A DNA stretch of 64,000 nucleotides. Origin: Candidatus Altimarinota bacterium. GTDB lineage: Bacteria; Patescibacteriota; Gracilibacteria; JAUYGZ01. A model generated the notes under the pieces. That model was not told the DNA's origin. It did no database searches and saw only the letters and a program-made list of their open reading frames with translations. Positions 1-64,000 of the stretch are shown piece after piece. Position numbers and translations under genes: made by a program. Every line of letters begins with the position of its first letter. The stretch's first letter is position 1. The stretch covers positions 681,096 to 745,095 of the forward strand of contig JARGOK010000001.1 of assembly GCA_029233985.1 (NCBI GenBank). The letters are read 5' to 3'.

Positions 1-1
1 G

Positions 2-961
2 CTCGATGAGGCTTTTGACCTCTACTACAATCTCGGAATCGAGGTAGTAGATGTAAAAGATCAGCTCATTTGGAACAAAAAAGAAGAGGAAGAAGAGGAA
101 CCAGAAGGAAAGAAAACAACAAAACGAGTCAACCTGAAAGAAATCAGTAATGATTCGGTGCGAATGTACTTGTCTGAAATTGGACGAGTGGCTCTTTTGA
201 CAGCTGCAGAAGAAGTAAAGCTTTCAAAGGCTATCCGAGAAGGTGACACAAACTCAAAGCAAAAGCTTGCTGAAGCAAACCTGCGTTTGGTGGTGTCTAT
301 TGCAAAAAAATACATCGGACGTGGACTCTCGTTCTTGGATCTGATTCAAGAAGGAAATATCGGTCTCTTCCGTGCTGTAGAAAAATTTGATTACCGTCGT
401 GGGTTTAAATTCTCGACTTATGCGACCTGGTGGATTCGTCAAGCGATCACTCGGGCTATCGCTGATCAAGCTCGTACCATCCGGATTCCGGTCCATATGG
501 TAGAGACTATTAATAAGCTGACTCACACCCAACGACGACTTGTACAAGAAATGGGACGTGAACCCTTACCAGAAGAAATCGCAGTTGAAATGAATATGGA
601 TGTGCGAAAAGTCCGACATATCCTGAAGATTTCTCAAGACATTATCTCTCTCGAGGCCCCAGTAGGAACAGAAGAAGACTCTCGCCTCGGTGATTTTATC
701 GAAGATGGTGATGCTCTTTCTCCGTCTGAAGCCACCAACCGACAAATCCTAAAGGAAAACATCCACGACATGCTCCAATACCTTACGGAACGAGAGCAAA
801 AGATTATCAAAATGCGTTTTGGACTTATCGATGGAAGAACTCACACCCTCGAAGAAGTTGGAAAAGAATTCAATGTCACTCGAGAACGGATCCGTCAGAT
901 TGAAGCGAAAGTGCTCCAAAAGCTGAAAGACCATAGTACTGTAGTAAAGATTATGGAGTAG
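2..961 (+). CDS. rpoD: Primary RNA polymerase sigma factor (RpoD), 3' part; 5' end outside window
   Basis: The reading frame is open from base 2, so the gene enters from the left edge; 319 residues are visible. The N-terminal part ends in a region 1.1-like stretch (LGIEVVD) and an acidic linker. Regions 1.2 to 4.2 follow: the [11 protein letters not shown] segment of 1.2, region 2 with [10 protein letters not shown] and [13 protein letters not shown] (core binding and -10 recognition), region 3, and region 4.2 with the C-terminal helix-turn-helix [17 protein letters not shown] (-35 recognition). This is the housekeeping sigma-70 group 1 pattern. It directs RNA polymerase to the TTGACA/TATAAT-type promoters seen elsewhere in the window. 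The first ATG inside the window lies within region 1.2 and is not the true start. greA follows 133 bases downstream on the same strand. Confidence 0.97.
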
Positions 962-1094
962 ACCGCTGACCTCTAACCCCTTATCCACCTTCGTTAAAGT
1001 TTCGAAAGGACAAGAGAAAGAGAAACCGATCAAATCTAAACCATGCATCTAAAAAGCTAATACGCTACCCACCTAACACCTAACCACCTCAACC

Positions 1095-1652
1095 ATGGCT
1101 AAAAAGAAAAAAGACGATCCAATTATAGAAGAAGAAGTAGAGCAAGATGATCAGGATTTTCGTTCTGGACAAGCTTCTACTACTCAGGATGACCAAACGC
1201 TCCTTGTGACCAAAGAAGGACTTAAAAAACTCCAAGAAGAGCTTGAAAACCTCAAAAATGTTCGCCGGAAAGAAGTCTCTGGACGACTAAAGGAAGCTAT
1301 TTCTTATGGAGATCTCTCTGAAAACTCAGAGTATGAAGAAGCAAAAAATGAACAAGCCTTTATCGAAGGTCGTATTCTTGAACTTGAAAACCAGGTCAAG
1401 AATGCAAAGGTTGTAAAAGGACACACCACTAAAGGAGTGCAAATTGGTTCGATCGTGAAGCTGAAAAAAGTGGGATCTAGTAATGATGAACAATACACCA
1501 TTGTAGGAACAACAGAGGCTGACCCCTTCGAGAACAAAATCTCAAATGAATCCCCTATTGGACACGCTATTATGGAGCTCAAAAAAGGTGATAAAGTGAC
1601 TGTTGAAACACCTTCTGGAAAACAGCGTTATGAGATTACTTCACTGAAGTAA
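1095..1652 (+). CDS. greA: Transcription elongation factor GreA with acidic N-terminal extension
   Basis: GreA enters the secondary channel of backtracked RNA polymerase and stimulates cleavage of the nascent RNA. The protein has 185 residues, against about 158 usually. The extra length is an N-terminal Lys/Asp/Glu-rich tail of about 30 residues (MAKKKKDDP then EEEVEQDDQD). The coiled-coil domain begins at VTKEGLKKLQEELENL and carries the conserved acidic tip motif GDLSENSEYEEA; the C-terminal FKBP-like domain contains SPIGHAI and GDKVTVETPSG. The ATG at 1095 has no Shine-Dalgarno sequence and is preceded by a CCTAACACCTAACC-like spacer. It lies downstream of rpoD and upstream of rpmG on the same strand. 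Confidence 0.96.
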   Translation: MAKKKKDDPIIEEEVEQDDQDFRSGQASTTQDDQTLLVTKEGLKKLQEELENLKNVRRKEVSGRLKEAISYGDLSENSEYEEAKNEQAFIEGRILELENQVKNAKVVKGHTTKGVQIGSIVKLKKVGSSNDEQYTIVGTTEADPFENKISNESPIGHAIMELKKGDKVTVETPSGKQRYEITSLK

Positions 1653-1666
1653 AGAGCTGTTTAGCG

Positions 1667-1694
1667 TTGACAAAAGCCCGATATTGGCTAAAAT
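1667..1694 (+). promoter_or_regulatory. Promoter of rpmG
   Basis: TTGACA at 1667-1672, a 16-base spacer and TAAAAT at 1689-1694. Transcription would start near 1701, giving a leader of about 40 bases before the rpmG ATG. Confidence 0.75.
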
Positions 1695-1740
1695 TGATAA
1701 GCTAAAAAAAAAACTACCATTATTTGATAAGTAAAGCCCT

Positions 1741-1920
1741 ATGCCTAGAGGAAAACGTACCAATACAGCGCTCCGATGTAGCGAATGTGAAAACCCAAAT
1801 GATGCTTATGTCATTCGATTGATCAAGGATATCATCAAGGGATTCACCCGAAACAAATACTGTTCTAAGTGCCGAAAACACACTCCTCACAAGGCAAAAG
1901 AGATTAAGGGAGGGTACTAG
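1741..1920 (+). CDS. rpmG: 50S ribosomal protein L33
   Basis: A 59-residue ORF with the L33 pattern: an N-terminal basic stretch (MPRGKRTN), a first Cys pair CSEC, then FTRNKYCSKCRKHTPHKAKE with the second Cys pair and the conserved KYC-x2-CRKHT-H signature. The four cysteines correspond to the zinc-binding form of L33. It has its own promoter, no Shine-Dalgarno sequence, and a terminator-like hairpin 35 bases after the stop. The central loop (DAYVIRLIKDIIKG) is unlike common L33 sequences, but the C-terminal half is diagnostic. Confidence 0.9.
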   Translation: MPRGKRTNTALRCSECENPNDAYVIRLIKDIIKGFTRNKYCSKCRKHTPHKAKEIKGGY

Positions 1921-1955
1921 ACTAGGTTTTAGGTGGTAGGTTGTAGGGAGAATAA

Positions 1956-1990
1956 TAAAAAAGCCTTCGGTTTATACCGGAGGTTTTTTA
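1956..1990 (+). terminator. Rho-independent terminator after rpmG
   Basis: An A-rich arm and GCCTTCGG pair imperfectly with CCGGAGG across a TTTATA loop, followed by TTTTTT. It separates rpmG from the convergent gene at 2046-2396. Confidence 0.65.
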
Positions 1991-2015
1991 GATCTCTCAT
2001 TGCTCTTGGAAGATG

Positions 2016-2046
2016 ACTGGCTCCCCTTTTAAGGGGTAGGGGTCCC
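2016..2046. repeat. Dispersed palindromic repeat, CCCCTTTTAAGGGG family
   Basis: Core CCCCTTTTAAGGGG at 2023-2036 followed by TAGGGGTCCC. It is one of about ten copies in this window, in both orientations, mostly in spacers. Confidence 0.75.
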
Positions 2047-2396
2047 TACTCCCACCCAGCGAGCAATTCTTCCGCTTTCTCCTTTGACTCTTCACGACTC
2101 CCCTTTTCCTCCTGCTGGCGGGCTACACGAGCAGCCCTCAATTTTTCTGCATCCCATTTTTTGACGTATTTCTCAGAGACTTCTTCGAGTTTTTCGTCGT
2201 ATTTCTCATCAATTTGCTTCATTTTTTGTTGTTCGGTATCTAGAATACCCTTCAGCTGATCGATTTGCTCAGTATCCATACTTGGCAATAGATCTGCCCA
2301 ATACTGCTTTTCAGGAGGTGTCAGGGCATCGCTGGCTTGGATCAACTCGATCAGCTGGGATGTTTCTTCTTCGGTGAGGACGGAGTTTTCTGCCAA
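2046..2396 (-). CDS. Hypothetical small charged alpha-helical protein
   Basis: 116 residues with no recognised family. The N-terminal half (EEETSQLIELIQASDALTP then KQYWADLLPSMD) looks like two short amphipathic helices. The C-terminal half is a charged coiled-coil rich in Glu, Lys, Gln and Arg. No signal peptide or membrane segment is seen. The start is a TTG at 2396; no ATG gives a better N-terminus, and a TATAAT-type -10 element sits about 50 bases upstream. It is convergent with rpmG. It is probably a genuine cytoplasmic protein, because its composition is protein-like throughout and the promoter is well placed. Function unknown. Confidence 0.7.
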   Translation of the reverse strand: MAENSVLTEEETSQLIELIQASDALTPPEKQYWADLLPSMDTEQIDQLKGILDTEQQKMKQIDEKYDEKLEEVSEKYVKKWDAEKLRAARVARQQEEKGSREESKEKAEELLAGWE

Positions 2397-2442
2397 GGGC
2401 TAGGACGTTAGGTTTTAGGACTTAGGACGTTAGCTTCTTTTA

Positions 2443-2448
2443 ATTATA
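2443..2448 (-). promoter_or_regulatory. Extended -10 promoter element for the 116-residue protein
   Basis: Reading the minus strand, TGC precedes TATAAT, an extended -10 motif. No good -35 is visible. The predicted start lies about 40 bases before the TTG start codon. Confidence 0.5.
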
Positions 2449-2484
2449 GCAGAAATTGGAGGGTTTTACGAGGGCAAGGGCAAG

Positions 2485-2514
2485 AGACCCCTAACCCCTT
2501 AAAAGGGGAACCAC
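2485..2514. repeat. Dispersed palindromic repeat, CCCCTTTTAAGGGG family
   Basis: AGACCCCTAACCCC followed by TTAAAAGGGGAACC, the reverse-complement orientation of the copy at 2016-2046. It is the fullest version of the element and, in one frame, would read T-P-N-P-L-K-G-E. Confidence 0.8.
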
Positions 2515-2646
2515 ACACTATGGACCCTGTCATTCTGACGAAGGAAGAATCTTGTGGTGTGTTGGTGGGAGGGTGCGTGTTGTCTGAATCGCTGATGACG
2601 CGGATTAGAGGGATTACGCTGATTTTTTCTCATGCTCCCCTTTTTG

Positions 2647-2812
2647 TCATTCCGATTGGAGCGTAGCGGAACAGAGGAATCCCTTTCCTGAGGTTCTCAT
2701 GAATGATTCAGGTATTGGAGGGGATTTTAAAGAAGGGATCTCTCCGCTGCGTTCCATTCCGCTATCGCTTCATTTCACTTCGGTCGACATGACAAGAAAA
2801 TACCAAAATCAC
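2647..2812. repeat. Inverted pair of a second dispersed repeat (CATTCCG...AGCGGAA)
   Basis: 2647-2690 reads GTCATTCCGATTGGAGCGTA then GCGGAACAGAGGAATCCC. The reverse complement of 2741-2812 carries the matching TGTCATG, AGCGGAATGGAACGC and GAGATCCCTT blocks. A related sequence occurs at 51694-51746 upstream of ileS. Confidence 0.65.
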
Positions 2813-2988
2813 TAATACTCTCTACAGAAATAGGAAATCAGGCTTCATCAAAAAAATCACATAAATCTGCGATTCAGACGATGCCCACTAGAATATTGCA
2901 TATCAAAAAAGTGTTCCACCCATGCCGGAGGCATGGGTGGACATGAGCTCTGTCTAAATCCGAGCAGAATCTCTTGTGTTAACTCACT

Positions 2989-3645
2989 TTAATCTTTAGC
3001 TTCCCATCCTAACCTCTGCCGAAGATTGGTCTCAAATTTCTTTTTTCTAGCAATATCCTCTTCGAAGAGCGAATTCATATCGAATTTCTTTCTCTTGGAA
3101 CTGGGTGTAGAGTCGTCGAAGAGCGAGTCCATATCGAATTTCTTTCTCTTGGAACTGGGTGTAGAGTCGTCGAAGAGCGAGTCCATATCGAATTTCTTTC
3201 TCTTGGGATGAATTTTCACCAGAGCCAACTTCCTCTCCAACGACTTCTTCTCCTCCTCCAGCTTCACCCGAGCAGCCTCGCGGCGCTCACGCTCAACTTT
3301 GGTTTCGGCGTCGCGCTTTTTTAGCTGCTTTTGCTGAAGCTCCATGCGGAGCTTCAGGTCCAACATCTGTTGCATGAGAGCCTTCTGACGAGCTTCAGCT
3401 TCAGCTCTCGCCTTGGCAGTTGCTTTGGCGGTAGCGCTTGTAGCCTGGCTGACTTTCTGAACATTTGACTGCTCAACGGTCACTTTCAAGTTTTGGCTGG
3501 GCTTGAATATCTCCGCTGTGAAGACAGCGACGAAAACAATGACTGAGGTCAGTAGGAATAGCCCGAGAGCCGAAACCCACTTACCCCAATTCACTCCAGT
3601 GTCGCCAATCGACTCACTCGTAGATTTCATAAATTCCTGTGCCAT
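2989..3645 (-). CDS. Hypothetical membrane protein with coiled coil and tandem 18-residue repeats
   Basis: 218 residues. Residues 23-47 (starting WVSALGLFLLTSVIVFV) form one transmembrane helix. A long coiled coil follows from about 65 to 145, rich in Ala, Lys, Glu, Arg and Gln. The C-terminus contains two and a half copies of an 18-residue repeat (KRKKFDMDSLFDDSTPSS), each joining a basic cluster to an acidic DMDSLFDD motif. No enzyme domain is seen. The AGAGG shortly before the ATG is one of the few Shine-Dalgarno-like sequences in the window. The topology suggests a membrane-anchored helical rod displaying repeated charged peptides, possibly a scaffold. Function unknown. Confidence 0.75.
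   Translation of the reverse strand: MAQEFMKSTSESIGDTGVNWGKWVSALGLFLLTSVIVFVAVFTAEIFKPSQNLKVTVEQSNVQKVSQATSATAKATAKARAEAEARQKALMQQMLDLKLRMELQQKQLKKRDAETKVERERREAARVKLEEEKKSLERKLALVKIHPKRKKFDMDSLFDDSTPSSKRKKFDMDSLFDDSTPSSKRKKFDMNSLFEEDIARKKKFETNLRQRLGWEAKD
3064..3210. repeat. 54-bp tandem repeat inside the coding sequence
   Basis: Nearly identical 54-base units, about 2.7 copies, in frame, encoding KRKKFDMDSLFDDSTPSS. Near identity at DNA level implies recent expansion. Confidence 0.9.
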
Positions 3646-3855
3646 AACGGCCTCTTCCCTACCCCATTAAGGGGACAAATTTTGATCAAAAAAGAGAGCC
3701 GTCCACACGATTAGACAGAGCTCAGCACCATACTTACTGTGTAAATAGGAAGCTGAGCCCTGGATGATATGACAAAGAACTGATTACTATTTATACTCCT
3801 TTTTTATTCATTTGTCAAATTTTTATGACGGAATTATTTACAAACCGTCCCCGTA

Positions 3856-3878
3856 GAGACGTCGATTTATCGCGTCTC
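3856..3878. repeat. GTAGAGACG-type palindromic element
   Basis: GAGACG, an 11-base TCGATTTATCG loop, then CGTCTC. A second copy is at 44876-44903 (GTAGAGACATCGATTTAAGG). Similar GTAGAGACG/CGTCTC palindromes are common extragenic elements in many bacteria. Confidence 0.65.
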
Positions 3879-3900
3879 ATTGTATTGTCTGACTCACGAG

Positions 3901-3942
3901 ATTGCGACGTTTCACCCTGTCTGCTGACAAGCAGGTCGCAAT
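3901..3942. repeat. Nested inverted repeat (ATTGCGAC...GTCGCAAT)
   Basis: Outer arms ATTGCGAC (3901-3908) and GTCGCAAT (3935-3942) enclose an inner hairpin CTGCT-GACA-AGCAG (3921-3934). Confidence 0.65.
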
Positions 3943-3969
3943 GACAGTTCCTATTTCCTCACTGCCTGG

Positions 3970-3999
3970 TTCCCCTTTTAAGGGGTTAGGGGTCTCTTC
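3970..3999. repeat. Dispersed palindromic repeat, CCCCTTTTAAGGGG family
   Basis: TTCCCCTTTTAAGGGGTTAG followed by GGGTCTCTT, located just downstream of the guaB stop. Confidence 0.8.
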
Positions 4000-4002
4000 C
4001 AC

Positions 4003-5469
4003 CTATGTCCGATAATTCGGTGCCTCCCGTGCTATAAGGACATCGTGAGGATGAGACTCCTTCATAGATGCCGAGGTGATCTGTACGAAGTGAGCTTTTT
4101 TTTGCATGTCTGGGATCGTTTTGGCTCCTTGGTAACCCATAGACGAACGAAGACCTCCGATGAGCTGGTAGATTTCGGTAGAAGTCTTTCCTTTGTACAT
4201 GATGAGCCCTTCGATTCCTTCTGGGACAAATTTTGATTCTTCTTTGACGTTCCCTTGAGCGTATCGCTCCTTACCTCCTACTTTCATGGCTCCGAGTGAC
4301 CCCATTCCACGGTAGGTTTTGAAGGTTTTTCCGTCTCGATAGACCATCTCTCCAGGTGACTCGTCTGTACCTGCGAGGAGAGAACCGACCATAACCATTG
4401 AAGCACCAGCTGCGATTGCTTTTGCGACATCTCCAGAGTATCTCACTCCCCCATCAGCAATGATTGGGACTTTTCCTCCTGCAGCTTTTGCACATTCGAA
4501 GATGGCTGAGAGCTGGGGAACTCCAATCCCAGTGACGATACGTGTGGTGCAGATCGATCCAGGTCCGATTCCTACCTTGACTCCGTCTGCACCTGCTTTG
4601 ATGAGAGCTTTTGTGGCTTCAGCGGTAGCGACGTTTCCTGCTACTACTTGTTGTTTTGGGTACTTTTTCTTGATGAATTTGACTGTATCGATCACTCCTT
4701 TTGAGTGACCATGAGCTGTGTCAACGATGAGGAGATCTGCTCCGGCATCGATGAGCTTTTGTACTCTTTCATGCATATTTGCTGCAGGTCCGACGGCTGC
4801 TGCACAGAGGAGGCGTTGAGCCTTGTCTTTTGCCGCATTTGGATACATTTCGTTCTTTTCGAGATCTTGTCGGGTAACGAGAGCGTGGAGTTTTCGGTTC
4901 TTTTTATTCTCGATAATCAAAAGCTTGCTAAACTTACTCTCTTCCAAAAAGATATTGGCATCTCGTAGAGAGATCCCCTTTTCTGCCACCATAAGCTTTT
5001 TGTAAGGTGTCATTCGGTCTTTGACCTTTTTACTGGCGTGCTTGTTGAGGTAGTCATTCTTGGTAACAATCCCAACCAATTCGCCATTTGGTGTCCCATC
5101 CTTTGTCACAGGAACAGCTTTGTAGCCATACTGATGACGTATATCCATTACTTTGGCGATAGGGTCATCTTCACTGACAACCATTGGATTGAGGATGAAT
5201 CCATTTTCAAAACGCTTTACCTTGGCCACTTGAGCTGCTTGGTCGTCTGGAGAAAGGTTTTTGTGAATCACGCCAATTCCTCCTTCGAGTGCCATAGCAA
5301 TGGCCATTTCGTGTTCTGTAACTGTATCCATAGCTGCAGACATCAGTGGAATATTCACTTTGAGCCCTTTACTCACCTTAGACTTGATATCTGTCTCACG
5401 AGGAAGTGTCTCAGAGTACTGAGGAACAAGGAGAACATCGTCGAAGGTAAGGTAGGTGGTGAGCTTCAT
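4003..5469 (-). CDS. guaB: Inosine-5'-monophosphate dehydrogenase
   Basis: Catalyses NAD-dependent oxidation of IMP to XMP, the first committed step to GMP. The 488-residue form fits the family. The N-terminus [19 protein letters not shown] is typical, two CBS domains occupy about residues 95-210, and the barrel contains GPGSICTTR with catalytic Cys307, then [10 protein letters not shown] and the mobile-flap motif [10 protein letters not shown]. The start is taken at 5469; an upstream in-frame ATG at 5517 would add 16 low-complexity residues (RPNRLNRP) that look like translated spacer. It stands alone with repeats downstream and rdgB divergent upstream. It is the only purine-synthesis enzyme in the window, consistent with salvage-based nucleotide supply. 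Confidence 0.95.
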
Positions 5470-5584
5470 AAGAATAGGACGGTTAAGACGGTTAGGGCGA
5501 TGAGGACTCTTAGGCATTTAAGAATTGGAAAATATTAGCCGTGTTTGCTTCGAATTTTAGTACCTGTGCCACTAAATAGCAGTA

Positions 5585-5613
5585 TTGGCATCGAGCTAAT
5601 AATTTGAGATAAT
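5585..5613 (+). promoter_or_regulatory. Promoter of rdgB
   Basis: TTGGCA at 5585-5590, 17-base spacer, GATAAT at 5608-5613. The -10 overlaps the upstream in-frame ATG at 5612, which supports the later start at 5669. Confidence 0.7.
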
Positions 5614-5668
5614 GATAATAGTTTATAGATTTTTTGGCTTAAATCAAGCCATTTTAACTGTTAAGCGT

Positions 5669-6262
5669 ATGAAACAGATTGTTATTGCCACGACAAACCC
5701 CGGGAAAAGAAAAGAAATTGTATCAGCACTTGGTCCTTTTGAAGGCACAGAGTTTCTCTCTTTGTCAGACTTATCACAACATCACCCTGATGCAGAAGAA
5801 ACAGGAGCGAGTTATGCAGAAAATGCTCTTCTCAAGGCTCAGCATTACTTCAAACTGATTGGGTTACCTATTATTGCTGAAGACTCAGGGATAGAAGTGA
5901 ATGCTCTGCGAGATGAACTGGGAGTCCATACTAGAAGATGGGGCGCTGGTTCTGATGTTTCAGACCAAGAATGGATTGACTATTTTATGCAAAAAATGGC
6001 TTCAGAAGAAGATCGAAGGGCACGATTTGTGTCTCATTGTGTGTATATCGACGAAACTGGTCATACGGCTTTTGAGGGAGAGTGTAGAGGAATAATCACT
6101 GCACATATTGAATCAGAGATAGAACAAGGCATTCCTCTTTCTGCAGTATTCAGACCGGAAGGGTACGACAAAGTGTACTCTGCGATGACAGCAGAGGAAA
6201 AAAACGCCATAAGCCACAGAGGATGGTCGGTGAAAAAACTGCGAGAATGGATGAGTACATAA
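5669..6262 (+). CDS. rdgB: Non-canonical purine NTP pyrophosphatase (RdgB/HAM1 family)
   Basis: Hydrolyses ITP, dITP and XTP to monophosphates, keeping deaminated purines out of nucleic acids. The 197-residue form starts MKQIVIATTNPGKRKEI, the family's nucleotide-binding N-terminus. Further family motifs are ETGASYAENALLKA, IAEDSGIEVNAL (catalytic acidic residue) and EKNAISHRG near the C-terminus; the usual FGYDP segment is a shifted FRPEGYDKVY. The start at 5669 was chosen over the ATG at 5612 because the promoter -10 covers the latter and the extra residues are not family-like. It is convergent, 8 bases apart, with the unknown gene at 6271-6699 and functionally pairs with guaB as purine-pool maintenance. 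Confidence 0.93.
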   Translation: MKQIVIATTNPGKRKEIVSALGPFEGTEFLSLSDLSQHHPDAEETGASYAENALLKAQHYFKLIGLPIIAEDSGIEVNALRDELGVHTRRWGAGSDVSDQEWIDYFMQKMASEEDRRARFVSHCVYIDETGHTAFEGECRGIITAHIESEIEQGIPLSAVFRPEGYDKVYSAMTAEEKNAISHRGWSVKKLREWMST

Positions 6263-6270
6263 GCTCAGTT

Positions 6271-6699
6271 TCAAGAGTCTTTGGTTGTTTTGTGATGAGA
6301 TGCAACTATTTCGTTCTTTTTATTGAAAGCCTTCAGTGTTTTTGCTCTCAGCTTTCTAATAGCTTCCACACCACAATGGTATTCGTTTTTTTCATTTGAT
6401 TCATTTACATACTCCACAAGCCCACTGCTATGAAAAATCAGATGACCTGATTGAGGAAGATTGTCGATGTGTTCACGTAAATACTCTTCTCCTTTTGCAA
6501 GGTCACCATACCAAAGTGTATCATCTGGAGCTCTGCGGATCATCATTTTGGATGATCCAATCTCAAATCGATAACTTGTTTCAGATTCAAAAAGTTTTTC
6601 ACGCAATTCTGTCACAGCTATTGATGCTGTAAACTGCAGGTCCTCTTTTGTTTCTTGAGAAATTTCCATTGCTAGTTGTGAAGATGGATGTGGAGTCAT
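6271..6699 (-). CDS. Hypothetical protein, 142 residues
   Basis: No family recognised. The sequence is mixed alpha/beta, with a central segment (SYRFEIGSSKMMIRRAPDD, then LWYGDLAKGEEYLREHID) that could be a small sandwich domain, and a basic C-terminal helix (EAIRKLRAKTLKAFNKKNE). No signal peptide, membrane helix or Cys cluster apart from one Cys near residue 107. The ATG at 6699 lacks a Shine-Dalgarno sequence. Tail-to-tail with rdgB. Composition is protein-like, so I treat it as real; function unknown. Confidence 0.65.
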   Translation of the reverse strand: MTPHPSSQLAMEISQETKEDLQFTASIAVTELREKLFESETSYRFEIGSSKMMIRRAPDDTLWYGDLAKGEEYLREHIDNLPQSGHLIFHSSGLVEYVNESNEKNEYHCGVEAIRKLRAKTLKAFNKKNEIVASHHKTTKDS

Positions 6700-6752
6700 A
6701 GGGACAGTCTAAGACTAACAAGTTTAGTATTGGAATGCATTCTGAGTTTTTT

Positions 6753-6780
6753 TTGAAAGTAGAGAGAAAACCCAGATATT
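6753..6780 (+). promoter_or_regulatory. Possible promoter of murG
   Basis: TTGAAA at 6753-6758, 16-base spacer, GATATT at 6775-6780, 65 bases before the murG start. Confidence 0.4.
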
Positions 6781-6845
6781 CCTCAATAATTCGCATTTCA
6801 TATTTTTTTATAGCAAGAGATGACTTCGTCTATTAAGCTTGGAGT

Positions 6846-7922
6846 ATGGAAAAACAGCATAAAAAACACCGCATCCTCTTCACTGGAGGTGGCACGACTG
6901 GCCATGTGATGAAAAACCTTATTTTGATCGAGGAGCTTGACTCTGCACAGCCACATGTGGATATTCACTACGCTGGGCTTTCCTCAGGAAAAGAAGCTGA
7001 ATTGATAGATCAAAAAAAAGTTACTTTTCATCCTGTTTCCAGTGGAAAACTGAGGAGATACTTTGATGTGCAGAATTTTGTGGATTTCTTTCGCTTTTTG
7101 AGAGGAACCTGGCAGTCTTTTTGGCTGGTGAGAAGAATCAAACCGAATGTCGTGTTCTCTTCAGGGGGGTTTGTAGCCTTGCCAGTAGCTATTGGAGCTT
7201 GGATGAATGGAGTACCTGTCGTTTCACATGAGACCGATAGCTACCCTGGCCTGGCGAACCGTTTGATCGCGAAGTTTGCGAAGAAGATTTGCTTGGGTTT
7301 TCAGTCTGCAGAGCAGTACTTGCCAGTGGAGAAGGTTGTTTATACCGGAAACCCAATCTCTCCTGCATTGTTAGAAGCTGATGGAAATAGAGGGTTGGAT
7401 AGTGTTTCATTTCCTTATACAACCCCTACCCTATTGGTAACTGGCGGGAGTCAAGGTGCCCAACAGATCAACAACTTGGTATTGGAAATTCTACCGAAAT
7501 TGGTTGAAAGCTACCAAATCATCCATTTGACCGGAAAGGGAAAAGCGACGGGTTTTGAAGATAAAAAATACCGTGAATTTGAGTATGTAACAGATCAGTA
7601 TGCCTCTTTCTTAGCTGCTGCTGATGTTGTACTGACCCGCTCTGGAGGGTCTGTTTCGGAGATTGAAGCTCTTGGGAAACGAGCTATTATGATTCCCTTG
7701 CCCGCAGAAGTGGCTGCTGGGGACCACCAACGGAAGAATGCGGAGGAAATGGTGAAGAGACAGTCAGACTGGATCATGCTGGATAGTGCTACTGTGAGCT
7801 CTGACCAACTGCTCAAAGCCATTCAAAAAGCTTTTCAAGAGTCCAGCAAAGATGCGAATAACCCCTCTGCTCTCGAACCACAGAATCGGATTATAGAACT
7901 GCTGGGAGAGTATTTAAAATAA
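6846..7922 (+). CDS. murG: UDP-GlcNAc:undecaprenyl-PP-MurNAc-pentapeptide GlcNAc transferase
   Basis: Makes lipid II from lipid I on the cytoplasmic face of the membrane, the last intracellular peptidoglycan step. 358 residues, usual length. N-terminal Rossmann domain: FTGGGTTGHVMKNLILIEEL with the G-loop, then SSGGFVALPVAIGA and HETDSYPGLANRLIA. C-terminal domain: VTGGSQGAQQINNLVLEI and the UDP-GlcNAc site ADVVLTRSGGSVSEIEALGK with PLPAEVAAGDHQRKNAE. No other mur gene is nearby. Its presence shows the cell makes its own peptidoglycan, consistent with the PBP1C gene at 36-38 kb. Confidence 0.96.
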   Translation: MEKQHKKHRILFTGGGTTGHVMKNLILIEELDSAQPHVDIHYAGLSSGKEAELIDQKKVTFHPVSSGKLRRYFDVQNFVDFFRFLRGTWQSFWLVRRIKPNVVFSSGGFVALPVAIGAWMNGVPVVSHETDSYPGLANRLIAKFAKKICLGFQSAEQYLPVEKVVYTGNPISPALLEADGNRGLDSVSFPYTTPTLLVTGGSQGAQQINNLVLEILPKLVESYQIIHLTGKGKATGFEDKKYREFEYVTDQYASFLAAADVVLTRSGGSVSEIEALGKRAIMIPLPAEVAAGDHQRKNAEEMVKRQSDWIMLDSATVSSDQLLKAIQKAFQESSKDANNPSALEPQNRIIELLGEYLK

Positions 7923-7927
7923 GCCCT

Positions 7928-7948
7928 GCATCTAATGAGTTTAGATGC
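7928..7948 (+). terminator. Perfect stem-loop after murG
   Basis: GCATCTAA-TGAGT-TTAGATGC, an 8-bp stem six bases after the murG stop, without a T-run. It may be a processing or weak termination signal. Confidence 0.45.
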
Positions 7949-7966
7949 TCTCTCAACACTCAAACC

Positions 7967-7995
7967 TTGACAAATTACATCTTTACGGCTAAAAT
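7967..7995 (+). promoter_or_regulatory. Promoter of the Ser/Thr kinase gene
   Basis: TTGACA at 7967-7972, 17-base spacer, TAAAAT at 7990-7995. The -10 context GGCTAAAATT matches the rpmG promoter exactly. Confidence 0.8.
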
Positions 7996-8023
7996 TCGGC
8001 ATCTATAAGAGTTCTCTCCTATT

Positions 8024-10624
8024 ATGAATACCCGTCCAGATAATGAACACCCGCCAAACCAAGAGATGTCACAGAAGGTGTATCATGCCCTCCGAAAACT
8101 GGCGGAATTCAAGCACCCTCAACTCCATCGCGTTATTTTGAATGTTCAACAGGGAGTTTTTACTGAAGATGACATGAAGGTGCTCACTTTTTATTGGACC
8201 GCATCTAAAGCATACCACCCTTATATCAAGGAAGTTTTGCCTTACCTTCATATCCTCAAAGAAAAAGCCAAGAGAAAAATGTTGAAGCAAGGTCCTCCTC
8301 CGACTCCAAAGGCTTATGTGGAGGTGAGAAACGAAATAACGTCGCTCTTTCAAACACCAGAGCGTATGACGACTCTTCTTGCCTCTCACCTCAAGGCAAA
8401 AGGGTTTGATCAGCTTCGGTTTTTGGCGAAAGGAGGTATGGGTGCCGTCTATGAGGCAAATAGTTCTCGGCTATCACGTCCATGTGTTATTAAAATCAGT
8501 CTTTCAACAGATAATATCAAAATGGTGCAAGCTTTTGAAAAAGAAGCCAAGATGGCTGCCCAAGTCAGCAAACATCCAGCTATAGTAGAAATATACGATG
8601 CCGGAACCCTCCATATTGTTGGCCAAGCAGTGAACTACTATGTCATGGAGCATATTGATGGTGGTGATGCTCATGAACTCATTGGACATATTCAAAACAA
8701 TGAAATGGAAGTGGAAATGTCGACACGCCTCGAACTTCTTCGGAATATTGCTAACGGTCTTGAGGTCATCCACAGACAAGGTATGACCCATCGAGATATG
8801 AAACCTGCCAATGTCCTGATTGATAAGTTCGATGGTACTCTCATTGCAAAAATATCAGACTTTGGTCTCGCTTCTGCTAGATATATGAAGCATTCACCTG
8901 CGGAGGTGATGAATGGAACAGAAGACAGCATGGAAAGCCTTACCTACGGCGGCGCAGTGATTGGCACCCCATCCTTTATGCCAGAGGAAGCCTGGAGAGA
9001 TCCACAATCTGCTGGTTCAGCTTGGGATATTCATGCGCTTGGACTGATAGCAGCTGAGCTTTTGACTGGGCATTCAAAAATGCAGGAATTCACCTTTAAA
9101 AGAAAATTTGGATGCGGAAGAGACTATGGAGTGGCCTATATGATGACTAATTTCCAATCCGCCATCTCTTATGATGACCCCGGGCTCGATGCACTCCGAG
9201 AATCTACTGAGGATGAAGAAATTTTGAAGTTCCTTTGCCAAATGACTTCACGAAATGCTCAAAAGAGACCGTCGGCTACCGAAGTCGTATCATTCTTTCA
9301 TGAACAACTAAAAAACAGATCCGATGAGGCCATGCAAATGCGTTCATTGAAAAGAAAGATGGCAAAATTATTTGCAGGGACGGCAGGAATCATTGGACTT
9401 TCTACACTCCTCTACTTCGCAACGAAACGTCCAGAAGACCATATTCATTATGCTCGAGAGCTGGAAAACCGAAGCACACTTGCCACAAAAATTCTGACTA
9501 CAAACGGACCACTGTCATCAGAAGTCTTGAAAAACCTTATTATAGATCTTCAGCAAACCCTTGAGAAGAAAAAAACTTTGAAAGGATTTGAATCTGAAGC
9601 TAATGAAACTCATCCAGCTGAACTTGAAAAACTTATTCAGACAGCAAGAGCTGCATCACAAGCGCAAAAATCATTGGATAAAGCGCGTTTATTACAAAAA
9701 GATGGAAAGCACGTCAGGTGCATCGACAGCTTGAGCAAGGTATACAAAACAGCACCAGAGTCTTTTAAAAACCACATTATTGAAATCATAAATAGCTCTC
9801 GATACGAGATCGCCATTAAGAATTATCACTATGGGGATACTGAAGAATTCATCAAACACCTTAATCATCTAGAAATACGTCAGTTTAATGGTCTCTCAGG
9901 AAAAAAGAAGAGAGAACTCAATCGTCTTAAAAACTATGTAGATCTCTGGGAAACCCGGCACAAAAAAAATGATGACGACGTATTCCTTGTCCTTGGATGG
10001 ACATCACATGAAACCCAAGTTGTAAAAAAACCCCAGCTTGTCCTGCAAAAGCTCCAAAAATGGGTTTCAGAAGCACAGTTTGGTGATAGTGATGCTCTGT
10101 ACAAAGCTCTGACGATGTACAATCAGCTTTTGGAGTATGCTACCAAAGCCCAAAAAAATCTGAATCGACAAGATATGAACCGTTTGCTCCAAACCGATGC
10201 GAAATATGCTTCTATTGCTCGACTCGTCCCACAATGCCGAAAAATACTTATTAAAGTCTTGGCAGAGTTTGAGACAGGAGTGGATAATATTCCTGGTTTG
10301 CGAATGAGATACCAACTCTTGAGCATGGAAATGATCAGCTATTACCAAAGTATTCTTTATACCCGGCTAAATACTCCGAACCTTCCAGATGGAATCTACC
10401 GTGGATTGATTGATAGAGCTGTCCCATTGTTTACGCTTATTCTTTCATTACAAAAAAATCTCTCTACCGGGAATACTCTTGGAGCTGATGCAAGAATAAC
10501 TCTCAAAAAATCTGCTCAAGATACCTATCGAAAAATCGAAGGTGAAGTTCCGAGAGAATTCACAAAACCAGTCGTTGATCTTTTGAAAAAGAATGAGAAA
10601 CTCAGAGAATTGCTGAAGAAGTAG
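8024..10624 (+). CDS. Membrane-anchored Ser/Thr protein kinase (Hanks type)
   Basis: 866 residues. A helical N-terminal region (1-120) precedes a complete kinase domain at about 125-430: glycine loop KGGMGAVYE (136-144), VIK Lys157, catalytic loop HRDMKPAN (256-263), DFG at 279-281, GTPSFMPEEAW in the activation segment, and DIHALGLIAAELLTG. One transmembrane helix lies near 449-467 (AGTAGIIGLSTLLYFATK). The remaining 400 residues are predicted extracytoplasmic and alpha-helical, with no PASTA, FHA or sensor domain I recognise. All catalytic residues are present, so it should be active; a role in envelope signalling is inferred from topology only. It has its own strong promoter and no partner phosphatase nearby. 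Confidence 0.9.
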   Translation: MNTRPDNEHPPNQEMSQKVYHALRKLAEFKHPQLHRVILNVQQGVFTEDDMKVLTFYWTASKAYHPYIKEVLPYLHILKEKAKRKMLKQGPPPTPKAYVEVRNEITSLFQTPERMTTLLASHLKAKGFDQLRFLAKGGMGAVYEANSSRLSRPCVIKISLSTDNIKMVQAFEKEAKMAAQVSKHPAIVEIYDAGTLHIVGQAVNYYVMEHIDGGDAHELIGHIQNNEMEVEMSTRLELLRNIANGLEVIHRQGMTHRDMKPANVLIDKFDGTLIAKISDFGLASARYMKHSPAEVMNGTEDSMESLTYGGAVIGTPSFMPEEAWRDPQSAGSAWDIHALGLIAAELLTGHSKMQEFTFKRKFGCGRDYGVAYMMTNFQSAISYDDPGLDALRESTEDEEILKFLCQMTSRNAQKRPSATEVVSFFHEQLKNRSDEAMQMRSLKRKMAKLFAGTAGIIGLSTLLYFATKRPEDHIHYARELENRSTLATKILTTNGPLSSEVLKNLIIDLQQTLEKKKTLKGFESEANETHPAELEKLIQTARAASQAQKSLDKARLLQKDGKHVRCIDSLSKVYKTAPESFKNHIIEIINSSRYEIAIKNYHYGDTEEFIKHLNHLEIRQFNGLSGKKKRELNRLKNYVDLWETRHKKNDDDVFLVLGWTSHETQVVKKPQLVLQKLQKWVSEAQFGDSDALYKALTMYNQLLEYATKAQKNLNRQDMNRLLQTDAKYASIARLVPQCRKILIKVLAEFETGVDNIPGLRMRYQLLSMEMISYYQSILYTRLNTPNLPDGIYRGLIDRAVPLFTLILSLQKNLSTGNTLGADARITLKKSAQDTYRKIEGEVPREFTKPVVDLLKKNEKLRELLKK

Positions 10625-10669
10625 AGAAGCTGCACTACAGGCTCCAATCATCTGAGATAGACCTGAGCC

Positions 10670-10696
10670 CTCTTCTTAAGAGAACCACGAAGTGGT
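10670..10696. terminator. Two small hairpins between convergent genes
   Basis: CTCTT-CTT-AAGAG (10670-10682) followed by ACCAC-GAA-GTGGT (10684-10696). Neither has a good T-run; they may act for either convergent gene. Confidence 0.3.
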
Positions 10697-10752
10697 GACT
10701 AAGAAAAACCGTGCATCATTTGAATCACTGAAAATCTGTACTCCTCTCCCTC

Positions 10753-12306
10753 CTAATTATTCCCTGAAGTATCCTCTAGTCTCTTCAAAGTGTAGTACAT
10801 CATCAAGTAAAAGTCCTCGGTACGGATCTTCCCGAGCCCATAGAAGATTTTTTCTGTGATCTCTGGAGTGATCATCCCCTTTTTTTGAAGATTGTAGACG
10901 TATCTTCTATGGGATTGCTCTTCTCTACTGGCTGTAGGAGAAACAGGAATACGCTTTACCAGCCTCGCATTTTTTATTTTTTCGTAGCGGTACAAGTAAG
11001 TCAACATTTTGGCGACATCGGCATTGGTTAGATCAGACTCATCTAAATCGGCCAGTCTTCTCACGAGTCTCTTGGACTGAATGAGTAACCTTCTTCGAGA
11101 AGTCCCTTTTAATAAGGCGCTGAACTTGCCTTCTCCTGTGAGAATATTTAGAAACTCAGCCTTTACTGGCGCGCTCCCTAAAAATCCTGACATGGGGAGC
11201 TCAGGCTGAACCTTTAAGAGGGCTTCTTTGATGAGGTCTTCTGAAGAAGTGATATCCTGAATGTTTGTCGGGAGCACAAAGCCTGTCTCCTCTTTTTGAG
11301 CCTCTGGAGCTGTTTCGTCTTCAGTAAACTTTGGCTCCTTTTGAAATTCTAAAGATTCAGGTTCTTCTGGAGAAGTCGGTTCCACTGGTACTTCCGGCTC
11401 AGGAGCTGGAGGCAAGTCCTCTTCTGGAGTCAGATCTAAGCTCGCAGTCGTAAAAGCCATCTCATCTGTGCTTCGGAGCCCCGAACTATCCTCAACGGCA
11501 AAAAAGAGCCGGTAGGTTTTTTCGCTCTCAAGATTGCCCACGTTTACGAATGTTGCATCCTTTGGCATTCTTTCTTCAAAGACAGAAATATTTGTGAGGT
11601 CATTGATGACTTGGACAGTATAGGCAGAAAGATCGTGGTCTGCGTTTTTTTTCCAATTGATCTGAATACTCTCGTCTCTATTTTTTGATACACGAAGTTC
11701 ACGAGGTGGCTCTGGTGAATGGTTTCTACTTCTAAAAGAAGATTCTAGTATTCCTGGAGTTGCTATATTATCGGAACGAATCTGTAAGAAAACACCAAAA
11801 CCAGAGAGCAAAATTATTTTTTCATCAGTTCCTTGAGGAGAATATCTCAAGCTCGCTCTGAAAGTTCTTTGCAGATACTCATGAACCTTCATGCTAATTC
11901 CTTGAATAAGGATACTATCTCCAGCTTTCAGTCCACCACTAACAGGGATTCGCAGTGATCTCTGATCTACTGAAAGGTTTTTCCAAGTCAGAAGTGCAGA
12001 TATACGCCCTTCGTCTACAGGGCTTCCGAGAATCATCGCATTTTGTAGTTCGTGTGAAATCAAAGCAGGCATATCTGTTGGGAACCCAATTTCTAGTTCT
12101 TTAATATTTGGTATGTCTCGAAGTACTTGAAGTGAAAAGGGAGGCAGTGGCGCAAGATTTCTGTGACGACTCGTATCTGTCCTCAGCGTGGATACTTGAT
12201 TAAAAATGAGGTCATCATTACCTTCTGCCATTGCTACATCAATCTGATAAGGATTCAGTATTGTTATACAGATCGCAGCAAGGAAAAAGGAAAGGATATT
12301 CTTCAT
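10753..12306 (-). CDS. Secreted protein with one fibronectin type III domain
   Basis: 517 residues. An N-terminal signal peptide (MKNILSFFLAAICITIL, cleavage near VAMAEG) is followed by a beta-rich region of about 150 residues. One FN3-like domain spans about 188-275 (PPRELRVSKNRDESIQINW, then SGLRSTDEMAF). A Pro/Glu-rich linker covers 277-325, and the C-terminal 180 residues are helical with many Arg/Lys pairs. No sortase, SLH or membrane anchor is seen, so it is probably released or held non-covalently at the surface. A terminator-like hairpin sits between its likely promoter and its start codon. Function unknown; FN3 domains generally mediate protein or carbohydrate contacts. Confidence 0.75.
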   Translation of the reverse strand: MKNILSFFLAAICITILNPYQIDVAMAEGNDDLIFNQVSTLRTDTSRHRNLAPLPPFSLQVLRDIPNIKELEIGFPTDMPALISHELQNAMILGSPVDEGRISALLTWKNLSVDQRSLRIPVSGGLKAGDSILIQGISMKVHEYLQRTFRASLRYSPQGTDEKIILLSGFGVFLQIRSDNIATPGILESSFRSRNHSPEPPRELRVSKNRDESIQINWKKNADHDLSAYTVQVINDLTNISVFEERMPKDATFVNVGNLESEKTYRLFFAVEDSSGLRSTDEMAFTTASLDLTPEEDLPPAPEPEVPVEPTSPEEPESLEFQKEPKFTEDETAPEAQKEETGFVLPTNIQDITSSEDLIKEALLKVQPELPMSGFLGSAPVKAEFLNILTGEGKFSALLKGTSRRRLLIQSKRLVRRLADLDESDLTNADVAKMLTYLYRYEKIKNARLVKRIPVSPTASREEQSHRRYVYNLQKKGMITPEITEKIFYGLGKIRTEDFYLMMYYTLKRLEDTSGNN

Positions 12307-12316
12307 AAGATAATCA

Positions 12317-12352
12317 TAAAAAAAGCTCTAATAGCTGCATGCTATCAGAGCT
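12317..12352 (-). terminator. Hairpin with U-tract directly upstream of the FN3 gene start
   Basis: On the minus strand AGCTCTGATAGC pairs with GCTATTAGAGCT (12352 to 12324), followed by TTTTTTT ending ten bases before the ATG at 12306. It can terminate the upstream lipoprotein gene, but lies inside the leader of the FN3 gene. Confidence 0.75.
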
Positions 12353-12356
12353 CTGT

Positions 12357-12384
12357 ATCATTACGAACTGAAGTGCCTTGTTAA
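12357..12384 (-). promoter_or_regulatory. Weak candidate promoter of the FN3 gene
   Basis: Minus-strand TTAACA (12384-12379), 16-base spacer, AATGAT (12362-12357). The start would fall at the first base of the hairpin. Confidence 0.35.
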
Positions 12385-12393
12385 GCAGCAGAA

Positions 12394-13008
12394 TTATTGC
12401 TCATCTGTATCTTCGATGGTCTTTTCTTGTTCCAGAACAAGTTCTACGCCTTCTTTGTATTCTTTTTCATAGAGCAGATTTCCCTGCTCATCCCATTGCC
12501 GAGAAATACCATCTTGTAGATCATTTTTGAAATTTCCTTCGAGTTTTTTCGTTCCATCTGCGTACCAGTAGAATTGTTTTCCATTTCTCACCCCTTCTTT
12601 GTATTCGCTCATGGTCTTCTTTTTTCCATCTGGATGATAAGTAATACTCTCTCCATCAAGTTGTCCATTCTTGAATGAAACCTCTTTGTAGAGATCGCCA
12701 TTTGGCCGCCATTCAGTTGATACACCTTCGAGCTGACCGTTTCTAAATTCATCTTGTTTGTGAATCCCCCCTCCTGGAAAATAAAAAGTGGTAGTCCCGT
12801 GTTCTTTACCATCAATAAATGAAGCTATAGATTCGAGGTTCCCATTATCATAGTATTTTTCGGATGTTCCGGTGTATGGAGATTCCACGCTGAGTTCGTA
12901 AGCCAATCCATCATCTCGTATCTCAAGCTCATCTGCCTTCATAGTAGGGCCAGTAGAACAGGCGGTGAGGGCCAGGAAAGTGATGAATAATACGGTGAGT
13001 TTTTTCAT
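12394..13008 (-). CDS. Lipoprotein with MORN-like repeats (YwqK family)
   Basis: 204 residues. The signal peptide MKKLTVLFITFLALTAC ends in a lipobox (L-T-A-C), so the mature protein is lipidated at Cys17. The rest is about six repeats of the MORN/YwqK pattern, G-x-x-x-x-Y-x-x-N/D-G-x-L/K, for example YYDNGNLESIASFIDGKEHG and YHPDGKKKTMSEYKEG. MORN-type repeats form beta-hairpin ladders. Related proteins are annotated as YwqK-family antitoxins, but no toxin partner is visible, so that label should not be read as function. It precedes the FN3 gene on the same strand, separated by a terminator hairpin. Confidence 0.85.
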   Translation of the reverse strand: MKKLTVLFITFLALTACSTGPTMKADELEIRDDGLAYELSVESPYTGTSEKYYDNGNLESIASFIDGKEHGTTTFYFPGGGIHKQDEFRNGQLEGVSTEWRPNGDLYKEVSFKNGQLDGESITYHPDGKKKTMSEYKEGVRNGKQFYWYADGTKKLEGNFKNDLQDGISRQWDEQGNLLYEKEYKEGVELVLEQEKTIEDTDEQ

Positions 13009-13029
13009 AAGGGGTGATTAAGGGGCTTT

Positions 13030-13035
13030 ATTGTA
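13030..13035 (-). promoter_or_regulatory. Extended -10 element of the lipoprotein gene
   Basis: Minus-strand TGC-TACAAT, 22 bases before the ATG at 13008. No convincing -35. Confidence 0.45.
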
Positions 13036-13202
13036 GCATAAGCAGAATGTTATGGATATTAGGAAAAAGTGAGATTGTCGAGATAGACAATATTTTTGAG
13101 ACTATAAAGATGAGAAGCAAGGCCACAAATCTCATAGATTTTTTATTTCTAATAGAAATCTCAAAATCATTTAAAACCTGCAGCATATCATTAATCCGTA
13201 TC

Positions 13203-13236
13203 TATCTGTACCTGCTCGCGCAACCTATGCGGAGTT
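13203..13236. repeat. 34-base dispersed repeat, copy 1
   Basis: Begins TCTGTACCTGCTCGCGCAAC and ends GCGGAGTTCC. An inverted copy with two mismatches lies at 44800-44833, 31 kb away. The two sequences show no relation outside this block. Confidence 0.8.
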
Positions 13237-13264
13237 CCAAGCCCCTATACAACAATATAAAAAT

Positions 13265-13301
13265 AGAAAACCCCCACCCGCTTGCGCGAGTGGGGGTTTT
13301 C
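13265..13301 (-). terminator. Strong terminator of the S-layer gene (bidirectional form)
   Basis: AAAACCCCCACCCGC and GCGAGTGGGGGTTTT form a 14-15 bp GC-rich stem with a TTGC loop, flanked by A and T runs. It lies 42 bases after the stop of the surface-protein gene. Confidence 0.9.
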
Positions 13302-13342
13302 AGAACCGTTAAGTTCTGTTCTTGTGAAAACGAGTCAAATGA

Positions 13343-16300
13343 CTAGTTAACAGCAGAACGAGAAACTCCAGTTACTGGAATTCCGTTGAACTTATTGGTT
13401 TGATTCATCACAGAAACGTCATTGTCGATGATCGCCAATGATACGTTTTGAGTGAGTGAAACTTGGAAAGAAGCATTTTTCCCTGCTTGAACTGCAGTTA
13501 CATTACAGTAAACAGTGTAAACACCACCTCCACCTTGTAAACGTTTACCAGAAACAAATTCTGATGAATTAAACGTTACAAATGCAACTGACGCTCGATC
13601 CTGACCACCTGCACCAGCAAGTGTCGGGAATGGTGTTCCAAAAGAATCACTATTAAACGGCGCATTCTTTGTTGCAAGAACAGTGTTGCTAGCATCACGG
13701 ATTTCACATCGATCGATTTTAACAGGTTCAGATGGAACTCCATCATCACCAGTCTTTGTGATCTCAAACTCGATAGATGATCCAGCTAGACCGTCTCCAA
13801 TTTCAACAGTTCCTGTTCCAGATTTTTCCATCTTGAACTTGAACATATCTTGGAGACTTGCAGAGAGCAAGTCAGAAGAGATAGTACCACCAGAAGAGAA
13901 GGTTACTGTTGCTTGTTGAACAATAAACCTATTGGCATTGAAGATAGACGGAGTACTTGGATTAAGTTCCGTACCAGCCTTACTCACAAAGCTTCCATTG
14001 TTTGCAGTTTGGAAAACTCCTTGTCTCAAGACGAGCTTGAAGTTTTGACCAGCATCTGCACCACCAGTAACTACTTGCTTCACCTTCAAACGAATAGCAA
14101 CAACCTTAGGGATGTCATTGTTAAATTCGTGATCAACGTCGTCGAAACGTACTTGTGTAGCAGAGATTGTACTAGCAGATCCAACAAAGACACCATCTAC
14201 AAACATTTGAGCACTTGCGAGCATAGCGCTTGCATTGTCGATCATAGTTGTATCACCAGGAGCTAGAGAAAGCAGATTAGCTTCAGCCCCAATAACTGTA
14301 GAAGTTGCGAATGTAAGTGTTACAGCTGTGTATGGAGATACTTGTACAAATGTAACGAGTTTTCCACTTGCACTACCGTTGAAGTTTCCAACGTTAGTAA
14401 GACTTGCTAACACTGTAGCTAGTTGAGCAGCAGTACGTGGAGCTCCATCTACACCAGTATCAGCATCGGTATCGATTACTGCGACATTGTCAGAACAATC
14501 AAGCTCATCTTCAAGTCCAGTAGCATTTACGTCATTGAAAGTAACTGTACAGAGTACAACTTGAGCAGCACCAGGATTGGTGGTACCGATAACAAGAGTA
14601 TCAGTAACATCTGGAAGATCTACATCATTAAATCCAACAGATCCACTAGCTGCACTACTTCGTTGTCCAGCAAGACGATTAGAGGTGTTAAAGCTACCAG
14701 CTTGAGCACCACCTATGACGATATTAGCGTCAACAGAGGCACCAGTTCTTTCGAAGATGATACCAGCTCCTGATCCACCTGAAACTTTGTAACCAGCAAT
14801 ACCGATAAGAGATCGGACTACAGCTGCTTGCTCAGCAATTGTACGAGCACCACCAGCATTGCTCAAAGCAATAGTAGCAGCACCATCTGCACAATCGAGT
14901 TCATCAGCAGCAGGTCCAACTCCAACGATAACTGTTACAGAACACACTGTAGTGACACCAATTATTCCACCATTTACACCTGTAACAGATGGTGTTACAG
15001 CACCTTGCTGGATGAGGAATGCTGGAGCAGCTGCAGTTAGCAGTGCGTTGACAACAGCACTATCCACACTTGGACGACCAGTATCAACATCGACACGGAA
15101 ATCCTTGAGGATAGAAGTAGCATTTTCAGACTCGACCTTGAAAATCAAAGCGTCGATAGTAACTGAGTTACTAGAAGTTTGAGCAATATATTGCTCACGT
15201 TCTTGAGATTGGTTACTAAGAAGGATGTTTCCACCTGTACTAACCGTAATGGTTTGTGCTGGCTTAACAGCATCGATCAAGTTCCCAGTAGCGATGTTAC
15301 GACCTGTAGTGGTTGTAGCTGAAGCAGTGTTATCGAGTTGGAACTGATAAGCAATGTTTGCAACTGCAAGTGCAGGTGTACCAAACGCATTTGATGGTTG
15401 ACCAGAACTATTGATATCTGCCACAAGGTAGAGATCAATTGATTTTCCATTTTTTACTGTAAATCTCCCTTCGAGGTTATCAAAAAGAAGCTTTCCAGTG
15501 TTATCAAGACTTTCAATATCTGAAACATCTTGAAGGATACCTTGGTCGTCCATTACCTTGAGACGAATACTCAAGAAAGTTCGTTGAGCATTGTCGATAA
15601 AGGCAGTATTACCAAAAGTGGCTCCATTTGGACCACCGATTGTGGTGTATTGGAGTTGGCTAAAGTTGATATCTTGTCCTGCATCAGCAAGAAAATTATG
15701 AACCGCAAGGATCACAGAAGACTCTCCAAGTGCGTAAGCGTTGTTTCCAACTGCAGAAGAGAGTGTTACTTGGATAGCAGATGCCTTCAACCGTTGACCA
15801 GCACCAGCGATGGCAGCACTTGGATTGATAGATCCAGCACCAAGCCCATCATTGTTGTCATCACGGACACGATCGTTTACAGCAACATTTTGAAGAGCCA
15901 CAAGAACGTTTGTAGATGCTACAAGTGTAGACTCAAGATTAGTCATGAAACCAATCACGAGGTTCTTACCAGCTTGAACATCGTATGATCCTTGGAAGCT
16001 GATAGTCGCAGTAGTACCAACAACACCAACTGAAGTTGTGTTATCCATGTCTACTGAGCTAAACAAAGTAGCTATATCTCGATCTTCATCGTCAAGAACA
16101 ACAAGACGCATGTTTGTGTAACGTGCGTTTCCTGCAGTTTGTACGAGGTTAGCTACGTTTGCGTCTGTAAGAGATACTTGCCAGTCTCGTAGTTGGAGAC
16201 GTCCACCAGAGTTGTTGACGAATGACCACTTAGCGAGAAGAGCAGAATTTACTCCTGCAGAGATATCACCAGCAGCAGGCCCTAGGAAGCTGAGAGAAAC

Positions 16301-18118
16301 GTCAGCACCAAGAACGTTTGCTGTAGTAGTGAACGTTCCACCTGGTTCTTCAGTAACCGTCATACCAAAACCAAGTGTTCCTCCGATCATTACAAGATCA
16401 GTATTTTCATCAAGGTCAACCTTGATATCCTCATTATTTTGAGCACCATCAAGATTAGCCGTTACATAGAAGACACGTGTATCTCCTTTGTTGATCTGCA
16501 TTGGTTGGCAAACATCGTTTACCTTCGTAGCACAGATGATGAAAGTTGCGAGGTCGTTAAACCCAACAGTTGGAGTAGTTGCGATAGCATCTGAAGTTCC
16601 AACCATGAAGAGCTTGAGGTTAGAGATGTCTGAACCACTTACTCCTCCACGGAATTGGAGAGCAATACGTTGGAACATACCAGATTCGTTAGAATCGAGT
16701 TGGAGTTCGAAACGAGTTACTACCGCATCCTTTTGTCCAACGTATACATCATTGATAGATGCATTTGGTCGGATTGTTACTTCTCCTACAGCAGTACCTC
16801 CTGTAGTCATGAGATTCCCCATGTATTGAGCAACATTAGCAGCAAATTCATATACTTCGTTTGATGTTTTCACTTCTATAAGTGAGAACCGGTGCTGTGA
16901 AGAAGCTCCAGCAGTAGCTGAAAGGTCTCCACGGATTTCAAGAACACCTGTACCACGTACAGCGATATTTACGAAGAAACGTACTTTTTGGTCTTCAGAG
17001 TTGATCGACTTACCAGTAGTTCGTCGTTCTGTTCGGTACATGTCTGCGTTTGAAGCAGCAAGTTGCATTCCGTTTCCGTTGTATGCAAATTGATTACTTA
17101 CATCTGCAAGGAGTTGATCTCCATAGTAGAGGTAGACATTTCCGATATCAGATTCGTCACCAGGACCAGAACGTACAATTTCAACTTCTGTTACGTTAGC
17201 GTTACCACTAACCTCAAAAGCTGCAAAACGTACATTATTTGCTCCTTTAGGAACATTTACTCCAGAATCTGTGTTAAGAGCCATTGCAGAGAATGATTCA
17301 GGACCAGTAACTTCTGGAACTTCAGGCTTATTAGTGTTTGTATTGTCATCTCCATCGTCAACAACTACGTCTGAAAAGTCGTAGCTTACGTTGAAGTTGT
17401 AGACATCCAAAGCATCAAGAGCTGTGATAGCAGATGTAGAAGGAACACCACTGTTTCCAGCAGAAGTCCATTCATCGTATGCGATTTCAGCACGAGCAAA
17501 TTGGAAAGCAAGAGCCATTGATTCACCGTAAGTGAGGATATCAGCAGGCGCGAAATTTCGCACACCGTCTTTTACCTTACCAACGATTACACCAGCAGAA
17601 ACTGCTTTTTTTGCGTAGTCGCTGTACCATTGTCCTCCTGTGAGGTCAGACATGCTTCCGTCAGATGGAAATTCATCCACGACAGAGTATGCACGTCCAC
17701 CAATAGTGGCAGCTACTGCACGGTTGAGGGTATTACCCGCACCTGATTTGCTTACGTCTCCTCCTTCTCCAGAGAGAAGTCCTTCTTCGTAAGCTGTGTT
17801 AACAGCAGCACGAACAAAGTCGTCAGAAACGTCAGTAGCAGCAGAAGTTGCGTCAGCATCTTCTCCGATTGCAGCTACGTAAAGGATAACTTTCACGAAC
17901 TCTCCCTTAGAGATAGAGTCGTTGAGTTTTCCACAGGTACCGGATTTAACAACACCTTCATCTTCTAGTAATTGACAGTGAGCGTAAGCGTAGTGATCAG
18001 AACCAGTTGCAGCAGCGTTAGCTGTAAATGCACCAAGTCCAGGTACTACAACGCTGCTCCAAAGGAGAACAGCAGTACTTGCACTCGCAACTACTTTGCG
18101 AAGTGATAGTAAATTCAT
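13343..18118 (-). CDS. Giant S-layer-type surface protein with N-terminal SLH region
   Basis: 1591 residues. The signal peptide is SLRKVVASASTAVLLWSSVV with cleavage near ANAA. Residues 42-250 carry SLH-like modules: a first with KGEFVKVILYVAAIG, a second with LNRAVAATIGGRAYS, and a third with WYSDYAKKAVSAGVIVGKV then FAPADILTYGESMALAF. These usually bind pyruvylated cell-wall polymer. An acidic Asp/Asn linker near 250-268 leads into about 1300 residues of beta-rich, Thr/Ala/Val/Asn-rich repeats with few Lys or Cys. Two related Cys-containing segments (near residues 1030-1135 and 1165-1260) share the pattern C-[ST]-V-T...DELDC[AS]D and look like an internal duplication. Codon use is strongly restricted (GCA, GTA, ACA), as expected for high expression. 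The most probable main S-layer subunit. Confidence 0.88.
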   Translation of the reverse strand: MNLLSLRKVVASASTAVLLWSSVVVPGLGAFTANAAATGSDHYAYAHCQLLEDEGVVKSGTCGKLNDSISKGEFVKVILYVAAIGEDADATSAATDVSDDFVRAAVNTAYEEGLLSGEGGDVSKSGAGNTLNRAVAATIGGRAYSVVDEFPSDGSMSDLTGGQWYSDYAKKAVSAGVIVGKVKDGVRNFAPADILTYGESMALAFQFARAEIAYDEWTSAGNSGVPSTSAITALDALDVYNFNVSYDFSDVVVDDGDDNTNTNKPEVPEVTGPESFSAMALNTDSGVNVPKGANNVRFAAFEVSGNANVTEVEIVRSGPGDESDIGNVYLYYGDQLLADVSNQFAYNGNGMQLAASNADMYRTERRTTGKSINSEDQKVRFFVNIAVRGTGVLEIRGDLSATAGASSQHRFSLIEVKTSNEVYEFAANVAQYMGNLMTTGGTAVGEVTIRPNASINDVYVGQKDAVVTRFELQLDSNESGMFQRIALQFRGGVSGSDISNLKLFMVGTSDAIATTPTVGFNDLATFIICATKVNDVCQPMQINKGDTRVFYVTANLDGAQNNEDIKVDLDENTDLVMIGGTLGFGMTVTEEPGGTFTTTANVLGADVSLSFLGPAAGDISAGVNSALLAKWSFVNNSGGRLQLRDWQVSLTDANVANLVQTAGNARYTNMRLVVLDDEDRDIATLFSSVDMDNTTSVGVVGTTATISFQGSYDVQAGKNLVIGFMTNLESTLVASTNVLVALQNVAVNDRVRDDNNDGLGAGSINPSAAIAGAGQRLKASAIQVTLSSAVGNNAYALGESSVILAVHNFLADAGQDINFSQLQYTTIGGPNGATFGNTAFIDNAQRTFLSIRLKVMDDQGILQDVSDIESLDNTGKLLFDNLEGRFTVKNGKSIDLYLVADINSSGQPSNAFGTPALAVANIAYQFQLDNTASATTTTGRNIATGNLIDAVKPAQTITVSTGGNILLSNQSQEREQYIAQTSSNSVTIDALIFKVESENATSILKDFRVDVDTGRPSVDSAVVNALLTAAAPAFLIQQGAVTPSVTGVNGGIIGVTTVCSVTVIVGVGPAADELDCADGAATIALSNAGGARTIAEQAAVVRSLIGIAGYKVSGGSGAGIIFERTGASVDANIVIGGAQAGSFNTSNRLAGQRSSAASGSVGFNDVDLPDVTDTLVIGTTNPGAAQVVLCTVTFNDVNATGLEDELDCSDNVAVIDTDADTGVDGAPRTAAQLATVLASLTNVGNFNGSASGKLVTFVQVSPYTAVTLTFATSTVIGAEANLLSLAPGDTTMIDNASAMLASAQMFVDGVFVGSASTISATQVRFDDVDHEFNNDIPKVVAIRLKVKQVVTGGADAGQNFKLVLRQGVFQTANNGSFVSKAGTELNPSTPSIFNANRFIVQQATVTFSSGGTISSDLLSASLQDMFKFKMEKSGTGTVEIGDGLAGSSIEFEITKTGDDGVPSEPVKIDRCEIRDASNTVLATKNAPFNSDSFGTPFPTLAGAGGQDRASVAFVTFNSSEFVSGKRLQGGGGVYTVYCNVTAVQAGKNASFQVSLTQNVSLAIIDNDVSVMNQTNKFNGIPVTGVSRSAVN

Positions 18119-18147
18119 AGATTCAAGGAACTAAAAAGATAAAACAA

Positions 18148-18171
18148 GATTTCTTTCTTTCATAAGAAATC
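18148..18171 (-). promoter_or_regulatory. 5'-UTR hairpin of the S-layer gene
   Basis: GATTTCTT-TCTTTCAT-AAGAAATC is a perfect 8-bp stem 30 bases upstream of the ATG. S-layer mRNAs are often stabilised by leader structure, and this could serve that role. Confidence 0.5.
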
Positions 18172-18222
18172 AGTTGGCCGTATCCCCGCTAAAGGATAAG
18201 ACCGTGGAGATCTCGACTATAT

Positions 18223-18228
18223 ATAATA
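18223..18228 (-). promoter_or_regulatory. AT-rich -10 region, possible divergent promoter pair
   Basis: TATATATAAT at 18218-18227 gives a TATAAT on the plus strand (18222-18227) and TATTAT on the minus strand (18223-18228). No good -35 exists for either direction. A second AT-rich candidate, TATATATAAC, lies near 18438. Confidence 0.35.
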
Positions 18229-18240
18229 GTGAGATTCCAA

Positions 18241-18362
18241 AGAAGCACTTCTCTGTCAGTCGTTCTTTTGATTATTGCCAGCTCAACCACTGAAAAGGAG
18301 CTGGTGAAAGAACTCTTCTGAGAGCTGATGACCATGTTGGTCACTCTCTGATAGTGTTTTTT
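18241..18362 (+). ncRNA. Candidate small structured RNA divergent from the S-layer gene
   Basis: A chain of perfect stems, AGAAG-CA-CTTCT (18241-18252), CCAGCTC...GAGCTGG (18278-18304), TGACCA-TGT-TGGTCA (18329-18343), ends in CACT...AGTG followed by TTTTTT (18357-18362). The T-run makes the plus strand the likely sense. A TATAAT lies 14 bases upstream. It matches no RNA family I know; it could alternatively be leader structure of the S-layer mRNA read on the other strand. Confidence 0.3.
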
Positions 18363-18595
18363 CCTGAGATTTCAAGGATCGAATCAATCGGGACAGCTCA
18401 ATCTTCCTGGGGAATACTGAGCTTTTCCGACTGCAGATATATATAACGTAAGAGAAGAGAAAATGTTACGAGAAAGTGTGGAAATATTTTGATCAGGAAT
18501 TGTGATTTAGCCTAACCTCTACCCTCTTTTCAGCCACAGGCTGGTCCTCCTCTGGAGGAAGAAGGGGAATCGAACACTAATTCGACCTGCCTCTT

Positions 18596-19030
18596 CTACA
18601 AGCCACCATCGTAATAGTCTCCTCCACTGTCATAGAAGGAGTCTTGTTGAAATAATTGACTGAGGCTCTGCACTTTGCTGAGGATCTCACGGTAATTGAC
18701 CACATCAAAAGGCACCTTAAAGATAAAGGTGATAACATTGACCATGGTGACCGAGAGAATAACAATAACGAGACCAATAATAGCGTACCTTATAGTAGAT
18801 ACTGCGGCTGTGATCTTTTCGTCTTGTCCCCCAGAAAGAATAAAAGATATTCCTCCGATAAAAATAAACACAATACACAAGATCGCCGCTAGTATAATGG
18901 ACCAGGCGATTGCTTCCTTTATAAGGCTTACCGGTTCGTATCCTTCTATGATGGGAAGGATACCTGTATTGACCTGCGCTAGCAGAGGGCCATGAATGTC
19001 TCCATTCAAGCCGAAGAATGTACCGACCAT
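18596..19030 (-). CDS. Two-TM protein resembling CPR type IV secretion pilin-like family
   Basis: 144 residues. Two hydrophobic helices lie at about 41-65 (AIAWSIILAAILCIVFIFIG) and 81-108 (IRYAIIGLVIVILSVTMVNV), separated by a short polar loop GGISFILSGGQDEK. This VirB2/TrbC-like layout, with SGG-x-DEK between helices, is common in CPR genomes and is usually called T4SS pilin-like. The C-terminus is Gly/Tyr/Asp-rich. No VirB4/VirB6 or other secretion gene is in the window, so assembly into a pilus is inferred from family resemblance only. The N-terminal 30 residues are not a classical signal peptide, and the exact start is uncertain. Confidence 0.65.
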   Translation of the reverse strand: MVGTFFGLNGDIHGPLLAQVNTGILPIIEGYEPVSLIKEAIAWSIILAAILCIVFIFIGGISFILSGGQDEKITAAVSTIRYAIIGLVIVILSVTMVNVITFIFKVPFDVVNYREILSKVQSLSQLFQQDSFYDSGGDYYDGGL

Positions 19031-19207
19031 ATGTTTGAAAGAAGTGCTTTTATCCCAGGTATTTTCGCTTACTTAAGCCAAAAAAGCAAGGTTTTTTCAG
19101 TATTTCCTTATAACCGTCAAGTGGAGAATGAGGACTTTTTGGAGTGTATGAACCTTGGTGACTCTGAGGTCAAAACAGAAGAAATCAGTGAAAACCTGCG
19201 ATTCAAA

Positions 19208-19242
19208 CAAAAAAGAGCCCTTGTCGTAAGTAAAGGCTTTTA
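19208..19242 (-). terminator. Terminator after khpA
   Basis: Minus-strand AAAGCC...GGCTCTTTTTTG, a 6-bp stem with a U-tract, 20 bases after the khpA stop. Confidence 0.55.
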
Positions 19243-19261
19243 GTATTCATTTCGTGATGCA

Positions 19262-19687
19262 CTATCCTTCGAAGGAAATACCATCTGATTCAGGCGTTTC
19301 TAGGACCTCTTCTGTTTCTGTGCTTTCTCGTGCCTCAATTACTACTGGCTCCTCAGGAGCTTCTAGAGTGGTATCACCATCGTCATCGAGCCCAGCTTCG
19401 TTTACAGGTGTTGGAGCAGGAACTCCAGCATCCCCTGGTTCGAGGATTTTAAGGTTTACCCTGAGATTGTTTCGAGATCCGATCACTCGCAGGAGGGTTC
19501 GGATAGCTTTTGCAGTTTGACCGTCTTTCCCAATAATACGACCCATATCGTCCTGAGCAACCTTCAGAGTCATCAAAACACCCATATCGTCGACTGTCCG
19601 AGTGACTTCGATTTGACTGGCATCAGTGACAATCATTCCAACAATGTGTTGGAGAAACTGTTGCTCGAGTGTTAATTCTTCAGACAT
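19262..19687 (-). CDS. khpA: KH-domain RNA-binding protein with acidic tail
   Basis: 141 residues. Residues 1-80 form a single KH domain with the GXXG-bearing motif GRIIGKDGQTAKAIRTLLRV, matching KhpA (formerly YlqC), a small RNA chaperone usually encoded beside rpsP as here. Residues 86-141 are an extension of Pro, Asp, Glu and Thr with no fold visible; ordinary KhpA is about 75-80 residues. The gene is 36 bases downstream of rpsP and probably cotranscribed from the rpsP promoter. The acidic tail resembles those on S16 and L25 in this genome. Confidence 0.88.
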   Translation of the reverse strand: MSEELTLEQQFLQHIVGMIVTDASQIEVTRTVDDMGVLMTLKVAQDDMGRIIGKDGQTAKAIRTLLRVIGSRNNLRVNLKILEPGDAGVPAPTPVNEAGLDDDGDTTLEAPEEPVVIEARESTETEEVLETPESDGISFEG

Positions 19688-19723
19688 AATTCGGGAATTA
19701 AATCGTAATAATGAGAGAAAAAA

Positions 19724-20137
19724 TTACTCTGCTGGAGTTTCAGCAGGTGCCTCCTCTTTTTTTTCTTCAGATACTTCGGCTGCTGGAGCTTCAGAATCTT
19801 CCCCTTCTGCTGCAGCTGGTGCTTCCTCAGGCTCTGCCTCAGGATTTTTGCTCTTTTTATTGTACTTCATTTTGAAATTCACAAACTTGTCCATACCTTC
19901 TACACCATCCTTGTGAAAAAGACGCGCTGCTGTCTCTGATACCTGAGCTCCTTGTTTTATCCAATGTTGGACACGCTCTTTATCGTACTTGAGAATAACA
20001 GGATCTTTTAAGGCATCATAAAAACCAAGCTTTTCGTGGGAACGTCCACTATTGGCAGCATGGGTCTTTTCAGTAACAACAATATTGTAGGCGGGAAGAT
20101 TTTTTCTTCCAGTTCGACTCAATCGGATAATCAGCAT
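19724..20137 (-). CDS. rpsP: 30S ribosomal protein S16 with Ala/Glu-rich tail
   Basis: 137 residues. Residues 1-88 are ordinary S16: MLIIRLSRTGRKNLPAYNIV, the AANSGRSHEKLGFYDA segment and the VQHWIKQGAQVSETAARL helix. Residues 95-137 add a tail of Glu, Ala and Pro (SKNPEAEPEEAPAAAEGEDS then SEEKKEEAPAETPAE) that is absent from typical bacteria. A good promoter lies 50 bases upstream and khpA follows. Structural component of the small subunit needed for 16S rRNA assembly; the tail should be disordered and solvent-exposed. Confidence 0.95.
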   Translation of the reverse strand: MLIIRLSRTGRKNLPAYNIVVTEKTHAANSGRSHEKLGFYDALKDPVILKYDKERVQHWIKQGAQVSETAARLFHKDGVEGMDKFVNFKMKYNKKSKNPEAEPEEAPAAAEGEDSEAPAAEVSEEKKEEAPAETPAE

Positions 20138-20187
20138 GCAGTATTTCAGTTAGTATATCAGAAGTGTGCCCATAAAAGAGCTATGAA

Positions 20188-20216
20188 ACTTTAGGCATGC
20201 ACAAGGGGTTTGTCAA
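20188..20216 (-). promoter_or_regulatory. Promoter of rpsP-khpA
   Basis: Minus-strand TTGACA (20216-20211), 17-base spacer, TAAAGT (20193-20188). Start expected near 20181, a leader of about 44 bases. Confidence 0.75.
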
Positions 20217-20378
20217 GAGAAATAGGCAATCGAAGTGTTGGAGATCAGCCAGGGTTGTAGCCTTATGCCTCCGCACGAGAACCAATGCCTCATATTTTGA
20301 CTCCAGTACAGAAAGATAGTCCGAATATTTCGAGCAGCATAAGTATCGATAATAGTGGGCGAAGATATGGAGTTCTGA
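20217..20378. other. Unassigned stretch between the rpsP and serS promoters
   Basis: About 160 bases inside the 304-base divergent spacer. A minus-strand frame of 81 codons covers it but contains the rpsP promoter and has no protein-like features. I see no clear RNA structure. Confidence 0.5.
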
Positions 20379-20407
20379 TTGGCAAATGAATATGAGTGAG
20401 GCATAAT
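20379..20407 (+). promoter_or_regulatory. Promoter of serS
   Basis: TTGGCA at 20379-20384, 17-base spacer, CATAAT at 20402-20407; start near 20415, leader about 27 bases. Same TTGGCA -35 as rdgB. Confidence 0.7.
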
Positions 20408-20441
20408 CAGCCCACTTTTTCACCATTTATACTTTCGAGAT

Positions 20442-21749
20442 ATGATCGATATTCACCTCCTCAGAGAAAATCCAGAAGTCTTTAAAACCACTGCTGTGAA
20501 CAAAGGGATGGATGCTTCAATTGTTGACACCTTGCTCAAGGTCGATACCGAACTCTCTGCACTCCGACTGGAGGTTGAAACCGAACGTGCTCAACAAAAT
20601 GCTACTGCAAAAAAGATTTCACAATTGGAAGGCACAAAAAGAGATGAAGCTATTGCAGATATGCAAACAGGAAAAGAGGCATTTAAGAAGCAAGAAGAAA
20701 AATTGCGTGAGCTCGAAGCTGAGTTTCAACACTTGATTCTCTTGATGCCAAACCCAACACTGGAAAAAGTACCAGTCGGAAAAGATGACACTGAAAATGT
20801 CGAGATACGAACATGGGGAGAGCTTCCCACATTTGATTTTGAAGCAAAAGACCATATCACATTAGGAGAAAGCTTAGACATCATTGATATCCCAAGAGGA
20901 GTAAAGGTCTCCGGAAGCCGTTTTTATTTCTTGAAAAACGAAGGAGCGATGCTTGAATTGGCTATTTTGAGATACACCCTAGAAAAACTTGTTTCAAAGG
21001 GCTTCACTCCGTTTGTTCCTCCAGTCCTGGTAAAGCATGAAGCGATGACAGGGACGAGCTACTTTCCAGGAGGCGAAGAGCAAACCTACGCTGTAGGGGT
21101 TCAGAAAGAAAAAGATGGTGAGCTCGAAGCCGATGGACTGTACTTGGTCGGAACGAGTGAAGTTCCTGTGGCTTCTTATCATTATGATGAAATGTTGTCA
21201 GAAGAAGAACTCCCAAAACTCTACGCAGGGATTTCAAATTGTTTTCGGCGCGAAGCAGGAACCTATGGAAAAGACACACAAGGACTCTATCGGATTCATC
21301 AATTCCAAAAAGTAGAGCAAGTTGTTATTTCTAAAAATGATCCTGAAGAATCAGCTCGATTGCACGACATGATCCTCAAAAATGCTGAAGAAGTCCTTCA
21401 AGACCTTAAGCTTCCCTATCGTGTGGTAGATGTTTGTACTGGAGATATTGGACAAGGGCAGGTTTACAAGAATGATATTGAAACATGGATGCCTAGTCGT
21501 GACAGCTATGGCGAAACCCATAGTTGCTCGACGTTTTATGAATTTCAGTCACGCCGACTAAAACTGCGATATAAAGACGCAGAAGGCAAAAAGAAGTTTT
21601 GTCACACTCTCAATAATACCTGCATCGCTTCACCAAGAATCTTGATTCCTCTTCTGGAAATCTATCAACAGGCAGATGGAAGCGTTGTCATTCCTGAAGT
21701 TTTGCGTCCGTATATGATGGGGAAAGAGGTCATTACCACGAAAAAATAA
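20442..21749 (+). CDS. serS: Seryl-tRNA synthetase
   Basis: Charges tRNA-Ser and tRNA-Sec with serine. 435 residues, usual length. The N-terminal long helical hairpin (about 1-115, tRNA arm binding) starts MIDIHLLRENPEVFKTTA. The class II catalytic domain holds motif 2 (ISNCFRREAGTYGKDTQGLYR), the substrate-recognition element YLVGTSEVP, the segment FQKVEQVVI, SRDSYGETHSCSTFYEFQSR, and motif 3 near the end with NNTCIASPRILIPLLE. Own promoter upstream and an intrinsic terminator downstream, so it is a single-gene unit. Confidence 0.97.
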   Translation: MIDIHLLRENPEVFKTTAVNKGMDASIVDTLLKVDTELSALRLEVETERAQQNATAKKISQLEGTKRDEAIADMQTGKEAFKKQEEKLRELEAEFQHLILLMPNPTLEKVPVGKDDTENVEIRTWGELPTFDFEAKDHITLGESLDIIDIPRGVKVSGSRFYFLKNEGAMLELAILRYTLEKLVSKGFTPFVPPVLVKHEAMTGTSYFPGGEEQTYAVGVQKEKDGELEADGLYLVGTSEVPVASYHYDEMLSEEELPKLYAGISNCFRREAGTYGKDTQGLYRIHQFQKVEQVVISKNDPEESARLHDMILKNAEEVLQDLKLPYRVVDVCTGDIGQGQVYKNDIETWMPSRDSYGETHSCSTFYEFQSRRLKLRYKDAEGKKKFCHTLNNTCIASPRILIPLLEIYQQADGSVVIPEVLRPYMMGKEVITTKK

Positions 21750-21794
21750 GAAGTGCCTGAAAAAGTCGTGAGATTCTCAAGATGATGAGAAGAA

Positions 21795-21826
21795 AATACT
21801 CCAGCACAAGACTGGAGTATTTTTTG
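21795..21826 (+). terminator. Terminator of serS
   Basis: AATACTCCAG-CACAAGA-CTGGAGTATT, a perfect 10-bp stem followed by TTTTT. Confidence 0.92.
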
Positions 21827-21838
21827 ACTTATGGATGA

Positions 21839-21867
21839 TTGACTAGTGGTTCAGATCAACGTACAAT
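21839..21867 (+). promoter_or_regulatory. Promoter of the TPR protein gene
   Basis: TTGACT at 21839-21844, 17-base spacer, TACAAT at 21862-21867; leader about 25 bases. Confidence 0.75.
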
Positions 21868-21900
21868 ATCCACTGTCCTATCCTCTTACTCGATGGACAC

Positions 21901-22704
21901 ATGCCTGTTCTGTTTTATGTCGGTGTCTTGATCGGATCTTCTACCCTTCTCTCTTCCGTATGGGTGAGGAGGTTTCGTATTGTGAGACAAACACTTCTCA
22001 TGCAAAACGATCTTGAGAAGCAACAAAAAAAGATCGAGAGAGCACAAAAGAAAGAAAAAAGAGCTCATGAAAAAGCCCTAAAAGAGCTTAAAAGAACCTC
22101 TGAAGTGAAACAGCAGGCTCTTCGCAATCTGGGTGCCACTAGCGACCTTATGAAAAAAGCACTGCAAGAACTCGAAAGCACAGATGATGAAATGGCTCAA
22201 AAAACCCTCATTCAAGTCATCTCACTTGACGAAAACCATCGTAAAGGAAATGAACTCCTGGCAGAGCTTTATTTGCGAGTCAGCCAGCCAAAACGCGCTG
22301 AGCTCATTTACAAAAAACTTATCAACCTCTATCCATTTGACCCAAACTACCCCTCACAACTAGCGCGTTGCTATTTCAACAGACGACAATTTAAGGCTGC
22401 GGCACAACACTTTGAAAAGGCCTTGGAAATGGACAAAGGAAACCCTGCCCGATACATCAGCCTGGGAGAACTCTATATCGTCAAAAAAGACTATTCCCAT
22501 GCACTTCTGTACTTTGAGAAAGCTCATAGGCTAAGCGTACGTGATATTGAACTAATGTTTACCATTGTAGATACCTGTCTCAATAACACAGACCCTATTA
22601 CTGCCCGAGAATACCTCCATAAAATCTTGGATTATGAGCCCTACAATCAACAAGCTAAAACTATGCTGGGAGATGTCCTCAGGACACTAAAGGAGGAAGC
22701 GTAG
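21901..22704 (+). CDS. Membrane-anchored TPR protein
   Basis: 267 residues. A single N-terminal hydrophobic helix (VLFYVGVLIGSSTLLSSVWV) acts as anchor. A Lys/Glu coiled coil follows (residues 38-75), then about five tetratricopeptide repeats from 80 to the end, for example ELLAELYLRVSQPKRAELIY, AARCYF-like LARCYFNRRQFKAAAQHF and YISLGELYIVKKDYSHALLY. TPR arrays scaffold protein complexes; the anchor would place this one at the cytoplasmic membrane, but the side is not certain. It has its own promoter and precedes rplY, which has a separate promoter. Confidence 0.85.
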   Translation: MPVLFYVGVLIGSSTLLSSVWVRRFRIVRQTLLMQNDLEKQQKKIERAQKKEKRAHEKALKELKRTSEVKQQALRNLGATSDLMKKALQELESTDDEMAQKTLIQVISLDENHRKGNELLAELYLRVSQPKRAELIYKKLINLYPFDPNYPSQLARCYFNRRQFKAAAQHFEKALEMDKGNPARYISLGELYIVKKDYSHALLYFEKAHRLSVRDIELMFTIVDTCLNNTDPITAREYLHKILDYEPYNQQAKTMLGDVLRTLKEEA

Positions 22705-22711
22705 TTTTGGG

Positions 22712-22740
22712 TTGACTCCTAGGCGTTTTGTCTGTAGTTT
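22712..22740 (+). promoter_or_regulatory. Promoter of rplY
   Basis: TTGACT at 22712-22717, 17-base spacer, TAGTTT at 22735-22740, just after the TPR gene stop. Confidence 0.6.
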
Positions 22741-22777
22741 CTCTCTTGCTGTTTTTAGAATTTCTAACTGACCACTG

Positions 22778-23431
22778 ATGGAAAATGTTGCCCTCAATGT
22801 ACAACCTCGAAAATTAGAAGATGACGCTCGAAGTATTCGAAAATTGAACCTTATCCCGGCTGTTGTCTACGGATCTGGATCTAAAAACCAGCATCTTCAA
22901 ATGGACTACCAAACCTTTCGAAGAGCCTTCGAAAAGGCTACCTATAGTACAATCATGGATATCACTATCGAAGGTGGCGAAACTCTCCATGTTTTGGTTC
23001 ATGATGTGCAATACCATCCTGTTTCTGATGACATCGTTCATGTTGATTTCTACAAGGTTGATATGAAGAAGAAGGTTACAACTCATTTGGCCCTGGACTT
23101 CACTGGTGTTTCTCAAGCGGTGAAAGAAGGAAATGTTCTCAACACCTCGAAACAAGAACTTCAAATCTCATGTCTTCCTGGAGACCTCATTCATAATATT
23201 GAAATCGATATTTCTGTCCTCGAGAAAGTAGGTGACAGTATCCAAGTATCTGATGTTCCTGCTCCAAAGGGTATTGAGATACTTGATGCTCCTGAGGATA
23301 CTATTATTAGTGTAGTAGAACCTCGAATTGCAGAAGAAACTGAAACAGAAGGGACTCTAGATACTGAAGATGGAGAAGCACCTACAGAAGGTGAAGAGAA
23401 TGCACAAGATGATGAAAAGAAAGAAGAATAG
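22778..23431 (+). CDS. rplY: 50S ribosomal protein L25 (CTC/TL5 form) with acidic tail
   Basis: 217 residues, the two-domain general stress (CTC) form. N-terminal 5S rRNA-binding domain with ARSIRKLNLIPAVVYGSG and VHDVQYHPVSDDIVHVDFYK; C-terminal beta domain ending DTIISVVEPR. The last 35 residues are almost entirely Glu, Asp, Thr and Gly and end in DDEKKEE. Binds 5S rRNA in the central protuberance. Own promoter; terminator hairpin 30 bases downstream. The acidic tail recalls those of S16 and KhpA. Confidence 0.95.
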   Translation: MENVALNVQPRKLEDDARSIRKLNLIPAVVYGSGSKNQHLQMDYQTFRRAFEKATYSTIMDITIEGGETLHVLVHDVQYHPVSDDIVHVDFYKVDMKKKVTTHLALDFTGVSQAVKEGNVLNTSKQELQISCLPGDLIHNIEIDISVLEKVGDSIQVSDVPAPKGIEILDAPEDTIISVVEPRIAEETETEGTLDTEDGEAPTEGEENAQDDEKKEE

Positions 23432-23432
23432 G

Positions 23433-23461
23433 TTGTGGCTGAATACACACTCGACTATGAT
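23433..23461 (+). promoter_or_regulatory. Promoter of the DUF3048-DUF4012 pair
   Basis: TTGTGG at 23433-23438, 17-base spacer, TATGAT at 23456-23461. The start would fall at the foot of the following hairpin. Confidence 0.5.
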
Positions 23462-23463
23462 TT

Positions 23464-23494
23464 GCCCTGTGCCTCACGGTATGGGGCTTTTTTG
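23464..23494 (+). terminator. Terminator of rplY, also in the leader of the next gene
   Basis: GCCCTGTGCC-TCAC-GGTATGGGGC, a 10-bp stem with three G-U pairs, then TTTTTT. The DUF3048 ATG is only 14 bases beyond. Confidence 0.85.
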
Positions 23495-23507
23495 TTTAAT
23501 GAGAGCT

Positions 23508-24683
23508 ATGAATACAAAAAAAATACTCTGGGGACTAGTAGCCCTGCTTGTGCTGGGAAACATTGTCTTTTTGGTGGCTTCTCCACTGAAAAGAACTGAT
23601 CCTGAACAGGAGCTTCGAAATCAAACAGAGGAGGAACGCAACCAATTTGACCAGCTCTCGTTTTGGCAAGAACTGATCAAATCCACAAATCCAGAACCTC
23701 GAGAAAAAGTGTCTGCATATGATGGCCTTCCGATCGATGCAGACAGTGAAGAATCTCTCGTCACGATGATGATTGATAATTTTTCTCTTGCAAGACCACA
23801 GCATACCGGCATTCGATCAGCTTCAATTGTTTATGAATCTCTTGTAGAAGGTGGAATCACTCGTCTCATGCTCGTTATGCCATACCAAGATCTGGAAAAA
23901 GTGGGGCCAATTCGATCAGCTCGAGATTATTTTGTAGATTATGCGGAAGAATACGGAGGGATCTATGTTCATGCTGGTGGTTCGCCTACTGCACTAGAGC
24001 GACTGGCTGCCTCGGAACGAGTCTGGAATATGGACGAAGATGATCGAGAAGGAAATAATACATACAGCTTTCGTGACACTGCCTTTGCAGCTCCTCACAA
24101 TCTCTTTATAGACCTTTTTTTGGTGAGGGAATTTGTAGAACAGAGCCTTTGGACACCAGGAAAACCCTTGGTTGAATGGTGCTTTAATCATGATTTAAAA
24201 GAAGAAATCATGAGCCACGAAGAATCAAAGACAGAGATGGAGTATGCAGATCGGATTGAAATGAATTTTTCGAACGACGTGTTTTCTTCATACTTTGTGC
24301 AATATCGCTACAATGAACTCACACAAACTTATGACAGGTATTATCGAAAAAATAAGCCTCAGCAGCATATTGACAAAGCTGATGGCAAAACAGTGAGCCC
24401 AAAAAATATGATCGTCCAGATTGCACCGAGTTTCTTGATTCCAGATGATGAAAAAGAACGCATTGAAATTCAGCATTTTGGAACTGGAGATGCCCTGTTT
24501 TTTCAGAACGGAGAAGTCAGAAAAGGAACCTGGAGCAAGCAGAAATCGACTGACCCAACAGCTTTCTTTGAAGAAAATGGAGCTCCTCTCTGTCTCAATC
24601 TTGGGCAAACCTGGATATCAGTGCTCGATTCCAAGGCATTGTTGGAAATGAGTTCAAATAAAAACAAGGAAGAGATCTTGTGA
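23508..24683 (+). CDS. DUF3048 domain protein (YerB-like), membrane-anchored
   Basis: 391 residues from the ATG at 23508. One N-terminal hydrophobic helix (KKILWGLVALLVLGNIVFLV) is followed by an extracytoplasmic region. The DUF3048 N-terminal core is evident in DGLPIDAD, VTMMIDNFSLARPQHTGIRS, ASIVYESLVEGGITRLM and GPIRSARDYFVDYAEEYGGI. A C-terminal DUF3048 part includes GKTVSPKNMIVQIAP and GTGDALFFQNGEVRKGTW. A longer frame from 23370 would read through the rplY tail and terminator and is rejected. It overlaps the next gene by four bases (GTGA), implying translational coupling. Function of the family is not established; an envelope role is likely. Confidence 0.88.
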   Translation: MNTKKILWGLVALLVLGNIVFLVASPLKRTDPEQELRNQTEEERNQFDQLSFWQELIKSTNPEPREKVSAYDGLPIDADSEESLVTMMIDNFSLARPQHTGIRSASIVYESLVEGGITRLMLVMPYQDLEKVGPIRSARDYFVDYAEEYGGIYVHAGGSPTALERLAASERVWNMDEDDREGNNTYSFRDTAFAAPHNLFIDLFLVREFVEQSLWTPGKPLVEWCFNHDLKEEIMSHEESKTEMEYADRIEMNFSNDVFSSYFVQYRYNELTQTYDRYYRKNKPQQHIDKADGKTVSPKNMIVQIAPSFLIPDDEKERIEIQHFGTGDALFFQNGEVRKGTWSKQKSTDPTAFFEENGAPLCLNLGQTWISVLDSKALLEMSSNKNKEEIL

Positions 24684-26722
24684 TCTTTTTTTCCTCTGTC
24701 TATCATGCTGTCATGATGCATTGGTTTAGCAGAACGTCGAAGAAAAACTCTGAGCAAAGTCCATACTGGCTCGAGCTCAAGGAACAGTGGGGTTTTTTGA
24801 AGCTCAGGTACTGGGACCTCCCACAGCAAAAAGCTGAAAACGAAAGTATCTATATGCGCCGGGTAGAAAAACGCCTCATGCCACAGTCCTATCGGACAGG
24901 ACTGGCTTTCTTTATAACAGTCCTCATGGTCTCACTCTTGAGCCTAACAGGTATAGATGCCCATACATTGGCTCAACAAAAACGTGATGAGCTCTCTAGC
25001 GAGGTATACCAAACCTTAACTCTTTTAGATGAGCAGATTACTGAAAAACAAGAAGAACCCATGAGAGTACTTGACTGGGCTTTGGCAAGCGCCTTTGACA
25101 CCAAGGGAGACAACTCTCTAACTCGTGATGCCTCTCGAGAAGACAGCTATCACCACTTGGCCATTCCTGGTTCTCACAAAGACCTCGTCGAACTAAAGCT
25201 GCATGTCTCCGATGGATACCGACAGCTCAGATCTCTCATGGAAAACTGGGCAAACCCTGAATTGAATGCTCTAGAAAGGCTTGACCAGGCGCAAAAAATG
25301 TCTGCTCAAATCTCTGATGAATGGATACAAGCACTTGAATCCCCTCTCCTGTCAGAAAACACTGAAATGAATGTAGCAGGACGTCAGCAATCGTACGCTA
25401 GAATGCAGCGCTTGAGAGAATTCAAAAACCAATTCGACCATCTCATCACGTATCTTCCAAAACTCAAACAACTCCTTGGTGCCCAAGAACCTCAGCGATT
25501 ATTGATCATGATCCAAGATGGAGCTGAGCAAATGGCTTCTGGTGGTGCTCTTTCGACAGGAGTTGAGCTTGTAGTAAACAATGGGCGAGTCATTACTAAA
25601 CGAGTCCTATCTTTGCGTGATATCGATCGACTTCTCCGAGTGGACCTGCCCCCACCCCACAAACTAGACAGGGTGAAGTCTCGCTGGGGCATGGAGACCG
25701 CCAATGTGTTTTTAAATGGGGCAAAATCTGGCGAAAAGGCTCACTGGTTTTGGCAACAAGGGGCACGCAGCTCTCTAGATGCAATCTTCTTTGTTGATAT
25801 AAGCGCCATAGAGAGGCTTTATCCCTCAAGCCTGAGGACAACCCTCTCTCAACATGGTTTTGACACTCAGAGCGAAGATTTGAAGCTTCTTTGGTCTCAA
25901 CTCAGACGGAGCGATGACCCAGCTAGAATTGTCCAACTGACGACTGCTCTCTCTGCTGCTCTTTTTAAAGCAAGCCTTGATCCACAATGGATGCTGTCTC
26001 GACTAGAGGTAATCGGTGAACTCGTCGATGAAAAACTTCTCTTGTCCTACAGCCCAAACCATGACTTGCAAGCCTGGTTTGACGAAGTCAGAATGAGTGG
26101 TTCACTTCCTCCTCTTGGCACTGGTCAAGATGCTCTCATTATTGGAGATATGAATATAGGAAACAATGCCACTGACCGCTGGATAGATGAATCTCGTAAA
26201 CTACATACCGCCATAGAAGACAATGGAACCATCAAGCACTGGCTGCAAATCACAAAGAAACATCAAGGGAATCTTCCTCGAGAATCAGAATTAGCAGATG
26301 CCTTAGGGGATAAACCTTCTCGCTCAGAAATCTCTGAACTAGCTCGACAAGACAACAGTTCTTATACAAGAATTCTTGTCCCTGCAGGAAGTACTCTAAT
26401 ATCCAGTCAAGGGATAGATTTGGTAGATATTTCTCAAGGAGAGGCTGGCGACTACAGTGTATGGGGCTTTGAGAGCACTGTCTCTGCCGGACAGACCAGT
26501 CAGATTGAGCTCGTGTATCATCTCCCGTGGACCTTTCATGTTGAAGCTGTGGACAACTACAAACTTCAGGTCATCAAGCAATCTGGAAGCAAACCCGTCA
26601 GCTTTGATCATGAATTCAAAACGCCTCTTGGGGCACAGGTGTTCCAACGCATCCCAGAAGAACTCCCTGCGATCTTAAACAAGGACTACAGTATTGCCAT
26701 AGTGGCTGGTAAGACCTTGTAA
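24680..26722 (+). CDS. DUF4012 domain membrane protein
   Basis: 680 residues if translation starts at the GTG at 24680, which overlaps the previous stop as GTGA; an ATG at 24713 is the alternative. One transmembrane helix near residues 73-95. The DUF4012 core is at about 265-420, with LLGAQEPQRLLIMIQDGAEQ and MASGGALSTGVELVVNNGRV, followed by a long C-terminal extracytoplasmic region ending in beta-rich sequence. DUF4012 proteins are common in Gram-positives and CPR and are sometimes near polysaccharide genes, but no activity is assigned. Cotranscribed with the DUF3048 gene. Confidence 0.82.
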   Translation: MIFFSSVYHAVMMHWFSRTSKKNSEQSPYWLELKEQWGFLKLRYWDLPQQKAENESIYMRRVEKRLMPQSYRTGLAFFITVLMVSLLSLTGIDAHTLAQQKRDELSSEVYQTLTLLDEQITEKQEEPMRVLDWALASAFDTKGDNSLTRDASREDSYHHLAIPGSHKDLVELKLHVSDGYRQLRSLMENWANPELNALERLDQAQKMSAQISDEWIQALESPLLSENTEMNVAGRQQSYARMQRLREFKNQFDHLITYLPKLKQLLGAQEPQRLLIMIQDGAEQMASGGALSTGVELVVNNGRVITKRVLSLRDIDRLLRVDLPPPHKLDRVKSRWGMETANVFLNGAKSGEKAHWFWQQGARSSLDAIFFVDISAIERLYPSSLRTTLSQHGFDTQSEDLKLLWSQLRRSDDPARIVQLTTALSAALFKASLDPQWMLSRLEVIGELVDEKLLLSYSPNHDLQAWFDEVRMSGSLPPLGTGQDALIIGDMNIGNNATDRWIDESRKLHTAIEDNGTIKHWLQITKKHQGNLPRESELADALGDKPSRSEISELARQDNSSYTRILVPAGSTLISSQGIDLVDISQGEAGDYSVWGFESTVSAGQTSQIELVYHLPWTFHVEAVDNYKLQVIKQSGSKPVSFDHEFKTPLGAQVFQRIPEELPAILNKDYSIAIVAGKTL

Positions 26723-26892
26723 GGAAAGCCTTAGACCACTCACAACAGGAATGGCGCAAGCCTTTGACGGAGCCTTAAATCTATTTCAAATGACTGGAGC
26801 TTTTTCTATATCGCCTCAGTCCCTTTTATCAAACTTAAGCCTTCAGAAAACAACCTGCAAAATTCTCTTTTAGCTATCTAAGATAAAAAAAT

Positions 26893-26921
26893 TTGCCAGC
26901 TCAGCAACTGAGGAGTAGTCT
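26893..26921 (+). promoter_or_regulatory. Promoter of ssb
   Basis: TTGCCA at 26893-26898, 17-base spacer, TAGTCT at 26916-26921, giving a leader of about 85 bases that contains a GGTGG/CCACC hairpin. The rest of the 290-base spacer 26723-27013 shows nothing recognisable. Confidence 0.5.
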
Positions 26922-27013
26922 CTTGTTCCTGATTCACCTGGGTGGTTGCTTACCCCCACCACCTACGTGCGTCAGCAGAGTAGTTTTGAATTTTACTTTT
27001 TAATTTTTCTCTC

Positions 27014-27475
27014 ATGTACAGTCTAAATAAAGTGCAGCTCATTGGAAACCTCACTCGTGACCCAGAAGTGAAACAAATCCCAAGTGGTCAAATGGTATGC
27101 ACACTTGGTATCGCGACAAACCGATCTTGGAAAGATCAGTCTGGAAACAAGCAAGATGCGACAGAATTTCACAATATTGTGTGCTGGGGAAAACTCGCAG
27201 AAATTGCAGGACAATATATCAAAAAAGGAACCAAAGTATATTTTGAAGGACGACTTCAAACACGAAGTTGGGATGACAAAGAAACAGGAAAAAAACAATA
27301 CAAAACAGAAATTGTTGCTGAAAATATGATCATCCTGACCCCAAAAGGAATGACTGAGAGTGGACAAAACTTTGGCGGAGGAATTCAAGAAAGCTCCCCT
27401 GCTCCCGCTGCAGAATCAAGCTTTACTCCAGCTCCAGCAGAAGACAAGATTTCAGTCGAAGATTTGCCATTTTAA
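27014..27475 (+). CDS. ssb: Single-stranded DNA-binding protein
   Basis: 153 residues. OB fold at 1-105 with the family start [40 protein letters not shown] and the [10 protein letters not shown] strand. A Gly/Pro/Ala-rich linker leads to the acidic tip EDLPF, the conserved partner-binding tail. Coats ssDNA in replication, repair and uptake. Single gene with promoter and a strong terminator. It borders the unusual TGTC/GACA-rich stretch. Confidence 0.97.
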
Positions 27476-27505
27476 AAAGCAAAAGTCGAAACAAACACCT
27501 CAAAG

Positions 27506-27532
27506 ACCCTTGTCGACACGACAGGGGTTTTT
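27506..27532 (+). terminator. Terminator of ssb
   Basis: ACCCTTGTCG-ACA-CGACAGGGGT, 10-bp stem with one G-U pair, then TTTTT. The stem contains one of three nearby TGTCGACA palindromes. Confidence 0.9.
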
Positions 27533-27613
27533 GTTATTGGGCAGCCATTTTCGAATGGTTTGTGGACAGATATCTTTGAGTACTAATGTCATGTGGCATA
27601 CAGAGTATGAGCA

Positions 27614-27739
27614 TTAGCGCTCTCCAGAAAAACCTTGATAAACCGTAAACAGAACGAATGCCAAACCCATAGGTATAAACCCTCGTATTGCGCCAATAAT
27701 GAGACCGATGAGTGTACTACGCAAAGGAGAATTCCACAT
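27614..27739 (-). CDS. Possible 41-residue single-helix membrane peptide
   Basis: An ATG at 27739 opens a frame reading MWNSPLRSTLIGLIIGAIRG, then FIPMGLAFVLFTVYQGFSGE and a final Arg before TAA. It is strongly hydrophobic with a central Arg-Gly-Phe-Ile-Pro turn, like a short membrane protein or a fragment of one. No Shine-Dalgarno sequence and only a weak promoter. The upstream frame is closed by a stop seven codons before the ATG. It may be chance. Confidence 0.3.
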   Translation of the reverse strand: MWNSPLRSTLIGLIIGAIRGFIPMGLAFVLFTVYQGFSGER

Positions 27740-28245
27740 GGAGAAAACCCCACTCCCCCATTAATCAATATCACGTGTCTGGTCGAGCAGCGCATGCAGA
27801 ATTCAAGCTCAATGAGGGATGTGAGAAATCGTACCACTACATATTAAGTAATAGCCCACTCCTCACATTCCCCCAAACTGACAGTCGCCATGTCGTTATT
27901 CGCCAAAATATCATGTCAGCTCGCCTCACAAACAAGATGTCTACACAAGGACCCCTTTCTTTAAGCCATTTTCACCATCGTCCTCTAGACAAATATCTCT
28001 CGTCTTGTCGTCATATTTTATTTGTCCAATAGCCAAGATATAAAACCCCTACCCTAAGCCATATATTATATATCGACATTGCCTAGGCGTCCTCAATTGA
28101 CAGATCATCAGACGAGTCGCCTATGTCACTTGTCTACATTGAAGCATGCTATGACCTGCCAAAAAAACAAAACTGTCGACATCTTTTTGCTTATCTATGA
28201 GAACAAAGAGCCCCCCGCTGTCATGACTTATGTGTCGACAAAGAC

Positions 28246-28274
28246 TTTTCATTTTGGAAAGCAGTGTTTATACT
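28246..28274 (+). promoter_or_regulatory. Promoter of the HTH gene with adjacent TGTCGACA site
   Basis: TTTTCA (28246-28251), 17-base spacer, TATACT (28269-28274). A TGTCGACA palindrome at 28233-28240 abuts the -35, a position suited to an operator. Confidence 0.4.
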
Positions 28275-28296
28275 CGTGGTATCTTTTTTGAAAACT

Positions 28297-28962
28297 ATGG
28301 CAACTCAGAATGAACAATACGAAGTAGGGAGACAGTTTGCAGCCGAGATCCTCAATGTCTCTGTACGAACCCTCGACCGATATACAAAGAAAAAACAAAT
28401 CAGCTCTGTGAGAAGAGGACGTCAGCTATTTTTTAATGAAGAAGATCTCTTGAACTTCAAAGGACAGCTCATGGCGAAAGAAATGGGGAAGCAACGAGCC
28501 GCCGCAAAAAAGAAGACTCCACCAACAATGTCTTCATTCAAAGCAGCACGAAATGATGACTTTATCGAAGTACAAAGAGCACAGATCAAGGAGCAGGGCA
28601 ATGGTGAGACTCAAGAAACCGTTGTTGATGCAGCAGAACACCTTGAACAAAAACTATATAAAAAACTTTATGAAGAGTCTGAAGATGACAATCGAAACCT
28701 CCGAAAGCAAGTAGAAGGGGCAAACTACAGGCTCGGGCAATTAGAAACACAAGTAGCCAACATGATACCAATGATTGAGTACAAGAAACAAAAGGACGAG
28801 CTCCTGCTCTTAGCTGAAGAAAATCAGTTTAAACTGCAAGATATAAAAACCCTCGAGACGAGCCTGAAAATCGAACAGTTTGCCAAGAAAATCTATGCAG
28901 GACTCTTGTGGGGAATGCTGTGTTTGATTCCAATTTTATTGATATTGAGGATGTTGACGTAG
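28297..28962 (+). CDS. Tail-anchored MerR/excisionase-like HTH protein
   Basis: 221 residues from the ATG at 28297; an upstream ATG at 28264 overlaps the -10 region. Residues 8-60 form a helix-turn-helix of MerR/excisionase type (VGRQFAAEILNVSVRTLDRY, then RGRQLFFNEEDLLNFKGQL). A Lys-rich linker, a coiled coil (about 115-195) and a C-terminal transmembrane helix (IYAGLLWGMLCLIPILLILR) follow, leaving the HTH in the cytoplasm. A DNA-binding domain anchored by its tail to the membrane is unusual. It may regulate itself or the downstream ATP-grasp locus, and the TGTC/GACA-rich DNA upstream is a candidate target. These links are inference. A terminator hairpin separates it from the next gene. Confidence 0.75.
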   Translation: MATQNEQYEVGRQFAAEILNVSVRTLDRYTKKKQISSVRRGRQLFFNEEDLLNFKGQLMAKEMGKQRAAAKKKTPPTMSSFKAARNDDFIEVQRAQIKEQGNGETQETVVDAAEHLEQKLYKKLYEESEDDNRNLRKQVEGANYRLGQLETQVANMIPMIEYKKQKDELLLLAEENQFKLQDIKTLETSLKIEQFAKKIYAGLLWGMLCLIPILLILRMLT

Positions 28963-29003
28963 AGATGCCGACACATCTATCACACAACCCTTAGCTGAGA
29001 CCC

Positions 29004-29068
29004 GAAATTCTCAGCGGCTGTTTGCCGCATGCATCAGTGTATTGGAATCGGCGAGAATTTCTGTTTTT
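29004..29068 (+). terminator. Branched hairpin after the HTH gene
   Basis: Outer arms GAAATTCTC (29004-29012) and GAGAATTTC (29053-29061) enclose a perfect GCGGC-TGTTT-GCCGC hairpin, followed by TGTTTTTG. Unusually large for a terminator; it may be a regulatory leader. Confidence 0.6.
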
Positions 29069-29129
29069 GCCTACGGATGAATGGACGGACGAACAAGGAG
29101 TTGGACATCTGCTTTGAAACTCAAGCCTG

Positions 29130-29155
29130 AAAAGAGGTCAAGGAGAGCCTCTTTT
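29130..29155. terminator. AAAAGAGG/CCTCTTTT stem-loop
   Basis: Perfect 8-bp inverted repeat with a TCAAGGAGAG loop, about 100 bases before the fusion gene. It could terminate in either direction. No convincing -35/-10 pair is seen between it and the gene, although TATACT occurs at about 29179. Confidence 0.5.
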
Positions 29156-29251
29156 ACTAGCGATTTAGCACCCTCCTGGGTATACTAAAATCCCTTTTTA
29201 TGAAGGAGAATTTTTATTCTCAGACACAAGTTTACTGCCTTATTTCCAGAT

Positions 29252-31624
29252 ATGCTCAAGTTTTGGGATCACCGGGGAGTGTTGGGGATCAATGCTCGAA
29301 ATTTACTTTATATCAAGCCTCTCAATAAAAAGGCTCAGATAAAGTTTGCCGATGACAAAATGAGGACAAAACAATACTTGTCTGCTCGTAGAATCAGCAC
29401 GGCGCGGTTGTTGGGTAAAATCACCTCTGAAACAGAGCTTTTAAATTTTCAATGGGACTCCCTTCCTCAAGATTTTGTTCTAAAACCGAACGCTGGATTC
29501 GGTGGAGAGGGGATTGTTGTTATCAAAAACCGTGAAGAAGGAGGATGGGTAACAGTAAAAGGAGAATTTTTTTCCCATGAAGACATGGTGGAGCATGTGA
29601 CTGATGTCCTAGATGGTCGTTATTCTATCACCAATAGTCCCGACACCGTGTTTTTTGAAGAACGGCTCATGTGTCATCATGATATGAGTGAATTGGGTAA
29701 ATTTGGACTCCCAGATATTCGGATCATTGTCTACAATCTCGTTCCAGTCATGGCAATGGTTCGAGTGCCGACAGAGGAGAGCAAAGGAAAAGCGAACGTC
29801 CATATGGGAGGCCTTGCACTAGGAATAGATCTCGCAAAAGGAGAAGTAACGCATATTTGCCATCATAATAAAATTATTAAATCCCACCCTGATTTTGGAA
29901 AATTACAGGGATTGAAGATTCCTTTTTGGGATGAAGTCCTCCTCTTGGCTACTCAAATCCAACAACTGATCACACTAGGATATTTAGCTGTAGATATTGT
30001 CATCGATGAAAACCTTGGGCCAGCTCTCTTGGAAATCAATGCTCGAGCAGGATTGAATGTGCAAATTGCCAATCTCGCACCTCTAAGAGACCGATTGGAC
30101 CGAGTGGCTGGAGTAAAGGTCCAAACTGCTGAAAAAGGTGTACGGCTAGCACAAGACCTTTTTGGGAATAAGATTGAGCGGAGTATTCAAGAAATTAGTG
30201 GAAAGAGTGTCATTGGAATGGAAGAAGAAATAATTTTGAATTTGAAAAATGGAACTCAGCCTGTTTTGGCAAAGATGAACCCGACGATGACAAAAAATTA
30301 TCTCGACAGCACTCTCTTTCAAAAAATAGTTGGACAAGGAAATGACGTTGAGAACCTGACATTGGGATATAGCCTGGCAGGAGAACGTGGTAAAACGATG
30401 TTTCACTCTCTTGAGATGAAGGAAGGAGGACATCAAGTTATTTTAGGGAAAAAAGCCCTCTCCAACTTCTTTTTGGATGTCACAAGAAGTAATGAAGAAA
30501 AGAAGATTCCGAGTATTGACCATGTGCCAGAAGAAAAACCTCAAAAAAAGATTGATTCTGTAATGGACAGGCTGATCAAGATCGATAATCAATTGGCTGA
30601 TTGGGATAGAGCACTTGGACTAGTCTCTTATCTGAGACCTGAGAACTTGGATGAGGAAAAAAAGCGATTCTTTTCATCACGCGAATACCAGCCACAATTT
30701 CGTTATAAAAGCCCAGATGATGGCCTGATTAATGTTCGCTCGAAACTTCAGAATCTAGCGATCCCTCAAAAAAGACCTATTGGTGTTCTTCTAGAACAAA
30801 AACGACAGGAGCTGATCAATAAATCCTCTCTTATCCAGGTGATCGGTGATGATGATCATTTCCCAAAACAGTCACGAATGGCCCTTGGATTTCCTCCTGA
30901 GGATGTGATTTCTGCAGCTCTAGAAGATTTAGCGAGAATACAAGAACCTCCTCAGCGAGAAAAAAATATTTCTTCGGAACAGCTGGCTGAGCGTATGCAA
31001 GCCTACTTGAAGAAAAAAGGCCTGTATAACTGGGAGGTGAAACTCAAGCAAGGGATCGTCTCTCGTTGTGTCTTGGGAAAGAACAACAGACTACTAGTAA
31101 AGTCTGGTGAAATGTTTTCGGATTATGATCTCCAAAAACTGATTGCTCATGAAATAGAGACTCACATTTACTGCACTGAGAATGGGAAACAACAACCGTT
31201 TCAAATTTTTCGAAGGGGGACTGCAGGGTATCTAAAAACACAGGAAGGACTGGCCGTGTATCACCAAAGTGAAGTGGTGGATGGTGGTGTACGAAATGCC
31301 GTTATCGGACTAAATGCAGTAGTATGGGCGCAAACGATGAGCTTTCGAGAAATCTATAACAAGGGGCTTGAGTACTTGGACCAGAATGATGCTTGGAAGC
31401 TAGCTGTGAAGGTCAAGCGAGGAATGAATGACACCAGTAAACCCGGAGGATTTACAAAGAATGCTTTGTATTATTGGGGCTACCGAGAAATCGCTCAGTA
31501 CTTGGAAAATGATGGAGAGTACCGAGACCTTTTCTTGGGAAAGTTTGAACTGTCTCAACTTGACCTGATTCGTCAAATGAAAGACCTGGTAAAACCTCAA
31601 ATACTTCCCGAGAAAATGTCTTAG
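29252..31624 (+). CDS. Three-domain fusion: ATP-grasp ligase, degenerate retropepsin-like, DUF1704 (QEGLA) metallopeptidase
   Basis: 790 residues. Residues 1-300 are an ATP-grasp domain of the sugar-transfer/alpha-L-glutamate ligase group: FVLKPNAGFGGEGIVVI is the ATP-binding loop and ALLEINARAGLN (258-269) the Mg-binding end. Residues 316-414 align with RimB-type retropepsin-like proteases (start VIGMEEEIIL; end VILGKKALSNFFLDVTRS), but the catalytic D-T-G is N-P-T (343-345), so that site should be dead. Residues 430-785 are DUF1704, with HEIETH (633-638) and TQEGLAVY (663-670), the HExxxH metal site and QEGLA motif of the MATCAP-type carboxypeptidases. No signal peptide or TM; cytoplasmic. 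One chain thus has ligase and peptidase active sites. RimK follows 67 bases downstream. Confidence 0.85.
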   Translation: MLKFWDHRGVLGINARNLLYIKPLNKKAQIKFADDKMRTKQYLSARRISTARLLGKITSETELLNFQWDSLPQDFVLKPNAGFGGEGIVVIKNREEGGWVTVKGEFFSHEDMVEHVTDVLDGRYSITNSPDTVFFEERLMCHHDMSELGKFGLPDIRIIVYNLVPVMAMVRVPTEESKGKANVHMGGLALGIDLAKGEVTHICHHNKIIKSHPDFGKLQGLKIPFWDEVLLLATQIQQLITLGYLAVDIVIDENLGPALLEINARAGLNVQIANLAPLRDRLDRVAGVKVQTAEKGVRLAQDLFGNKIERSIQEISGKSVIGMEEEIILNLKNGTQPVLAKMNPTMTKNYLDSTLFQKIVGQGNDVENLTLGYSLAGERGKTMFHSLEMKEGGHQVILGKKALSNFFLDVTRSNEEKKIPSIDHVPEEKPQKKIDSVMDRLIKIDNQLADWDRALGLVSYLRPENLDEEKKRFFSSREYQPQFRYKSPDDGLINVRSKLQNLAIPQKRPIGVLLEQKRQELINKSSLIQVIGDDDHFPKQSRMALGFPPEDVISAALEDLARIQEPPQREKNISSEQLAERMQAYLKKKGLYNWEVKLKQGIVSRCVLGKNNRLLVKSGEMFSDYDLQKLIAHEIETHIYCTENGKQQPFQIFRRGTAGYLKTQEGLAVYHQSEVVDGGVRNAVIGLNAVVWAQTMSFREIYNKGLEYLDQNDAWKLAVKVKRGMNDTSKPGGFTKNALYYWGYREIAQYLENDGEYRDLFLGKFELSQLDLIRQMKDLVKPQILPEKMS

Positions 31625-31691
31625 ATACTTGCATTCTTAGCCGTTCCAGCTACACTCAGCTGGCTAGTTTTGGTTTCTTATTCTTTCCTTT

Positions 31692-32618
31692 ATGAATATT
31701 GGGATTATTTCATTTCGCGCCCTAAATAAGCGGTTTTCTTACGAAGAAAAACGACTCAAAGAAGAGGCTATAAAAAAGGGGCATAAAGTCCACTTGATGA
31801 GATACCAACGATGTATGATGACCTTTGAAGGACATGGAACTTTGGGGATCCGGTACGGAAAGAGGCCCTTTCCAGAAGTTGACCTTATTATCCCCAGAGC
31901 ATCTGTATTGACGAATGCACCACTGAGAACTTCTGTAGTAGAACACCTCCAACTGATGGGATTACCCATGTTGAATGAATACAATGCGATCTTGAGAGCT
32001 AAAAACAAACTCCAAACCCTCCAAATCCTGAGCCATTATGAAGTTCCCGTGGTGAAAACTGCTGTGGTAAACAATAGTAAATACCTGAAGCAAGCGACGC
32101 GCTACATCGGAACCTTTCCTATTATCATGAAAACAACCTATGGATCGTATGGGAATGGAGTGGCTATAGTGGAGAGTCAGCGTTCAGTGAAGTCGACCTA
32201 TGGTATCTTGTCTGACAGTGTTGGAACAAAAAACATCATTCTTTTGCAAGAGTATATTGCTGAGTCTGAAGGAAAAGATATTCGGCTTTTTGTGGTAAAC
32301 GGTGAAGTCATCGCGACGATGCAACGATCTGCTGAAGATGGAGATTTCCGTTCAAACGTGGGTCAAGGTGGATCTGGCATGGGGTATACACCGACCGAAG
32401 AAGAGATTCATATGGCAGTAAAAGCAACGAAAGCCCTCGGATTAGAAGTTTCTGGAGTGGATATTATCCAAACGAAGAATGGCCCTGCCATCATGGAAGT
32501 GAATGCTAATCCTGGATTTAAAGAGTTAGAGGAGATTTCAGGTGTCAATGTTGCTGGCAAAATTATTGAATATTCCGAGAAATTTGCTCAAGAGTATGTA
32601 GCAGGGAGTATTGTGTAA
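31692..32618 (+). CDS. rimK: RimK-family ATP-grasp alpha-L-glutamate ligase
   Basis: 308 residues, the usual RimK length. N-terminal domain MNIGIISFRALNKRFSYEEK with VDLIIPRASV; central and C-terminal ATP-grasp with FPIIMKTTYGSYGNGVAIVE (ATP loop), LLQEYIAESEGKDIRLFVVN, the NVGQGGSG loop and the metal-binding end IMEVNANPGFKELE. RimK ligates glutamate to the C-terminus of ribosomal protein S6 in E. coli, and relatives make other amino-acid ligations. The actual substrate here is unknown. It follows the fusion gene on the same strand without an obvious promoter or terminator between, so the two probably form one transcript and one pathway. Confidence 0.9.
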   Translation: MNIGIISFRALNKRFSYEEKRLKEEAIKKGHKVHLMRYQRCMMTFEGHGTLGIRYGKRPFPEVDLIIPRASVLTNAPLRTSVVEHLQLMGLPMLNEYNAILRAKNKLQTLQILSHYEVPVVKTAVVNNSKYLKQATRYIGTFPIIMKTTYGSYGNGVAIVESQRSVKSTYGILSDSVGTKNIILLQEYIAESEGKDIRLFVVNGEVIATMQRSAEDGDFRSNVGQGGSGMGYTPTEEEIHMAVKATKALGLEVSGVDIIQTKNGPAIMEVNANPGFKELEEISGVNVAGKIIEYSEKFAQEYVAGSIV

Positions 32619-32727
32619 GTCCTGCTGAGTGGTTTTTTTGCAACCCACTCCAATCATTATGGTTGTAAAACTAGATAAAAGTGGATCTCTGTCTGCACTT
32701 GGTGCATGCGTGTATGTTCCTGATGTT

Positions 32728-32769
32728 TTGATTGAACACTGTTTACCTGCTATAATAATACGATATAAT
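32728..32769 (+). promoter_or_regulatory. Promoter region of the kinase-fold-like gene
   Basis: Two overlapping candidates: TTGATT (32728-32733), 17, TATAAT (32751-32756); and TTTACC (32742-32747), 16, TATAAT (32764-32769). Both -10s are perfect. The start codon is 13-26 bases beyond. Confidence 0.6.
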
Positions 32770-32782
32770 ATTTTCGTTTTTT

Positions 32783-33739
32783 ATGAAAAAAATTGATAAA
32801 CAAATTGATAAACAAGGGGCTACAGAACATAATGAGGCTAAGCAGAATTTATCTCCGGACGAATTGAATGATCAGGAGCTCACAAATCTGAATTCTCAAA
32901 CTAAAATCTCTCTCCATCAACTTTTTTGCTCACAGCAATCTTTGGAAAGTGTTCATCGACGTATTTTTGAAAACGTTTCATCTCATGGTGTCATTATAAA
33001 CGGAGAGCGAGTTGCTGATATTTGCCCTGAAGAACCCAATCATCTACATCTCCTTAGAGAGGTATACCCTTTCATTGCCGCTGCTCTTCCTCAAGGCACC
33101 TCGTTTAGTTTCCTTGCAGATGGCGCAGACAGTGACGTCTTCATGGCCAATATGCCGGATGATGGTTACCAAGTTATTAAAATATATCATAATAGAAAAC
33201 TCAGTATTGAGCTCCTGCAGCAATATTTTCAATTTACAAACAAGGTAAAAGAAGAAATCTCAAAGTACCCTAACCAAACAATATCTCTGCCTTCTAGCTC
33301 AGATTTTGAAGGAGGAAAATACCATCTACGATTTGAAATAAGTACTGGAAGTGCCTCGTCAATTCATGGTCTTGAATCCGTAATAGACAAGATGGACTAC
33401 CCTGAAATACGCCTCACGGATCTGCGTAAAAAGAGTGACCTTCTCGTATCCATATCTCCATTTGTTGCCGGAGAAGCACTTGTAGAAACCACTCACAACC
33501 GAGAAGTTGTTGCATATGATATTCTTGAAGGAAAAGAATATCATGTGTTTCACGATGTTTCATTCTTTAGCAACGTCTTTTCGAAGATTACCGATTGGAT
33601 CAAGGAGAGATTTTCATGTGAAGGAGTCCAAATTGGTGATGTGAATGCCAAATTTGTTTTGAATTTGAAAAAAAAAGAACTCATTGTGGTTATTACAGAT
33701 CTTTGCCCAAGATTAGAACATTTTCGACTCCAGCCTTAA
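32783..33739 (+). CDS. Hypothetical protein, possibly a divergent protein-kinase-fold member
   Basis: 318 residues, no clear family. After a polar N-terminus (1-80), FLADGADSDVFMANMPD and GYQVIKIYHNRK resemble a glycine-loop plus VIK lysine pair of the protein-kinase/aminoglycoside-phosphotransferase fold. Near the C-terminus IGDVNAKFVLNLKKKELIVV followed by ITDLCP resembles a catalytic-loop and metal-binding segment (D-x4-N ... D-L) with changed spacing. If so it is a small atypical kinase or pseudokinase. The assignment rests on pattern only. It has its own promoter pair, 164 bases after rimK, and may or may not belong to that locus. Confidence 0.5.
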   Translation: MKKIDKQIDKQGATEHNEAKQNLSPDELNDQELTNLNSQTKISLHQLFCSQQSLESVHRRIFENVSSHGVIINGERVADICPEEPNHLHLLREVYPFIAAALPQGTSFSFLADGADSDVFMANMPDDGYQVIKIYHNRKLSIELLQQYFQFTNKVKEEISKYPNQTISLPSSSDFEGGKYHLRFEISTGSASSIHGLESVIDKMDYPEIRLTDLRKKSDLLVSISPFVAGEALVETTHNREVVAYDILEGKEYHVFHDVSFFSNVFSKITDWIKERFSCEGVQIGDVNAKFVLNLKKKELIVVITDLCPRLEHFRLQP

Positions 33740-33791
33740 ATGTTCTTTCACAACTTTTTGAAGACCTAGAAATGAGTAAATGTCCTGATCA

Positions 33792-33807
33792 ACCTCAGTC
33801 ATGAGGT
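33792..33807. other. Perfect stem-loop in the 277-base spacer before nrnA
   Basis: ACCTCA-GTCA-TGAGGT, no T-run. The rest of 33740-33920 shows no gene. Confidence 0.4.
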
Positions 33808-33926
33808 GCTGTATATTTCTCGTTGCAAAGAAAACCATGCCTTGATAAGGTTGGGTCTTGCTGTGGACGAGGATATTAATCCTGGCCTGCGGAGGGCTCT
33901 TATTTTAATGAAGTGAAAGGAAGTAC

Positions 33927-33955
33927 TTGACTTTGTGTTGTAAATGTTTTATTAT
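33927..33955 (+). promoter_or_regulatory. Promoter of nrnA
   Basis: TTGACT at 33927-33932, 17-base spacer, TATTAT at 33950-33955. A second TATAAT lies at 33994-33999 without a -35. Confidence 0.6.
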
Positions 33956-33960
33956 AATAT

Positions 33961-33980
33961 AACGGCTCAAGAAAGCCGTT
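33961..33980 (+). promoter_or_regulatory. Hairpin at the predicted 5' end of the nrnA transcript
   Basis: AACGGCT-CAAGAA-AGCCGTT, perfect 7-bp stem followed by TCTC. The predicted transcription start coincides with its base. Confidence 0.5.
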
Positions 33981-34016
33981 TCTCACACTTCGATATAATC
34001 TAGCCGCCAGCTACTT

Positions 34017-36212
34017 ATGGACCTTTCTCTCAATAAACAAATTATTGCGCTCATCGAGCGTAGCGAAAATATCCTTCTGTGTACCCATAGAAAGCCTGAC
34101 GGCGACGCTGTGGGAAGCATCATGGCCATGCATAAAGCTCTGAAGCAATTGGGCAAGAAGGTTACAGCGCTATGCTCAGATATGCTTCCAGAAAGCTTTG
34201 ATTTCCTTCCAGAAGTAAATCAAGTCGGGCAGAACATTGGTTCTGGTCGAGACTTTGTCGTGACATTGGATTGTGATGAAACAGAAGTCGATCGACTGAA
34301 ATATCATCTGGAAGACAACAAAATCCATATCGTGATCACTCCAAAACAGGGGAGGTTTCAAGAGGAAAATGTGAGTTTTTCACAAGGAGACAATCATTTT
34401 GACCTGATCATCACCGTCGATGTGGCCGATATACCACAACTCGGCAAGATTTATGATGAGAACGCTGATCTGTTTACATCCGTTCCAGTCGTCAATATCG
34501 ATCACCATATTTCAAACACTCAATTTGGAAAGGTAAACCTCATCGATGTGGCCTCTTCTTCGACCGCTGAGATCCTTTTTGGTCTCATAAGAGACATGGA
34601 GTCTCATTTTAATAAAACATTGATCACAGCGGACACAGCGACCTTCCTTTTAAGTGGGATTACTACGGATACTGGATCTTTTCAAAATTCGAACACGACT
34701 CCCAAAGCTATGCAGATCGCGGCTGAACTGATGGATGCCGGAGCCAACCAACAAGATATTATTAAATACCTCTTTCGAACCAAGAAACTCGAGACCTTGA
34801 AACTTTACGGAAGAATTCTTTCGAAAATCGAAGTCGACCCAGCTCATCGACTGGTATGGTCGAGCATTACTCAGCAGGATCTCAAGAGTTCTGGGGCAGA
34901 CATGGAAGACGCTGCTGGAATTATCGATGAGCTAATGGTGCATGCACCAGAAGCTGAGATCATTGCGCTTTTTAAAGAGCAAACAGATATGGTTTCAGTC
35001 TCCTTTCGATCAACTACAGATCAAGCAGATGTGATGGAAATCGCCTCAAAATTTGGTGGAGGTGGGCATGTACGAGCTGCTGGAGCAAAACTGCCAGGAA
35101 AGAGTTTGCCACAGGTGAGTAATGAAGTCCTGGCTGCTCTTCAAGCTTACCAACAAAAACGTTTGGGTCTTAGTGGAGAATCAGGAGCTCCTGAGAACGA
35201 ACCTGAGATTACTCAAGTACTCGATGGATACACTCAACCAAGCACACCTGGACCGAGCTTGGAAGAGAAAGCGAAAGCTCAAGTTGTGGAGCCAGTAGTG
35301 CCTAGCACAAACCCTACCCCTTTTAAAAAGGTGACTGAGCAGGCTATGACTCCAGAAACCCCTAGCCCTTCAAAAGGGGAACAGTCAACTACCACAGCTC
35401 AGCAACCTGTGAAGACTGATGAACAAGGACGAGCAAAAGCTGCCATTGAGGCGGAGCAGGCTCAACCGACAGCTGGCGGTCCCAGCTTTAGTCCTTCGGG
35501 AGAAGCATTGAAACAGACTCCGAAACGACCACGAGAAAAACGATTTACGAATGAACTGCCAGATTTTTTGAGAGCTGATACGCCAGTGAAGCCTGTGGAA
35601 GATGCAAAACCTGTCCCTCCACCAGCGCCTCCAATACCGAAACCAGAAGTAAAACCAGCACCACCAGTAGCCACTCAACCAGAAGTGAAGGCTGGACAAG
35701 CTCCTGTTGTGCCACCAGCAGCTCGGCAAGCACCCGAGGTTCCGCCAACGGTTGTTGAGCCTCCGCAAACTGCAGCTCCTCCTGTTCAACCTCCTCTTCA
35801 AAAACCTGCTCCAATTACTCAGCCGCCTGTGGTGCCTAACCCATTACAAGGGGAACCGAACACTACTCCCCCAAAAGCAATGCCTGAGGATGATGGAGTG
35901 TCGGTGAAGATGGCTCCTGTACGTCAAGTAACCGCTCCACCTTCTATTCCAAAAGACTCCGCTGAACCAACTGTGAAGACGGTAACTCCTCCATCCAAAT
36001 CCCAAGATTCTCAAGCGATCTCTGATGCCTTGTCTGGCTTCGGTGGGGGACCAACACCACCTCCTGGAAGTGGGGCTGCTACTGGATCAGGTGGTCAATC
36101 AACAAAATCTGATGGTGACGATGATGATACAAAGCCAGCACCTCCTAAGGATCCCTTTGCTCTGGGAGATGATGGAATGACCGATATTGAGCGAGCGCTG
36201 GGAGGATTGTAA
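34017..36212 (+). CDS. nrnA: DHH/DHHA1 phosphoesterase (NrnA-like) with long Pro-rich tail
   Basis: 731 residues. Residues 1-375 are a DHH-DHHA1 phosphoesterase: HRKPDGDAVGS (motif I), VVNIDHHISN (DHH motif), GITTDTGSFQNSNT, and the DHHA1 GGGGHVRAAG motif (substrate binding). NrnA degrades short RNA oligomers and pAp. Compared with typical family members of about 320 residues there is a small insertion after DCDETE, and a tail of about 350 residues (380-731) rich in Pro, Ala, Thr, Lys and Gln, disordered, ending DPFALGDDGMTDIERALGGL. Three tail segments (NPTPFKKVTE, TPSPSKGEQ, NPLQGEPN) are encoded by copies of the palindromic intergenic repeat. The tail may tether partners; its function is unknown. 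Confidence 0.9.
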   Translation: MDLSLNKQIIALIERSENILLCTHRKPDGDAVGSIMAMHKALKQLGKKVTALCSDMLPESFDFLPEVNQVGQNIGSGRDFVVTLDCDETEVDRLKYHLEDNKIHIVITPKQGRFQEENVSFSQGDNHFDLIITVDVADIPQLGKIYDENADLFTSVPVVNIDHHISNTQFGKVNLIDVASSSTAEILFGLIRDMESHFNKTLITADTATFLLSGITTDTGSFQNSNTTPKAMQIAAELMDAGANQQDIIKYLFRTKKLETLKLYGRILSKIEVDPAHRLVWSSITQQDLKSSGADMEDAAGIIDELMVHAPEAEIIALFKEQTDMVSVSFRSTTDQADVMEIASKFGGGGHVRAAGAKLPGKSLPQVSNEVLAALQAYQQKRLGLSGESGAPENEPEITQVLDGYTQPSTPGPSLEEKAKAQVVEPVVPSTNPTPFKKVTEQAMTPETPSPSKGEQSTTTAQQPVKTDEQGRAKAAIEAEQAQPTAGGPSFSPSGEALKQTPKRPREKRFTNELPDFLRADTPVKPVEDAKPVPPPAPPIPKPEVKPAPPVATQPEVKAGQAPVVPPAARQAPEVPPTVVEPPQTAAPPVQPPLQKPAPITQPPVVPNPLQGEPNTTPPKAMPEDDGVSVKMAPVRQVTAPPSIPKDSAEPTVKTVTPPSKSQDSQAISDALSGFGGGPTPPPGSGAATGSGGQSTKSDGDDDDTKPAPPKDPFALGDDGMTDIERALGGL
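35306..35860. repeat. Three intragenic copies of the CCCCTTTTAAGGGG-type repeat
   Basis: At 35306-35335 (ACCCTACCCCTTTTAAAAAG), 35358-35384 (ACCCCTAGCCCTTCAAAAGG then GG) and 35833-35858 (GCCTAACCCATTACAAGGGG). All are read in the same protein frame as ...P-x-P...K/Q-G-E... Confidence 0.75.
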
Positions 36213-36262
36213 TAGGCCATTCAAAAGAGCCTTTGAAAGGAAAAGAGTTTCTTTAAAATAGC

Positions 36263-36284
36263 TCCTGTAAAACAGGATTTATTT
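36263..36284 (+). terminator. Terminator candidate of nrnA
   Basis: TCCTGT-AAA-ACAGGA followed by TTTATTTG; 50 bases after the stop, in the convergent spacer with pbpC. Confidence 0.5.
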
Positions 36285-36339
36285 GAAAATAATCCTCATC
36301 ATTGAGTCATGAAAACCTGCGATTCAGGCAGAGGCATAA

Positions 36340-38718
36340 TCATTCCGCTTTGACGGTAAAGCTTCTTTTTTCTACAAATTCACCTTTCTTGGCCTGAAGA
36401 GTATGCTTTCCCAGTGTCGGTTGTATAAATATTATTTTTCCGTATCCAACCCCTACTTGATTCAGTGTCCACTCGACATCTTGATTGGACTTAAGGATGA
36501 TTTCTTGGAGCTCGAGAGGGACGCCAGACTGCAGATAAAAGGTTTCGTTGGGTTGGGGTTTGAAAATTTGGAGTTGGGAGCTCGGAGTTGGGAATTCGGA
36601 GCTTGATCCAGAGAGTTCAGATTTTTTTTGTTCTTTTTCTAGACCCCGAACTCCTGACTCCCGACACCTTTCTATTGAGAAATCTTTGAAATCAAATAAT
36701 TTTGCAATCTTTGTGATCTCTGTCGTGTCGATACCCTGAATGAAAAAATCCTCGAGACAAAAGTGTCCTTCCTCGAGTAAGGAATACCATTCTTGGTCGG
36801 GATTTTGATAAATAAGGTCTGAATGTGAGCAGGAGGCATTGAGACATTTTTCTGTTTGGACGAGATTCATCTCACGAAGGAAAGGCTTCACTACTTTTCC
36901 GGCTTGCGATACGTACCCTAAATCGATAGCTGCTTCAACACTTCTATTCCAAATAGGTCCCGCACCAGTTATCCCATCGACATCGATCATGGGACTATTG
37001 TCATTGTTTCCAACCCAGGTAGCAACAACGAGATCTGGATGGTAGCCAAAGGTCCAGTTGTCGTGAAAGTTCTTGGTGGTTCCAGTCTTTACGGCGAATG
37101 GTATTGTAGTGCTCAGGACAGAATTGACTCCGAAAGAGCGGCGGCGGTTGAGAGGATTGGAGAGGGTTTGAAAAAGGTGAAAGTAGGGTGAGGACTGTGA
37201 GAACCTTGAAGACTGTGGAGACCTTGGAGAGGGTTGAGATATGAGGTGAGATGTGATTGGGATTCCGTTGTTGGCAAGGGTGGCGTATGCGTCAGCGACC
37301 GAACGCATGGGGAGGTCTGGAGATCCAAGAGCGAGACTAAAGCCATAGTGCTCCGCAGGGTATTGGAAGGGGAGCCCAAGTGAACTGAGAAAGTCGTAAA
37401 TAGGCTGGAGACCGAGGTGTTCGAGAAGGCGGACGGAGGCAATGTTGAAGGAATTTGCGAGGGCTATTTTTAGCGGCATCACTCCTCCTTCACGGAGTCC
37501 GTAATTCAAAGGCCGGTAGTTTTCATCTGATCGAGAAGTCTGGAAGTCTTTTTCGAGGTCGACAATGAGCTGATCCGGATGAGCACCTTGCATGAAGGCG
37601 AAGAGGTAGAGAAAAGGCTTGAGGGCGGAGCCCATTTGTCGTCTTTGAGTAATAACATTTACCTGTCCATCGATGTCCGAAGCGTGGAAATCTTTGCTCC
37701 CTTGCCAGGCCAAAATATCTCCGGTAGAAGGCTGGAGAATGTAGGCCGCTCCGTTGGTGACATGCTTGTCGGCGAGTCGATCGAGAGAGAGATTGATGAG
37801 GTCTTTGACCTTGGACTGGAGTGCTGAGTCGACAGTGGAATGAATGGTGATCGATGTCGACTCGTCAGACGACAGCTGCCTTAGAGTGGCTGTTACATGC
37901 GGAAACTTGTTTGTTCCCTGGAATGTCGACAAGGTCATCTTGGGGATGGAAAGGGGAGTCGGCTGGGGTCTGTAAGGTACGTCCAAGGGAGGTAAAGAAA
38001 CCTCGTCTTCGATTGGTGTGGAATCCAATTCACGAAGGCGAGGATTCGTTTCCTTTCCCCCCAGGTAAATCACACTTGCGATCTGATCGAACCGATCCTG
38101 AAAATATTTCTCATTGGTTTTGATTACTCCTGGCGAACGAATAATAGCGAGCAAAGTGACCACTTCGGATGATGTCAGAGTCTCCAAATGAGACTTGTCG
38201 AAATATGATTTCATCGCGGCTTTTATCCCGTAGTTTCGATGACCAAAATAAATATTGTCGAGGTAAGCACGAAGAATATCTTCTTTGGAAACGAAGAGAG
38301 AAGAGTAGAATGCTAGATTTGCTTCGCGGATTTTTTGAAGAATCGTACGGGAAGCATGAGGGAAGTATTTATTCTTGAGGTACTGCTCGGTGATAGTGCT
38401 CCCGCCCGACACCACTCTTTGGGCGCTGACATTGTCTCTGAACGCACGGATCTTCGCAAAGGTGTCAATGCCCATATGAGAATGAAAACGTTCGTCTTCG
38501 ACAGAGATAAAAGCTGCTGCGATGTTTTCTGGAATGGGTTCGTCGTCTCCCAGTGGGATCTGGAGTCCGTTTGGCGAGGGAAGGTGAGTGATCAGCTGAT
38601 CATAACGGTCGTATATCTTGAATTCCCCCACGTTCTTTTGCACTGGAAAAAAGACTGGTAGGAGGACGAAGAGGTGCCAGGAGAACAAAACAATGATGAC
38701 AGAGATGATCTTTTTCAT
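36340..38718 (-). CDS. pbpC: Penicillin-binding protein 1C
   Basis: 792 residues. N-terminal TM (KKIISVIIVLFSWHLFVLLP), a glycosyltransferase 51 domain (VEDERFHSHMGID with catalytic Glu; GGSTITEQYLKNKYF), a transpeptidase domain with SALK (Ser364, Lys367), SFN (423-425) and KTG (544-546), and a C-terminal PBP1C beta domain. All catalytic residues are intact. Polymerises and crosslinks peptidoglycan outside the membrane. It follows the alpha-2-macroglobulin gene by 61 bases, the same pairing as E. coli yfhM-pbpC. Two low-complexity inserts (SPRSPQSSRFSQSSPYF near residue 508; a Ser/Pro/Gln stretch near 700) look like translated spacer repeats. Confidence 0.93.
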   Translation of the reverse strand: MKKIISVIIVLFSWHLFVLLPVFFPVQKNVGEFKIYDRYDQLITHLPSPNGLQIPLGDDEPIPENIAAAFISVEDERFHSHMGIDTFAKIRAFRDNVSAQRVVSGGSTITEQYLKNKYFPHASRTILQKIREANLAFYSSLFVSKEDILRAYLDNIYFGHRNYGIKAAMKSYFDKSHLETLTSSEVVTLLAIIRSPGVIKTNEKYFQDRFDQIASVIYLGGKETNPRLRELDSTPIEDEVSLPPLDVPYRPQPTPLSIPKMTLSTFQGTNKFPHVTATLRQLSSDESTSITIHSTVDSALQSKVKDLINLSLDRLADKHVTNGAAYILQPSTGDILAWQGSKDFHASDIDGQVNVITQRRQMGSALKPFLYLFAFMQGAHPDQLIVDLEKDFQTSRSDENYRPLNYGLREGGVMPLKIALANSFNIASVRLLEHLGLQPIYDFLSSLGLPFQYPAEHYGFSLALGSPDLPMRSVADAYATLANNGIPITSHLISQPSPRSPQSSRFSQSSPYFHLFQTLSNPLNRRRSFGVNSVLSTTIPFAVKTGTTKNFHDNWTFGYHPDLVVATWVGNNDNSPMIDVDGITGAGPIWNRSVEAAIDLGYVSQAGKVVKPFLREMNLVQTEKCLNASCSHSDLIYQNPDQEWYSLLEEGHFCLEDFFIQGIDTTEITKIAKLFDFKDFSIERCRESGVRGLEKEQKKSELSGSSSEFPTPSSQLQIFKPQPNETFYLQSGVPLELQEIILKSNQDVEWTLNQVGVGYGKIIFIQPTLGKHTLQAKKGEFVEKRSFTVKAE

Positions 38719-38779
38719 AATGATTGGTCAGAACCCAACAGCTGGCTCCATGTCTTCAAACTGGAGCCAGCATATTGAT

Positions 38780-41700
38780 TTATTCTTTGATGGTCACTTT
38801 TCTAAACTCTGTATGCGCCTCGATCTCTGGTCGATACATTGGATACACCGACACAGGTGGTTCGAGGAATGTTCCAGGTATTTCTGCCCGAACATAGTAG
38901 GTGACTTCTTGGTCGGTATCATACCCATAACGAGCAGAAGCAAAGAATCGGTCAGCTCTCCTTTCTCGGTAATTGTACGGCCAACTCCACTGATCTTCTC
39001 CAACTTGGGCCTGATCTGTTTTGAATCGAGGATTGAGTAGTCGGAATCCTGCTGGAAGGAAAGACTCGAGAGCGAGCTCGCGGTGTTGATCATCGTAACT
39101 GACCTTTACTTTTACAAGATAGGTTTCTCCGAGAGTGAATGTCGTTCCGGAGATGGGTGCGAGATCTCTGGCTTCTCGGGTCCACCAGTCGCCCTCTTCT
39201 TCTTTGACCATGCCGAGTTGGTGGTACTGACGAGAGACCGTAACCCCTTTGTCTTGCTGAGCAGTGATGGTGCTAGGGTTTTTTGGTATTTGGGCTATCA
39301 CGAGATCTGAATAGATCCGCTGCGAAGTGTCACCTTTCACCTCCAGCTGAAGCTTCAACTGATTTGATGACCCAGCTTCTGAAAGAGGGAAGCTGATTTT
39401 TTGGAAAGGATTTCGATCGCTGAGTCGAACGGTTCCTGTTTTCGATCCAAGCTGGTAACTGACGACGGCTTGACTTTTTGTCGAGTTCTCGATACCTGCA
39501 TCGATGTATTGGGTGAAGGCGATGAAAGACTGGATCTTTGCCTGAGTCGAGTGATAGTAGCTGGTGAGATCGAGAGCGTAGAGATCCTTGATGATGACTT
39601 TCATCTCATCTTGTCGCTCATTGGTAAGGAGCAGCAGCTGGGCGAAAAGAGCCTTGTCAGCTGTCCTATTCCAGTACCAGTTTCGCTTGGAATCTCCTGC
39701 TTTATCGAGATCGATACTCCTGATCAGATCAGAAATTTCCTGCTGATGATTCGTCACACTTTTCTTTGAGAGCGCTAACGCATAAACGATTTTCTCGTGT
39801 GTGCTGAGCTGATCGACACGGTTTTTCAGCAGCATATGAGCACTGGAAAAGATTGGGGTCTCGATCTTTGAGAGGGCATGAAGCTCGTGAACAAGCTGAC
39901 TAAGGCGGTCCTCTGGAATGTTTCCAGAGAGACCATTCACTTGGTTTTCGATAAACGATTGAGCCTTCAAAAGAATATCAGAAGGGATGTCTACACCCAG
40001 CTCTTGCATTTGGATGAGTGCCAATACAACATATGGCGTGACGTGAGCGTCACTCTCTCGACCTCCAGGCCAGTAAGCAAATCCTCCGTCATCGGTCTGC
40101 ATTTTTTGGAAGCGTTCGATCCCAGCACTGAGGTTTTTTTCGAGTGTGCTCTGACTGATTCCTATATCAAGCAAGGTGTTGAATTTTTTTACAATGGCGT
40201 TTGGTAAGGTGGAGCTAATGGTCTGCTCGATACAACCGTACGGATAGACCAAGAGACTATGCATTGTTTTTTCAACACCGATAAGAAGGGTATTGCTCAA
40301 GCGCAGTTCGACCAGTGACTGCTCACGATCAACATCATCTATAAAGGTGAGAGGAATATTTGAGGACACCTGAAAATCGTCTTGGACATGGAGCTGGTTT
40401 GAAATCAATGGACTCTTGGCAACAGGAACGGTCTTTTGGATACGGTCTCCGCCACTGGCACCATGCGCAGCGGTGATAGTGTACTGAACCTCACTGAGGT
40501 ACTCATCGGCGACCTTTACTCTCCAAGTGATAAACTCTCGTTCACCAGCAGGGATTGTAATGGTTTGCCGACTGTTATCAGGAGTGCTGAGACCAGCTGA
40601 ATCGAGCGAGACGGCGATTTCTTTGGATTCTTCGCTGTTATTGAAGACCGTTGCACCGACACGCATCTCGTCTCCTGCACGCACCATGAGAGGGAACGTT
40701 TCTTCGACAACGATGTCTTGGCGGACCCTGACGCTTTCTTCTACTGCTCCAAAGAAATTGGATTTGGAATGTCCGATAGTGATGACTCGGAAATCTCCGA
40801 TGTTATCAGGGAGGTCGAATGAAAGTGTTGCCTTTCCGTTAGAATCGGTAACGACTGAGCCGGCGTAGAAGGCGGTGTTTTTGAAGTCGGTTCGGGTCAT
40901 GATGCTGTCTCCACCCTCCTTGGCCCCTGAACCTCCGATGATTCCTTTTCGCGCAAAGTAGAGGTGCTTTAGCATAGCAACATTGGTGAGAGCCGTGTGA
41001 GTCTGAAAGACGATCTTTCGAAAAAACTTTGGTAAAATGTCGAGATCGATATTTCCCATGATGGCGATGAGAGCTTCATCGACAACTGCGACGGAGAGCT
41101 CAGACCGCACCGGATTTCCTCTCTTGTCTCTCGCTTGAAAACTCAAAGTGACTTTGTCTCTTGGAGCGTATTCATTTTGATCAGAAGAAGCTGTGATATT
41201 GAGTTTTTTATCAGTCTTGTCGACGACGACCTCGGTATACCCAACTCTGTACTCCGGCTGAACCTCAGAATCAAAACTCGGCTTGAAGGCGATCACTGAG
41301 ATGTAAGCATTTGGCATAAAGCTGTCATCCACCGTGTACTCTTTGATCAAGGTATTCCCCTTGATGTCGACGACTTCTTTGCGAACGACTTCTTTCTTTT
41401 CGATCGTAATGAGGGCTTTTCCATCAGCAAAGGGGAGTCGGACGAAAAGTCGAGCTTTGTCACCGAGATGGTAGCTGACTTTTTCAGTGACAACTTTGAT
41501 TTTGTTATCAGCGACGACTGGAGCGTTTGTTATCCCTCCAGGGTCATAGGCATAGACCTTGAGAATCTGAATATCACTCTCAGAATCTCCTTCATTGTTT
41601 CGGATAGACAGGCTGTATTCTCCGTCTTTTGGAAGCGTGAAAGGATGTGTGAGCAGTCCGTTTTCTTCGCTGAAGTTTTTTAGATTTACCACAATTGTTT

Positions 41701-44700
41701 CTACTTCTTCATCTTCGAAATCGAGCTGAGGAACAATCTTTCCCCCCACTTGTTTTTGATGTTTGGTGCTGTATTTGCGATGCGTGAGGGCGACCAGGTA
41801 TTGGTCATCATTTGCTTCACGCCATTTCATCTCGGGTTTGATCGAAAGGGTGATCGCTTCTCCTTGAGGAACGAATTGTTTGTCGACCTCGAGCTCGACC
41901 TTGTTGCTTGGATTGTACTGACGAAGGCTTTTGGGAATTTTTGCGATAACAGATCCCGAACTAGCGACTCGTTGACTAGAAGGGTCATCAACGGCAACTT
42001 CGACAATGTAGCGATAGTCGCTCCAACGCGTCTCGTGAGTGATAGGAATTTGGATGCTGGCTTTTCCTGATGCATCAAGAGTACCTCTTCCTTCGGTCAC
42101 ATAGTCTTTACTTGGTTCATACCAACACCCGTAGTAGCAATCGTCCCAGTAACTGCTGTCGTAGTAGTACTGTTTGAAAACTTGGTAGTGGTATGGCGCA
42201 TCAGGAACAAGTCCACCAGCGTAGTAGCTCGCCATGACATCAGCCTTGAGTTTTAGATCCTTTTTGTACGTCTTGTAACTGTATCCCCAACGGGTTTTTT
42301 CTTGGGTTATTTTTGGATCGACAAATAGGCTGTTTTCGAGGTCTGGAGACTCAACTGAGACCTCTACCTTGAAAGTCGGTTTTTTGAATTCTTCCACGCT
42401 GAATTCTCCCCCCATGACATACTCCATCCCCATATCGTCTTCTCCACGAAGTTCGAGTCGGTAGATTCCTAGAGCTGCGTTTTCTGCTAGCTCTATGTCT
42501 TCGAGATAGGAACCAAATTCATTGAGCTGAATAGTTTTTTGAAAGAGGGTTTCATAGTTGGCGTCTCTCAGAATGAGTTCAAAATCCTTGCTTTGTGGAA
42601 TGCGAAGCTGGTCCGCATTTTCTCTAACAATGGCTTTGAAATGAACCGTTTCAGATGGTTTGTAGAGCTTTCGGTCAGTAAAGAGATGAGCACTGTAGCG
42701 CGAACCGGTTCCCCAGCTTTGCGGCTCGAAACCAAAATTCCAACCAGCAATCCCACTATTCCATTTGCTGACGACATAAGTCAGGTGGTTGTCATTGCTG
42801 GCGGTGATAGCTAATGAATTGTGCTCAGGAGCATCGTACCAGCTCTGAAAGGCTTCGAGGTAATCATCATTACTAAAGTCAGCCTGAAGAAACCCCTGAT
42901 CATCAGTTTTTCCGATCTCGCCTAGAGATTTATAGACTGGTTTTTCGAGCGGTGAAAAATACGTGTAGTCAGTTTGTCGAGTGCTAGAGTTCCAGCGGCT
43001 TTCGGAAGCCGTGAACTCATTGTGGTATGCCTTTAAAGTCAGACCAGCAATACCTTCTCCAGTTTGGATATCATTTACCCAAAAGAGAGCCTTACCCGAT
43101 TCCGAGAGCTTCATGCTGATATGTGCATCAACTATGGAGAAAAACAGAGGCGATATCACAGGTGCTTTCTCTGCAAGTTTCCTTTCTCCTTGAAAAGCAA
43201 AAGTCAGAAAATAGAGTCCTGACCGACCAGGAGAACCGATCATCTTGGAGATGTCGACAGGTGTTCTGACACTATCTGAGTTGAGAGTGATTTCCTGGTT
43301 GAAACATTCTTCAACTGGAAGCTGATCAATTCCTTCGAGCAAGAACTGATCTGAGAAGTCGTAATCGTTTCGTCGAGAGACGACTTGTTCGATTTTGGCG
43401 TATTCTTCGAGGGCGACACGGCAGAGCTTCACTGTTGGATTCTCCACCTCGTAATGAACGATATCGATAGTCGGCAGTGCTGTATCCATAAAAATAGTTT
43501 GGGATTCTTGTTGCTTGAATCCGAGGTAGGTGAGCTCTCCTGTCTCAACGAGTAAAGATTTTTCTGAGAAGGATTGACCGTAGACATCTGTACCTGACCC
43601 GAGAGTGACCTGGTAGCTGAGCTTGTCTTTGAGATTGATCGGCACCTCTGCTCGGTCTGAATAGAGAACTATTTCTTCCGCAACAATATCAGCTGATGGT
43701 GATACCGAAAAGAGGAGAGCAAGTCGTTCTTTTTGAAGAGTACGGTACTGGATCAGGTCATCTCCTTTTCGGACTTTTTGCGTATCGAAGAATGGAGACT
43801 TAAAGTCTACTTCGATGACGGTTTTAAATTCAAGGTCTGGATTGAAGAGTTCTTTGAGTGACAAACTGGCCTCAGAAGGAGTGATTTTGCTTTCCGCAAA
43901 GACCTGCAGGCTATCGGCATCTTCCTGAAGACTGACAAAGAAGCAACTATTTTCTGCGCCCCAATCTGCATCGACAGTGAAAGTGATCCCTTCTTTGTTT
44001 TGTTCGCTTATGTCAATATTTCGTATACGGAACTGTGACCAGTCGAGGTTATTCCTTTCAAAGGAGCCGTAAAGACAGTCACCATACCAGTAATTGTTGT
44101 CTTCTTGGCTAACCGGCATCTCCGTTGGAATTCCTACGCTAAAGACATGTAAATTTTCTGACCCAGAAATAGTGTTTCCATTCAGCGTGAGTCGGTATTC
44201 TGGATTATTCAGCTGACTGTTTTCGGTCTGATTTACGCTCTCGATGAAAACTTCTTGTTCGCGGAAAATCCAAGTAGGGGATTGGTCCAGAGATTTAAAA
44301 GTCGTGACACCTGAAACCTCCGGCTTTACGAGGGCTTCTCGATCTTCTACCTGAGAACGGAGGTTATTGTAGCTGTTTGGATCAAGTGTCACCGTATCTC
44401 CATCACTCAGACTCAACTGAATCTGATAACTAAATCCAGAATTCATAAAACTCTCGGGAATAACTGATTCTGCTGATCGGAGCTCTCCATTGACTCGGAG
44501 TGACTGGGCGAGAGCAGTTTGATTCATTTCTTGAGTTGAATAGATTGTCAGAGGAAGCTGAGTAAACTCCTGTTGATGATGTGGGAAAACGACACCAGTC
44601 TCTATGCCATACAGCATCCCTGAAAAGAGTCTTTCGAGAATAATGGCGGCCACCAAGACGACTGCACCAATACCAAGAGGTAGGAGCATTTTTTTCCAAC

Positions 44701-44728
44701 GAGGAATCGGAACAGTTGTTTCTTCCAT
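38780..44728 (-). CDS. Bacterial alpha-2-macroglobulin with thioester
   Basis: 1982 residues. A single N-terminal TM helix (LPLGIGAVVLVAAIILERLF) anchors it, and the rest is extracytoplasmic. The MG2-type region is near 650-760 (RKLYKPSETVHFKAIVRE), with an A2M_N2 region (APRDKVTLSFQARDKRGN, SVAVVDEAL), the A2M core (FDLPDNIGDFRVITIGHSKS), and a thioester domain with YPYGCIEQ, Cys1499, the reactive C-x-E-Q. The end is beta-rich with LESFLPAGFRLLNP. Such proteins trap proteases covalently and in E. coli (YfhM) are paired with PBP1C to protect or report wall damage. Acquisition of this pair by a CPR cell is notable. Five or more aromatic-rich segments near residue 860 (YYYDSSYWDDCYYGCWYEP) are unusual. 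Confidence 0.92.
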   Translation of the reverse strand: MEETTVPIPRWKKMLLPLGIGAVVLVAAIILERLFSGMLYGIETGVVFPHHQQEFTQLPLTIYSTQEMNQTALAQSLRVNGELRSAESVIPESFMNSGFSYQIQLSLSDGDTVTLDPNSYNNLRSQVEDREALVKPEVSGVTTFKSLDQSPTWIFREQEVFIESVNQTENSQLNNPEYRLTLNGNTISGSENLHVFSVGIPTEMPVSQEDNNYWYGDCLYGSFERNNLDWSQFRIRNIDISEQNKEGITFTVDADWGAENSCFFVSLQEDADSLQVFAESKITPSEASLSLKELFNPDLEFKTVIEVDFKSPFFDTQKVRKGDDLIQYRTLQKERLALLFSVSPSADIVAEEIVLYSDRAEVPINLKDKLSYQVTLGSGTDVYGQSFSEKSLLVETGELTYLGFKQQESQTIFMDTALPTIDIVHYEVENPTVKLCRVALEEYAKIEQVVSRRNDYDFSDQFLLEGIDQLPVEECFNQEITLNSDSVRTPVDISKMIGSPGRSGLYFLTFAFQGERKLAEKAPVISPLFFSIVDAHISMKLSESGKALFWVNDIQTGEGIAGLTLKAYHNEFTASESRWNSSTRQTDYTYFSPLEKPVYKSLGEIGKTDDQGFLQADFSNDDYLEAFQSWYDAPEHNSLAITASNDNHLTYVVSKWNSGIAGWNFGFEPQSWGTGSRYSAHLFTDRKLYKPSETVHFKAIVRENADQLRIPQSKDFELILRDANYETLFQKTIQLNEFGSYLEDIELAENAALGIYRLELRGEDDMGMEYVMGGEFSVEEFKKPTFKVEVSVESPDLENSLFVDPKITQEKTRWGYSYKTYKKDLKLKADVMASYYAGGLVPDAPYHYQVFKQYYYDSSYWDDCYYGCWYEPSKDYVTEGRGTLDASGKASIQIPITHETRWSDYRYIVEVAVDDPSSQRVASSGSVIAKIPKSLRQYNPSNKVELEVDKQFVPQGEAITLSIKPEMKWREANDDQYLVALTHRKYSTKHQKQVGGKIVPQLDFEDEEVETIVVNLKNFSEENGLLTHPFTLPKDGEYSLSIRNNEGDSESDIQILKVYAYDPGGITNAPVVADNKIKVVTEKVSYHLGDKARLFVRLPFADGKALITIEKKEVVRKEVVDIKGNTLIKEYTVDDSFMPNAYISVIAFKPSFDSEVQPEYRVGYTEVVVDKTDKKLNITASSDQNEYAPRDKVTLSFQARDKRGNPVRSELSVAVVDEALIAIMGNIDLDILPKFFRKIVFQTHTALTNVAMLKHLYFARKGIIGGSGAKEGGDSIMTRTDFKNTAFYAGSVVTDSNGKATLSFDLPDNIGDFRVITIGHSKSNFFGAVEESVRVRQDIVVEETFPLMVRAGDEMRVGATVFNNSEESKEIAVSLDSAGLSTPDNSRQTITIPAGEREFITWRVKVADEYLSEVQYTITAAHGASGGDRIQKTVPVAKSPLISNQLHVQDDFQVSSNIPLTFIDDVDREQSLVELRLSNTLLIGVEKTMHSLLVYPYGCIEQTISSTLPNAIVKKFNTLLDIGISQSTLEKNLSAGIERFQKMQTDDGGFAYWPGGRESDAHVTPYVVLALIQMQELGVDIPSDILLKAQSFIENQVNGLSGNIPEDRLSQLVHELHALSKIETPIFSSAHMLLKNRVDQLSTHEKIVYALALSKKSVTNHQQEISDLIRSIDLDKAGDSKRNWYWNRTADKALFAQLLLLTNERQDEMKVIIKDLYALDLTSYYHSTQAKIQSFIAFTQYIDAGIENSTKSQAVVSYQLGSKTGTVRLSDRNPFQKISFPLSEAGSSNQLKLQLEVKGDTSQRIYSDLVIAQIPKNPSTITAQQDKGVTVSRQYHQLGMVKEEEGDWWTREARDLAPISGTTFTLGETYLVKVKVSYDDQHRELALESFLPAGFRLLNPRFKTDQAQVGEDQWSWPYNYRERRADRFFASARYGYDTDQEVTYYVRAEIPGTFLEPPVSVYPMYRPEIEAHTEFRKVTIKE

Positions 44729-44799
44729 AATTTTTGTTTAACGAGAAAATACTAATCTCAGTGTACGGGAGGATGAGGATTGGGGAAAGGGCAGGTGCA

Positions 44800-44833
44800 G
44801 GAACTCCGCATGGGTTGCGCGAGCAGGCACAGA
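44800..44833. repeat. 34-base dispersed repeat, copy 2 (inverted)
   Basis: GGAACTCCGCATGGGTTGCG continuing CGAGCAGGCACAGA; the reverse complement matches 13203-13236 at 32 of 34 positions. Confidence 0.8.
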
Positions 44834-44875
44834 TGACACTGATTAATATGATGGCACAGATTTTTCACCCTCCCA

Positions 44876-44903
44876 CGTAGAGACATCGATTTAAGGCGTC
44901 TTT
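44876..44903. repeat. GTAGAGACG-type element, copy 2
   Basis: CGTAGAGACATCGATTTAAG continuing GCGTCTTT, a decayed copy of the element at 3856-3878. With copy 2 of the 34-base repeat it fills much of the 244-base spacer 44729-44972. Confidence 0.6.
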
Positions 44904-44972
44904 GAAGGATTGGAGAAGGGTACGATAAAAAGGCGAAGATACAGCATCGCCAATTGTTTGTTTTGTTCTAGA

Positions 44973-46274
44973 CTAGAGAACCTCTTCGCTGACTTCAGTT
45001 TGCTCTAAGCCAAGCTCATAATCTCCAATAGACTTGTTTCCTGTGAACCGCGTCCGGTAAGGACTTTGACCTCGCTGGATGAGGAGAGAAGGCACGGATG
45101 TGACACCGTCTGACCCCTGAGCTGTCTTAGCTTGAGATTTGAGTTGAGCGACTACTTCTTTTTGATCACATTTTTCTGAGTAGTTTCCAATGAGTCTTTT
45201 GAGCTTTCGGTCGATGTAGCTCTGTGTTGTATTCTTGGCGATACTGATGACGTCCTTGCGGAATTCGAGATATTCATCTGGAGCTACCTGAGCAAGGCAG
45301 GCAAAGGCGTAGGCTGCAAACTCACTTTCTGGGCCTTGAGGTACGTCAATAATCTGAAGACTAAGAATTCCACTCTTAATCCATTCTTCTAAAGCTCCTA
45401 AGATGTTTTTTTCGTGAGCCCTAGCCTCGATATTTTTTACATCTGTGAAAAGCTGAAGAGCATACTGAGGACTCTTGTTTATAAAATTCATCGATGAAGG
45501 ATAGCTATTCACTTGCCCAAGAAGGAGCTGATTGTCTGGGTTAACAACAGATGCATTCAAGACATAATACCCTTCTGAGAAGCTAAAAAGCTCTGAAACA
45601 ATATTTACCATGTCTTGTTTTTCGAAGGTTTGTTTTGGAATGAGTACTGTGGGGATCTCAGAGGGCTTGTATTCTTCTATCAAACGCTTTCCCTGAGCTG
45701 AGTCATGAAGGATAGGCGTGAACTGCAAGTTATTGAAGATGGTCATAAAGACTTCTTCGAGTTTTTTTGCATTCGTATCTTCCTTGCTTCGCATCAAAAC
45801 AAACCCTATTTCCTGAGGTGCACCAAGGGTTTCTCTTTCTTCTGAGATACTCGCTGGTGAGAAGGCAGAAAAGAGATTTGCTTGGAGTTGATCTATTCCA
45901 TCTGGGTTTTTTGCAAGAAATCCTCCAACTGCCATTATAACGACTAGAACAGGAAAAGTGACCGTATACCAAATACGCTTGATAGAAATCGATCGCTTGA
46001 TTGGCAGAGGGGTTTTTGGTGTTAGGATTCGCTTCTTTCGTGCCGTCGAAGAGGCTGCTCTTTTTCGAGGTTTTTTAATGGCAGTTTTGTCTGTGAGTTT
46101 GCGTTGGGCACGCTTCGGAGCCACTTTCTTTTTTAGCACCTTCTTTTTTGCTACTACTTTTTTTGCCACTGACTTTCTTGGAACAGCTTTCTTTACTGCT
46201 TTTTTCACTACTGGCTTACGCTTTGCAGCTGGTTTTTTAGCAGTCTTTTGAACAGTCTTTTTTTTGGTAGCCAT
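44973..46274 (-). CDS. Membrane protein with H1-like Lys-rich tail and thioredoxin-like domain
   Basis: 433 residues. Residues 1-95 consist mainly of Lys, Ala, Val, Pro and Arg (KKTVQKTAKKPAAKRKPVV and similar), like histone H1 C-terminal tails. One TM helix is at about 100-122 (IWYTVTFPVLVVIMAVGGFL). The extracytoplasmic part has two regions that look thioredoxin/DsbA-like: one near 150-205 (GFVLMRSKEDTNAKKLEEVF, IPTVLIPKQTF) and a DsbA-type helical segment ending GVTSVPSLLIQRGQ with the cis-Pro (VPS). No CxxC is present (only two Cys), so a redox role is unlikely. The basic tail faces the cytoplasm and could bind DNA or RNA at the membrane; that is inference. Confidence 0.65.
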   Translation of the reverse strand: MATKKKTVQKTAKKPAAKRKPVVKKAVKKAVPRKSVAKKVVAKKKVLKKKVAPKRAQRKLTDKTAIKKPRKRAASSTARKKRILTPKTPLPIKRSISIKRIWYTVTFPVLVVIMAVGGFLAKNPDGIDQLQANLFSAFSPASISEERETLGAPQEIGFVLMRSKEDTNAKKLEEVFMTIFNNLQFTPILHDSAQGKRLIEEYKPSEIPTVLIPKQTFEKQDMVNIVSELFSFSEGYYVLNASVVNPDNQLLLGQVNSYPSSMNFINKSPQYALQLFTDVKNIEARAHEKNILGALEEWIKSGILSLQIIDVPQGPESEFAAYAFACLAQVAPDEYLEFRKDVISIAKNTTQSYIDRKLKRLIGNYSEKCDQKEVVAQLKSQAKTAQGSDGVTSVPSLLIQRGQSPYRTRFTGNKSIGDYELGLEQTEVSEEVL

Positions 46275-46352
46275 AGAGATTTTTTGAATGCCTTTCCAAT
46301 GTATCGCAGCCGTGATCGAACAGCAACCTGGCCACGATGAGAATCAGTTGCC

Positions 46353-46376
46353 AAAAAAAGTGAGGAGTTGCTCACT
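46353..46376 (-). terminator. Terminator of the 268-residue gene
   Basis: Minus-strand AGTGAG-CAACTC-CTCACT followed by TTTTTT. Confidence 0.75.
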
Positions 46377-46442
46377 CTGCTTTCTTATTGAGGAATTTTT
46401 GCTATTGAACCTCAAAAACCTCTCAAATAAGTCTTTTCCGTC

Positions 46443-47249
46443 TTATGAGGCATTGTGGATATATACACAAGACTCAATCTTCTTTAGCATGCCCTCATCA
46501 TGTGCGCTACGAAGGGCTTTGTGAAACTGAGCTCCGACATCCCTCATATCGACTTCTGATTCTTTAGATGGATCATTGAAGTATTGCCAGGAGAACGTTA
46601 TCATCGTGATAACATCGGGAGAAATACTCAGTTCATTTTTTCCAGTTTTTGCCTTGAGGACCAATTGAGTAAAGTTTTTTAAAAAATCTGCTACTTTTTT
46701 CCAAGGGATGCATTTGGGATGGTGGTTGAGTATTCCACATACGGCCGCATTAAATTCATCAGATGTTGAGAAATTCACCTTAGAAACCCTTTGAAATGTC
46801 GTATTCAAGGCCTCTGCTGCAGACATCACTCCTGAAACGGGTGCCACTCGAGACGATGACACTGATGGAACACTAAATACTCCTGTCATATCACCACCGA
46901 AAGATACTGCAGTAAAACCAATATGACTCATATGCAGATTGAATTTTTCTGAGGTTAGGAGGTCAATCATTTCTTTTATTTTGTAAATACGCTGCTCTAT
47001 CTCTATCTCATCGTCTTTAAGTTGCCTTACCGTATTGAGAAAGTGATAAATAAGCCTGCTGTGGACTTGTGAACCTTCACCTGGAACGCTCTTCGTCACC
47101 GTATTCTTAATGCGATCACGAAAACGATTGAGCTTTCTCAAATACCGCATCTCGTTATTCTCCACAAGTTGATACGAATATTCACCACGTGCAAAAACGG
47201 CACGAATATCGCTTTCAAAATTTTTGAGGGAGGGGTAGCCCTGATTCAT
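46443..47249 (-). CDS. Hypothetical protein, 268 residues
   Basis: No family recognised. Mostly helical, with an Arg-rich N-terminal segment (MRYLRKLNRFRDRIKNTVTK) and a coiled-coil (QLKDDEIEIEQRIYKIKEMI). A Ser/Val/Gly-rich middle (GVFSVPSVSSSRVAPVSGVM) links to a second helical domain. No signal peptide or TM. The start is the ATG at 47249, 44 bases after the ileS stop, so it is probably cotranscribed with ileS, and it ends at a good terminator. Function unknown. Confidence 0.7.
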   Translation of the reverse strand: MNQGYPSLKNFESDIRAVFARGEYSYQLVENNEMRYLRKLNRFRDRIKNTVTKSVPGEGSQVHSRLIYHFLNTVRQLKDDEIEIEQRIYKIKEMIDLLTSEKFNLHMSHIGFTAVSFGGDMTGVFSVPSVSSSRVAPVSGVMSAAEALNTTFQRVSKVNFSTSDEFNAAVCGILNHHPKCIPWKKVADFLKNFTQLVLKAKTGKNELSISPDVITMITFSWQYFNDPSKESEVDMRDVGAQFHKALRSAHDEGMLKKIESCVYIHNAS

Positions 47250-47293
47250 AAGTGGTCATTATTTTTAAGAGTGTCTGTGAACTTTTGTAGCTA

Positions 47294-50200
47294 TTATTGA
47301 CGAATGCTCACTACAACACCATGCTCACCCAGCTTTAGAACAGATTCCCATTCATTCCCCTGCTTTTCAGCAGTGACTTCGGTGGCGAGGGTTTCCTTTT
47401 GGATGTAGTCGAGGTGTTCGGTAAGAGCTGTTTGGACGTCAGTATCGTCTGTTGTTACACCGACGATAATTCGATCGGCAACATTTAGATCTGCCTTTTT
47501 TCTGAGGTCTTGGATAGCACGAACGATGTCACGAGCGTACCCTTCTCTCTGGAGTTCTGGGGTGATGGTGGTATCGAGGATGACAACCATTCCTTGGTCA
47601 GACTCGATCTGAAGGTGATCCGCACCGGCATCGAGGGACTCATAGGCGATTTCGATTTCTTCTGGAGTGAGCTCATGCTCGAGGACTTTATAGTTTCCAT
47701 TGTCGAGCTGAGTGTAGTTTCCATTCTTCGCTTCCTTAATAACGGACTGAACTTCTTTCCCCAGCTTTGGTCCAAGGAGTTTTCCGTTGGGCTTGACGAT
47801 GACCTTCACCTTGCCTTCGACGGAATCGAGGAAGATGATTTCTTTCACATTCAGTTCTTCTTGAATAACATCGAGCTGATGAGCGATAAGGTCACGATCG
47901 ACAGCAGGTGGAAGAGCCACTTCGATCTGACCGAGGGGTTGGCGCACCTTGACTCGTGCTTTAGCCCGAGCAGCATGACCTAGAGCTACAATTTGCCGAG
48001 CAATTCCGATTTCTTGATTGAGATCTTCGTCGATTCGTCCAGGCTTGATTTCTGGCCATTCTGCCAAATGAACGGATTCGAGACCAGTGAGGTTGCGGTA
48101 CATCGCTTCGGTAATGAAAGGGGCGAAAGGCGCAAGGAGTTTGCAGGTTTCGACAAGAACGGTATATAGGGTCTGATAGGCTTGTGACTTGTCCGTGTCA
48201 CTTTCGGACTTCCAGAAACGTCGTCGTGAACGACGGATATACCAGTTGGTGAGAGAGTCGATATATCTCACGAGGGGGTCGAGAGCTTTGTTGAGGTCGT
48301 AGCTTTCGAAACCATTGGTCATTTCCTTGGTCAGCGTGAAAAGCTCGGAGATGATCCAGCGGTCGAGCTCATGTGTAGGCTCAAATTCGGTGGTTTCGAA
48401 AAGATGCAGGCTTCCATTTTGAGCATAAAGGAAATGCTTCTCGAAATATTCTTCCCAAGTCTTCACTCCAAGTGTGTGTTTTCGAAGCACCATATAGACA
48501 CCTCCATGAGCGACAATCATCATATTTTTCCCAGCGTGTTTTTCTTTGAGTTCTTCGTATTTCGCAACGACTCTTTTTTCAAAAGCTTCGCGGGTTTCTC
48601 CTCCATTCGGGTTTTCACGAACCTTATCAACTGCGTTCTTTTCAGACCCGTGTTCGGCAATGGTCTCGGCGAAAGACACTCCTTCAAACTCGCCGAAATG
48701 CTGTTCTCGGAATTCTGTAGAAACCTCTATCTCGAGGTCAAAATCTGCATTGATGATATCTGCAGTGTGCTTGGCACGGATATAGTCTGAACTGATCAGC
48801 ACATCTAAAGGAAGATTTTTGGTTTGTTCTCGGAGGGTTTCGATTTGTTGGATACCTGTATGATTGAGCGGTTCGTCCATAGATCCTTGCCACTTGTGTG
48901 CTTTATTGACATCAGTTTGCCCGTGGCGAACCAGATAAATCTGTCCTTTTGGTTTCCAGTCATCGATCTCAGCGTAGGTCAGAAGAAAGCTGTAGGCATT
49001 CCAGAGCGGGAGGAAAACCGAGCGAACAACCTCTTCTACACCTTTTTCAGCGAAGCGCATATCGTCGGCCTTTACTACAGGGGAGTTCATCAAATAAAAC
49101 CTCATGGCATCGGCACCGTAGCCATCGAAGATGATTTTTGGATCCGGATAATTTTTCTTGGATTTTGACATTTTTTGCCCGTCTTCAGCCAAGATGATTC
49201 CATTCACGATGACGTTTTGGAAGGCAGGCTTGTCAAAAAGAGAGGCGGATAGGACGACCAAGGTATAGAACCATCCTCGGGTTTGGTCGAGGCCTTCAGC
49301 GATAAAGTTGGCGGGAAAGGTCGCTTCGAATCGTTCTTTGTTTTCGAAAGGGTAATGAGCCTGGGCGTAGGGCATTGATCCGGATTCAAACCAGCAGTCG
49401 AGGACTTCTGGGATCCGCTTCATGGTTTCACCAGTCTTTGGATGTGTGTAGGTCATGTCGTCGACAAAATGCTTGTGGAGATCAACGAGTTTCCCTGTTT
49501 CATTGTCGAAATAGAGTTCCTTTGGCTGACACATCGGGTAATGCTCTTTGGAGTAGAGGAGCTCGAGAGAGTCCTCATTGAGCTCTCGAAGAAGAAATCG
49601 CACGACATCGCTATGGGTGACCACCATGATAGATTGCCCTGGTCGTTCGGTGATCATCTTTTTGATGAATTCAAGAGCTCGCTTGGTGACGTCTTCATGA
49701 GATTCACCAGTTTCTCCACACTTTTGTTTGAAGTGCTCTTCATGTGTCTTTGACCAGCGCTCTTTTACATAGTCTTGAATTTCAACATCGCGCTTTCCTT
49801 CTACCTTTCCGAAGGCAATTTCTCCTATCGTTTCCTCAACTTGAAGAGGAATACCAGCACCCATTTCAGCAGCAATCATTTCAGCTGTTTGCTGAGTGCG
49901 AAGCATTGGAGAGTGCAAGATCAGGTCGAATGGCTCCTTATTATGAATTTCTTTGCACTTTTTTCCAGCTTCTTTGGCCATGGTTTCCCCAGCAGGTGTA
50001 AGTCCTGTACCTGGAGGAATGCTTTGTCGTAGACCAATCGTGTTTCCTTCGCTCTGAGCATGACGAACCAGCGTAATCTTCGTAAATCTTTTGTCGAGAC
50101 GCGATCTGAGATCTGCGATAGATCCGATACATTCGATAGTGCCGCTTTCTCCTTCCCAAACTGGCAATGGAGCTCCCCAGAAACGATTCCGAGAGATGGC

Positions 50201-51640
50201 CCAATCACGAGCGCCATCCAGCCATTTTCCGAAGCGTCCGTCCTTGAGATGATCTGGCACCCAGTTGATTTTTTGGTTGTTGTCGACCATTTTTTTCTTC
50301 ACTTTGTCGATATTTACGTACCAGGAGTCCGTCGCGTAGTTGATCAGTGGAGTATCGCAACGCCAACAGTGAGGATAGCTATGGCGGTAGCTCTCTTTAG
50401 AGAAAAAGAACCCTTTCTTTTGTAGCTCTGAAGCCACAAATTCGTCCGCCTTTCGTTTATTGTCTGCACCGACAATATTGTGCTGTGCAAACTCAGGACC
50501 TAAACCATCAACAAATGATCCGTTCATGACGACATGCTGAAGCATAGGTGTTTTTCCTTTTGCCAGGTTCATATCATCTTCACCGTAGCCTGGTGCAATA
50601 TGAACAATCCCGGTACCAGATTCATCACTTACAAAATCAGCAGAAAGTACTGTGAATTCTTTTCCTTCGTTCTTTACCCCAGACTCATCTGCTGGGTGAG
50701 GGAAATCGAAAAGAGGAGAGTATTTCATCCCCACAAGACCCTTTCCATTTATTTTCTGACATACTTCTTTATCAAACTGATCAAAGTTTTCGAGATTGAG
50801 TGCTTGGGTAATTTCTTTGCTATATGTTTCCAAGCACCCTTCAGCGAGAAGGATCTTTTCACCATTTGTTTCTATCACAACATAGTCAAGCTTTTCAGAT
50901 ACAGCTAGGGCTAGATTCCCTGGAAGTGTCCACGGAGTGGTTGTCCAAGCTAGAATATAAAGAGGATCTGAACTTCCAAAGAGCTTCACGGCATCATCCT
51001 CATCGACTTTAAACTTTGCCGTCACACTAAAGTCCGTTACATCTTTGTACCCTTGACCTACTTCGAAATTTGAGAGGGGAGTAACACAACGAGGACAGAC
51101 ATGCATAGATTTTTTTCCTTTGTAAATGAGGTCTTTGTCCCATAACGACTTGAAAACCCACCAAATCGACTCCATGTAGTCTGGAGACATCGTTTTGTAG
51201 CTGTCTTCAAAGTCGACCCAACGTCCCATCCGATCTACCACTTTTCCCCATTCCTTGGTATAGCGGAGCACAGATGCTCGGCAAGCTTCATTGAATTGCG
51301 ATACACCAAAGTCTTCGATGGCTTGTTTATCTGCTAATTCGAGTTCTTTTTCCACGAGGTTTTCTACCGGGAGCCCATGGCAGTCCCATCCCCAACGTCT
51401 TGCTACGTACTTTCCACGCATGGTTTGGTAGCGGGGAATAACATCCTTGAGAGTACCTGCCAAGATATGTCCGTAATGCGGCAAGCCAGTTGCAAAAGGA
51501 GGTCCATCGTAAAAGACGTACTCTTCTCTTCCCTTGTTTTTTACCAGGGATTTTTTAAAGGTACCATTTTTTTTCCAGTACTCGAGTACTTCGAGCTCTA
51601 GGTCTGGGAAGGATTGGCGAGGGTTAGGCTTTTGGAACAT
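47294..51640 (-). CDS. ileS: Isoleucyl-tRNA synthetase with two inserted histidine-phosphatase domains
   Basis: 1448 residues from the ATG at 51640. IleRS parts: HYGH (55-58, HIGH equivalent), GWDCHGLP, zinc-type Cys pairs (CPRC, CWRC), editing domain (WTTTPWTLPGN; GYGEDD), KMSKS (823-827), anticodon-binding domain from about 1090. Insert 1 (about 515-712) lies after PVWEGESGTIECIGSIADLR and is a histidine phosphatase with LVRHAQSEGN (Arg526, His527), Arg581, Glu607 and VVTHSD (His676). Insert 2 (about 898-1088) lies between the catalytic and anticodon domains with LVRHGQTDVN (Arg905, His906), Arg955, Glu984/986 and IVAHGG (His1045). Both keep all catalytic residues. The synthetase resumes exactly (LHKHFVDDM; ELDRWIISEL). 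Ordinary IleRS is about 930-1050 residues. The upstream in-frame extension to 51784 is repeat sequence. Confidence 0.95.
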   Translation of the reverse strand: MFQKPNPRQSFPDLELEVLEYWKKNGTFKKSLVKNKGREEYVFYDGPPFATGLPHYGHILAGTLKDVIPRYQTMRGKYVARRWGWDCHGLPVENLVEKELELADKQAIEDFGVSQFNEACRASVLRYTKEWGKVVDRMGRWVDFEDSYKTMSPDYMESIWWVFKSLWDKDLIYKGKKSMHVCPRCVTPLSNFEVGQGYKDVTDFSVTAKFKVDEDDAVKLFGSSDPLYILAWTTTPWTLPGNLALAVSEKLDYVVIETNGEKILLAEGCLETYSKEITQALNLENFDQFDKEVCQKINGKGLVGMKYSPLFDFPHPADESGVKNEGKEFTVLSADFVSDESGTGIVHIAPGYGEDDMNLAKGKTPMLQHVVMNGSFVDGLGPEFAQHNIVGADNKRKADEFVASELQKKGFFFSKESYRHSYPHCWRCDTPLINYATDSWYVNIDKVKKKMVDNNQKINWVPDHLKDGRFGKWLDGARDWAISRNRFWGAPLPVWEGESGTIECIGSIADLRSRLDKRFTKITLVRHAQSEGNTIGLRQSIPPGTGLTPAGETMAKEAGKKCKEIHNKEPFDLILHSPMLRTQQTAEMIAAEMGAGIPLQVEETIGEIAFGKVEGKRDVEIQDYVKERWSKTHEEHFKQKCGETGESHEDVTKRALEFIKKMITERPGQSIMVVTHSDVVRFLLRELNEDSLELLYSKEHYPMCQPKELYFDNETGKLVDLHKHFVDDMTYTHPKTGETMKRIPEVLDCWFESGSMPYAQAHYPFENKERFEATFPANFIAEGLDQTRGWFYTLVVLSASLFDKPAFQNVIVNGIILAEDGQKMSKSKKNYPDPKIIFDGYGADAMRFYLMNSPVVKADDMRFAEKGVEEVVRSVFLPLWNAYSFLLTYAEIDDWKPKGQIYLVRHGQTDVNKAHKWQGSMDEPLNHTGIQQIETLREQTKNLPLDVLISSDYIRAKHTADIINADFDLEIEVSTEFREQHFGEFEGVSFAETIAEHGSEKNAVDKVRENPNGGETREAFEKRVVAKYEELKEKHAGKNMMIVAHGGVYMVLRKHTLGVKTWEEYFEKHFLYAQNGSLHLFETTEFEPTHELDRWIISELFTLTKEMTNGFESYDLNKALDPLVRYIDSLTNWYIRRSRRRFWKSESDTDKSQAYQTLYTVLVETCKLLAPFAPFITEAMYRNLTGLESVHLAEWPEIKPGRIDEDLNQEIGIARQIVALGHAARAKARVKVRQPLGQIEVALPPAVDRDLIAHQLDVIQEELNVKEIIFLDSVEGKVKVIVKPNGKLLGPKLGKEVQSVIKEAKNGNYTQLDNGNYKVLEHELTPEEIEIAYESLDAGADHLQIESDQGMVVILDTTITPELQREGYARDIVRAIQDLRKKADLNVADRIIVGVTTDDTDVQTALTEHLDYIQKETLATEVTAEKQGNEWESVLKLGEHGVVVSIRQ

Positions 51641-51693
51641 AGGGTGTTGGGAGTTAGGAGTAGAGTGCTTGTGTCCTGTCATCCAGAGCTTAT

Positions 51694-51746
51694 TTTTGGC
51701 ACTCCGATTGGAATGGAGCTCTAGCGGAATGGAACAGAGGAATCTG
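51694..51746. repeat. CATTCCG/AGCGGAA dispersed repeat upstream of ileS
   Basis: GCACTCCGATTGGAATGGAG then CTCTAGCGGAATGGAACAGA, matching the blocks at 2647-2690. Read in the ileS frame it gives the implausible N-terminal extension. Confidence 0.65.
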
Positions 51747-51780
51747 TCGTGTGCTTGAGGGATGAGTGCATCAAGGCACC

Positions 51781-51804
51781 CCATAGCCCCTTTAAAAGGG
51801 GAAT
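51781..51804. repeat. Dispersed palindromic repeat, CCCCTTTTAAGGGG family
   Basis: ATAGCCCCTTTAAAAGGGGA in the ileS leader. Confidence 0.75.
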
Positions 51805-51821
51805 AACACAGAGGGAATTAC

Positions 51822-51846
51822 AAAAAAAACACACATAACGTGTGCC
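51822..51846 (-). terminator. Attenuator-like terminator in the ileS leader
   Basis: Minus-strand GCACAC-GTTAT-GTGTGT followed by eight T, about 180 bases before the ileS ATG and about 200 bases after the terminator of the upstream gene. Confidence 0.6.
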
Positions 51847-52046
51847 TGCGGCCCTTTGCGAGCAAAGAGAGTTACCACCTCAGGAGGTTCTTGATTTTCA
51901 TGTGTGACGGACATGTGCCGAGAAGGTCTACTTTGGCCTGATTCCAATCAACGAATACTACTTGAATCAGGACATTTCTTCTTCTAGCCCTCTCGCAGAA
52001 CGAGATTCCCAGGTGATAGCTGGTGAGGGGCCTTTATATGGTATTT

Positions 52047-52077
52047 CAAAAGAGCCCTATAATGATACAGGGCTCTT
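52047..52077 (-). terminator. Terminator of the Cys-rich surface-protein gene
   Basis: Minus-strand AGAGCCCT-GTATCATTAT-AGGGCTCT followed by TTTG. Confidence 0.7.
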
Positions 52078-52098
52078 GTATGGGGAGTCAATTGTGGA

Positions 52099-53934
52099 TT
52101 ATGGAGTAGAAGATGAGCCTGGCTTCAAAACAGGCAAATTTTCAATATCCTCAACTTTACCTATTCCGTTCTTCAAATTTGTCTCAAATTGCGCAGTCAA
52201 AACTGCATCATTTTTTTTGCAATAATTTGAATGCTGAATCTTACATTCCTTAATCTGATCTATTACAGCTTTTTCCAAATTATCTAACTCTGTTTTGTAT
52301 GGCTCATCACCAAGTTGCCCAACTCCGTGCTGTCTGGCAAGTTCAACGAATCGGTCAATATATTTTTTTGTTACCGCATAGTTAATAGACCCAGCAGAGG
52401 GGAGATTTGTTGTTGCGTCCTGTTTTGCGAGCTCAATACAGTCAAAACAAGTATTTGATGTGTCTGTACCTACAGGTGGATTGACCTGCTGAGCAGATAC
52501 ATCCACTACCGCTGGAGTTAATGCTTTAATCTCTTCCCTAAGCCCATCTAAGAGCCATTCGATATTGCTCCCTTCATCAGGACACATCCCACCTGGGAAC
52601 TCTAAGGGCTGTGACTCAAGCTGAATTATAATATCAAGTAATATACTTTGCGCGCCTGCCTGGTCTCCGTTACTTATTTTTTCATAAAACGTATTAATGA
52701 GCTTTAGGAGCTCTTTATCTTTATTTGGGTTGTAGCATGCTGGTTTTTCATTAGAGCTAGAAGTATCACCTGTTTGTCCTGCTAACTTTTCTTTTGGACA
52801 AATCCCTGGATCACAATTATTGAGAGCATCCTTGTACTCTTGCAGTGCTTTTCTCGTGTCTGGATGGTTTCTTCCGAAAGGGGGATATGCCAGAAAATTC
52901 ATAAATTTTCTTCTAGCGAGATCAATTGCGTAATCGTCATAGCAGGCGTCACAAGGTGGTTTGGCCTCAGGACAGACATCGGGGTATTTGTCATTGTCGG
53001 ATTCAACTTTGAATGCCAGTTTCGTACTTTTTTTACACTCATCAAGTGCTTTATTATATTCATCTAAGGAGTCATTGTACTGCTTTAGTCTGACATTGTA
53101 TCTCGGATCATCGGTATTTGTAGTATCAAGAAGGTCTTCTTTAAATTTAGCATCAAGGAGTTTTCCCGCGACCACCGCATCAAGGGAACAATTTTTGCAT
53201 TTTTTTTGCCCAATAACAAAGAGTCCTAGGTTGAAGCCTGTCCCAGGCACATCACTTACTACTGGCGCCCCGCCAAAACCACTTGCTCCTGTTTGGCTGA
53301 GCAACACTCGCTGACCTTGCGCATCGGTAACAAATTGACCACTTTTTGTGGCACGAGCTATTTCTCCAGTGTTTGAACACTGCCCTTGCACTGCCAACAG
53401 CAAGGTGTCTGTCATGGTTCGCTGAGCAATTGCAAAATCTTCTTTGATCTGTGCGCATTCCACAGGCTCTTCTGAACCGGTAAAGAATGTGGTGACTTGC
53501 TCTCGAAATGAGCTTTCTTCTGATTCAATCGGCTGAGCACTAAATTGTGATGTGTCTCTAAGGAGATCATTGAGAAGGTCTGCCTGATCATTAGTCAGTG
53601 AAGTGTTCTCCAATTCTGGGAGAGGTGATGATTGCTCTTTAGCAGGATCGCTAAAGTCTAGCGTTCGAAAGTCAGAGCTTCGGCTTTCGAGGATGTCCTC
53701 GATCGGTTCTCCTGTCTCGAGACGAAACATTTCATCCGCAGTCAGATCTTGTTCTGAGATAGATTCTTCTTGAAAACTGAATGAAGATTGTTGCTCACCA
53801 GCAAATTGATCGAGAACGTCTGTAAACAAGCTCGGTGAGCTCGGATCAGCGATCATATTGTAGCTAACGGCGCTTCCGATCCCGATGAGGGCTATGAGAC
53901 CGATAGCGATTCCTATTTTTTTGATGAGTTCCAT
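52099..53934 (-). CDS. Hypothetical exported Cys-rich protein
   Basis: 611 residues. N-terminal TM or uncleaved signal (KKIGIAIGLIALIGIGSAVSY). Residues 35-150 are acidic, Ser/Glu/Gln-rich and probably disordered. The rest is helical with 16 cysteines, many in short pairs (KKCKNCS, PPCDACYDDY, NNCDPGICP, NTCFDCIEL), suggesting disulphide-stabilised extracytoplasmic helices. No family recognised. It is the last of five same-strand genes for exported proteins (58026 to 52099) but is separated from the preceding one by a 200-base spacer with a palindromic repeat, so cotranscription is uncertain. Confidence 0.75.
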   Translation of the reverse strand: MELIKKIGIAIGLIALIGIGSAVSYNMIADPSSPSLFTDVLDQFAGEQQSSFSFQEESISEQDLTADEMFRLETGEPIEDILESRSSDFRTLDFSDPAKEQSSPLPELENTSLTNDQADLLNDLLRDTSQFSAQPIESEESSFREQVTTFFTGSEEPVECAQIKEDFAIAQRTMTDTLLLAVQGQCSNTGEIARATKSGQFVTDAQGQRVLLSQTGASGFGGAPVVSDVPGTGFNLGLFVIGQKKCKNCSLDAVVAGKLLDAKFKEDLLDTTNTDDPRYNVRLKQYNDSLDEYNKALDECKKSTKLAFKVESDNDKYPDVCPEAKPPCDACYDDYAIDLARRKFMNFLAYPPFGRNHPDTRKALQEYKDALNNCDPGICPKEKLAGQTGDTSSSNEKPACYNPNKDKELLKLINTFYEKISNGDQAGAQSILLDIIIQLESQPLEFPGGMCPDEGSNIEWLLDGLREEIKALTPAVVDVSAQQVNPPVGTDTSNTCFDCIELAKQDATTNLPSAGSINYAVTKKYIDRFVELARQHGVGQLGDEPYKTELDNLEKAVIDQIKECKIQHSNYCKKNDAVLTAQFETNLKNGIGKVEDIENLPVLKPGSSSTP

Positions 53935-54100
53935 GGCGGAGAGAGGGTTTAGAGCATTTTCTGTAGTGTACTAGGGGGAGAGGGTGGTTGGGGATTTGTT
54001 GATGTGGTGGTGGAGAAGGGAATGTGGTGTGGATATACGAATGTCGATCCGAATCTCTCTGGGAGACACTCACAAAACAACTTCATCATCGCTCTGAATG

Positions 54101-54124
54101 ATTCCCCTTTTAGGGGTTTCCCCT
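54101..54124. repeat. Dispersed palindromic repeat, CCCCTTTTAAGGGG family
   Basis: ATTCCCCTTTTAGGGGTTTC in the spacer between two exported-protein genes. Confidence 0.65.
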
Positions 54125-54140
54125 CTACCGTTCTCACTCC

Positions 54141-55418
54141 CTACAACCCCACGCTCCTCAATAACCCCATCACCAAAATCATAAACTCTTTCCTTGTCGT
54201 CAGATCTCCATACTCGGTGGAATAGCTGATATCAAAGTCGGAGAGGGTTTGGGCGTATTTTTTAAACCAATCGTCTCCAGCAGTTCGTGTTTTGGCATTG
54301 GAGAGCTGGCGGTTGATCTCGTCTGAAGCTCGGGCGCCAGTTTCGACGATGACACGGTAGGCTTCGGCGTTGTTGATCTCATTCGCAGGACGAAAGGTGC
54401 CATCAGGGTAGCCTCCGATGATGCGTTCGGAGTTGGCGATGGAGACGTAGACGGCGAACCAGAAAGGTTTATTGGGAGCGTCGTAGCCGACGTCGGGGTA
54501 GAGGATGGTGCTGAGGGTGTTTCGGTAAGCCCGTTCGAGCTTGCCTTGCTCGTCATCGAATTGTTTTTGGTCGAGTTTATCGAGGCTTTTGAGGATTCCG
54601 AGTGTAACGATTTTCATAGCTTCGGCTCGGTTGATCTTCTGATCTGGGTAGAAAAAGGTCCCATCATCTCGCAGATTTCCCGAAATAATACCTCTCGACT
54701 TGGCTTCACAGACAATATTCCATTCTTCTGGTGTCATGGAGAAGCTTGGATCGTCGAAACAATTCTCTGCTGAGCCTCTAAAAGTGCTTGTAGTAGGCTG
54801 GAAGCTAAAGCTGGAAGTGATGGGGTCTTCGGAGGGAGCTACTGGATCGATAATGGGGACTTCAACGGATCCTTTTGCGATGGAAAGTGTCAAAGGAACG
54901 TCATCCGGTGGGGAAATCTCTTTGGTAGGATCTGCATAAGACTCTAGTGTGTGGATCTCTGAGTCCTTGATCAGCTTTGTTGGGATCTGAAGAGGAAAAG
55001 ATAGGGGCAGAGTAGAGTTCAGAGTGAGATCGAAAAGAGCCAGAGAATAAGGTCTCGTACTAATGGACTCTAGAGAAAGCTGGGCAAAATCAATATACAA
55101 GTCTACTTCATTGAGCGAAGACTCCGCATCGAGACGGAGAGCGAGGAGGGAATTGGGGATCGTCGGGGATCGACGAACGTCTTGAATAGAAGCCGTGTGG
55201 GTTTTGGGAAATTGCAGGTGAAGTTTTGCTCCAATACTGTTTGCGGGGATTTGTATGAGACAGGTTGCAGTCAAGGTCTGAAGATACATGGCACTACAAG
55301 AAACGTCCATATCTGATGGCAGAGAAAGCACTGGTGCCTGTGCAAAACCTAGCGAAGAGAAGCCCATCGTGATGAGCATCGAAGAGAGCATGATGATAGC
55401 AAGGGCTTTTGATTTCAT
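54141..55418 (-). CDS. Secreted protein with C-terminal SLH modules
   Basis: 425 residues from the ATG at 55418; the upstream ATG at 55454 lies inside the preceding gene. Signal peptide MKSKALAIIMLSSMLITMGF with cleavage near FAQA. A beta-rich N-terminal domain (about 30-180, cohesin-like in overall character, not identified) and a Pro-rich linker precede SLH-type modules: WNIVCEAKSRGIISG with FYPDQKINRAEAMKIV, VYVSIANSERIIGGYPDGTF with NNAEAYRVIV, and a third degenerate one at the end with TTRKEFMILVMGLL. It should be held to the wall like the S-layer protein. Seven bases separate it from the preceding gene. Confidence 0.82.
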   Translation of the reverse strand: MKSKALAIIMLSSMLITMGFSSLGFAQAPVLSLPSDMDVSCSAMYLQTLTATCLIQIPANSIGAKLHLQFPKTHTASIQDVRRSPTIPNSLLALRLDAESSLNEVDLYIDFAQLSLESISTRPYSLALFDLTLNSTLPLSFPLQIPTKLIKDSEIHTLESYADPTKEISPPDDVPLTLSIAKGSVEVPIIDPVAPSEDPITSSFSFQPTTSTFRGSAENCFDDPSFSMTPEEWNIVCEAKSRGIISGNLRDDGTFFYPDQKINRAEAMKIVTLGILKSLDKLDQKQFDDEQGKLERAYRNTLSTILYPDVGYDAPNKPFWFAVYVSIANSERIIGGYPDGTFRPANEINNAEAYRVIVETGARASDEINRQLSNAKTRTAGDDWFKKYAQTLSDFDISYSTEYGDLTTRKEFMILVMGLLRSVGL

Positions 55419-55425
55419 GTAGAGA

Positions 55426-56070
55426 TCAGAGATTGTCGATAGCATTGGAGACACATGTCAGGGGGTCTTTGAGATAGCAGGCTGCTCCCAAACGGAGAAA
55501 CTGAATGATACTAGGTTGCTGGTACTGAGTGAAGGACTCAAGGATGAGTGATTGATCGAACCGGAGGGTGATTGGTATCGATGTGGAGACAAAAATTGGG
55601 CTTTGTGGATCAAGGGTGTTTGGACTGATGTACTCCACTTTGAGCTTGCCCGAAGAGACCAGCGATCTGACGGTTTTCATACTTTGGTCTGTCATCACTC
55701 GGTACGAAAGTCCATCGATAGGAGCTGCAGTAAAGCTGACGGGAGTATTGGCATTACCAAATGAGAGGGATGTGGTGACGATAGTGGTTTGAGTCGCTGT
55801 AGAAATGGATCCTTCTGGGTACTTGGCAGAAAGCCCACTAGAAAAAGGGCTCGTGACCTCTTTGACGGCAGTGAGGTGAAAGGGGAAGTTCACCTCGGTC
55901 ACTACGAAAGTATCTGAACTACTGGTGGAAACACTGCATTCAAGCTCAGTTTCATTTTGAGAAAACTGGTAGATTGGAGTACAGATCATCTCCGCAGGAG
56001 TTTGGGCATGAGTCTGGGGAGTGAATGTGAAGAGGAAGAAGAGGGTGGTGATGGAAGAGAGGAGCTTCAT
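55426..56070 (-). CDS. Hypothetical secreted protein
   Basis: 214 residues. Signal peptide MKLLSSITTLFFLFTFTPQT with cleavage near HAQ. The mature part is beta-rich and Ser/Thr-rich (SVSTSSSDTFVVTEVNFPF, TQTTIVTTSLSFGNANTP), resembling a cohesin-like or pilin-like sandwich, and ends in a short helical Cys-containing segment. It is similar in character to the N-terminal half of the following SLH protein, so the two may form a pair. 43 bases downstream of the 536-residue gene. Confidence 0.75.
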   Translation of the reverse strand: MKLLSSITTLFFLFTFTPQTHAQTPAEMICTPIYQFSQNETELECSVSTSSSDTFVVTEVNFPFHLTAVKEVTSPFSSGLSAKYPEGSISTATQTTIVTTSLSFGNANTPVSFTAAPIDGLSYRVMTDQSMKTVRSLVSSGKLKVEYISPNTLDPQSPIFVSTSIPITLRFDQSLILESFTQYQQPSIIQFLRLGAACYLKDPLTCVSNAIDNL

Positions 56071-56113
56071 GAGAGGGTGTGAATGGTATGCTTAAGGTCT
56101 ATAAATGAGCGTC

Positions 56114-57724
56114 TTAGAGCGTTGGGAGGATTGCCATAAGAGCAAAGTAGATGAACTTCATTCTCTCTTCTGAGGTCTGTTGAGAAGGCTGAAGAGCCTT
56201 GAAGGTATTGAAAAGATCATCCACAATAGTGATGAGTGGTGGACCGATTGGTTGGCCTGGGGTGATAATTTGCCCTGTAGGGGTGCAGATTATGCTCAGT
56301 GTGCTTTTGTTGAAATTACAACTATTTTGGACAGATGATGAACCACCTGTTGTTGAACCACCAGTAGTGACTCCTGTTGTACCAGAAGCAGAGGAAGACA
56401 ATGATGACGTTGAACCTGATGCTTGACCTGTCACTGAACCAAGATTTGGTGATCCTGCCGTACAAGTCCCTTCTTTGGAAAAGGCAATCTCACCTGGAAC
56501 AGTGATGACCATTTCTCCGTTACAATTCACTCGGTATTGATAATCTTCAATTTCTCCAGAAACAATTTCTGCAGCCCAACCCAATATCGATGAAAGAGAA
56601 GAGTGAGACCCATCCCACTGCATGAGGTCTGCACGTGTCTGAGAAGGATTCATACTAATGGTATCAATATCATAATCAAAATATAAAAGGCGAATCCAAC
56701 CTTCTGATGTAAAGTCTGCAGGGCTAATAGCCACCGTTTGTCTTCCTTCACTTCGAACGTCTTTGATATCGAGTACCTTGAAGGTGTACTGATGAGGCTC
56801 ACCTGTTTTTTCGTAACGGGCAGTGACAAGAGTCCCCATCTGACAAGTAATGGGACTCGTTGGATCGCAGGTTGGCCCGAAGAGATGTTGAGTCTCGATT
56901 TGAAGGAGAGTGCTCGTACTGAATGGGGGTTGATTGAGCGTATTTGTTCGAATCGCCAGACCTTCTTGGTCGCGTGTTACTGTCCCATCATCATACCCAT
57001 GAAAATCAGCGTCAGCAGACGGGTCTAAAAGGCCATTAGCGAGAAATTTTCTTGTCCCAAGCGCAATCCTCCCTTCTTCATAAAAAAAATGTGGTCCATC
57101 GTGTTCTGGGTGAGTAAGGATTCCTCCAACACCTGAAAAATAAGCCGCTCCAAACTCGTATGGTTTTGGGCACAGAGCAGCAATAGGACAGTCATCTATC
57201 ATCTGAAGAATGCCAACACCTCCAACACCAGGTGGAGCTCCTGCCGTCGTTGTCCCTTCTGATGATATACCTGTGGGCCTTGAGTTTTCATTGAAATCTC
57301 GAACAAGCTCTAAACGATGGTACTCCTCAACACCACTATTATCGATTAGTCGAAGAAATATGTTTGGGGCACTTGTGAGAGATTCGAGAGGGATCAAGAC
57401 TGATTTGGAAATGTTGTCAAAATAGACAGCATTCGTTCTTTCGATAGGGTCGAGGCTATCAGCTATGGCCACAATTCCATCTTCATATCGACCAGGCTTT
57501 AACGTCACCTTCATTTCGAGAAGGCTTGTATCTTCAATGTCGCCTATACTGATATCAATTCCTGTCTCTCCATTGATATTCACTGCTCTTTCATCTCCTT
57601 TCGCATCGATTACCTCGAGGCCTTGAAGAAAAAAACTGCTGTCTTGAGCCATCACTGACGTGAGAGTAATGCACACGGCAGTAAAAATTGCTGAAATTCC
57701 GAGAATAGATTTTAAAATACGCAT
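56114..57724 (-). CDS. Hypothetical secreted surface protein
   Basis: 536 residues. Signal peptide (ILGISAIFTAVCITLTSVMA). About 370 residues of beta-rich sequence with two Cys pairs (DDCPIAALC, FGPTCDPTSPITC), then a Ser/Thr/Gly linker (SSLSSSASGTTGVTTGGSTT), then a small Cys-pair domain ending in a hydrophobic helix (FIYFALMAILPTL). No family recognised. Its ATG overlaps the stop of the preceding 100-residue gene (TAATG), a sign of translational coupling. Confidence 0.78.
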   Translation of the reverse strand: MRILKSILGISAIFTAVCITLTSVMAQDSSFFLQGLEVIDAKGDERAVNINGETGIDISIGDIEDTSLLEMKVTLKPGRYEDGIVAIADSLDPIERTNAVYFDNISKSVLIPLESLTSAPNIFLRLIDNSGVEEYHRLELVRDFNENSRPTGISSEGTTTAGAPPGVGGVGILQMIDDCPIAALCPKPYEFGAAYFSGVGGILTHPEHDGPHFFYEEGRIALGTRKFLANGLLDPSADADFHGYDDGTVTRDQEGLAIRTNTLNQPPFSTSTLLQIETQHLFGPTCDPTSPITCQMGTLVTARYEKTGEPHQYTFKVLDIKDVRSEGRQTVAISPADFTSEGWIRLLYFDYDIDTISMNPSQTRADLMQWDGSHSSLSSILGWAAEIVSGEIEDYQYRVNCNGEMVITVPGEIAFSKEGTCTAGSPNLGSVTGQASGSTSSLSSSASGTTGVTTGGSTTGGSSSVQNSCNFNKSTLSIICTPTGQIITPGQPIGPPLITIVDDLFNTFKALQPSQQTSEERMKFIYFALMAILPTL

Positions 57725-58026
57725 TAGAATTCTGAGATAAGAGCGTCGAGAAGTTTTTGTGTTGTGGCGTAGCGTTGTTTTGCCTGTCCACTCTCTGAGA
57801 GATTCCCATGGACGTCGATCTCATCGATTATTTTTTGGAGAAATGGGTTCACAGTAGTGCTACTTGTCGTCTGAGTGGTATTGGTCACTTGTCCGAGAAA
57901 ATTGAGCCCTTTGAAAGAACTCATGGGATTGATTCCGATATACCAAAAAGCCATTCCAGACACGATGAGAAAGATGGTCACAATGACCAAGAGTTTTTTT
58001 CCCCAGCTGCTGTCGGAATACACCAT
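57724..58026 (-). CDS. Small single-TM protein heading the surface operon
   Basis: 100 residues. TM helix at about 11-33 (LLVIVTIFLIVSGMAFWYIG), a Thr/Ser-rich segment (TNTTQTTSSTTVNPF) and a helical C-terminus outside. First gene of the 58026-54141 run; coupled to the next gene by TAATG. Function unknown; it may be an assembly or anchoring factor for the exported proteins behind it. Confidence 0.7.
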   Translation of the reverse strand: MVYSDSSWGKKLLVIVTIFLIVSGMAFWYIGINPMSSFKGLNFLGQVTNTTQTTSSTTVNPFLQKIIDEIDVHGNLSESGQAKQRYATTQKLLDALISEF

Positions 58027-58050
58027 AGAAAAGAAGAGATACTGGTGAGT

Positions 58051-58056
58051 ATTGTA
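58051..58056 (-). promoter_or_regulatory. -10 element of the surface operon
   Basis: Minus-strand TACAAT, 25 bases before the ATG; the -35 (CTGCCC, 17 bases upstream) is poor. Confidence 0.4.
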
Positions 58057-58126
58057 GTAAGGTTTTGTAAAGAGGGCAGCTGGATGTGGTCGACTTTTGA
58101 AGGATTTGTGGTGGAAGAAGGAGTTA

Positions 58127-58153
58127 AAAGACCCCTACCCACTTAAAAGGAGC
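58127..58153. repeat. Dispersed palindromic repeat, degenerate copy
   Basis: AGACCCCTACCCACTTAAAA then GGAGC. The 351-base divergent spacer 58027-58377 otherwise contains only promoter elements; no gene seen. Confidence 0.55.
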
Positions 58154-58253
58154 ATCATGCGGTGAGAACCACAAGTCAGTATTCATGAGCGTGCCTCCAC
58201 TTTTAAGGGCTCAGTGGTCAGATGTGGTGATGGGCTCATGCGAGCATTTCCTA

Positions 58254-58282
58254 TTGCCCTAAGCTGCAATATTTGATATAAA
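58254..58282 (+). promoter_or_regulatory. Promoter of rlmD
   Basis: TTGCCC at 58254-58259, 17-base spacer, TATAAA at 58277-58282. Confidence 0.6.
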
Positions 58283-58296
58283 TAGGCTTGAATTAC

Positions 58297-58316
58297 CCCT
58301 TACAGAAAGGGTTTTT
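58297..58316 (+). terminator. Small hairpin with T-run in the rlmD leader
   Basis: CCCTT-ACAGA-AAGGG then TTTTT, just after the predicted start site and 60 bases before the ATG. With no plus-strand gene upstream, it can only act on rlmD itself. Confidence 0.4.
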
Positions 58317-58377
58317 GGTACGTCATCCATACTGCCAGCCCGACAGAATATATCATTTCGTTCTTTAGCCATCTTTT

Positions 58378-59892
58378 ATGCGTCCTCGCCCGCAACGCTC
58401 TCCTGCTGTACAAGCTTTGAAAAAAGGAGAGGAGATTGAAGTCAAAATTGAAAAGCTCGTCCTTGGTGGGATGGGACTTGGTTTATATGATGCTTCAGAC
58501 CGTATTCCAGAAAATAAAGCTGATCACCCAGATGCCAAGAAACCCCTGAGAGTCTTTGTTGAAAGAGCCCTACCTGGACAGATCCTAAGAGTGCGAATCA
58601 AGCAAAAAAAACCCCGATACGTCATTGCAACCATAGTAGAAGTTATCCAAGAGTCGGCCTTGGCGATTCACCCAAAATGTCCTTACTTTGCTAACTCTGA
58701 AAAAGTTAATGACCAATCTCCATCATGTGGAGGATGCTTATGGCAAAACCTCAGCTATGAAGAACAATTGAAAGTGAAGGATGAGCAAGTACGAGATACT
58801 CTAACTCGTATTGGGAAAATTGAAAACTTGGAGATGGAACCGATTATCGCGAGCCCTGAGCCATGGTTTTATCGGAATAAGATCGAGCTCTCATTTGGAA
58901 TCAATGCAGATGGCTATACTGATTTTGGGTTTCGTGAGAGAGGGAAGTTCAACTCCATCATCCCTATCGAATCCTGCGTGATCTTTGATGAGAAACTCCC
59001 AGCAGTGCTCGATGTTATTCGTCGATATGTGAGAATGTTGGATGTAAAGCCGTTTGATTTTCAAAAATGCCCCGATGGATTTTGGCAGTTTCTCATTATC
59101 CGCAGGGGAGTACAGACAGGCGAATGGATGATTAATTTTGTCACTCGGCCAGGTGAAATTATTGATCGGCATCTCGCAGATGAGCTGCAAGAAATGCTGG
59201 GAGAGAGCCTCCAAAGCGTTTTACATACGGTAAACTTTGGGAAAGCGATCAGCTATATGGGCCACAAAAACAAAAAAGTCGAAGTCCTTTTTGGTCGAGA
59301 TTATATTTTGGAAGAATTGGGAGGACTGAGATTTAAGATCTCTCCTTTCTCATTTTTTCAAACCAATACTCTAGCTGCTGAAAGGCTCTATGAACAAGTT
59401 CGAGAGTTTGCTGCGCTAAAGGGGCATGAACGAGTACTAGATATGTACTGTGGTACAGGAACGATTGGGCAATACTTGGCACGAGATGCGAGAGAAGTCG
59501 TAGGAATGGAAATTTTGCCAGAAGCTATCGATGATGCCAATGAGAATTCTCGGATCAACAACCTCGCGAACTGCACGTACTTGTGTGGAGATGTGGATAA
59601 AATTTTATTTGAAAGCCGGAATAAATTTCTCCATGTAGATATGATCATCTTGGACCCTCCAAGAGCGGGAATTGCGAAAAAAGCTCTAAAGAAAGTCCTT
59701 AGTCTGATGCCTGAAGTCGTGATCTATGTGTCTTGCAATCCTGCTACACTTGCTCGTGACCTGTTTGATTTCCGCTCCAAAGGCTACGAAGTGGTAAAAG
59801 TCCGTGCTCTGGACCTCTTTCCTCAGACTCATCACGTAGAGACTGTTGTTCGCTTAGAACGAAAAAAAAGAAACATAAAAAGAGTTCAGTAA
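58378..59892 (+). CDS. rlmD: 23S rRNA (uracil-C5)-methyltransferase, RlmD/RumA family
   Basis: 504 residues. N-terminal TRAM domain (about 15-85), an iron-sulphur cluster site with Cys101, Cys117, Cys120 (CGGC) and Cys200 (ESCVIF), and a C-terminal SAM methyltransferase with DMYCGTGTIGQYLA, ILDPPRAGI and the catalytic VSCNPATLARD (Cys453). Transfers a methyl group from SAM to C5 of a uracil in 23S rRNA (U1939 in E. coli RlmD; single Gram-positive enzymes can also do U747). An insert in the TRAM domain (DASDRIPENKADHPDAKK) is lineage-specific. Single gene with own promoter. Confidence 0.93.
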   Translation: MRPRPQRSPAVQALKKGEEIEVKIEKLVLGGMGLGLYDASDRIPENKADHPDAKKPLRVFVERALPGQILRVRIKQKKPRYVIATIVEVIQESALAIHPKCPYFANSEKVNDQSPSCGGCLWQNLSYEEQLKVKDEQVRDTLTRIGKIENLEMEPIIASPEPWFYRNKIELSFGINADGYTDFGFRERGKFNSIIPIESCVIFDEKLPAVLDVIRRYVRMLDVKPFDFQKCPDGFWQFLIIRRGVQTGEWMINFVTRPGEIIDRHLADELQEMLGESLQSVLHTVNFGKAISYMGHKNKKVEVLFGRDYILEELGGLRFKISPFSFFQTNTLAAERLYEQVREFAALKGHERVLDMYCGTGTIGQYLARDAREVVGMEILPEAIDDANENSRINNLANCTYLCGDVDKILFESRNKFLHVDMIILDPPRAGIAKKALKKVLSLMPEVVIYVSCNPATLARDLFDFRSKGYEVVKVRALDLFPQTHHVETVVRLERKKRNIKRVQ

Positions 59893-60083
59893 TCATGAAT
59901 AGGACATGAACCTATACATAAACTTAAAAAAACTCTTACATTACCAATACTTATTCAGCGTTGGCAGATATTTTCAAGGTATACAGAGTATATTTGAGAG
60001 AACAATGTCTATAACCACAATTATTGGTTGATCATCATTTTGTATATCCAGTACTCCATTTAGCATGAAATGGGTATTTATTG

Positions 60084-60160
60084 TGGGGCGGATGATGGGG
60101 CTCGAACCCACGACCCTCGGTACCACAAACCGATGCTCTAACCAACTGAGCTACATCCGC
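60084..60160 (-). tRNA. tRNA-His (GTG anticodon)
   Basis: Full cloverleaf on the minus strand: acceptor GCGGATG/CATCCGC, D arm GCTC...GAGC, anticodon stem TCGGT/ACCGA with loop TTGTGGT (anticodon GTG), T arm GTGGG-TTCGAGC-CCCAT. Base 73 is C and CCA is encoded (60086-60084). A G at -1 (position 60161) is encoded, the hallmark of tRNA-His. Confidence 0.97.
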
Positions 60161-60189
60161 CATGTAAAATGCTGAAAAACAGCAGAGAT

Positions 60190-60217
60190 ATTGTACTGTT
60201 CTGGCTGAATTTCGCAA
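60190..60217 (-). promoter_or_regulatory. Promoter of tRNA-His
   Basis: Minus-strand TTGCGA (60217-60212), 16-base spacer, TACAAT (60195-60190). A GCTG-TTTTT-CAGC hairpin lies between it and the tRNA. Confidence 0.65.
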
Positions 60218-60326
60218 GTAATACTTCGCTGTGCCGGCTTCTTTTGGCGAGGTGAAGCAGGGGATTTTGCGTTGCTCTAGAAGGCATGGTCACCTAAACT
60301 TGTGGAGATTTAAACTGAATTACCCT

Positions 60327-60965
60327 ATGGCCAAGCGAATGGACGATACTGAGACCCTTGGAGAGTTTCTTCGAGATGTAGCAATGAACGTTGTGGTGAT
60401 TGTCACCGTGTTCTTAATTGTTCATTTTTTTATAGCGGCTCCTTTTCAAGTAGTGGGAAATTCGATGATCAGTACTTTGCAAGACGATGAGTACATCGTG
60501 GTTTCAAAGCTCGAATACCTCATTGGAAACCCTGGCAGAGGTGATATTGTTGTCTTCCACCCCCCTCAAAACGCTGATGACTACTACATCAAGCGTGTTA
60601 TTGGGATCCCTGGAGACACTGTCCAACTAAAAAGTGGCGACGTCTTTGTGAATGGCCTCAAAATTGGTGAGAGCTTTTTGGATGAAGGAATGATCACTTG
60701 TCTAGTACCTCATATGAAGTCTTGCCCTGGCGACAATCGCACTTACCAAGTTCCAGACGACCAATATTTTGTATTGGGTGACAATCGCCATGGGAGCTCT
60801 GACAGCCGCGGCTGGTTTGATGATGACAACAAGCCTTCCCCTTTTGTAACTCGATCGAGCATCCAAGGAAAGACACGAATGGTCGTTTTCCCATTGCCAA
60901 GTGTGCGAATCATTGACCAAACATCAGTCTTTGACGAAGCTCTGAATGGACTCAGAGCCAACTAG
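60327..60965 (+). CDS. lepB: Signal peptidase I
   Basis: 212 residues from the ATG at 60327; an earlier in-frame ATG at 60231 adds 32 residues unlike the family and is not used. One TM helix (MNVVVIVTVFLIVHFFIAAP). Catalytic Ser46 in VVGNSMISTL, general base Lys89 in YYIKRVIGIPGD, and the C-terminal GDNRHGSSDSRGW box. Cleaves signal peptides of exported proteins on the outer face of the membrane; its clients here would be the S-layer, FN3 and surface-operon proteins. A Cys pair (TCLVPHMKSC) sits in an extra loop. yidD follows after 6 bases. Confidence 0.96.
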   Translation: MAKRMDDTETLGEFLRDVAMNVVVIVTVFLIVHFFIAAPFQVVGNSMISTLQDDEYIVVSKLEYLIGNPGRGDIVVFHPPQNADDYYIKRVIGIPGDTVQLKSGDVFVNGLKIGESFLDEGMITCLVPHMKSCPGDNRTYQVPDDQYFVLGDNRHGSSDSRGWFDDDNKPSPFVTRSSIQGKTRMVVFPLPSVRIIDQTSVFDEALNGLRAN

Positions 60966-60971
60966 TTTATT

Positions 60972-61205
60972 ATGGGAAAAACACTGTTTACCTTTTTCAT
61001 TCGACTGTATCAGCTTTTTATAGCTGAGCCTTTAGTATGGTTTTCAAAGCTTCTTTTTGGGACGCGCTGTAAATATACGCCGAGCTGTAGTGAATATGGG
61101 AAGTTGGCTATTGAGAAGCATGGCGTGTGGAAAGGAGGAGTGATGACAGCGTGGAGACTAATGAGATGTGCGCCGTGGGGCAAAGGGGGAGTCGATATTC
61201 CCTAG
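60972..61205 (+). CDS. yidD: Membrane protein insertion efficiency factor YidD
   Basis: 77 residues, usual length. FIRLYQLFIAEPLVWFSKLL is the amphipathic N-terminal helix, then the family signature CKYTPSCSEYGKLAIEKHG, GGVMTAWRLMRCAPWGKGGVD. Assists YidC-mediated membrane insertion. It is normally near rnpA/yidC, but here it is coupled to lepB (6-base gap), an export-related pairing that makes sense functionally. Confidence 0.95.
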   Translation: MGKTLFTFFIRLYQLFIAEPLVWFSKLLFGTRCKYTPSCSEYGKLAIEKHGVWKGGVMTAWRLMRCAPWGKGGVDIP

Positions 61206-61241
61206 CGGGAATGAAGAGAAAGGTGGAGATTAAGAAGGAGG

Positions 61242-61333
61242 GCAGCCCCCACCTTAAAAAGAGAACCGCCCAGCGTGATCTACAATGGCAATTGTTTTTT
61301 GGAATGTCTCCCCTTTTAAGGGGCAGAGAGGAC
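61242..61333. repeat. Two opposed copies of the CCCCTTTTAAGGGG-type repeat
   Basis: A degenerate copy at 61242-61270 (AGCCCCCACCTTAAAAAGAG) and a good inverted copy at 61306-61333 (GTCTCCCCTTTTAAGGGGCA), filling the spacer between convergent genes. Confidence 0.65.
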
Positions 61334-61336
61334 TGC

Positions 61337-64000
61337 CTACGACTTGTGGATTCTTCTACCAGTTATGAAGCACACTGCCAGACTGACAAAGAGGAAAACA
61401 AACATATAGAGAGGCTCCTTTGTTTTAGAAGGAAGAGCAAACGAAGCCTGAGCTTCATGAATGAGCTCGAATTGTTTGATAGTAATACCGTCATCGCTTA
61501 ATTGATATCGAATAGGGGTGTTTTCTTTGGCGAGAAGTTCGGTGAGTTGAATTGGGATACTGCTGACCTTCAAAGAAGACCCATCTGCAAGGACGATGCT
61601 TTGTTTTCCTGGATCAAATTGAAAGATACTGGAGGTGAGCCAGGTCTGAGAGCGCGATGCGAGACGAAAGAGAGGCTTTGGAGCTGATGACTTCTTCACT
61701 TTTGATGTTCTTTTTTTTGAGAGCTTGCTTCCGTTGAGATTGGTAGCGAGAGAAAAGGGAATGGGTTCTTTCATCTCACTCAAGCGTCCTTTGTAGTCGA
61801 GAGCTTTTGCTTCGGCGCGATGTATTCCTTTTTCTAGCCCGAGGTCTACTTTGTATTCCCAGGTCCCATCGGATTGAACGGGTATGAGAACTGTTTGGGG
61901 AGTAGAATGAAGAGTGAGCTGAATGGAAGTGTAGGGCCGAGAATTTCCAAAGAATCGAAGAGTCCGCTGGGTTTGTTTTATATTCATCTGCAGAGACTCC
62001 GTGAGGTAGTCTTTGTATTGTTGGTTTTTTGTGAGCGCCCCTGACTTTATGAGGAGATCATAATCATCTGGGAAACCGTTGCCATCTGAGTCTATGTTTT
62101 GAGGATCCATACCCAAGGCTAATTCGTCTGTGTCGCTGATACCATCATTGTCACTGTCCTTGTCTTGAGTGATGAGAACGGCTTCATTTTGTTTTCCTGG
62201 AGTGCCTTCTGAAAGCAGCTGCCAACTCTGAGTGACAGGGTTTCGTGACCAAGACTGGTCATCTTTGACAGAGAGCGAATACGTGAAAGTGTCTCGAACT
62301 GTTTCAAGAGGATCGATCAACAAAATAGTCTCTTCTTTGTTTTTCAGACTTCTGCGGAGACGGGTAAAAGCGATGATGCCACCACCTGAAACATTCCCAG
62401 GTAGCAGAGTCTCAGAACTAGCTCCTAGCAAATTTGGACTATCAGAGAAACTGACCCCATCCATTAATACGTCTTCCATCAATTCAACTAGTGATTTTTG
62501 CTTGCTGTTTATGATCTTCCAATCTGTAAGGTCAGCAGATAATTCGCTGAGGTTTTTTATCTCGATATACTCTCCACCTTCGGTGTCTTTGCCTTTGGGG
62601 TTCGCCAAGACCTCATTGAGCTTCACAAACTCCCAGGCCTCTTGATTGTATTTTTTCTCTGGTTTTTCTTCTGCTTCTTTTTCTTTTAGCTCCTCTTCTT
62701 TTTCCTCTTTCTCAGGCTTGAGCTCTTCTAGCTTTTCTTCGATAGCGACAAATTCCTCGAGCTCCTCGTCTATTACCTCATCTTGTTTTTCTCTCACCTG
62801 CATTATTTCATTACTGGCCCACATCCCGACTTTATTTTGTTCGGCTTGAATCTGGAGCTGACGGAATTCTTCCCAGAACTGAAAGGGGAACTTGAGATAG
62901 GCGAAGGCATATCCTTTTTCGATAAGGTCAGCATTGAAGTGACGGTCAGCAAGATGGATGTACGCGAGAAGACGCCCGTATTTTCCTCGCTTGGTCAGAT
63001 CGTACTGGAGCTGAATGGTTTTTCCGGTCAGTTGATCCTTGGTGTAATTGGAAGCTTCTTTCCCGAATTTTTCCAGAGGCTTGAATGGATGCACGGTCTC
63101 TGGTGTATCTACTCCGATCAGGCGAACTCGTTCTTTCTTTCGGATCAAGATGGCTTTGGACTCGAGGCCTGAGCTGAAACAGTTGAGAGGCTCTGAAGTG
63201 CGACTCTTGTAGAGAAAAATGTCGATAGTGTCTCCATCTACAACACTGATCACCTTGGCACAATCAGGAGTGACCTTATCGATATTGAGGAGGTCGTCTC
63301 GAGTGAGGACAAGACCATCGGCCACTGGCGTCTTCCATTCTAAAATATCGACCTGTACACCCGTAGGGTCGAGAAGCCTAATCTGATCGGCTGTATTGCG
63401 GAGTGTGATGCCAGTGATGTCTGATGAAAAGCGATAGTACTGTTTTGGTGGAAGCGTAACATTGAGAATACTAAAAGGTTTTGACCCCCCAGGACGATTG
63501 TCGATTTGCCAGCCCTGAAGTGAGAAAGATTCATTCGAACTATTTTTGATTTCAATCCACTCTCTGCCTTTGTCGGACCCTTTTGGATTTGCCAAAAACC
63601 TGTGGATATATACTTTTGCTGAAAGCTGCAGGTAGACATCTTCAGTTGCGAAAGGGAAGTCATTGGCAAGGTTTGGGGTTGGGATAGTCCAGCGAAAAGC
63701 TCCTTCCTCATCTAGACTAAAACTTTGTCCTTCCTCAGAATCTGGATAATTGGCAGTTGCGACGAGTTCTTTATTTGGGTTGAGCAACTGGATACTGTCG
63801 CCTGCGTTGCGAAGAGTTATTTTATTAATAGCTAAGTGCTGGCCAGATGAGATAGTGAGCTCTCTAAGTATTTTTTTTGACTTCGCTCCAATTCTCCAAC
63901 CATTCAGGTCTATTTCTTTACTTCCTGTGTTTTTGATTTCTACAAATTCTACTCCAGTATCTCTCCCATATGGGTTTGGGAAGATCTCTGAAATCTGAAG
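61337..64000 (-). CDS. Surface nuclease with lamin-tail domains; 5' end outside window
   Basis: At least 887 residues; the frame is open to the right edge, so a TTG at 63787 is internal. Order: a lamin-tail domain (LQISEIFPNPYGRDTGVEFV), a second (HRFLANPKGSDKGREWIEIK), a staphylococcal nuclease-like domain (VISVVDGDTIDIF, RLIGVDTPET, LTKRGKYGRLLAYIHL, GYAFAY), a 60-residue Glu/Lys linker, a third lamin-tail domain (NEVLANPKGKDTEGGEYIEI), calcium-binding thrombospondin type 3-like repeats (DKDSDNDGISDTDELALG, DSDGNGFPDD), beta domains, and a C-terminal TM helix (YMFVFLFVSLAVCFITG) with a basic end. It should sit on the outer face of the membrane and cut nucleic acids. For a cell with little nucleotide synthesis, scavenging is the natural role. 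Confidence 0.88.
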   Translation of the reverse strand, partial: LQISEIFPNPYGRDTGVEFVEIKNTGSKEIDLNGWRIGAKSKKILRELTISSGQHLAINKITLRNAGDSIQLLNPNKELVATANYPDSEEGQSFSLDEEGAFRWTIPTPNLANDFPFATEDVYLQLSAKVYIHRFLANPKGSDKGREWIEIKNSSNESFSLQGWQIDNRPGGSKPFSILNVTLPPKQYYRFSSDITGITLRNTADQIRLLDPTGVQVDILEWKTPVADGLVLTRDDLLNIDKVTPDCAKVISVVDGDTIDIFLYKSRTSEPLNCFSSGLESKAILIRKKERVRLIGVDTPETVHPFKPLEKFGKEASNYTKDQLTGKTIQLQYDLTKRGKYGRLLAYIHLADRHFNADLIEKGYAFAYLKFPFQFWEEFRQLQIQAEQNKVGMWASNEIMQVREKQDEVIDEELEEFVAIEEKLEELKPEKEEKEEELKEKEAEEKPEKKYNQEAWEFVKLNEVLANPKGKDTEGGEYIEIKNLSELSADLTDWKIINSKQKSLVELMEDVLMDGVSFSDSPNLLGASSETLLPGNVSGGGIIAFTRLRRSLKNKEETILLIDPLETVRDTFTYSLSVKDDQSWSRNPVTQSWQLLSEGTPGKQNEAVLITQDKDSDNDGISDTDELALGMDPQNIDSDGNGFPDDYDLLIKSGALTKNQQYKDYLTESLQMNIKQTQRTLRFFGNSRPYTSIQLTLHSTPQTVLIPVQSDGTWEYKVDLGLEKGIHRAEAKALDYKGRLSEMKEPIPFSLATNLNGSKLSKKRTSKVKKSSAPKPLFRLASRSQTWLTSSIFQFDPGKQSIVLADGSSLKVSSIPIQLTELLAKENTPIRYQLSDDGITIKQFELIHEAQASFALPSKTKEPLYMFVFLFVSLAVCFITGRRIHKS

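What the first reader, a model, noticed from the sequence alone, without database searches (positions are those of the whole stretch)
29252..31624. ATP-grasp, inactivated retropepsin-like and DUF1704 metallopeptidase in one chain
One 790-residue protein joins an ATP-dependent ligase domain to a DUF1704 domain with the HExxxH and QEGLA motifs known from tubulin-type carboxypeptidases (MATCAP). Between them lies a domain whose ends match RimB/retropepsin-like proteases (VIGMEEE... and VILGKKALSNFFLDV) but whose catalytic Asp-Thr-Gly is Asn-Pro-Thr. The protein therefore couples a bond-forming and a bond-cutting active site through a dead protease domain that may now only bind substrate. ATP-grasp genes near QEGLA genes are known to me; this triple fusion is not.
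Basis: partly seen in the sequence, partly recalled or inferred. Interest (0 to 1): 0.9.

Follow-up and report, generated by a model that had tools for sequence, protein, structure and literature searches.

The report
Ligase–dead-protease–carboxypeptidase triple fusion enzyme
In a large group of tiny-genome bacteria, one protein joins an enzyme that probably adds amino acids (most likely glutamate) to an enzyme that cuts amino acids off a tail, linked by a protease domain that lost its active site, apparently repeatedly where the cutting enzyme had been recruited to take over its job.

Summary
The 790-aa ORF at 29252-31624 joins a RimK/RloC-type ATP-grasp ligase, a retropepsin-fold domain and a MATCAP (DUF1704/QEGLA) metallopeptidase. 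AlphaFold plus Foldseek confirm the middle domain: its best solved matches are a DUF785 (RimB-family) protein and RloA2. Its Asp-Thr-Gly is Asn-Pro-Thr. It is not a one-off: at least one part is found in 203 of 288 sampled genomes of the class, and the full fusion in most of these, including TGA-recoded lineages. Elsewhere in the phylum the usual form is a two-domain ATP-grasp-retropepsin protein with intact DTGA, flap and poly-Glu-binding arginines. MATCAP is then absent, a separate gene, or an overlapping downstream gene. An ATP-grasp tree rejects a single origin of the fusion (AU p=0.0005). Both fused lineages, and one unfused lineage with overlapping MATCAP, lost the retropepsin active site: D[TS]G is gone in 57 of 66 MATCAP-linked proteins and 0 of 65 unlinked. 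Best reading: a writer-eraser enzyme for short acidic (probably glutamate) chains, in which MATCAP replaced the retropepsin as eraser. The dead domain also lost the arginines that bind polyglutamate in RloA, so 'it now only binds substrate' is not favoured. No activity is shown.

The parts
29252..31624 (+). whole fusion gene, 790 aa
   Evidence: full-length homologues over most of the class
29297..30106 (+). ATP-grasp ligase domain (residues 16-285; ATPgrasp_ST / RimK-related / RloC-like); K78, D248, E261, N263 invariant
   Evidence: best solved ATP-grasp fold match is RimK 5zct
30203..30487 (+). retropepsin-fold pseudoprotease domain (about residues 318-412), flap deleted
30278..30286 (+). 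Asn-Pro-Thr (343-345) at the position of catalytic Asp-Thr-Gly
30665..31585 (+). MATCAP / DUF1704 / QEGLA metallopeptidase domain (residues 472-778)
   Evidence: Foldseek MATCAP 7z6s E 2.5e-13
31148..31165 (+). HExxxH metal-binding motif (633-638)
   Evidence: H633, E634 and H638 invariant in 80 homologues
31241..31255 (+). QEGLA motif (664-668) with third metal ligand E665
   Evidence: E665 invariant; motif role in TMCP/MATCAP from PMC10499314
31692..32618 (+). neighbouring RimK-like ATP-grasp gene 68 bp downstream; possible partner, kept only in the window's own family/order and in some bidomain loci

Best explanation
It is a self-contained writer-eraser enzyme. The N-terminal RimK/RloC-type ATP-grasp domain uses ATP to add amino acids, most likely L-glutamate, to a carboxyl end of a protein, peptide or metabolite. 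The C-terminal MATCAP metallocarboxypeptidase removes them one at a time. The middle domain descends from the RimB/RloA-type retropepsin that was the eraser in the two-domain ancestor; once MATCAP was recruited (adjacent gene, then fusion) it lost its catalytic Asp, flap and acid-chain-binding arginines but kept its fold, probably as spacer or activator of the ligase. Shown: architecture, fold, loss pattern, at least two fusions. Inferred: glutamate as substrate, both activities, eraser replacement, role of the dead domain.
For: Architecture and folds. Active-site residues of both outer domains invariant in 80 homologues. The two-domain relatives keep K46, DTGA, flap, R114 and R137 equivalents, the residues that bind and cut polyglutamate in RloA (PMC12239564). 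Loss of D[TS]G: 57/66 MATCAP-linked vs 0/65 unlinked proteins, seen in two independent fusions (AU p=0.0005 against one clade on ATP-grasp; 0.03 on MATCAP) and in an unfused lineage with overlapping or adjacent MATCAP (NTGR/NTSR; L169, L170, L177, L190, L228). RloA D48N was an inactive control and RimB D31E shows no proteolysis. Human MATCAP paralogues (TMCPs) remove polyglutamate chains (PMC10499314). RimB also stimulates RimK by direct contact (PMC11957791), which gives a reason to keep a dead retropepsin next to a ligase. QEGLA lies in an operon with N-formylglutamate amidohydrolase and a glutathione-synthetase-like ATP-grasp in Aminobacter.
Against: No activity or substrate is shown. TIGR02291 and TIGR02421 scores are below their curated cut-offs. 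Three bidomain proteins with an overlapping MATCAP gene (L156, L167, L171), and L155 with MATCAP in the same gene cluster, keep DTGA, so replacement is not obligatory. Phylogenetically independent contrasts are few: about 3 concordant, 0 discordant, sign test p about 0.25. 'MATCAP absent' rests on a Pfam cut-off; a more sensitive profile finds distant MATCAP-like genes in at least two of those genomes (G503, G625). The best-known target of RimK, ribosomal protein S6, does not end in glutamates in this genome.
Confidence: 0.5

Rival explanations
1. Same chemistry, but the product is a small metabolite or cell-envelope peptide: the ligase makes a glutathione-like or wall-linked peptide and the carboxypeptidase trims or recycles it.
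For: QEGLA operon in Aminobacter with N-formylglutamate amidohydrolase and a glutathione-synthetase-like ATP-grasp; the rlo operon, whose RloC is an ATP-grasp protein, acts on envelope, osmotic and antibiotic traits; the Pfam family is named 'sugar-transfer associated'.
Against: The closest solved ATP-grasp fold is the poly-alpha-L-glutamate ligase RimK and the closest peptidase fold is a protein-tail carboxypeptidase; no envelope partner (RloB, PF14400) was found in the genome, but that search had no positive control.
Confidence: 0.27
2. The retropepsin decayed only because fusing a C-terminal domain disrupts the homodimer that a retropepsin needs; MATCAP did not replace it functionally.
For: All 58 fused proteins lost DTGA and nearly all the flap; retropepsins are obligate dimers (general knowledge).
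Against: An unfused lineage with merely adjacent MATCAP also lost the catalytic Asp, and bidomain proteins with a further long C-terminal region fused behind the retropepsin (L181, L182) keep DTGA, flap and arginines.
Confidence: 0.15
3. The middle domain still works as the substrate-binding clamp.
For: Fold retained; K at the D-2 position kept in 19 of 58 fused proteins, including the window.
Against: R114 and R137 equivalents kept in none of 58, flap missing; faster divergence than intact retropepsins at equal ATP-grasp distance (about 23-25 % vs 31 % identity).
Confidence: 0.1
4. Residues 316-414 are not a retropepsin and the resemblance is chance.
For: No Pfam hit for the window's own domain; no hit of the domain profile among solved sequences.
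Against: hhalign 99.6 % to DTGA-bearing relatives, confident model, DUF785/RloA/DDI1 as top folds.
Confidence: 0.02

Closest known systems
RloA-RloB-RloC operon of Pseudomonas (PMC12239564)
   Same: ATP-grasp protein and RimB-like retropepsin that cuts polyglutamate, genetically in one pathway
   Different: separate genes, active secreted retropepsin, inactive-transglutaminase membrane protein RloB, no MATCAP
RimB/RimK and the RimBK hybrid (PMC11957791)
   Same: poly-Glu ligase plus retropepsin, in RimBK within one chain; RimB stimulates RimK
   Different: RimB at the N-terminus of RimK, protease active, no MATCAP
TMCP1/TMCP2 (MATCAP; KIAA0895L/KIAA0895) tubulin carboxypeptidases (PMC10499314)
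   Same: MATCAP fold, HExxxH and E-G-L motifs; remove C-terminal residues and polyglutamate chains
   Different: eukaryotic, no ligase or retropepsin domain, microtubule-binding region
QEGLA (TIGR02421) operon with N-formylglutamate amidohydrolase and a glutathione-synthetase-like ATP-grasp (seen in Aminobacter)
   Same: same peptidase family linked to an ATP-grasp ligase
   Different: separate genes, a different kind of ATP-grasp, no retropepsin
Two-domain ATP-grasp-retropepsin proteins of other Patescibacteria (this work)
   Same: same first two domains in the same order
   Different: DTGA, flap and arginines mostly intact; MATCAP absent or a separate gene

Membership tests
ATPgrasp_ST / RimK-related (RloC-type) ligase | Pfam PF14397 above curated cut-off | tested here: met
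   208 bits vs 31.4
ATPgrasp_ST / RimK-related (RloC-type) ligase | NCBIfam TIGR02291 above curated cut-off | tested here: not met
   258 vs 314 bits; a distant relative, not an equivalog by that model
ATPgrasp_ST / RimK-related (RloC-type) ligase | glutamate ligase activity | not testable with these tools
   needs assay
MATCAP / TMCP metallocarboxypeptidase | PF08014 above cut-off | tested here: met
   141.5 vs 27 bits
MATCAP / TMCP metallocarboxypeptidase | HExxxH plus third ligand E in the E-G-L motif | tested here: met
   H633, E634, H638, E665 invariant in 80 sequences
MATCAP / TMCP metallocarboxypeptidase | MATCAP fold | tested here: met
   Foldseek 7z6s, E 2.5e-13, target TM 0.69
MATCAP / TMCP metallocarboxypeptidase | TIGR02421 QEGLA equivalog cut-off | tested here: not met
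   148 vs 339 bits
RimB/RloA retropepsin (active protease) | retropepsin fold | tested here: met
   Foldseek 2pma and 9g59 top, query TM 0.65-0.67
RimB/RloA retropepsin (active protease) | catalytic DTG(A) | tested here: not met
   NPTM in the window; 0 of 58 fused proteins keep D[TS]GA
RimB/RloA retropepsin (active protease) | flap | tested here: not met
   flap columns gapped in 57 of 58 fused proteins
RimB/RloA retropepsin (active protease) | poly-Glu-binding R114 and R137 | tested here: not met
   0 of 58 fused vs 42 of 43 in the no-MATCAP group
RimBK hybrid | RimB domain N-terminal to RimK | tested here: not met
   order is ligase-retropepsin-MATCAP

The most novel reading that the evidence does not exclude
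The MATCAP family began, or was early co-opted, as the eraser of bacterial poly- or oligo-glutamate tails written by RimK-like ligases. In this class of bacteria it took over from the retropepsin inside one reversible polyglutamylation enzyme, leaving a pseudoprotease. The deglutamylating activity of human TMCPs on tubulin would then be the older function of the family.
Probability: 0.35. Interest if true: 0.82.

Novelty: new variant of a known kind. Interest (0 to 1): 0.64.

Why it matters
It is a clear case of a pseudoprotease arising repeatedly when a second, unrelated hydrolase is recruited to the same ligase. It links the tubulin-tail carboxypeptidase family to bacterial glutamate ligases, so the original substrate of MATCAP enzymes becomes testable in a single protein. 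It also marks a conserved, unassigned enzyme of a hardly cultured bacterial class.

Tried and rejected
Chance ORF or frameshift join: rejected. Middle domain not a retropepsin: rejected. Fusion unique to this genome: rejected. Single origin of all fusions: rejected on the ATP-grasp tree, weaker on the MATCAP tree with long branches. Presence outside Patescibacteria: two records named Nitrospirota and Kiritimatiellales carry it, but their proteins are 65-75 % identical to Peregrini-/Peribacteria ones, so probably mislabelled bins; only the best 80 of 231 relatives were listed. Viral contigs: none. RimK neighbour as a constant partner: only in the window's own family/order and in some bidomain loci. 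Ribosomal protein S6 as target: its C-terminus here ends ...DDADLGL, not in Glu, so no support. Ribosomal protein L25 with an acidic tail near the gene: tails not conserved. RloB-like protein in the genome: none found, without a positive control. Literature searches aimed at this architecture returned nothing in the open-licence library; the Iyer 2009 amidoligase survey, which I recall discussing ATP-grasp/peptidase contexts, is not held, so earlier description there cannot be excluded.

Full report
Observation. The frame at 29252-31624 (+) encodes 790 residues without interruption. Pfam and NCBIfam place an ATP-grasp ligase (ATPgrasp_ST 16-285; nearest NCBIfam model TIGR02291, alpha-L-glutamate ligase-like) and a MATCAP/QEGLA peptidase (472-778) at the two ends; by sequence the only convincingly related solved proteins are human MATCAP/KIAA0895L. 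K78, D248, E261, N263 (ligase) and H633, E634, H638, E665 (peptidase) are invariant in 80 homologues, so both outer active sites look functional. That invariance is what the sequence shows; activity is inferred.

Middle domain. AlphaFold2 gives pLDDT 90 for the chain and about 94 for most of the middle domain, but pTM 0.54, so the relative placement of the domains is not determined. The domain folded alone (pLDDT 86.7, pTM 0.77) matches, in Foldseek order, 2pma (DUF785), RloA2 9g59, human DDI1 protease domain and RloA 9g58. The profile of the domain aligns with the retropepsin half of bidomain proteins at 99.6 % probability, and those bidomain proteins hit PF05618 above cut-off. So it is a retropepsin with Asn343-Pro-Thr in place of Asp-Thr-Gly. 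Published mutants at that Asp, RloA D48A and D48N and RimB D31E, are inactive.

Distribution. 203 of 288 genomes of the class have a match at E <= 1e-10. That count includes partial matches, but most listed rows run from about residue 5 to 787. TGA-recoded families carry the full fusion as well. Named relatives are Peregrini-, Peri- and Gracilibacteria. In a sample of 380 genomes of the phylum, other classes mostly carry a 430-515-aa ATP-grasp-retropepsin protein. Among 78 of those genomes searched with PF08014, 35 have a MATCAP; four of these are fusions (G498, G522, G537, G544) and 31 have it as a separate gene. In several loci it overlaps or directly follows the bidomain gene (L156, L167, L169, L170, L171, L177, L190, L228); in L155 a RimK-like gene lies between.

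Loss of the protease. I scored the catalytic motif in 131 proteins. For one of them (L168) the automatic alignment failed and I set the motif by hand from the earlier alignment. D[TS]G is lost in 57 of 66 proteins whose MATCAP is fused or directly adjacent, and in 0 of 65 others. D[TS]GA is lost in 75 of 88 proteins from genomes with MATCAP and in 1 of 43 without; that one, G551, belongs to a family whose other sampled members have MATCAP. Two genomes counted as 'without' carry a distant MATCAP-like gene under a more sensitive profile (G503, G625), so that second contrast is slightly softer than it looks. RloA residues K46, R114 and R137 were mapped by the DTG motif and by the 23-residue spacing of the two arginines, which holds in L186. 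K46 is kept in 19/58 fused vs 41/43 no-MATCAP proteins, R114 in 0/58 vs 42/43, R137 in 0/58 vs 42/43, and the flap is gone in 57/58, while the structural Gly and Leu of the ILG-x-x-x-L segment stay in 53 and 54 of 58. The pattern is loss of catalysis and of acid binding with retention of the scaffold.

History. On the ATP-grasp tree the fused proteins need at least two origins on supported branches: one for the class together with L173/L174, and one for L175/L176 inside the bidomain group (AU test against one clade p = 0.0005). The MATCAP tree is poorly resolved and has long branches, but points the same way (p = 0.03). In both fused groups the retropepsin lost DTGA and the flap. A third lineage lost the Asp with MATCAP adjacent but not fused (L169, L170, L177, L190, L228). 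The count of independent events is small (about three concordant contrasts, essentially none discordant, sign test not significant), so cause and effect remain an inference.

Mechanism. In Pseudomonas, RimK writes glutamates, RimB and RloA cut polyglutamate, and RimB also stimulates RimK through contact (PMC11957791, PMC12239564). Human and Tetrahymena MATCAP relatives (TMCPs) remove polyglutamate (PMC10499314). Put together, the fusion most simply is a writer-eraser pair in which MATCAP replaced the retropepsin as eraser and the retropepsin stayed as spacer or ligase activator. I put this at 0.5, and the specific claim that glutamate on proteins is the substrate at roughly 0.35. The rival with most weight is a small-molecule or envelope-peptide product.

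Versus known systems. Each part is known and ATP-grasp genes near QEGLA genes exist. The triple architecture was not found described in the papers I could search, and one likely earlier survey is not held. I therefore call it a new variant of a known kind.

Noticed in passing
L181:4411-7176 and L182:3212-5779: ATP-grasp-retropepsin (DTGA intact) extended by a further long C-terminal region, a second ATP-grasp in L181: another three-part architecture in other Patescibacteria.
   Followed up: partly
L193:5058-6483: A genome of a TGA-recoded family (G118) has an unfused RloC-like ATP-grasp gene overlapping an RloA3-like retropepsin gene with intact DTGA, and no full fusion was found; possibly a replacement by transfer.
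   Followed up: partly
31692-32618: Second RimK-type ATP-grasp gene 68 bp after the fusion gene, kept only in the nearest relatives.
   Followed up: partly
32783-33739: 318-aa ORF with no Pfam match and no homologue near related fusion genes.
   Followed up: no
36340-44728: Penicillin-binding-protein-like gene next to a 1982-aa alpha-2-macroglobulin-like gene with a GCIEQ thioester motif (read from the sequence, no family search), like the pbpC-yfhM pair.
   Followed up: no
27014-27475 and L235:2180-2695: Two single-strand-binding protein genes in the genome; the second follows the gene for ribosomal protein S6.
   Followed up: no
22778-23431: Ribosomal protein L25 with a long acidic tail ending in Glu-Glu; L25 lies near the fusion gene in 35 of 160 loci, usually on the opposite strand.
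   Followed up: partly

Follow-up and report, generated by a model that had tools for sequence, protein, structure and literature searches.

In Pseudomonas aeruginosa, the Rlo system comprises the retropepsin RloA, the 7TM protein RloB, which carries an inactive transglutaminase, and the ATP-grasp protein RloC, and the effect of losing the RloA retropepsins is rescued when either RloB or RloC is lost as well (excerpt of PMC12239564). In the Pseudomonas RimK–RimB system, RimB removes the glutamates that RimK puts on S6 (excerpt of PMC11957791). On tubulin tails, TTL/TTLL enzymes are set against MATCAP/TMCP, and the human TMCPs depend on Glu at the penultimate position and cut back chains of poly-Glu (excerpt of PMC10499314). 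A further arrangement occurs on an Aminobacter plasmid, where a QEGLA (DUF1704) gene lies with genes for an N-formylglutamate amidohydrolase and a glutathione-synthetase-like ATP-grasp protein. The TTL family also belongs to the ATP-grasp enzymes.

Here we describe a locus in a 64,000-nucleotide stretch of DNA (hereafter referred to as the window) from a Candidatus Altimarinota bacterium. It encodes an ATP-grasp ligase, a degenerate RimB-like domain and a MATCAP/DUF1704 metallocarboxypeptidase in one chain (hereafter the fusion), followed by a RimK-family ligase. As judged from its sequences, the system to which the fusion belongs is a variant of Rlo, predicted to work like it: 7TM_transglut and ATP-grasp components are present, and an active retropepsin motif is absent. 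Both systems have a 7TM protein of family PF14402, a domain of the RimB type and ATP-grasp ligases that are related to each other, and in Legionella adelaidensis an Rlo-type trio of genes lies side by side. Unlike in Rlo, however, ligase, RimB remnant and MATCAP are joined here, the retropepsin motif is lost, a metallocarboxypeptidase is present, and the 7TM protein carries a PKD domain and ends in Glu-Glu (EE). The Pseudomonas RimK–RimB pair likewise sets a protease against an ATP-grasp enzyme that writes glutamates at a C-terminus (excerpt of PMC11957791), whereas here RimK is a separate, locally linked gene, RimB is degenerate and the S6 tails read from the class lack EE. With the tubulin tail code the system shares an ATP-grasp ligase set against MATCAP and a Glu-rich C-terminal tail, but it is bacterial, its writer and eraser are fused, and its putative target is a membrane protein. 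The Aminobacter plasmid also has DUF1704 beside an ATP-grasp gene; there, however, the genes are separate, the ATP-grasp family is a different one and no 7TM protein is annotated in the stretch.

Both open reading frames reported in the initial annotation are present, and its reading of the first as a ligase, a RimB-like pseudo-protease and a carboxypeptidase-type domain is borne out by profile matches, alignment and intact MATCAP motifs (Table 1). PF14397 (ATPgrasp_ST) matches residues 16–285 with 208 bits against a Pfam cut-off of 31, and PF08014 (MATCAP) matches residues 472–778 with 141 bits against 27. The fusion lies under the cut-offs of two equivalog models, namely the alpha-L-glutamate ligase-like TIGR02291 (258 versus 314 bits) and the 'QEGLA' model TIGR02421 (148 versus 339 bits); its ligase is related to TIGR02291 and is not the equivalog itself. 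An AlphaFold2 model of the fusion, built on a 30-row alignment, has a mean pLDDT of 87, and a Foldseek search with it returned human MATCAP first (E 1.8e-13), the closest solved structure to the eraser, and RimK second (3.9e-10). Ligase positions K78, E136, D248, E261 and N263, which we take to be the ATP/Mg residues of an ATP-grasp ligase, are near-invariant in the alignment, and H633, E634, H638 and E665 of the MATCAP domain are invariant across the 30 rows. When scored by alignment, all 129 of the complete MATCAP ORFs keep these motifs; six further ORFs are cut at locus ends. The stand-alone MATCAP gene of about 390 aa that appears in TGA-reading lineages was rejected as an artefact of treating TGA as a stop, because reading TGA as Gly recovers the fusion in those lineages.

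Table 1. Features of the fusion gene and its neighbour, with positions in the window.
Feature	Position	Strand	Size, residues and basis
Fusion of ligase, degenerate RimB-like domain and MATCAP/DUF1704	29252..31624	+	790 aa; profile matches, AlphaFold2/Foldseek
ATP-grasp ligase domain (residues 1-306), kin of ATPgrasp_ST/TIGR02291	29252..30169	+	K78, E136, D248, E261 and N263 retained
RimB-like domain (residues ~318-412), aspartyl-protease motif gone	30203..30487	+	aligned to PF05618 of unfused relatives
N343-P344-T345 at the RimB D-T-G position	30278..30286	+	alignment
MATCAP metallocarboxypeptidase domain (residues 445-788)	30584..31615	+	profiles, Foldseek
HExxxH metal/catalytic motif, HEIETH (residues 633-638)	31148..31165	+	alignment
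E665 of TQEGLA, putative third ligand of the metal, from comparison with E316 of TMCP1 (excerpt of PMC10499314)	31244..31246	+	alignment
RimK-family ATP-grasp ligase	31692..32618	+	308 aa; profiles; beside the fusion in the window's order only

A better partner for the fusion than RimK is a 7TM protein encoded outside the window. Its gene, for a product of about 510 aa, immediately precedes that of the fusion on the same strand in 13 of 21 loci. Three partner proteins were scanned, including that of the window's genome, and each contains a PKD domain and 7TM_transglut (PF14402); in the window's genome the 7TM gene is found further along the same contig, about 43 kb after the end of the window. 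A comparison of listings across 192 genomes of the class found MATCAP and 7TM together in 135, 7TM alone in one (G075, in which the ligase is cut by a contig end), MATCAP without a PF14402 match in 12 and neither gene in 44. A Foldseek search with the 7TM model returned nothing but PKD domains at E <= 0.001.

The partner tail ends EE in 123 of 136 class genomes, as it does in the window's own, and has E as its last residue in 129, against a background of 22 EE endings among 734 other ORFs of at least 200 aa in the same loci (L185–L190 left out). No other positions of the tail are as well conserved as these two; the residues preceding them are variable, and EE is retained across about 100 genera. 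The ending does not represent a ribosome-binding site for the next gene, since 7TM copies without the fusion downstream retain it (32 of 36, after removal of G061, G120 and G146, which are adjacent to the fusion with overlapping frames); GAA GAA is the commonest codon pair for it. The tail is probably cytoplasmic, as it follows the last hydrophobic helix and a large extracytoplasmic domain comes before it in a simple hydropathy scan that does not count the helices cleanly.

The stretch between ligase and MATCAP in the window fusion has no Pfam match. In unfused relatives the corresponding domain is RimB (PF05618) and carries a DTG motif; alignment points to homology between it and the window domain, in which NPT takes the place of the catalytic DTG, and the label of RimB-like pseudo-protease therefore fits. 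D[TS]G was scored at one alignment column over 220 distinct ligases (147 fused and 73 unfused, identical ligase stretches being merged); it survives in 5 of 146 fused proteins and is retained in 60 of 62 aligned unfused ligases. The unfused relatives, taken from named genomes and a phylum sample, occur in Moranbacteria, Kerfeldbacteria, Woesebacteria, Kaiserbacteria and others, and their ligase genes mostly encode 430–515 aa. The C-terminal RimB of four of the five scanned exceeds the PF05618 cut-off, and that of the fifth scores 26.8 against 27.

Partner tails end EE in 128 of the 143 read from the fused set and in 3 of 71 from the unfused set. The three unfused cases are G075, G140 and L311; in the last two, MATCAP is encoded by a gene of its own and no intact RimB was detected. 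A control sample around Pseudomonas and other relatives yielded one EE ending among 29 tails, and no ligase was found alongside that one. This control comprised 30 7TM loci, all but one of which (L393) gave a tail; two of its rows (L367 and L368) come from loci titled Methanosarcinales archaeon and Bacterium isolate, outside the class search.

A tree of 36 chosen fused and 62 unfused rows, with six non-CPR rows left out, recovers the fused form as one supported clade of 34 rows (SH-aLRT 99) and places G402 and G447 among the unfused rows. These two have DTS in place of DTG and tails ending QNE and TEE, respectively, and may represent a second fusion event. A tree in which every fused row, these two among them, goes back to one origin is not rejected, however (p-AU 0.198), and the three-way correlation thus rests on one or two events. 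A sign test of correlated evolution had one to three pairs available; in it the split forms G140 and L311 were counted as fused, the short ligase rows G010, G168, G395 and G482 were dropped, G075 was unlabelled and the tail of G033 was omitted. The strength of the association thus lies in its retention and its weakness in the small number of origins, one supported and perhaps a second.

Fifteen of the 143 fused tails do not end EE. Five belong to a lysine-tail clade with intact MATCAP motifs (G123, G143, G150, G184 and G041) and two to short 7TM proteins (G170 and L273); the others are G008 (EEV), G402, five ending QE and G033 (broken frame). No charge swap was found in MATCAP of the lysine-tail clade, and its ligases retain the five ATP-grasp positions K78, E136, D248, E261 and N263; two other ligase positions differ, N274 in five of five and R281 in four of five, all within this one clade. 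Partner tails are also non-EE where a stand-alone MATCAP lies near an intact ligase–RimB protein (for example, in family f46). The lysine-tail clade, the short partners and the stand-alone MATCAP genes all speak against any simple rule by which MATCAP would require EE.

We give an even chance to the reading that, in bacteria of the Candidate Phyla Radiation (CPR), the fusion supplies the enzymatic half of a Rlo-like system for modifying tails, its target being the EE terminus of the partner 7TM protein. The ATP-grasp domain would extend this presumably cytoplasmic C-terminus by one or more residues, most probably Glu, and the MATCAP domain would trim the added residues back in a reversible cycle; we propose such writing and erasing of glutamate from the penultimate-Glu need of the human MATCAP relatives and their shortening of Glu chains, together with the removal of Glu by RimB. 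The RimB-like domain, formerly a retropepsin eraser, would now be a non-catalytic part. By analogy with RloA in P. aeruginosa, the RimB retropepsin seems to be the former opponent of the ligase; in the putative swap of erasers, the retropepsin would have decayed, MATCAP taken over and the partner tail become EE. With the PKD domain of the 7TM protein outside the membrane, a mark on the tail would link a signal from the envelope to the cytoplasm. Tentatively, and with somewhat less than even confidence, we suggest that the fusion is a prokaryotic equivalent, in a single chain, of the tail code on tubulin, with an ATP-grasp writer and a MATCAP eraser that cycle Glu on the EE tail of a 7TM receptor, and that it was born of an exchange of retropepsin for metallocarboxypeptidase, the tail adapting to the new eraser.

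The locus was initially read as a tagging cycle in which the fusion and RimK, as a gene pair, add tags that DUF1704 removes. What stands of this reading is that one conserved chain joins a ligase of the writer type to a peptidase of the eraser type, with their catalytic motifs retained; the pairing with RimK is not supported. The neighbour is itself intact, matching PF08443 with 170 bits and exceeding the TIGR00768 cut-off (236 versus 143 bits), and RimK structures are its nearest solved relatives, which is consistent with two cooperating ligases; it is the sole PF08443 gene in the window's genome and lies under the cut-off of the S6-ligase equivalog NF007764 (198 versus 331 bits). The fusion is present in 20 of 20 neighbourhoods across the class, picked among genomes with a MATCAP match (one, L034, is cut at a contig end). 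RimK, however, adjoins it in three genomes only (G000, G005 and G028, which belong to the order of the window, so that two relatives share the arrangement), and is not beside it in G018, of the window's own family, nor in the other 17 neighbourhoods read. The initial annotation had named failure of the two genes to co-occur in relatives as refuting its reading, and for the pair this is what the neighbourhoods show. A RimK homologue occurs in 50 of 192 class genomes, and G001 and G003 carry RimK without a MATCAP match. The neighbourhoods rule out RimK as an obligatory partner, and we propose that it is an accessory of the window's order, a local neighbour of the fusion. The acceptor tail of Escherichia coli S6 ends EE. 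As initially noted, no rpsF lies inside the window; the genome's single S6 gene is about 7 kb upstream of it, and its product ends DADLGL. An EE ending is absent from all 18 S6 tails read from 22 loci (the other four loci are those of G159, G021, G060 and G045; G028 and G004 had no S6 match), and the tails thus give no backing to S6 as the target and disfavour it as acceptor. Tagging of S6 or another cytosolic protein by the fusion and RimK, with DUF1704 stripping the tags, is in our assessment improbable.

Two other explanations concern the 7TM protein and its tail. The ligase could make, and MATCAP degrade, a free poly-glutamate or small peptide for which the 7TM protein is transporter or sensor, its EE tail docking the enzyme or priming the chain. 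RimK makes poly-alpha-glutamate (excerpt of PMC11957791), and the Rlo study leaves free polyglutamate open (excerpt of PMC12239564), but two conserved C-terminal glutamates after variable residues are more what one would expect of an enzyme substrate or a primer than of a general docking site, and we regard this explanation as unlikely, at roughly one case in four. Alternatively, EE could be unrelated to the enzymes, a clade-wide trait of the 7TM lineage (for example, a shield from tail-specific proteases) inherited with the fusion from one ancestor. The confinement of nearly all cases to one supported clade and the coexistence of lysine tails with intact MATCAP speak for such a trait; yet EE has been kept over those ~100 genera while the residues before it vary, copies without the fusion downstream retain it, and it is also found in the split forms G140 and L311 and in the possibly separate fusion G447. 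Inheritance as a lineage trait is, in our view, quite unlikely, though less so than tagging through RimK.

In the open-licence literature we found no paper pairing 'DUF1704' with 'ATP-grasp'. The fusion itself may already have been noted in a 2009 survey of amidoligases. The system bears on a question that is open in print for the Rlo ligase and protease, namely their substrate (excerpt of PMC12239564): here a candidate tail, the terminal Glu-Glu of the partner, is visible in the sequence, which brings the question within reach of a test of a single purified enzyme on a short peptide. The comparison of fused and unfused forms suggests a natural exchange between erasers of unrelated fold. MATCAP, known from tubulin, stands in these bacteria beside a ligase and a candidate target, which bears on the origin of eukaryotic tail editing.

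The departures from the usual, mostly EE-ending tail of the partner, the 7TM_transglut (PF14402) membrane protein, include a single clade of five genomes (G123, G143, G150, G184 and G041) in which the partner tails end in lysines. In this clade, two residues of the ligase domain of the fusion that are well conserved elsewhere are lost, N274 in all five members and R281 in four of them. At two further loci (L142, from genome G170, and L273), the partner 7TM frames are 252 and 285 aa long and lack EE, and the fusions alongside are intact; these frames are not long enough to hold the extracytoplasmic part that the partner normally has. In the Pseudomonas-class sample, where 29 tails were read, only one PF14402 protein ends in EE (locus L391), and no ligase was found within the stretch fetched for that locus.

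Three families of the class (f11, f15 and f22) carry many in-frame TGA codons, and the entire fusion is retained when TGA is read as glycine. Split forms are present at two loci (L173, from genome G140, and L311), where the MATCAP gene directly follows the ligase gene and the partner tail ends in EE.

Coordinates of genes around the fusion and of the SSB and SSB-like ORFs of the same genome
Feature	Location	Position	Remark
SSB	window	27014-27475	
232-aa protein, HTH_17/excisionase-like domain	window	28264-28962	same strand as fusion, upstream
318-aa ORF	window	32783-33739	after RimK
SSB-like ORF	fetched locus L053	2180-2695	just downstream of rpsF; named by eye

The placement of the 232-aa protein relative to the fusion is the same in all three genomes of the window's family. 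The 318-aa ORF matched no Pfam family above its cut-off and had no relative among the 20 neighbourhoods compared. The genome has an SSB gene in the window plus, by the by-eye naming, an SSB-like ORF near rpsF.

A second MATCAP-like gene, with a frame of 477 aa, adjoins a RimK-like ATP-grasp gene in genome G007 (G007:C22:23354-25448). This pair resembles the QEGLA cluster of an Aminobacter plasmid, which comprises DUF1704, N-formylglutamate amidohydrolase and glutathione-synthetase-like ATP-grasp genes. Frames near 477 aa with weak MATCAP matches were seen repeatedly elsewhere in the phylum.
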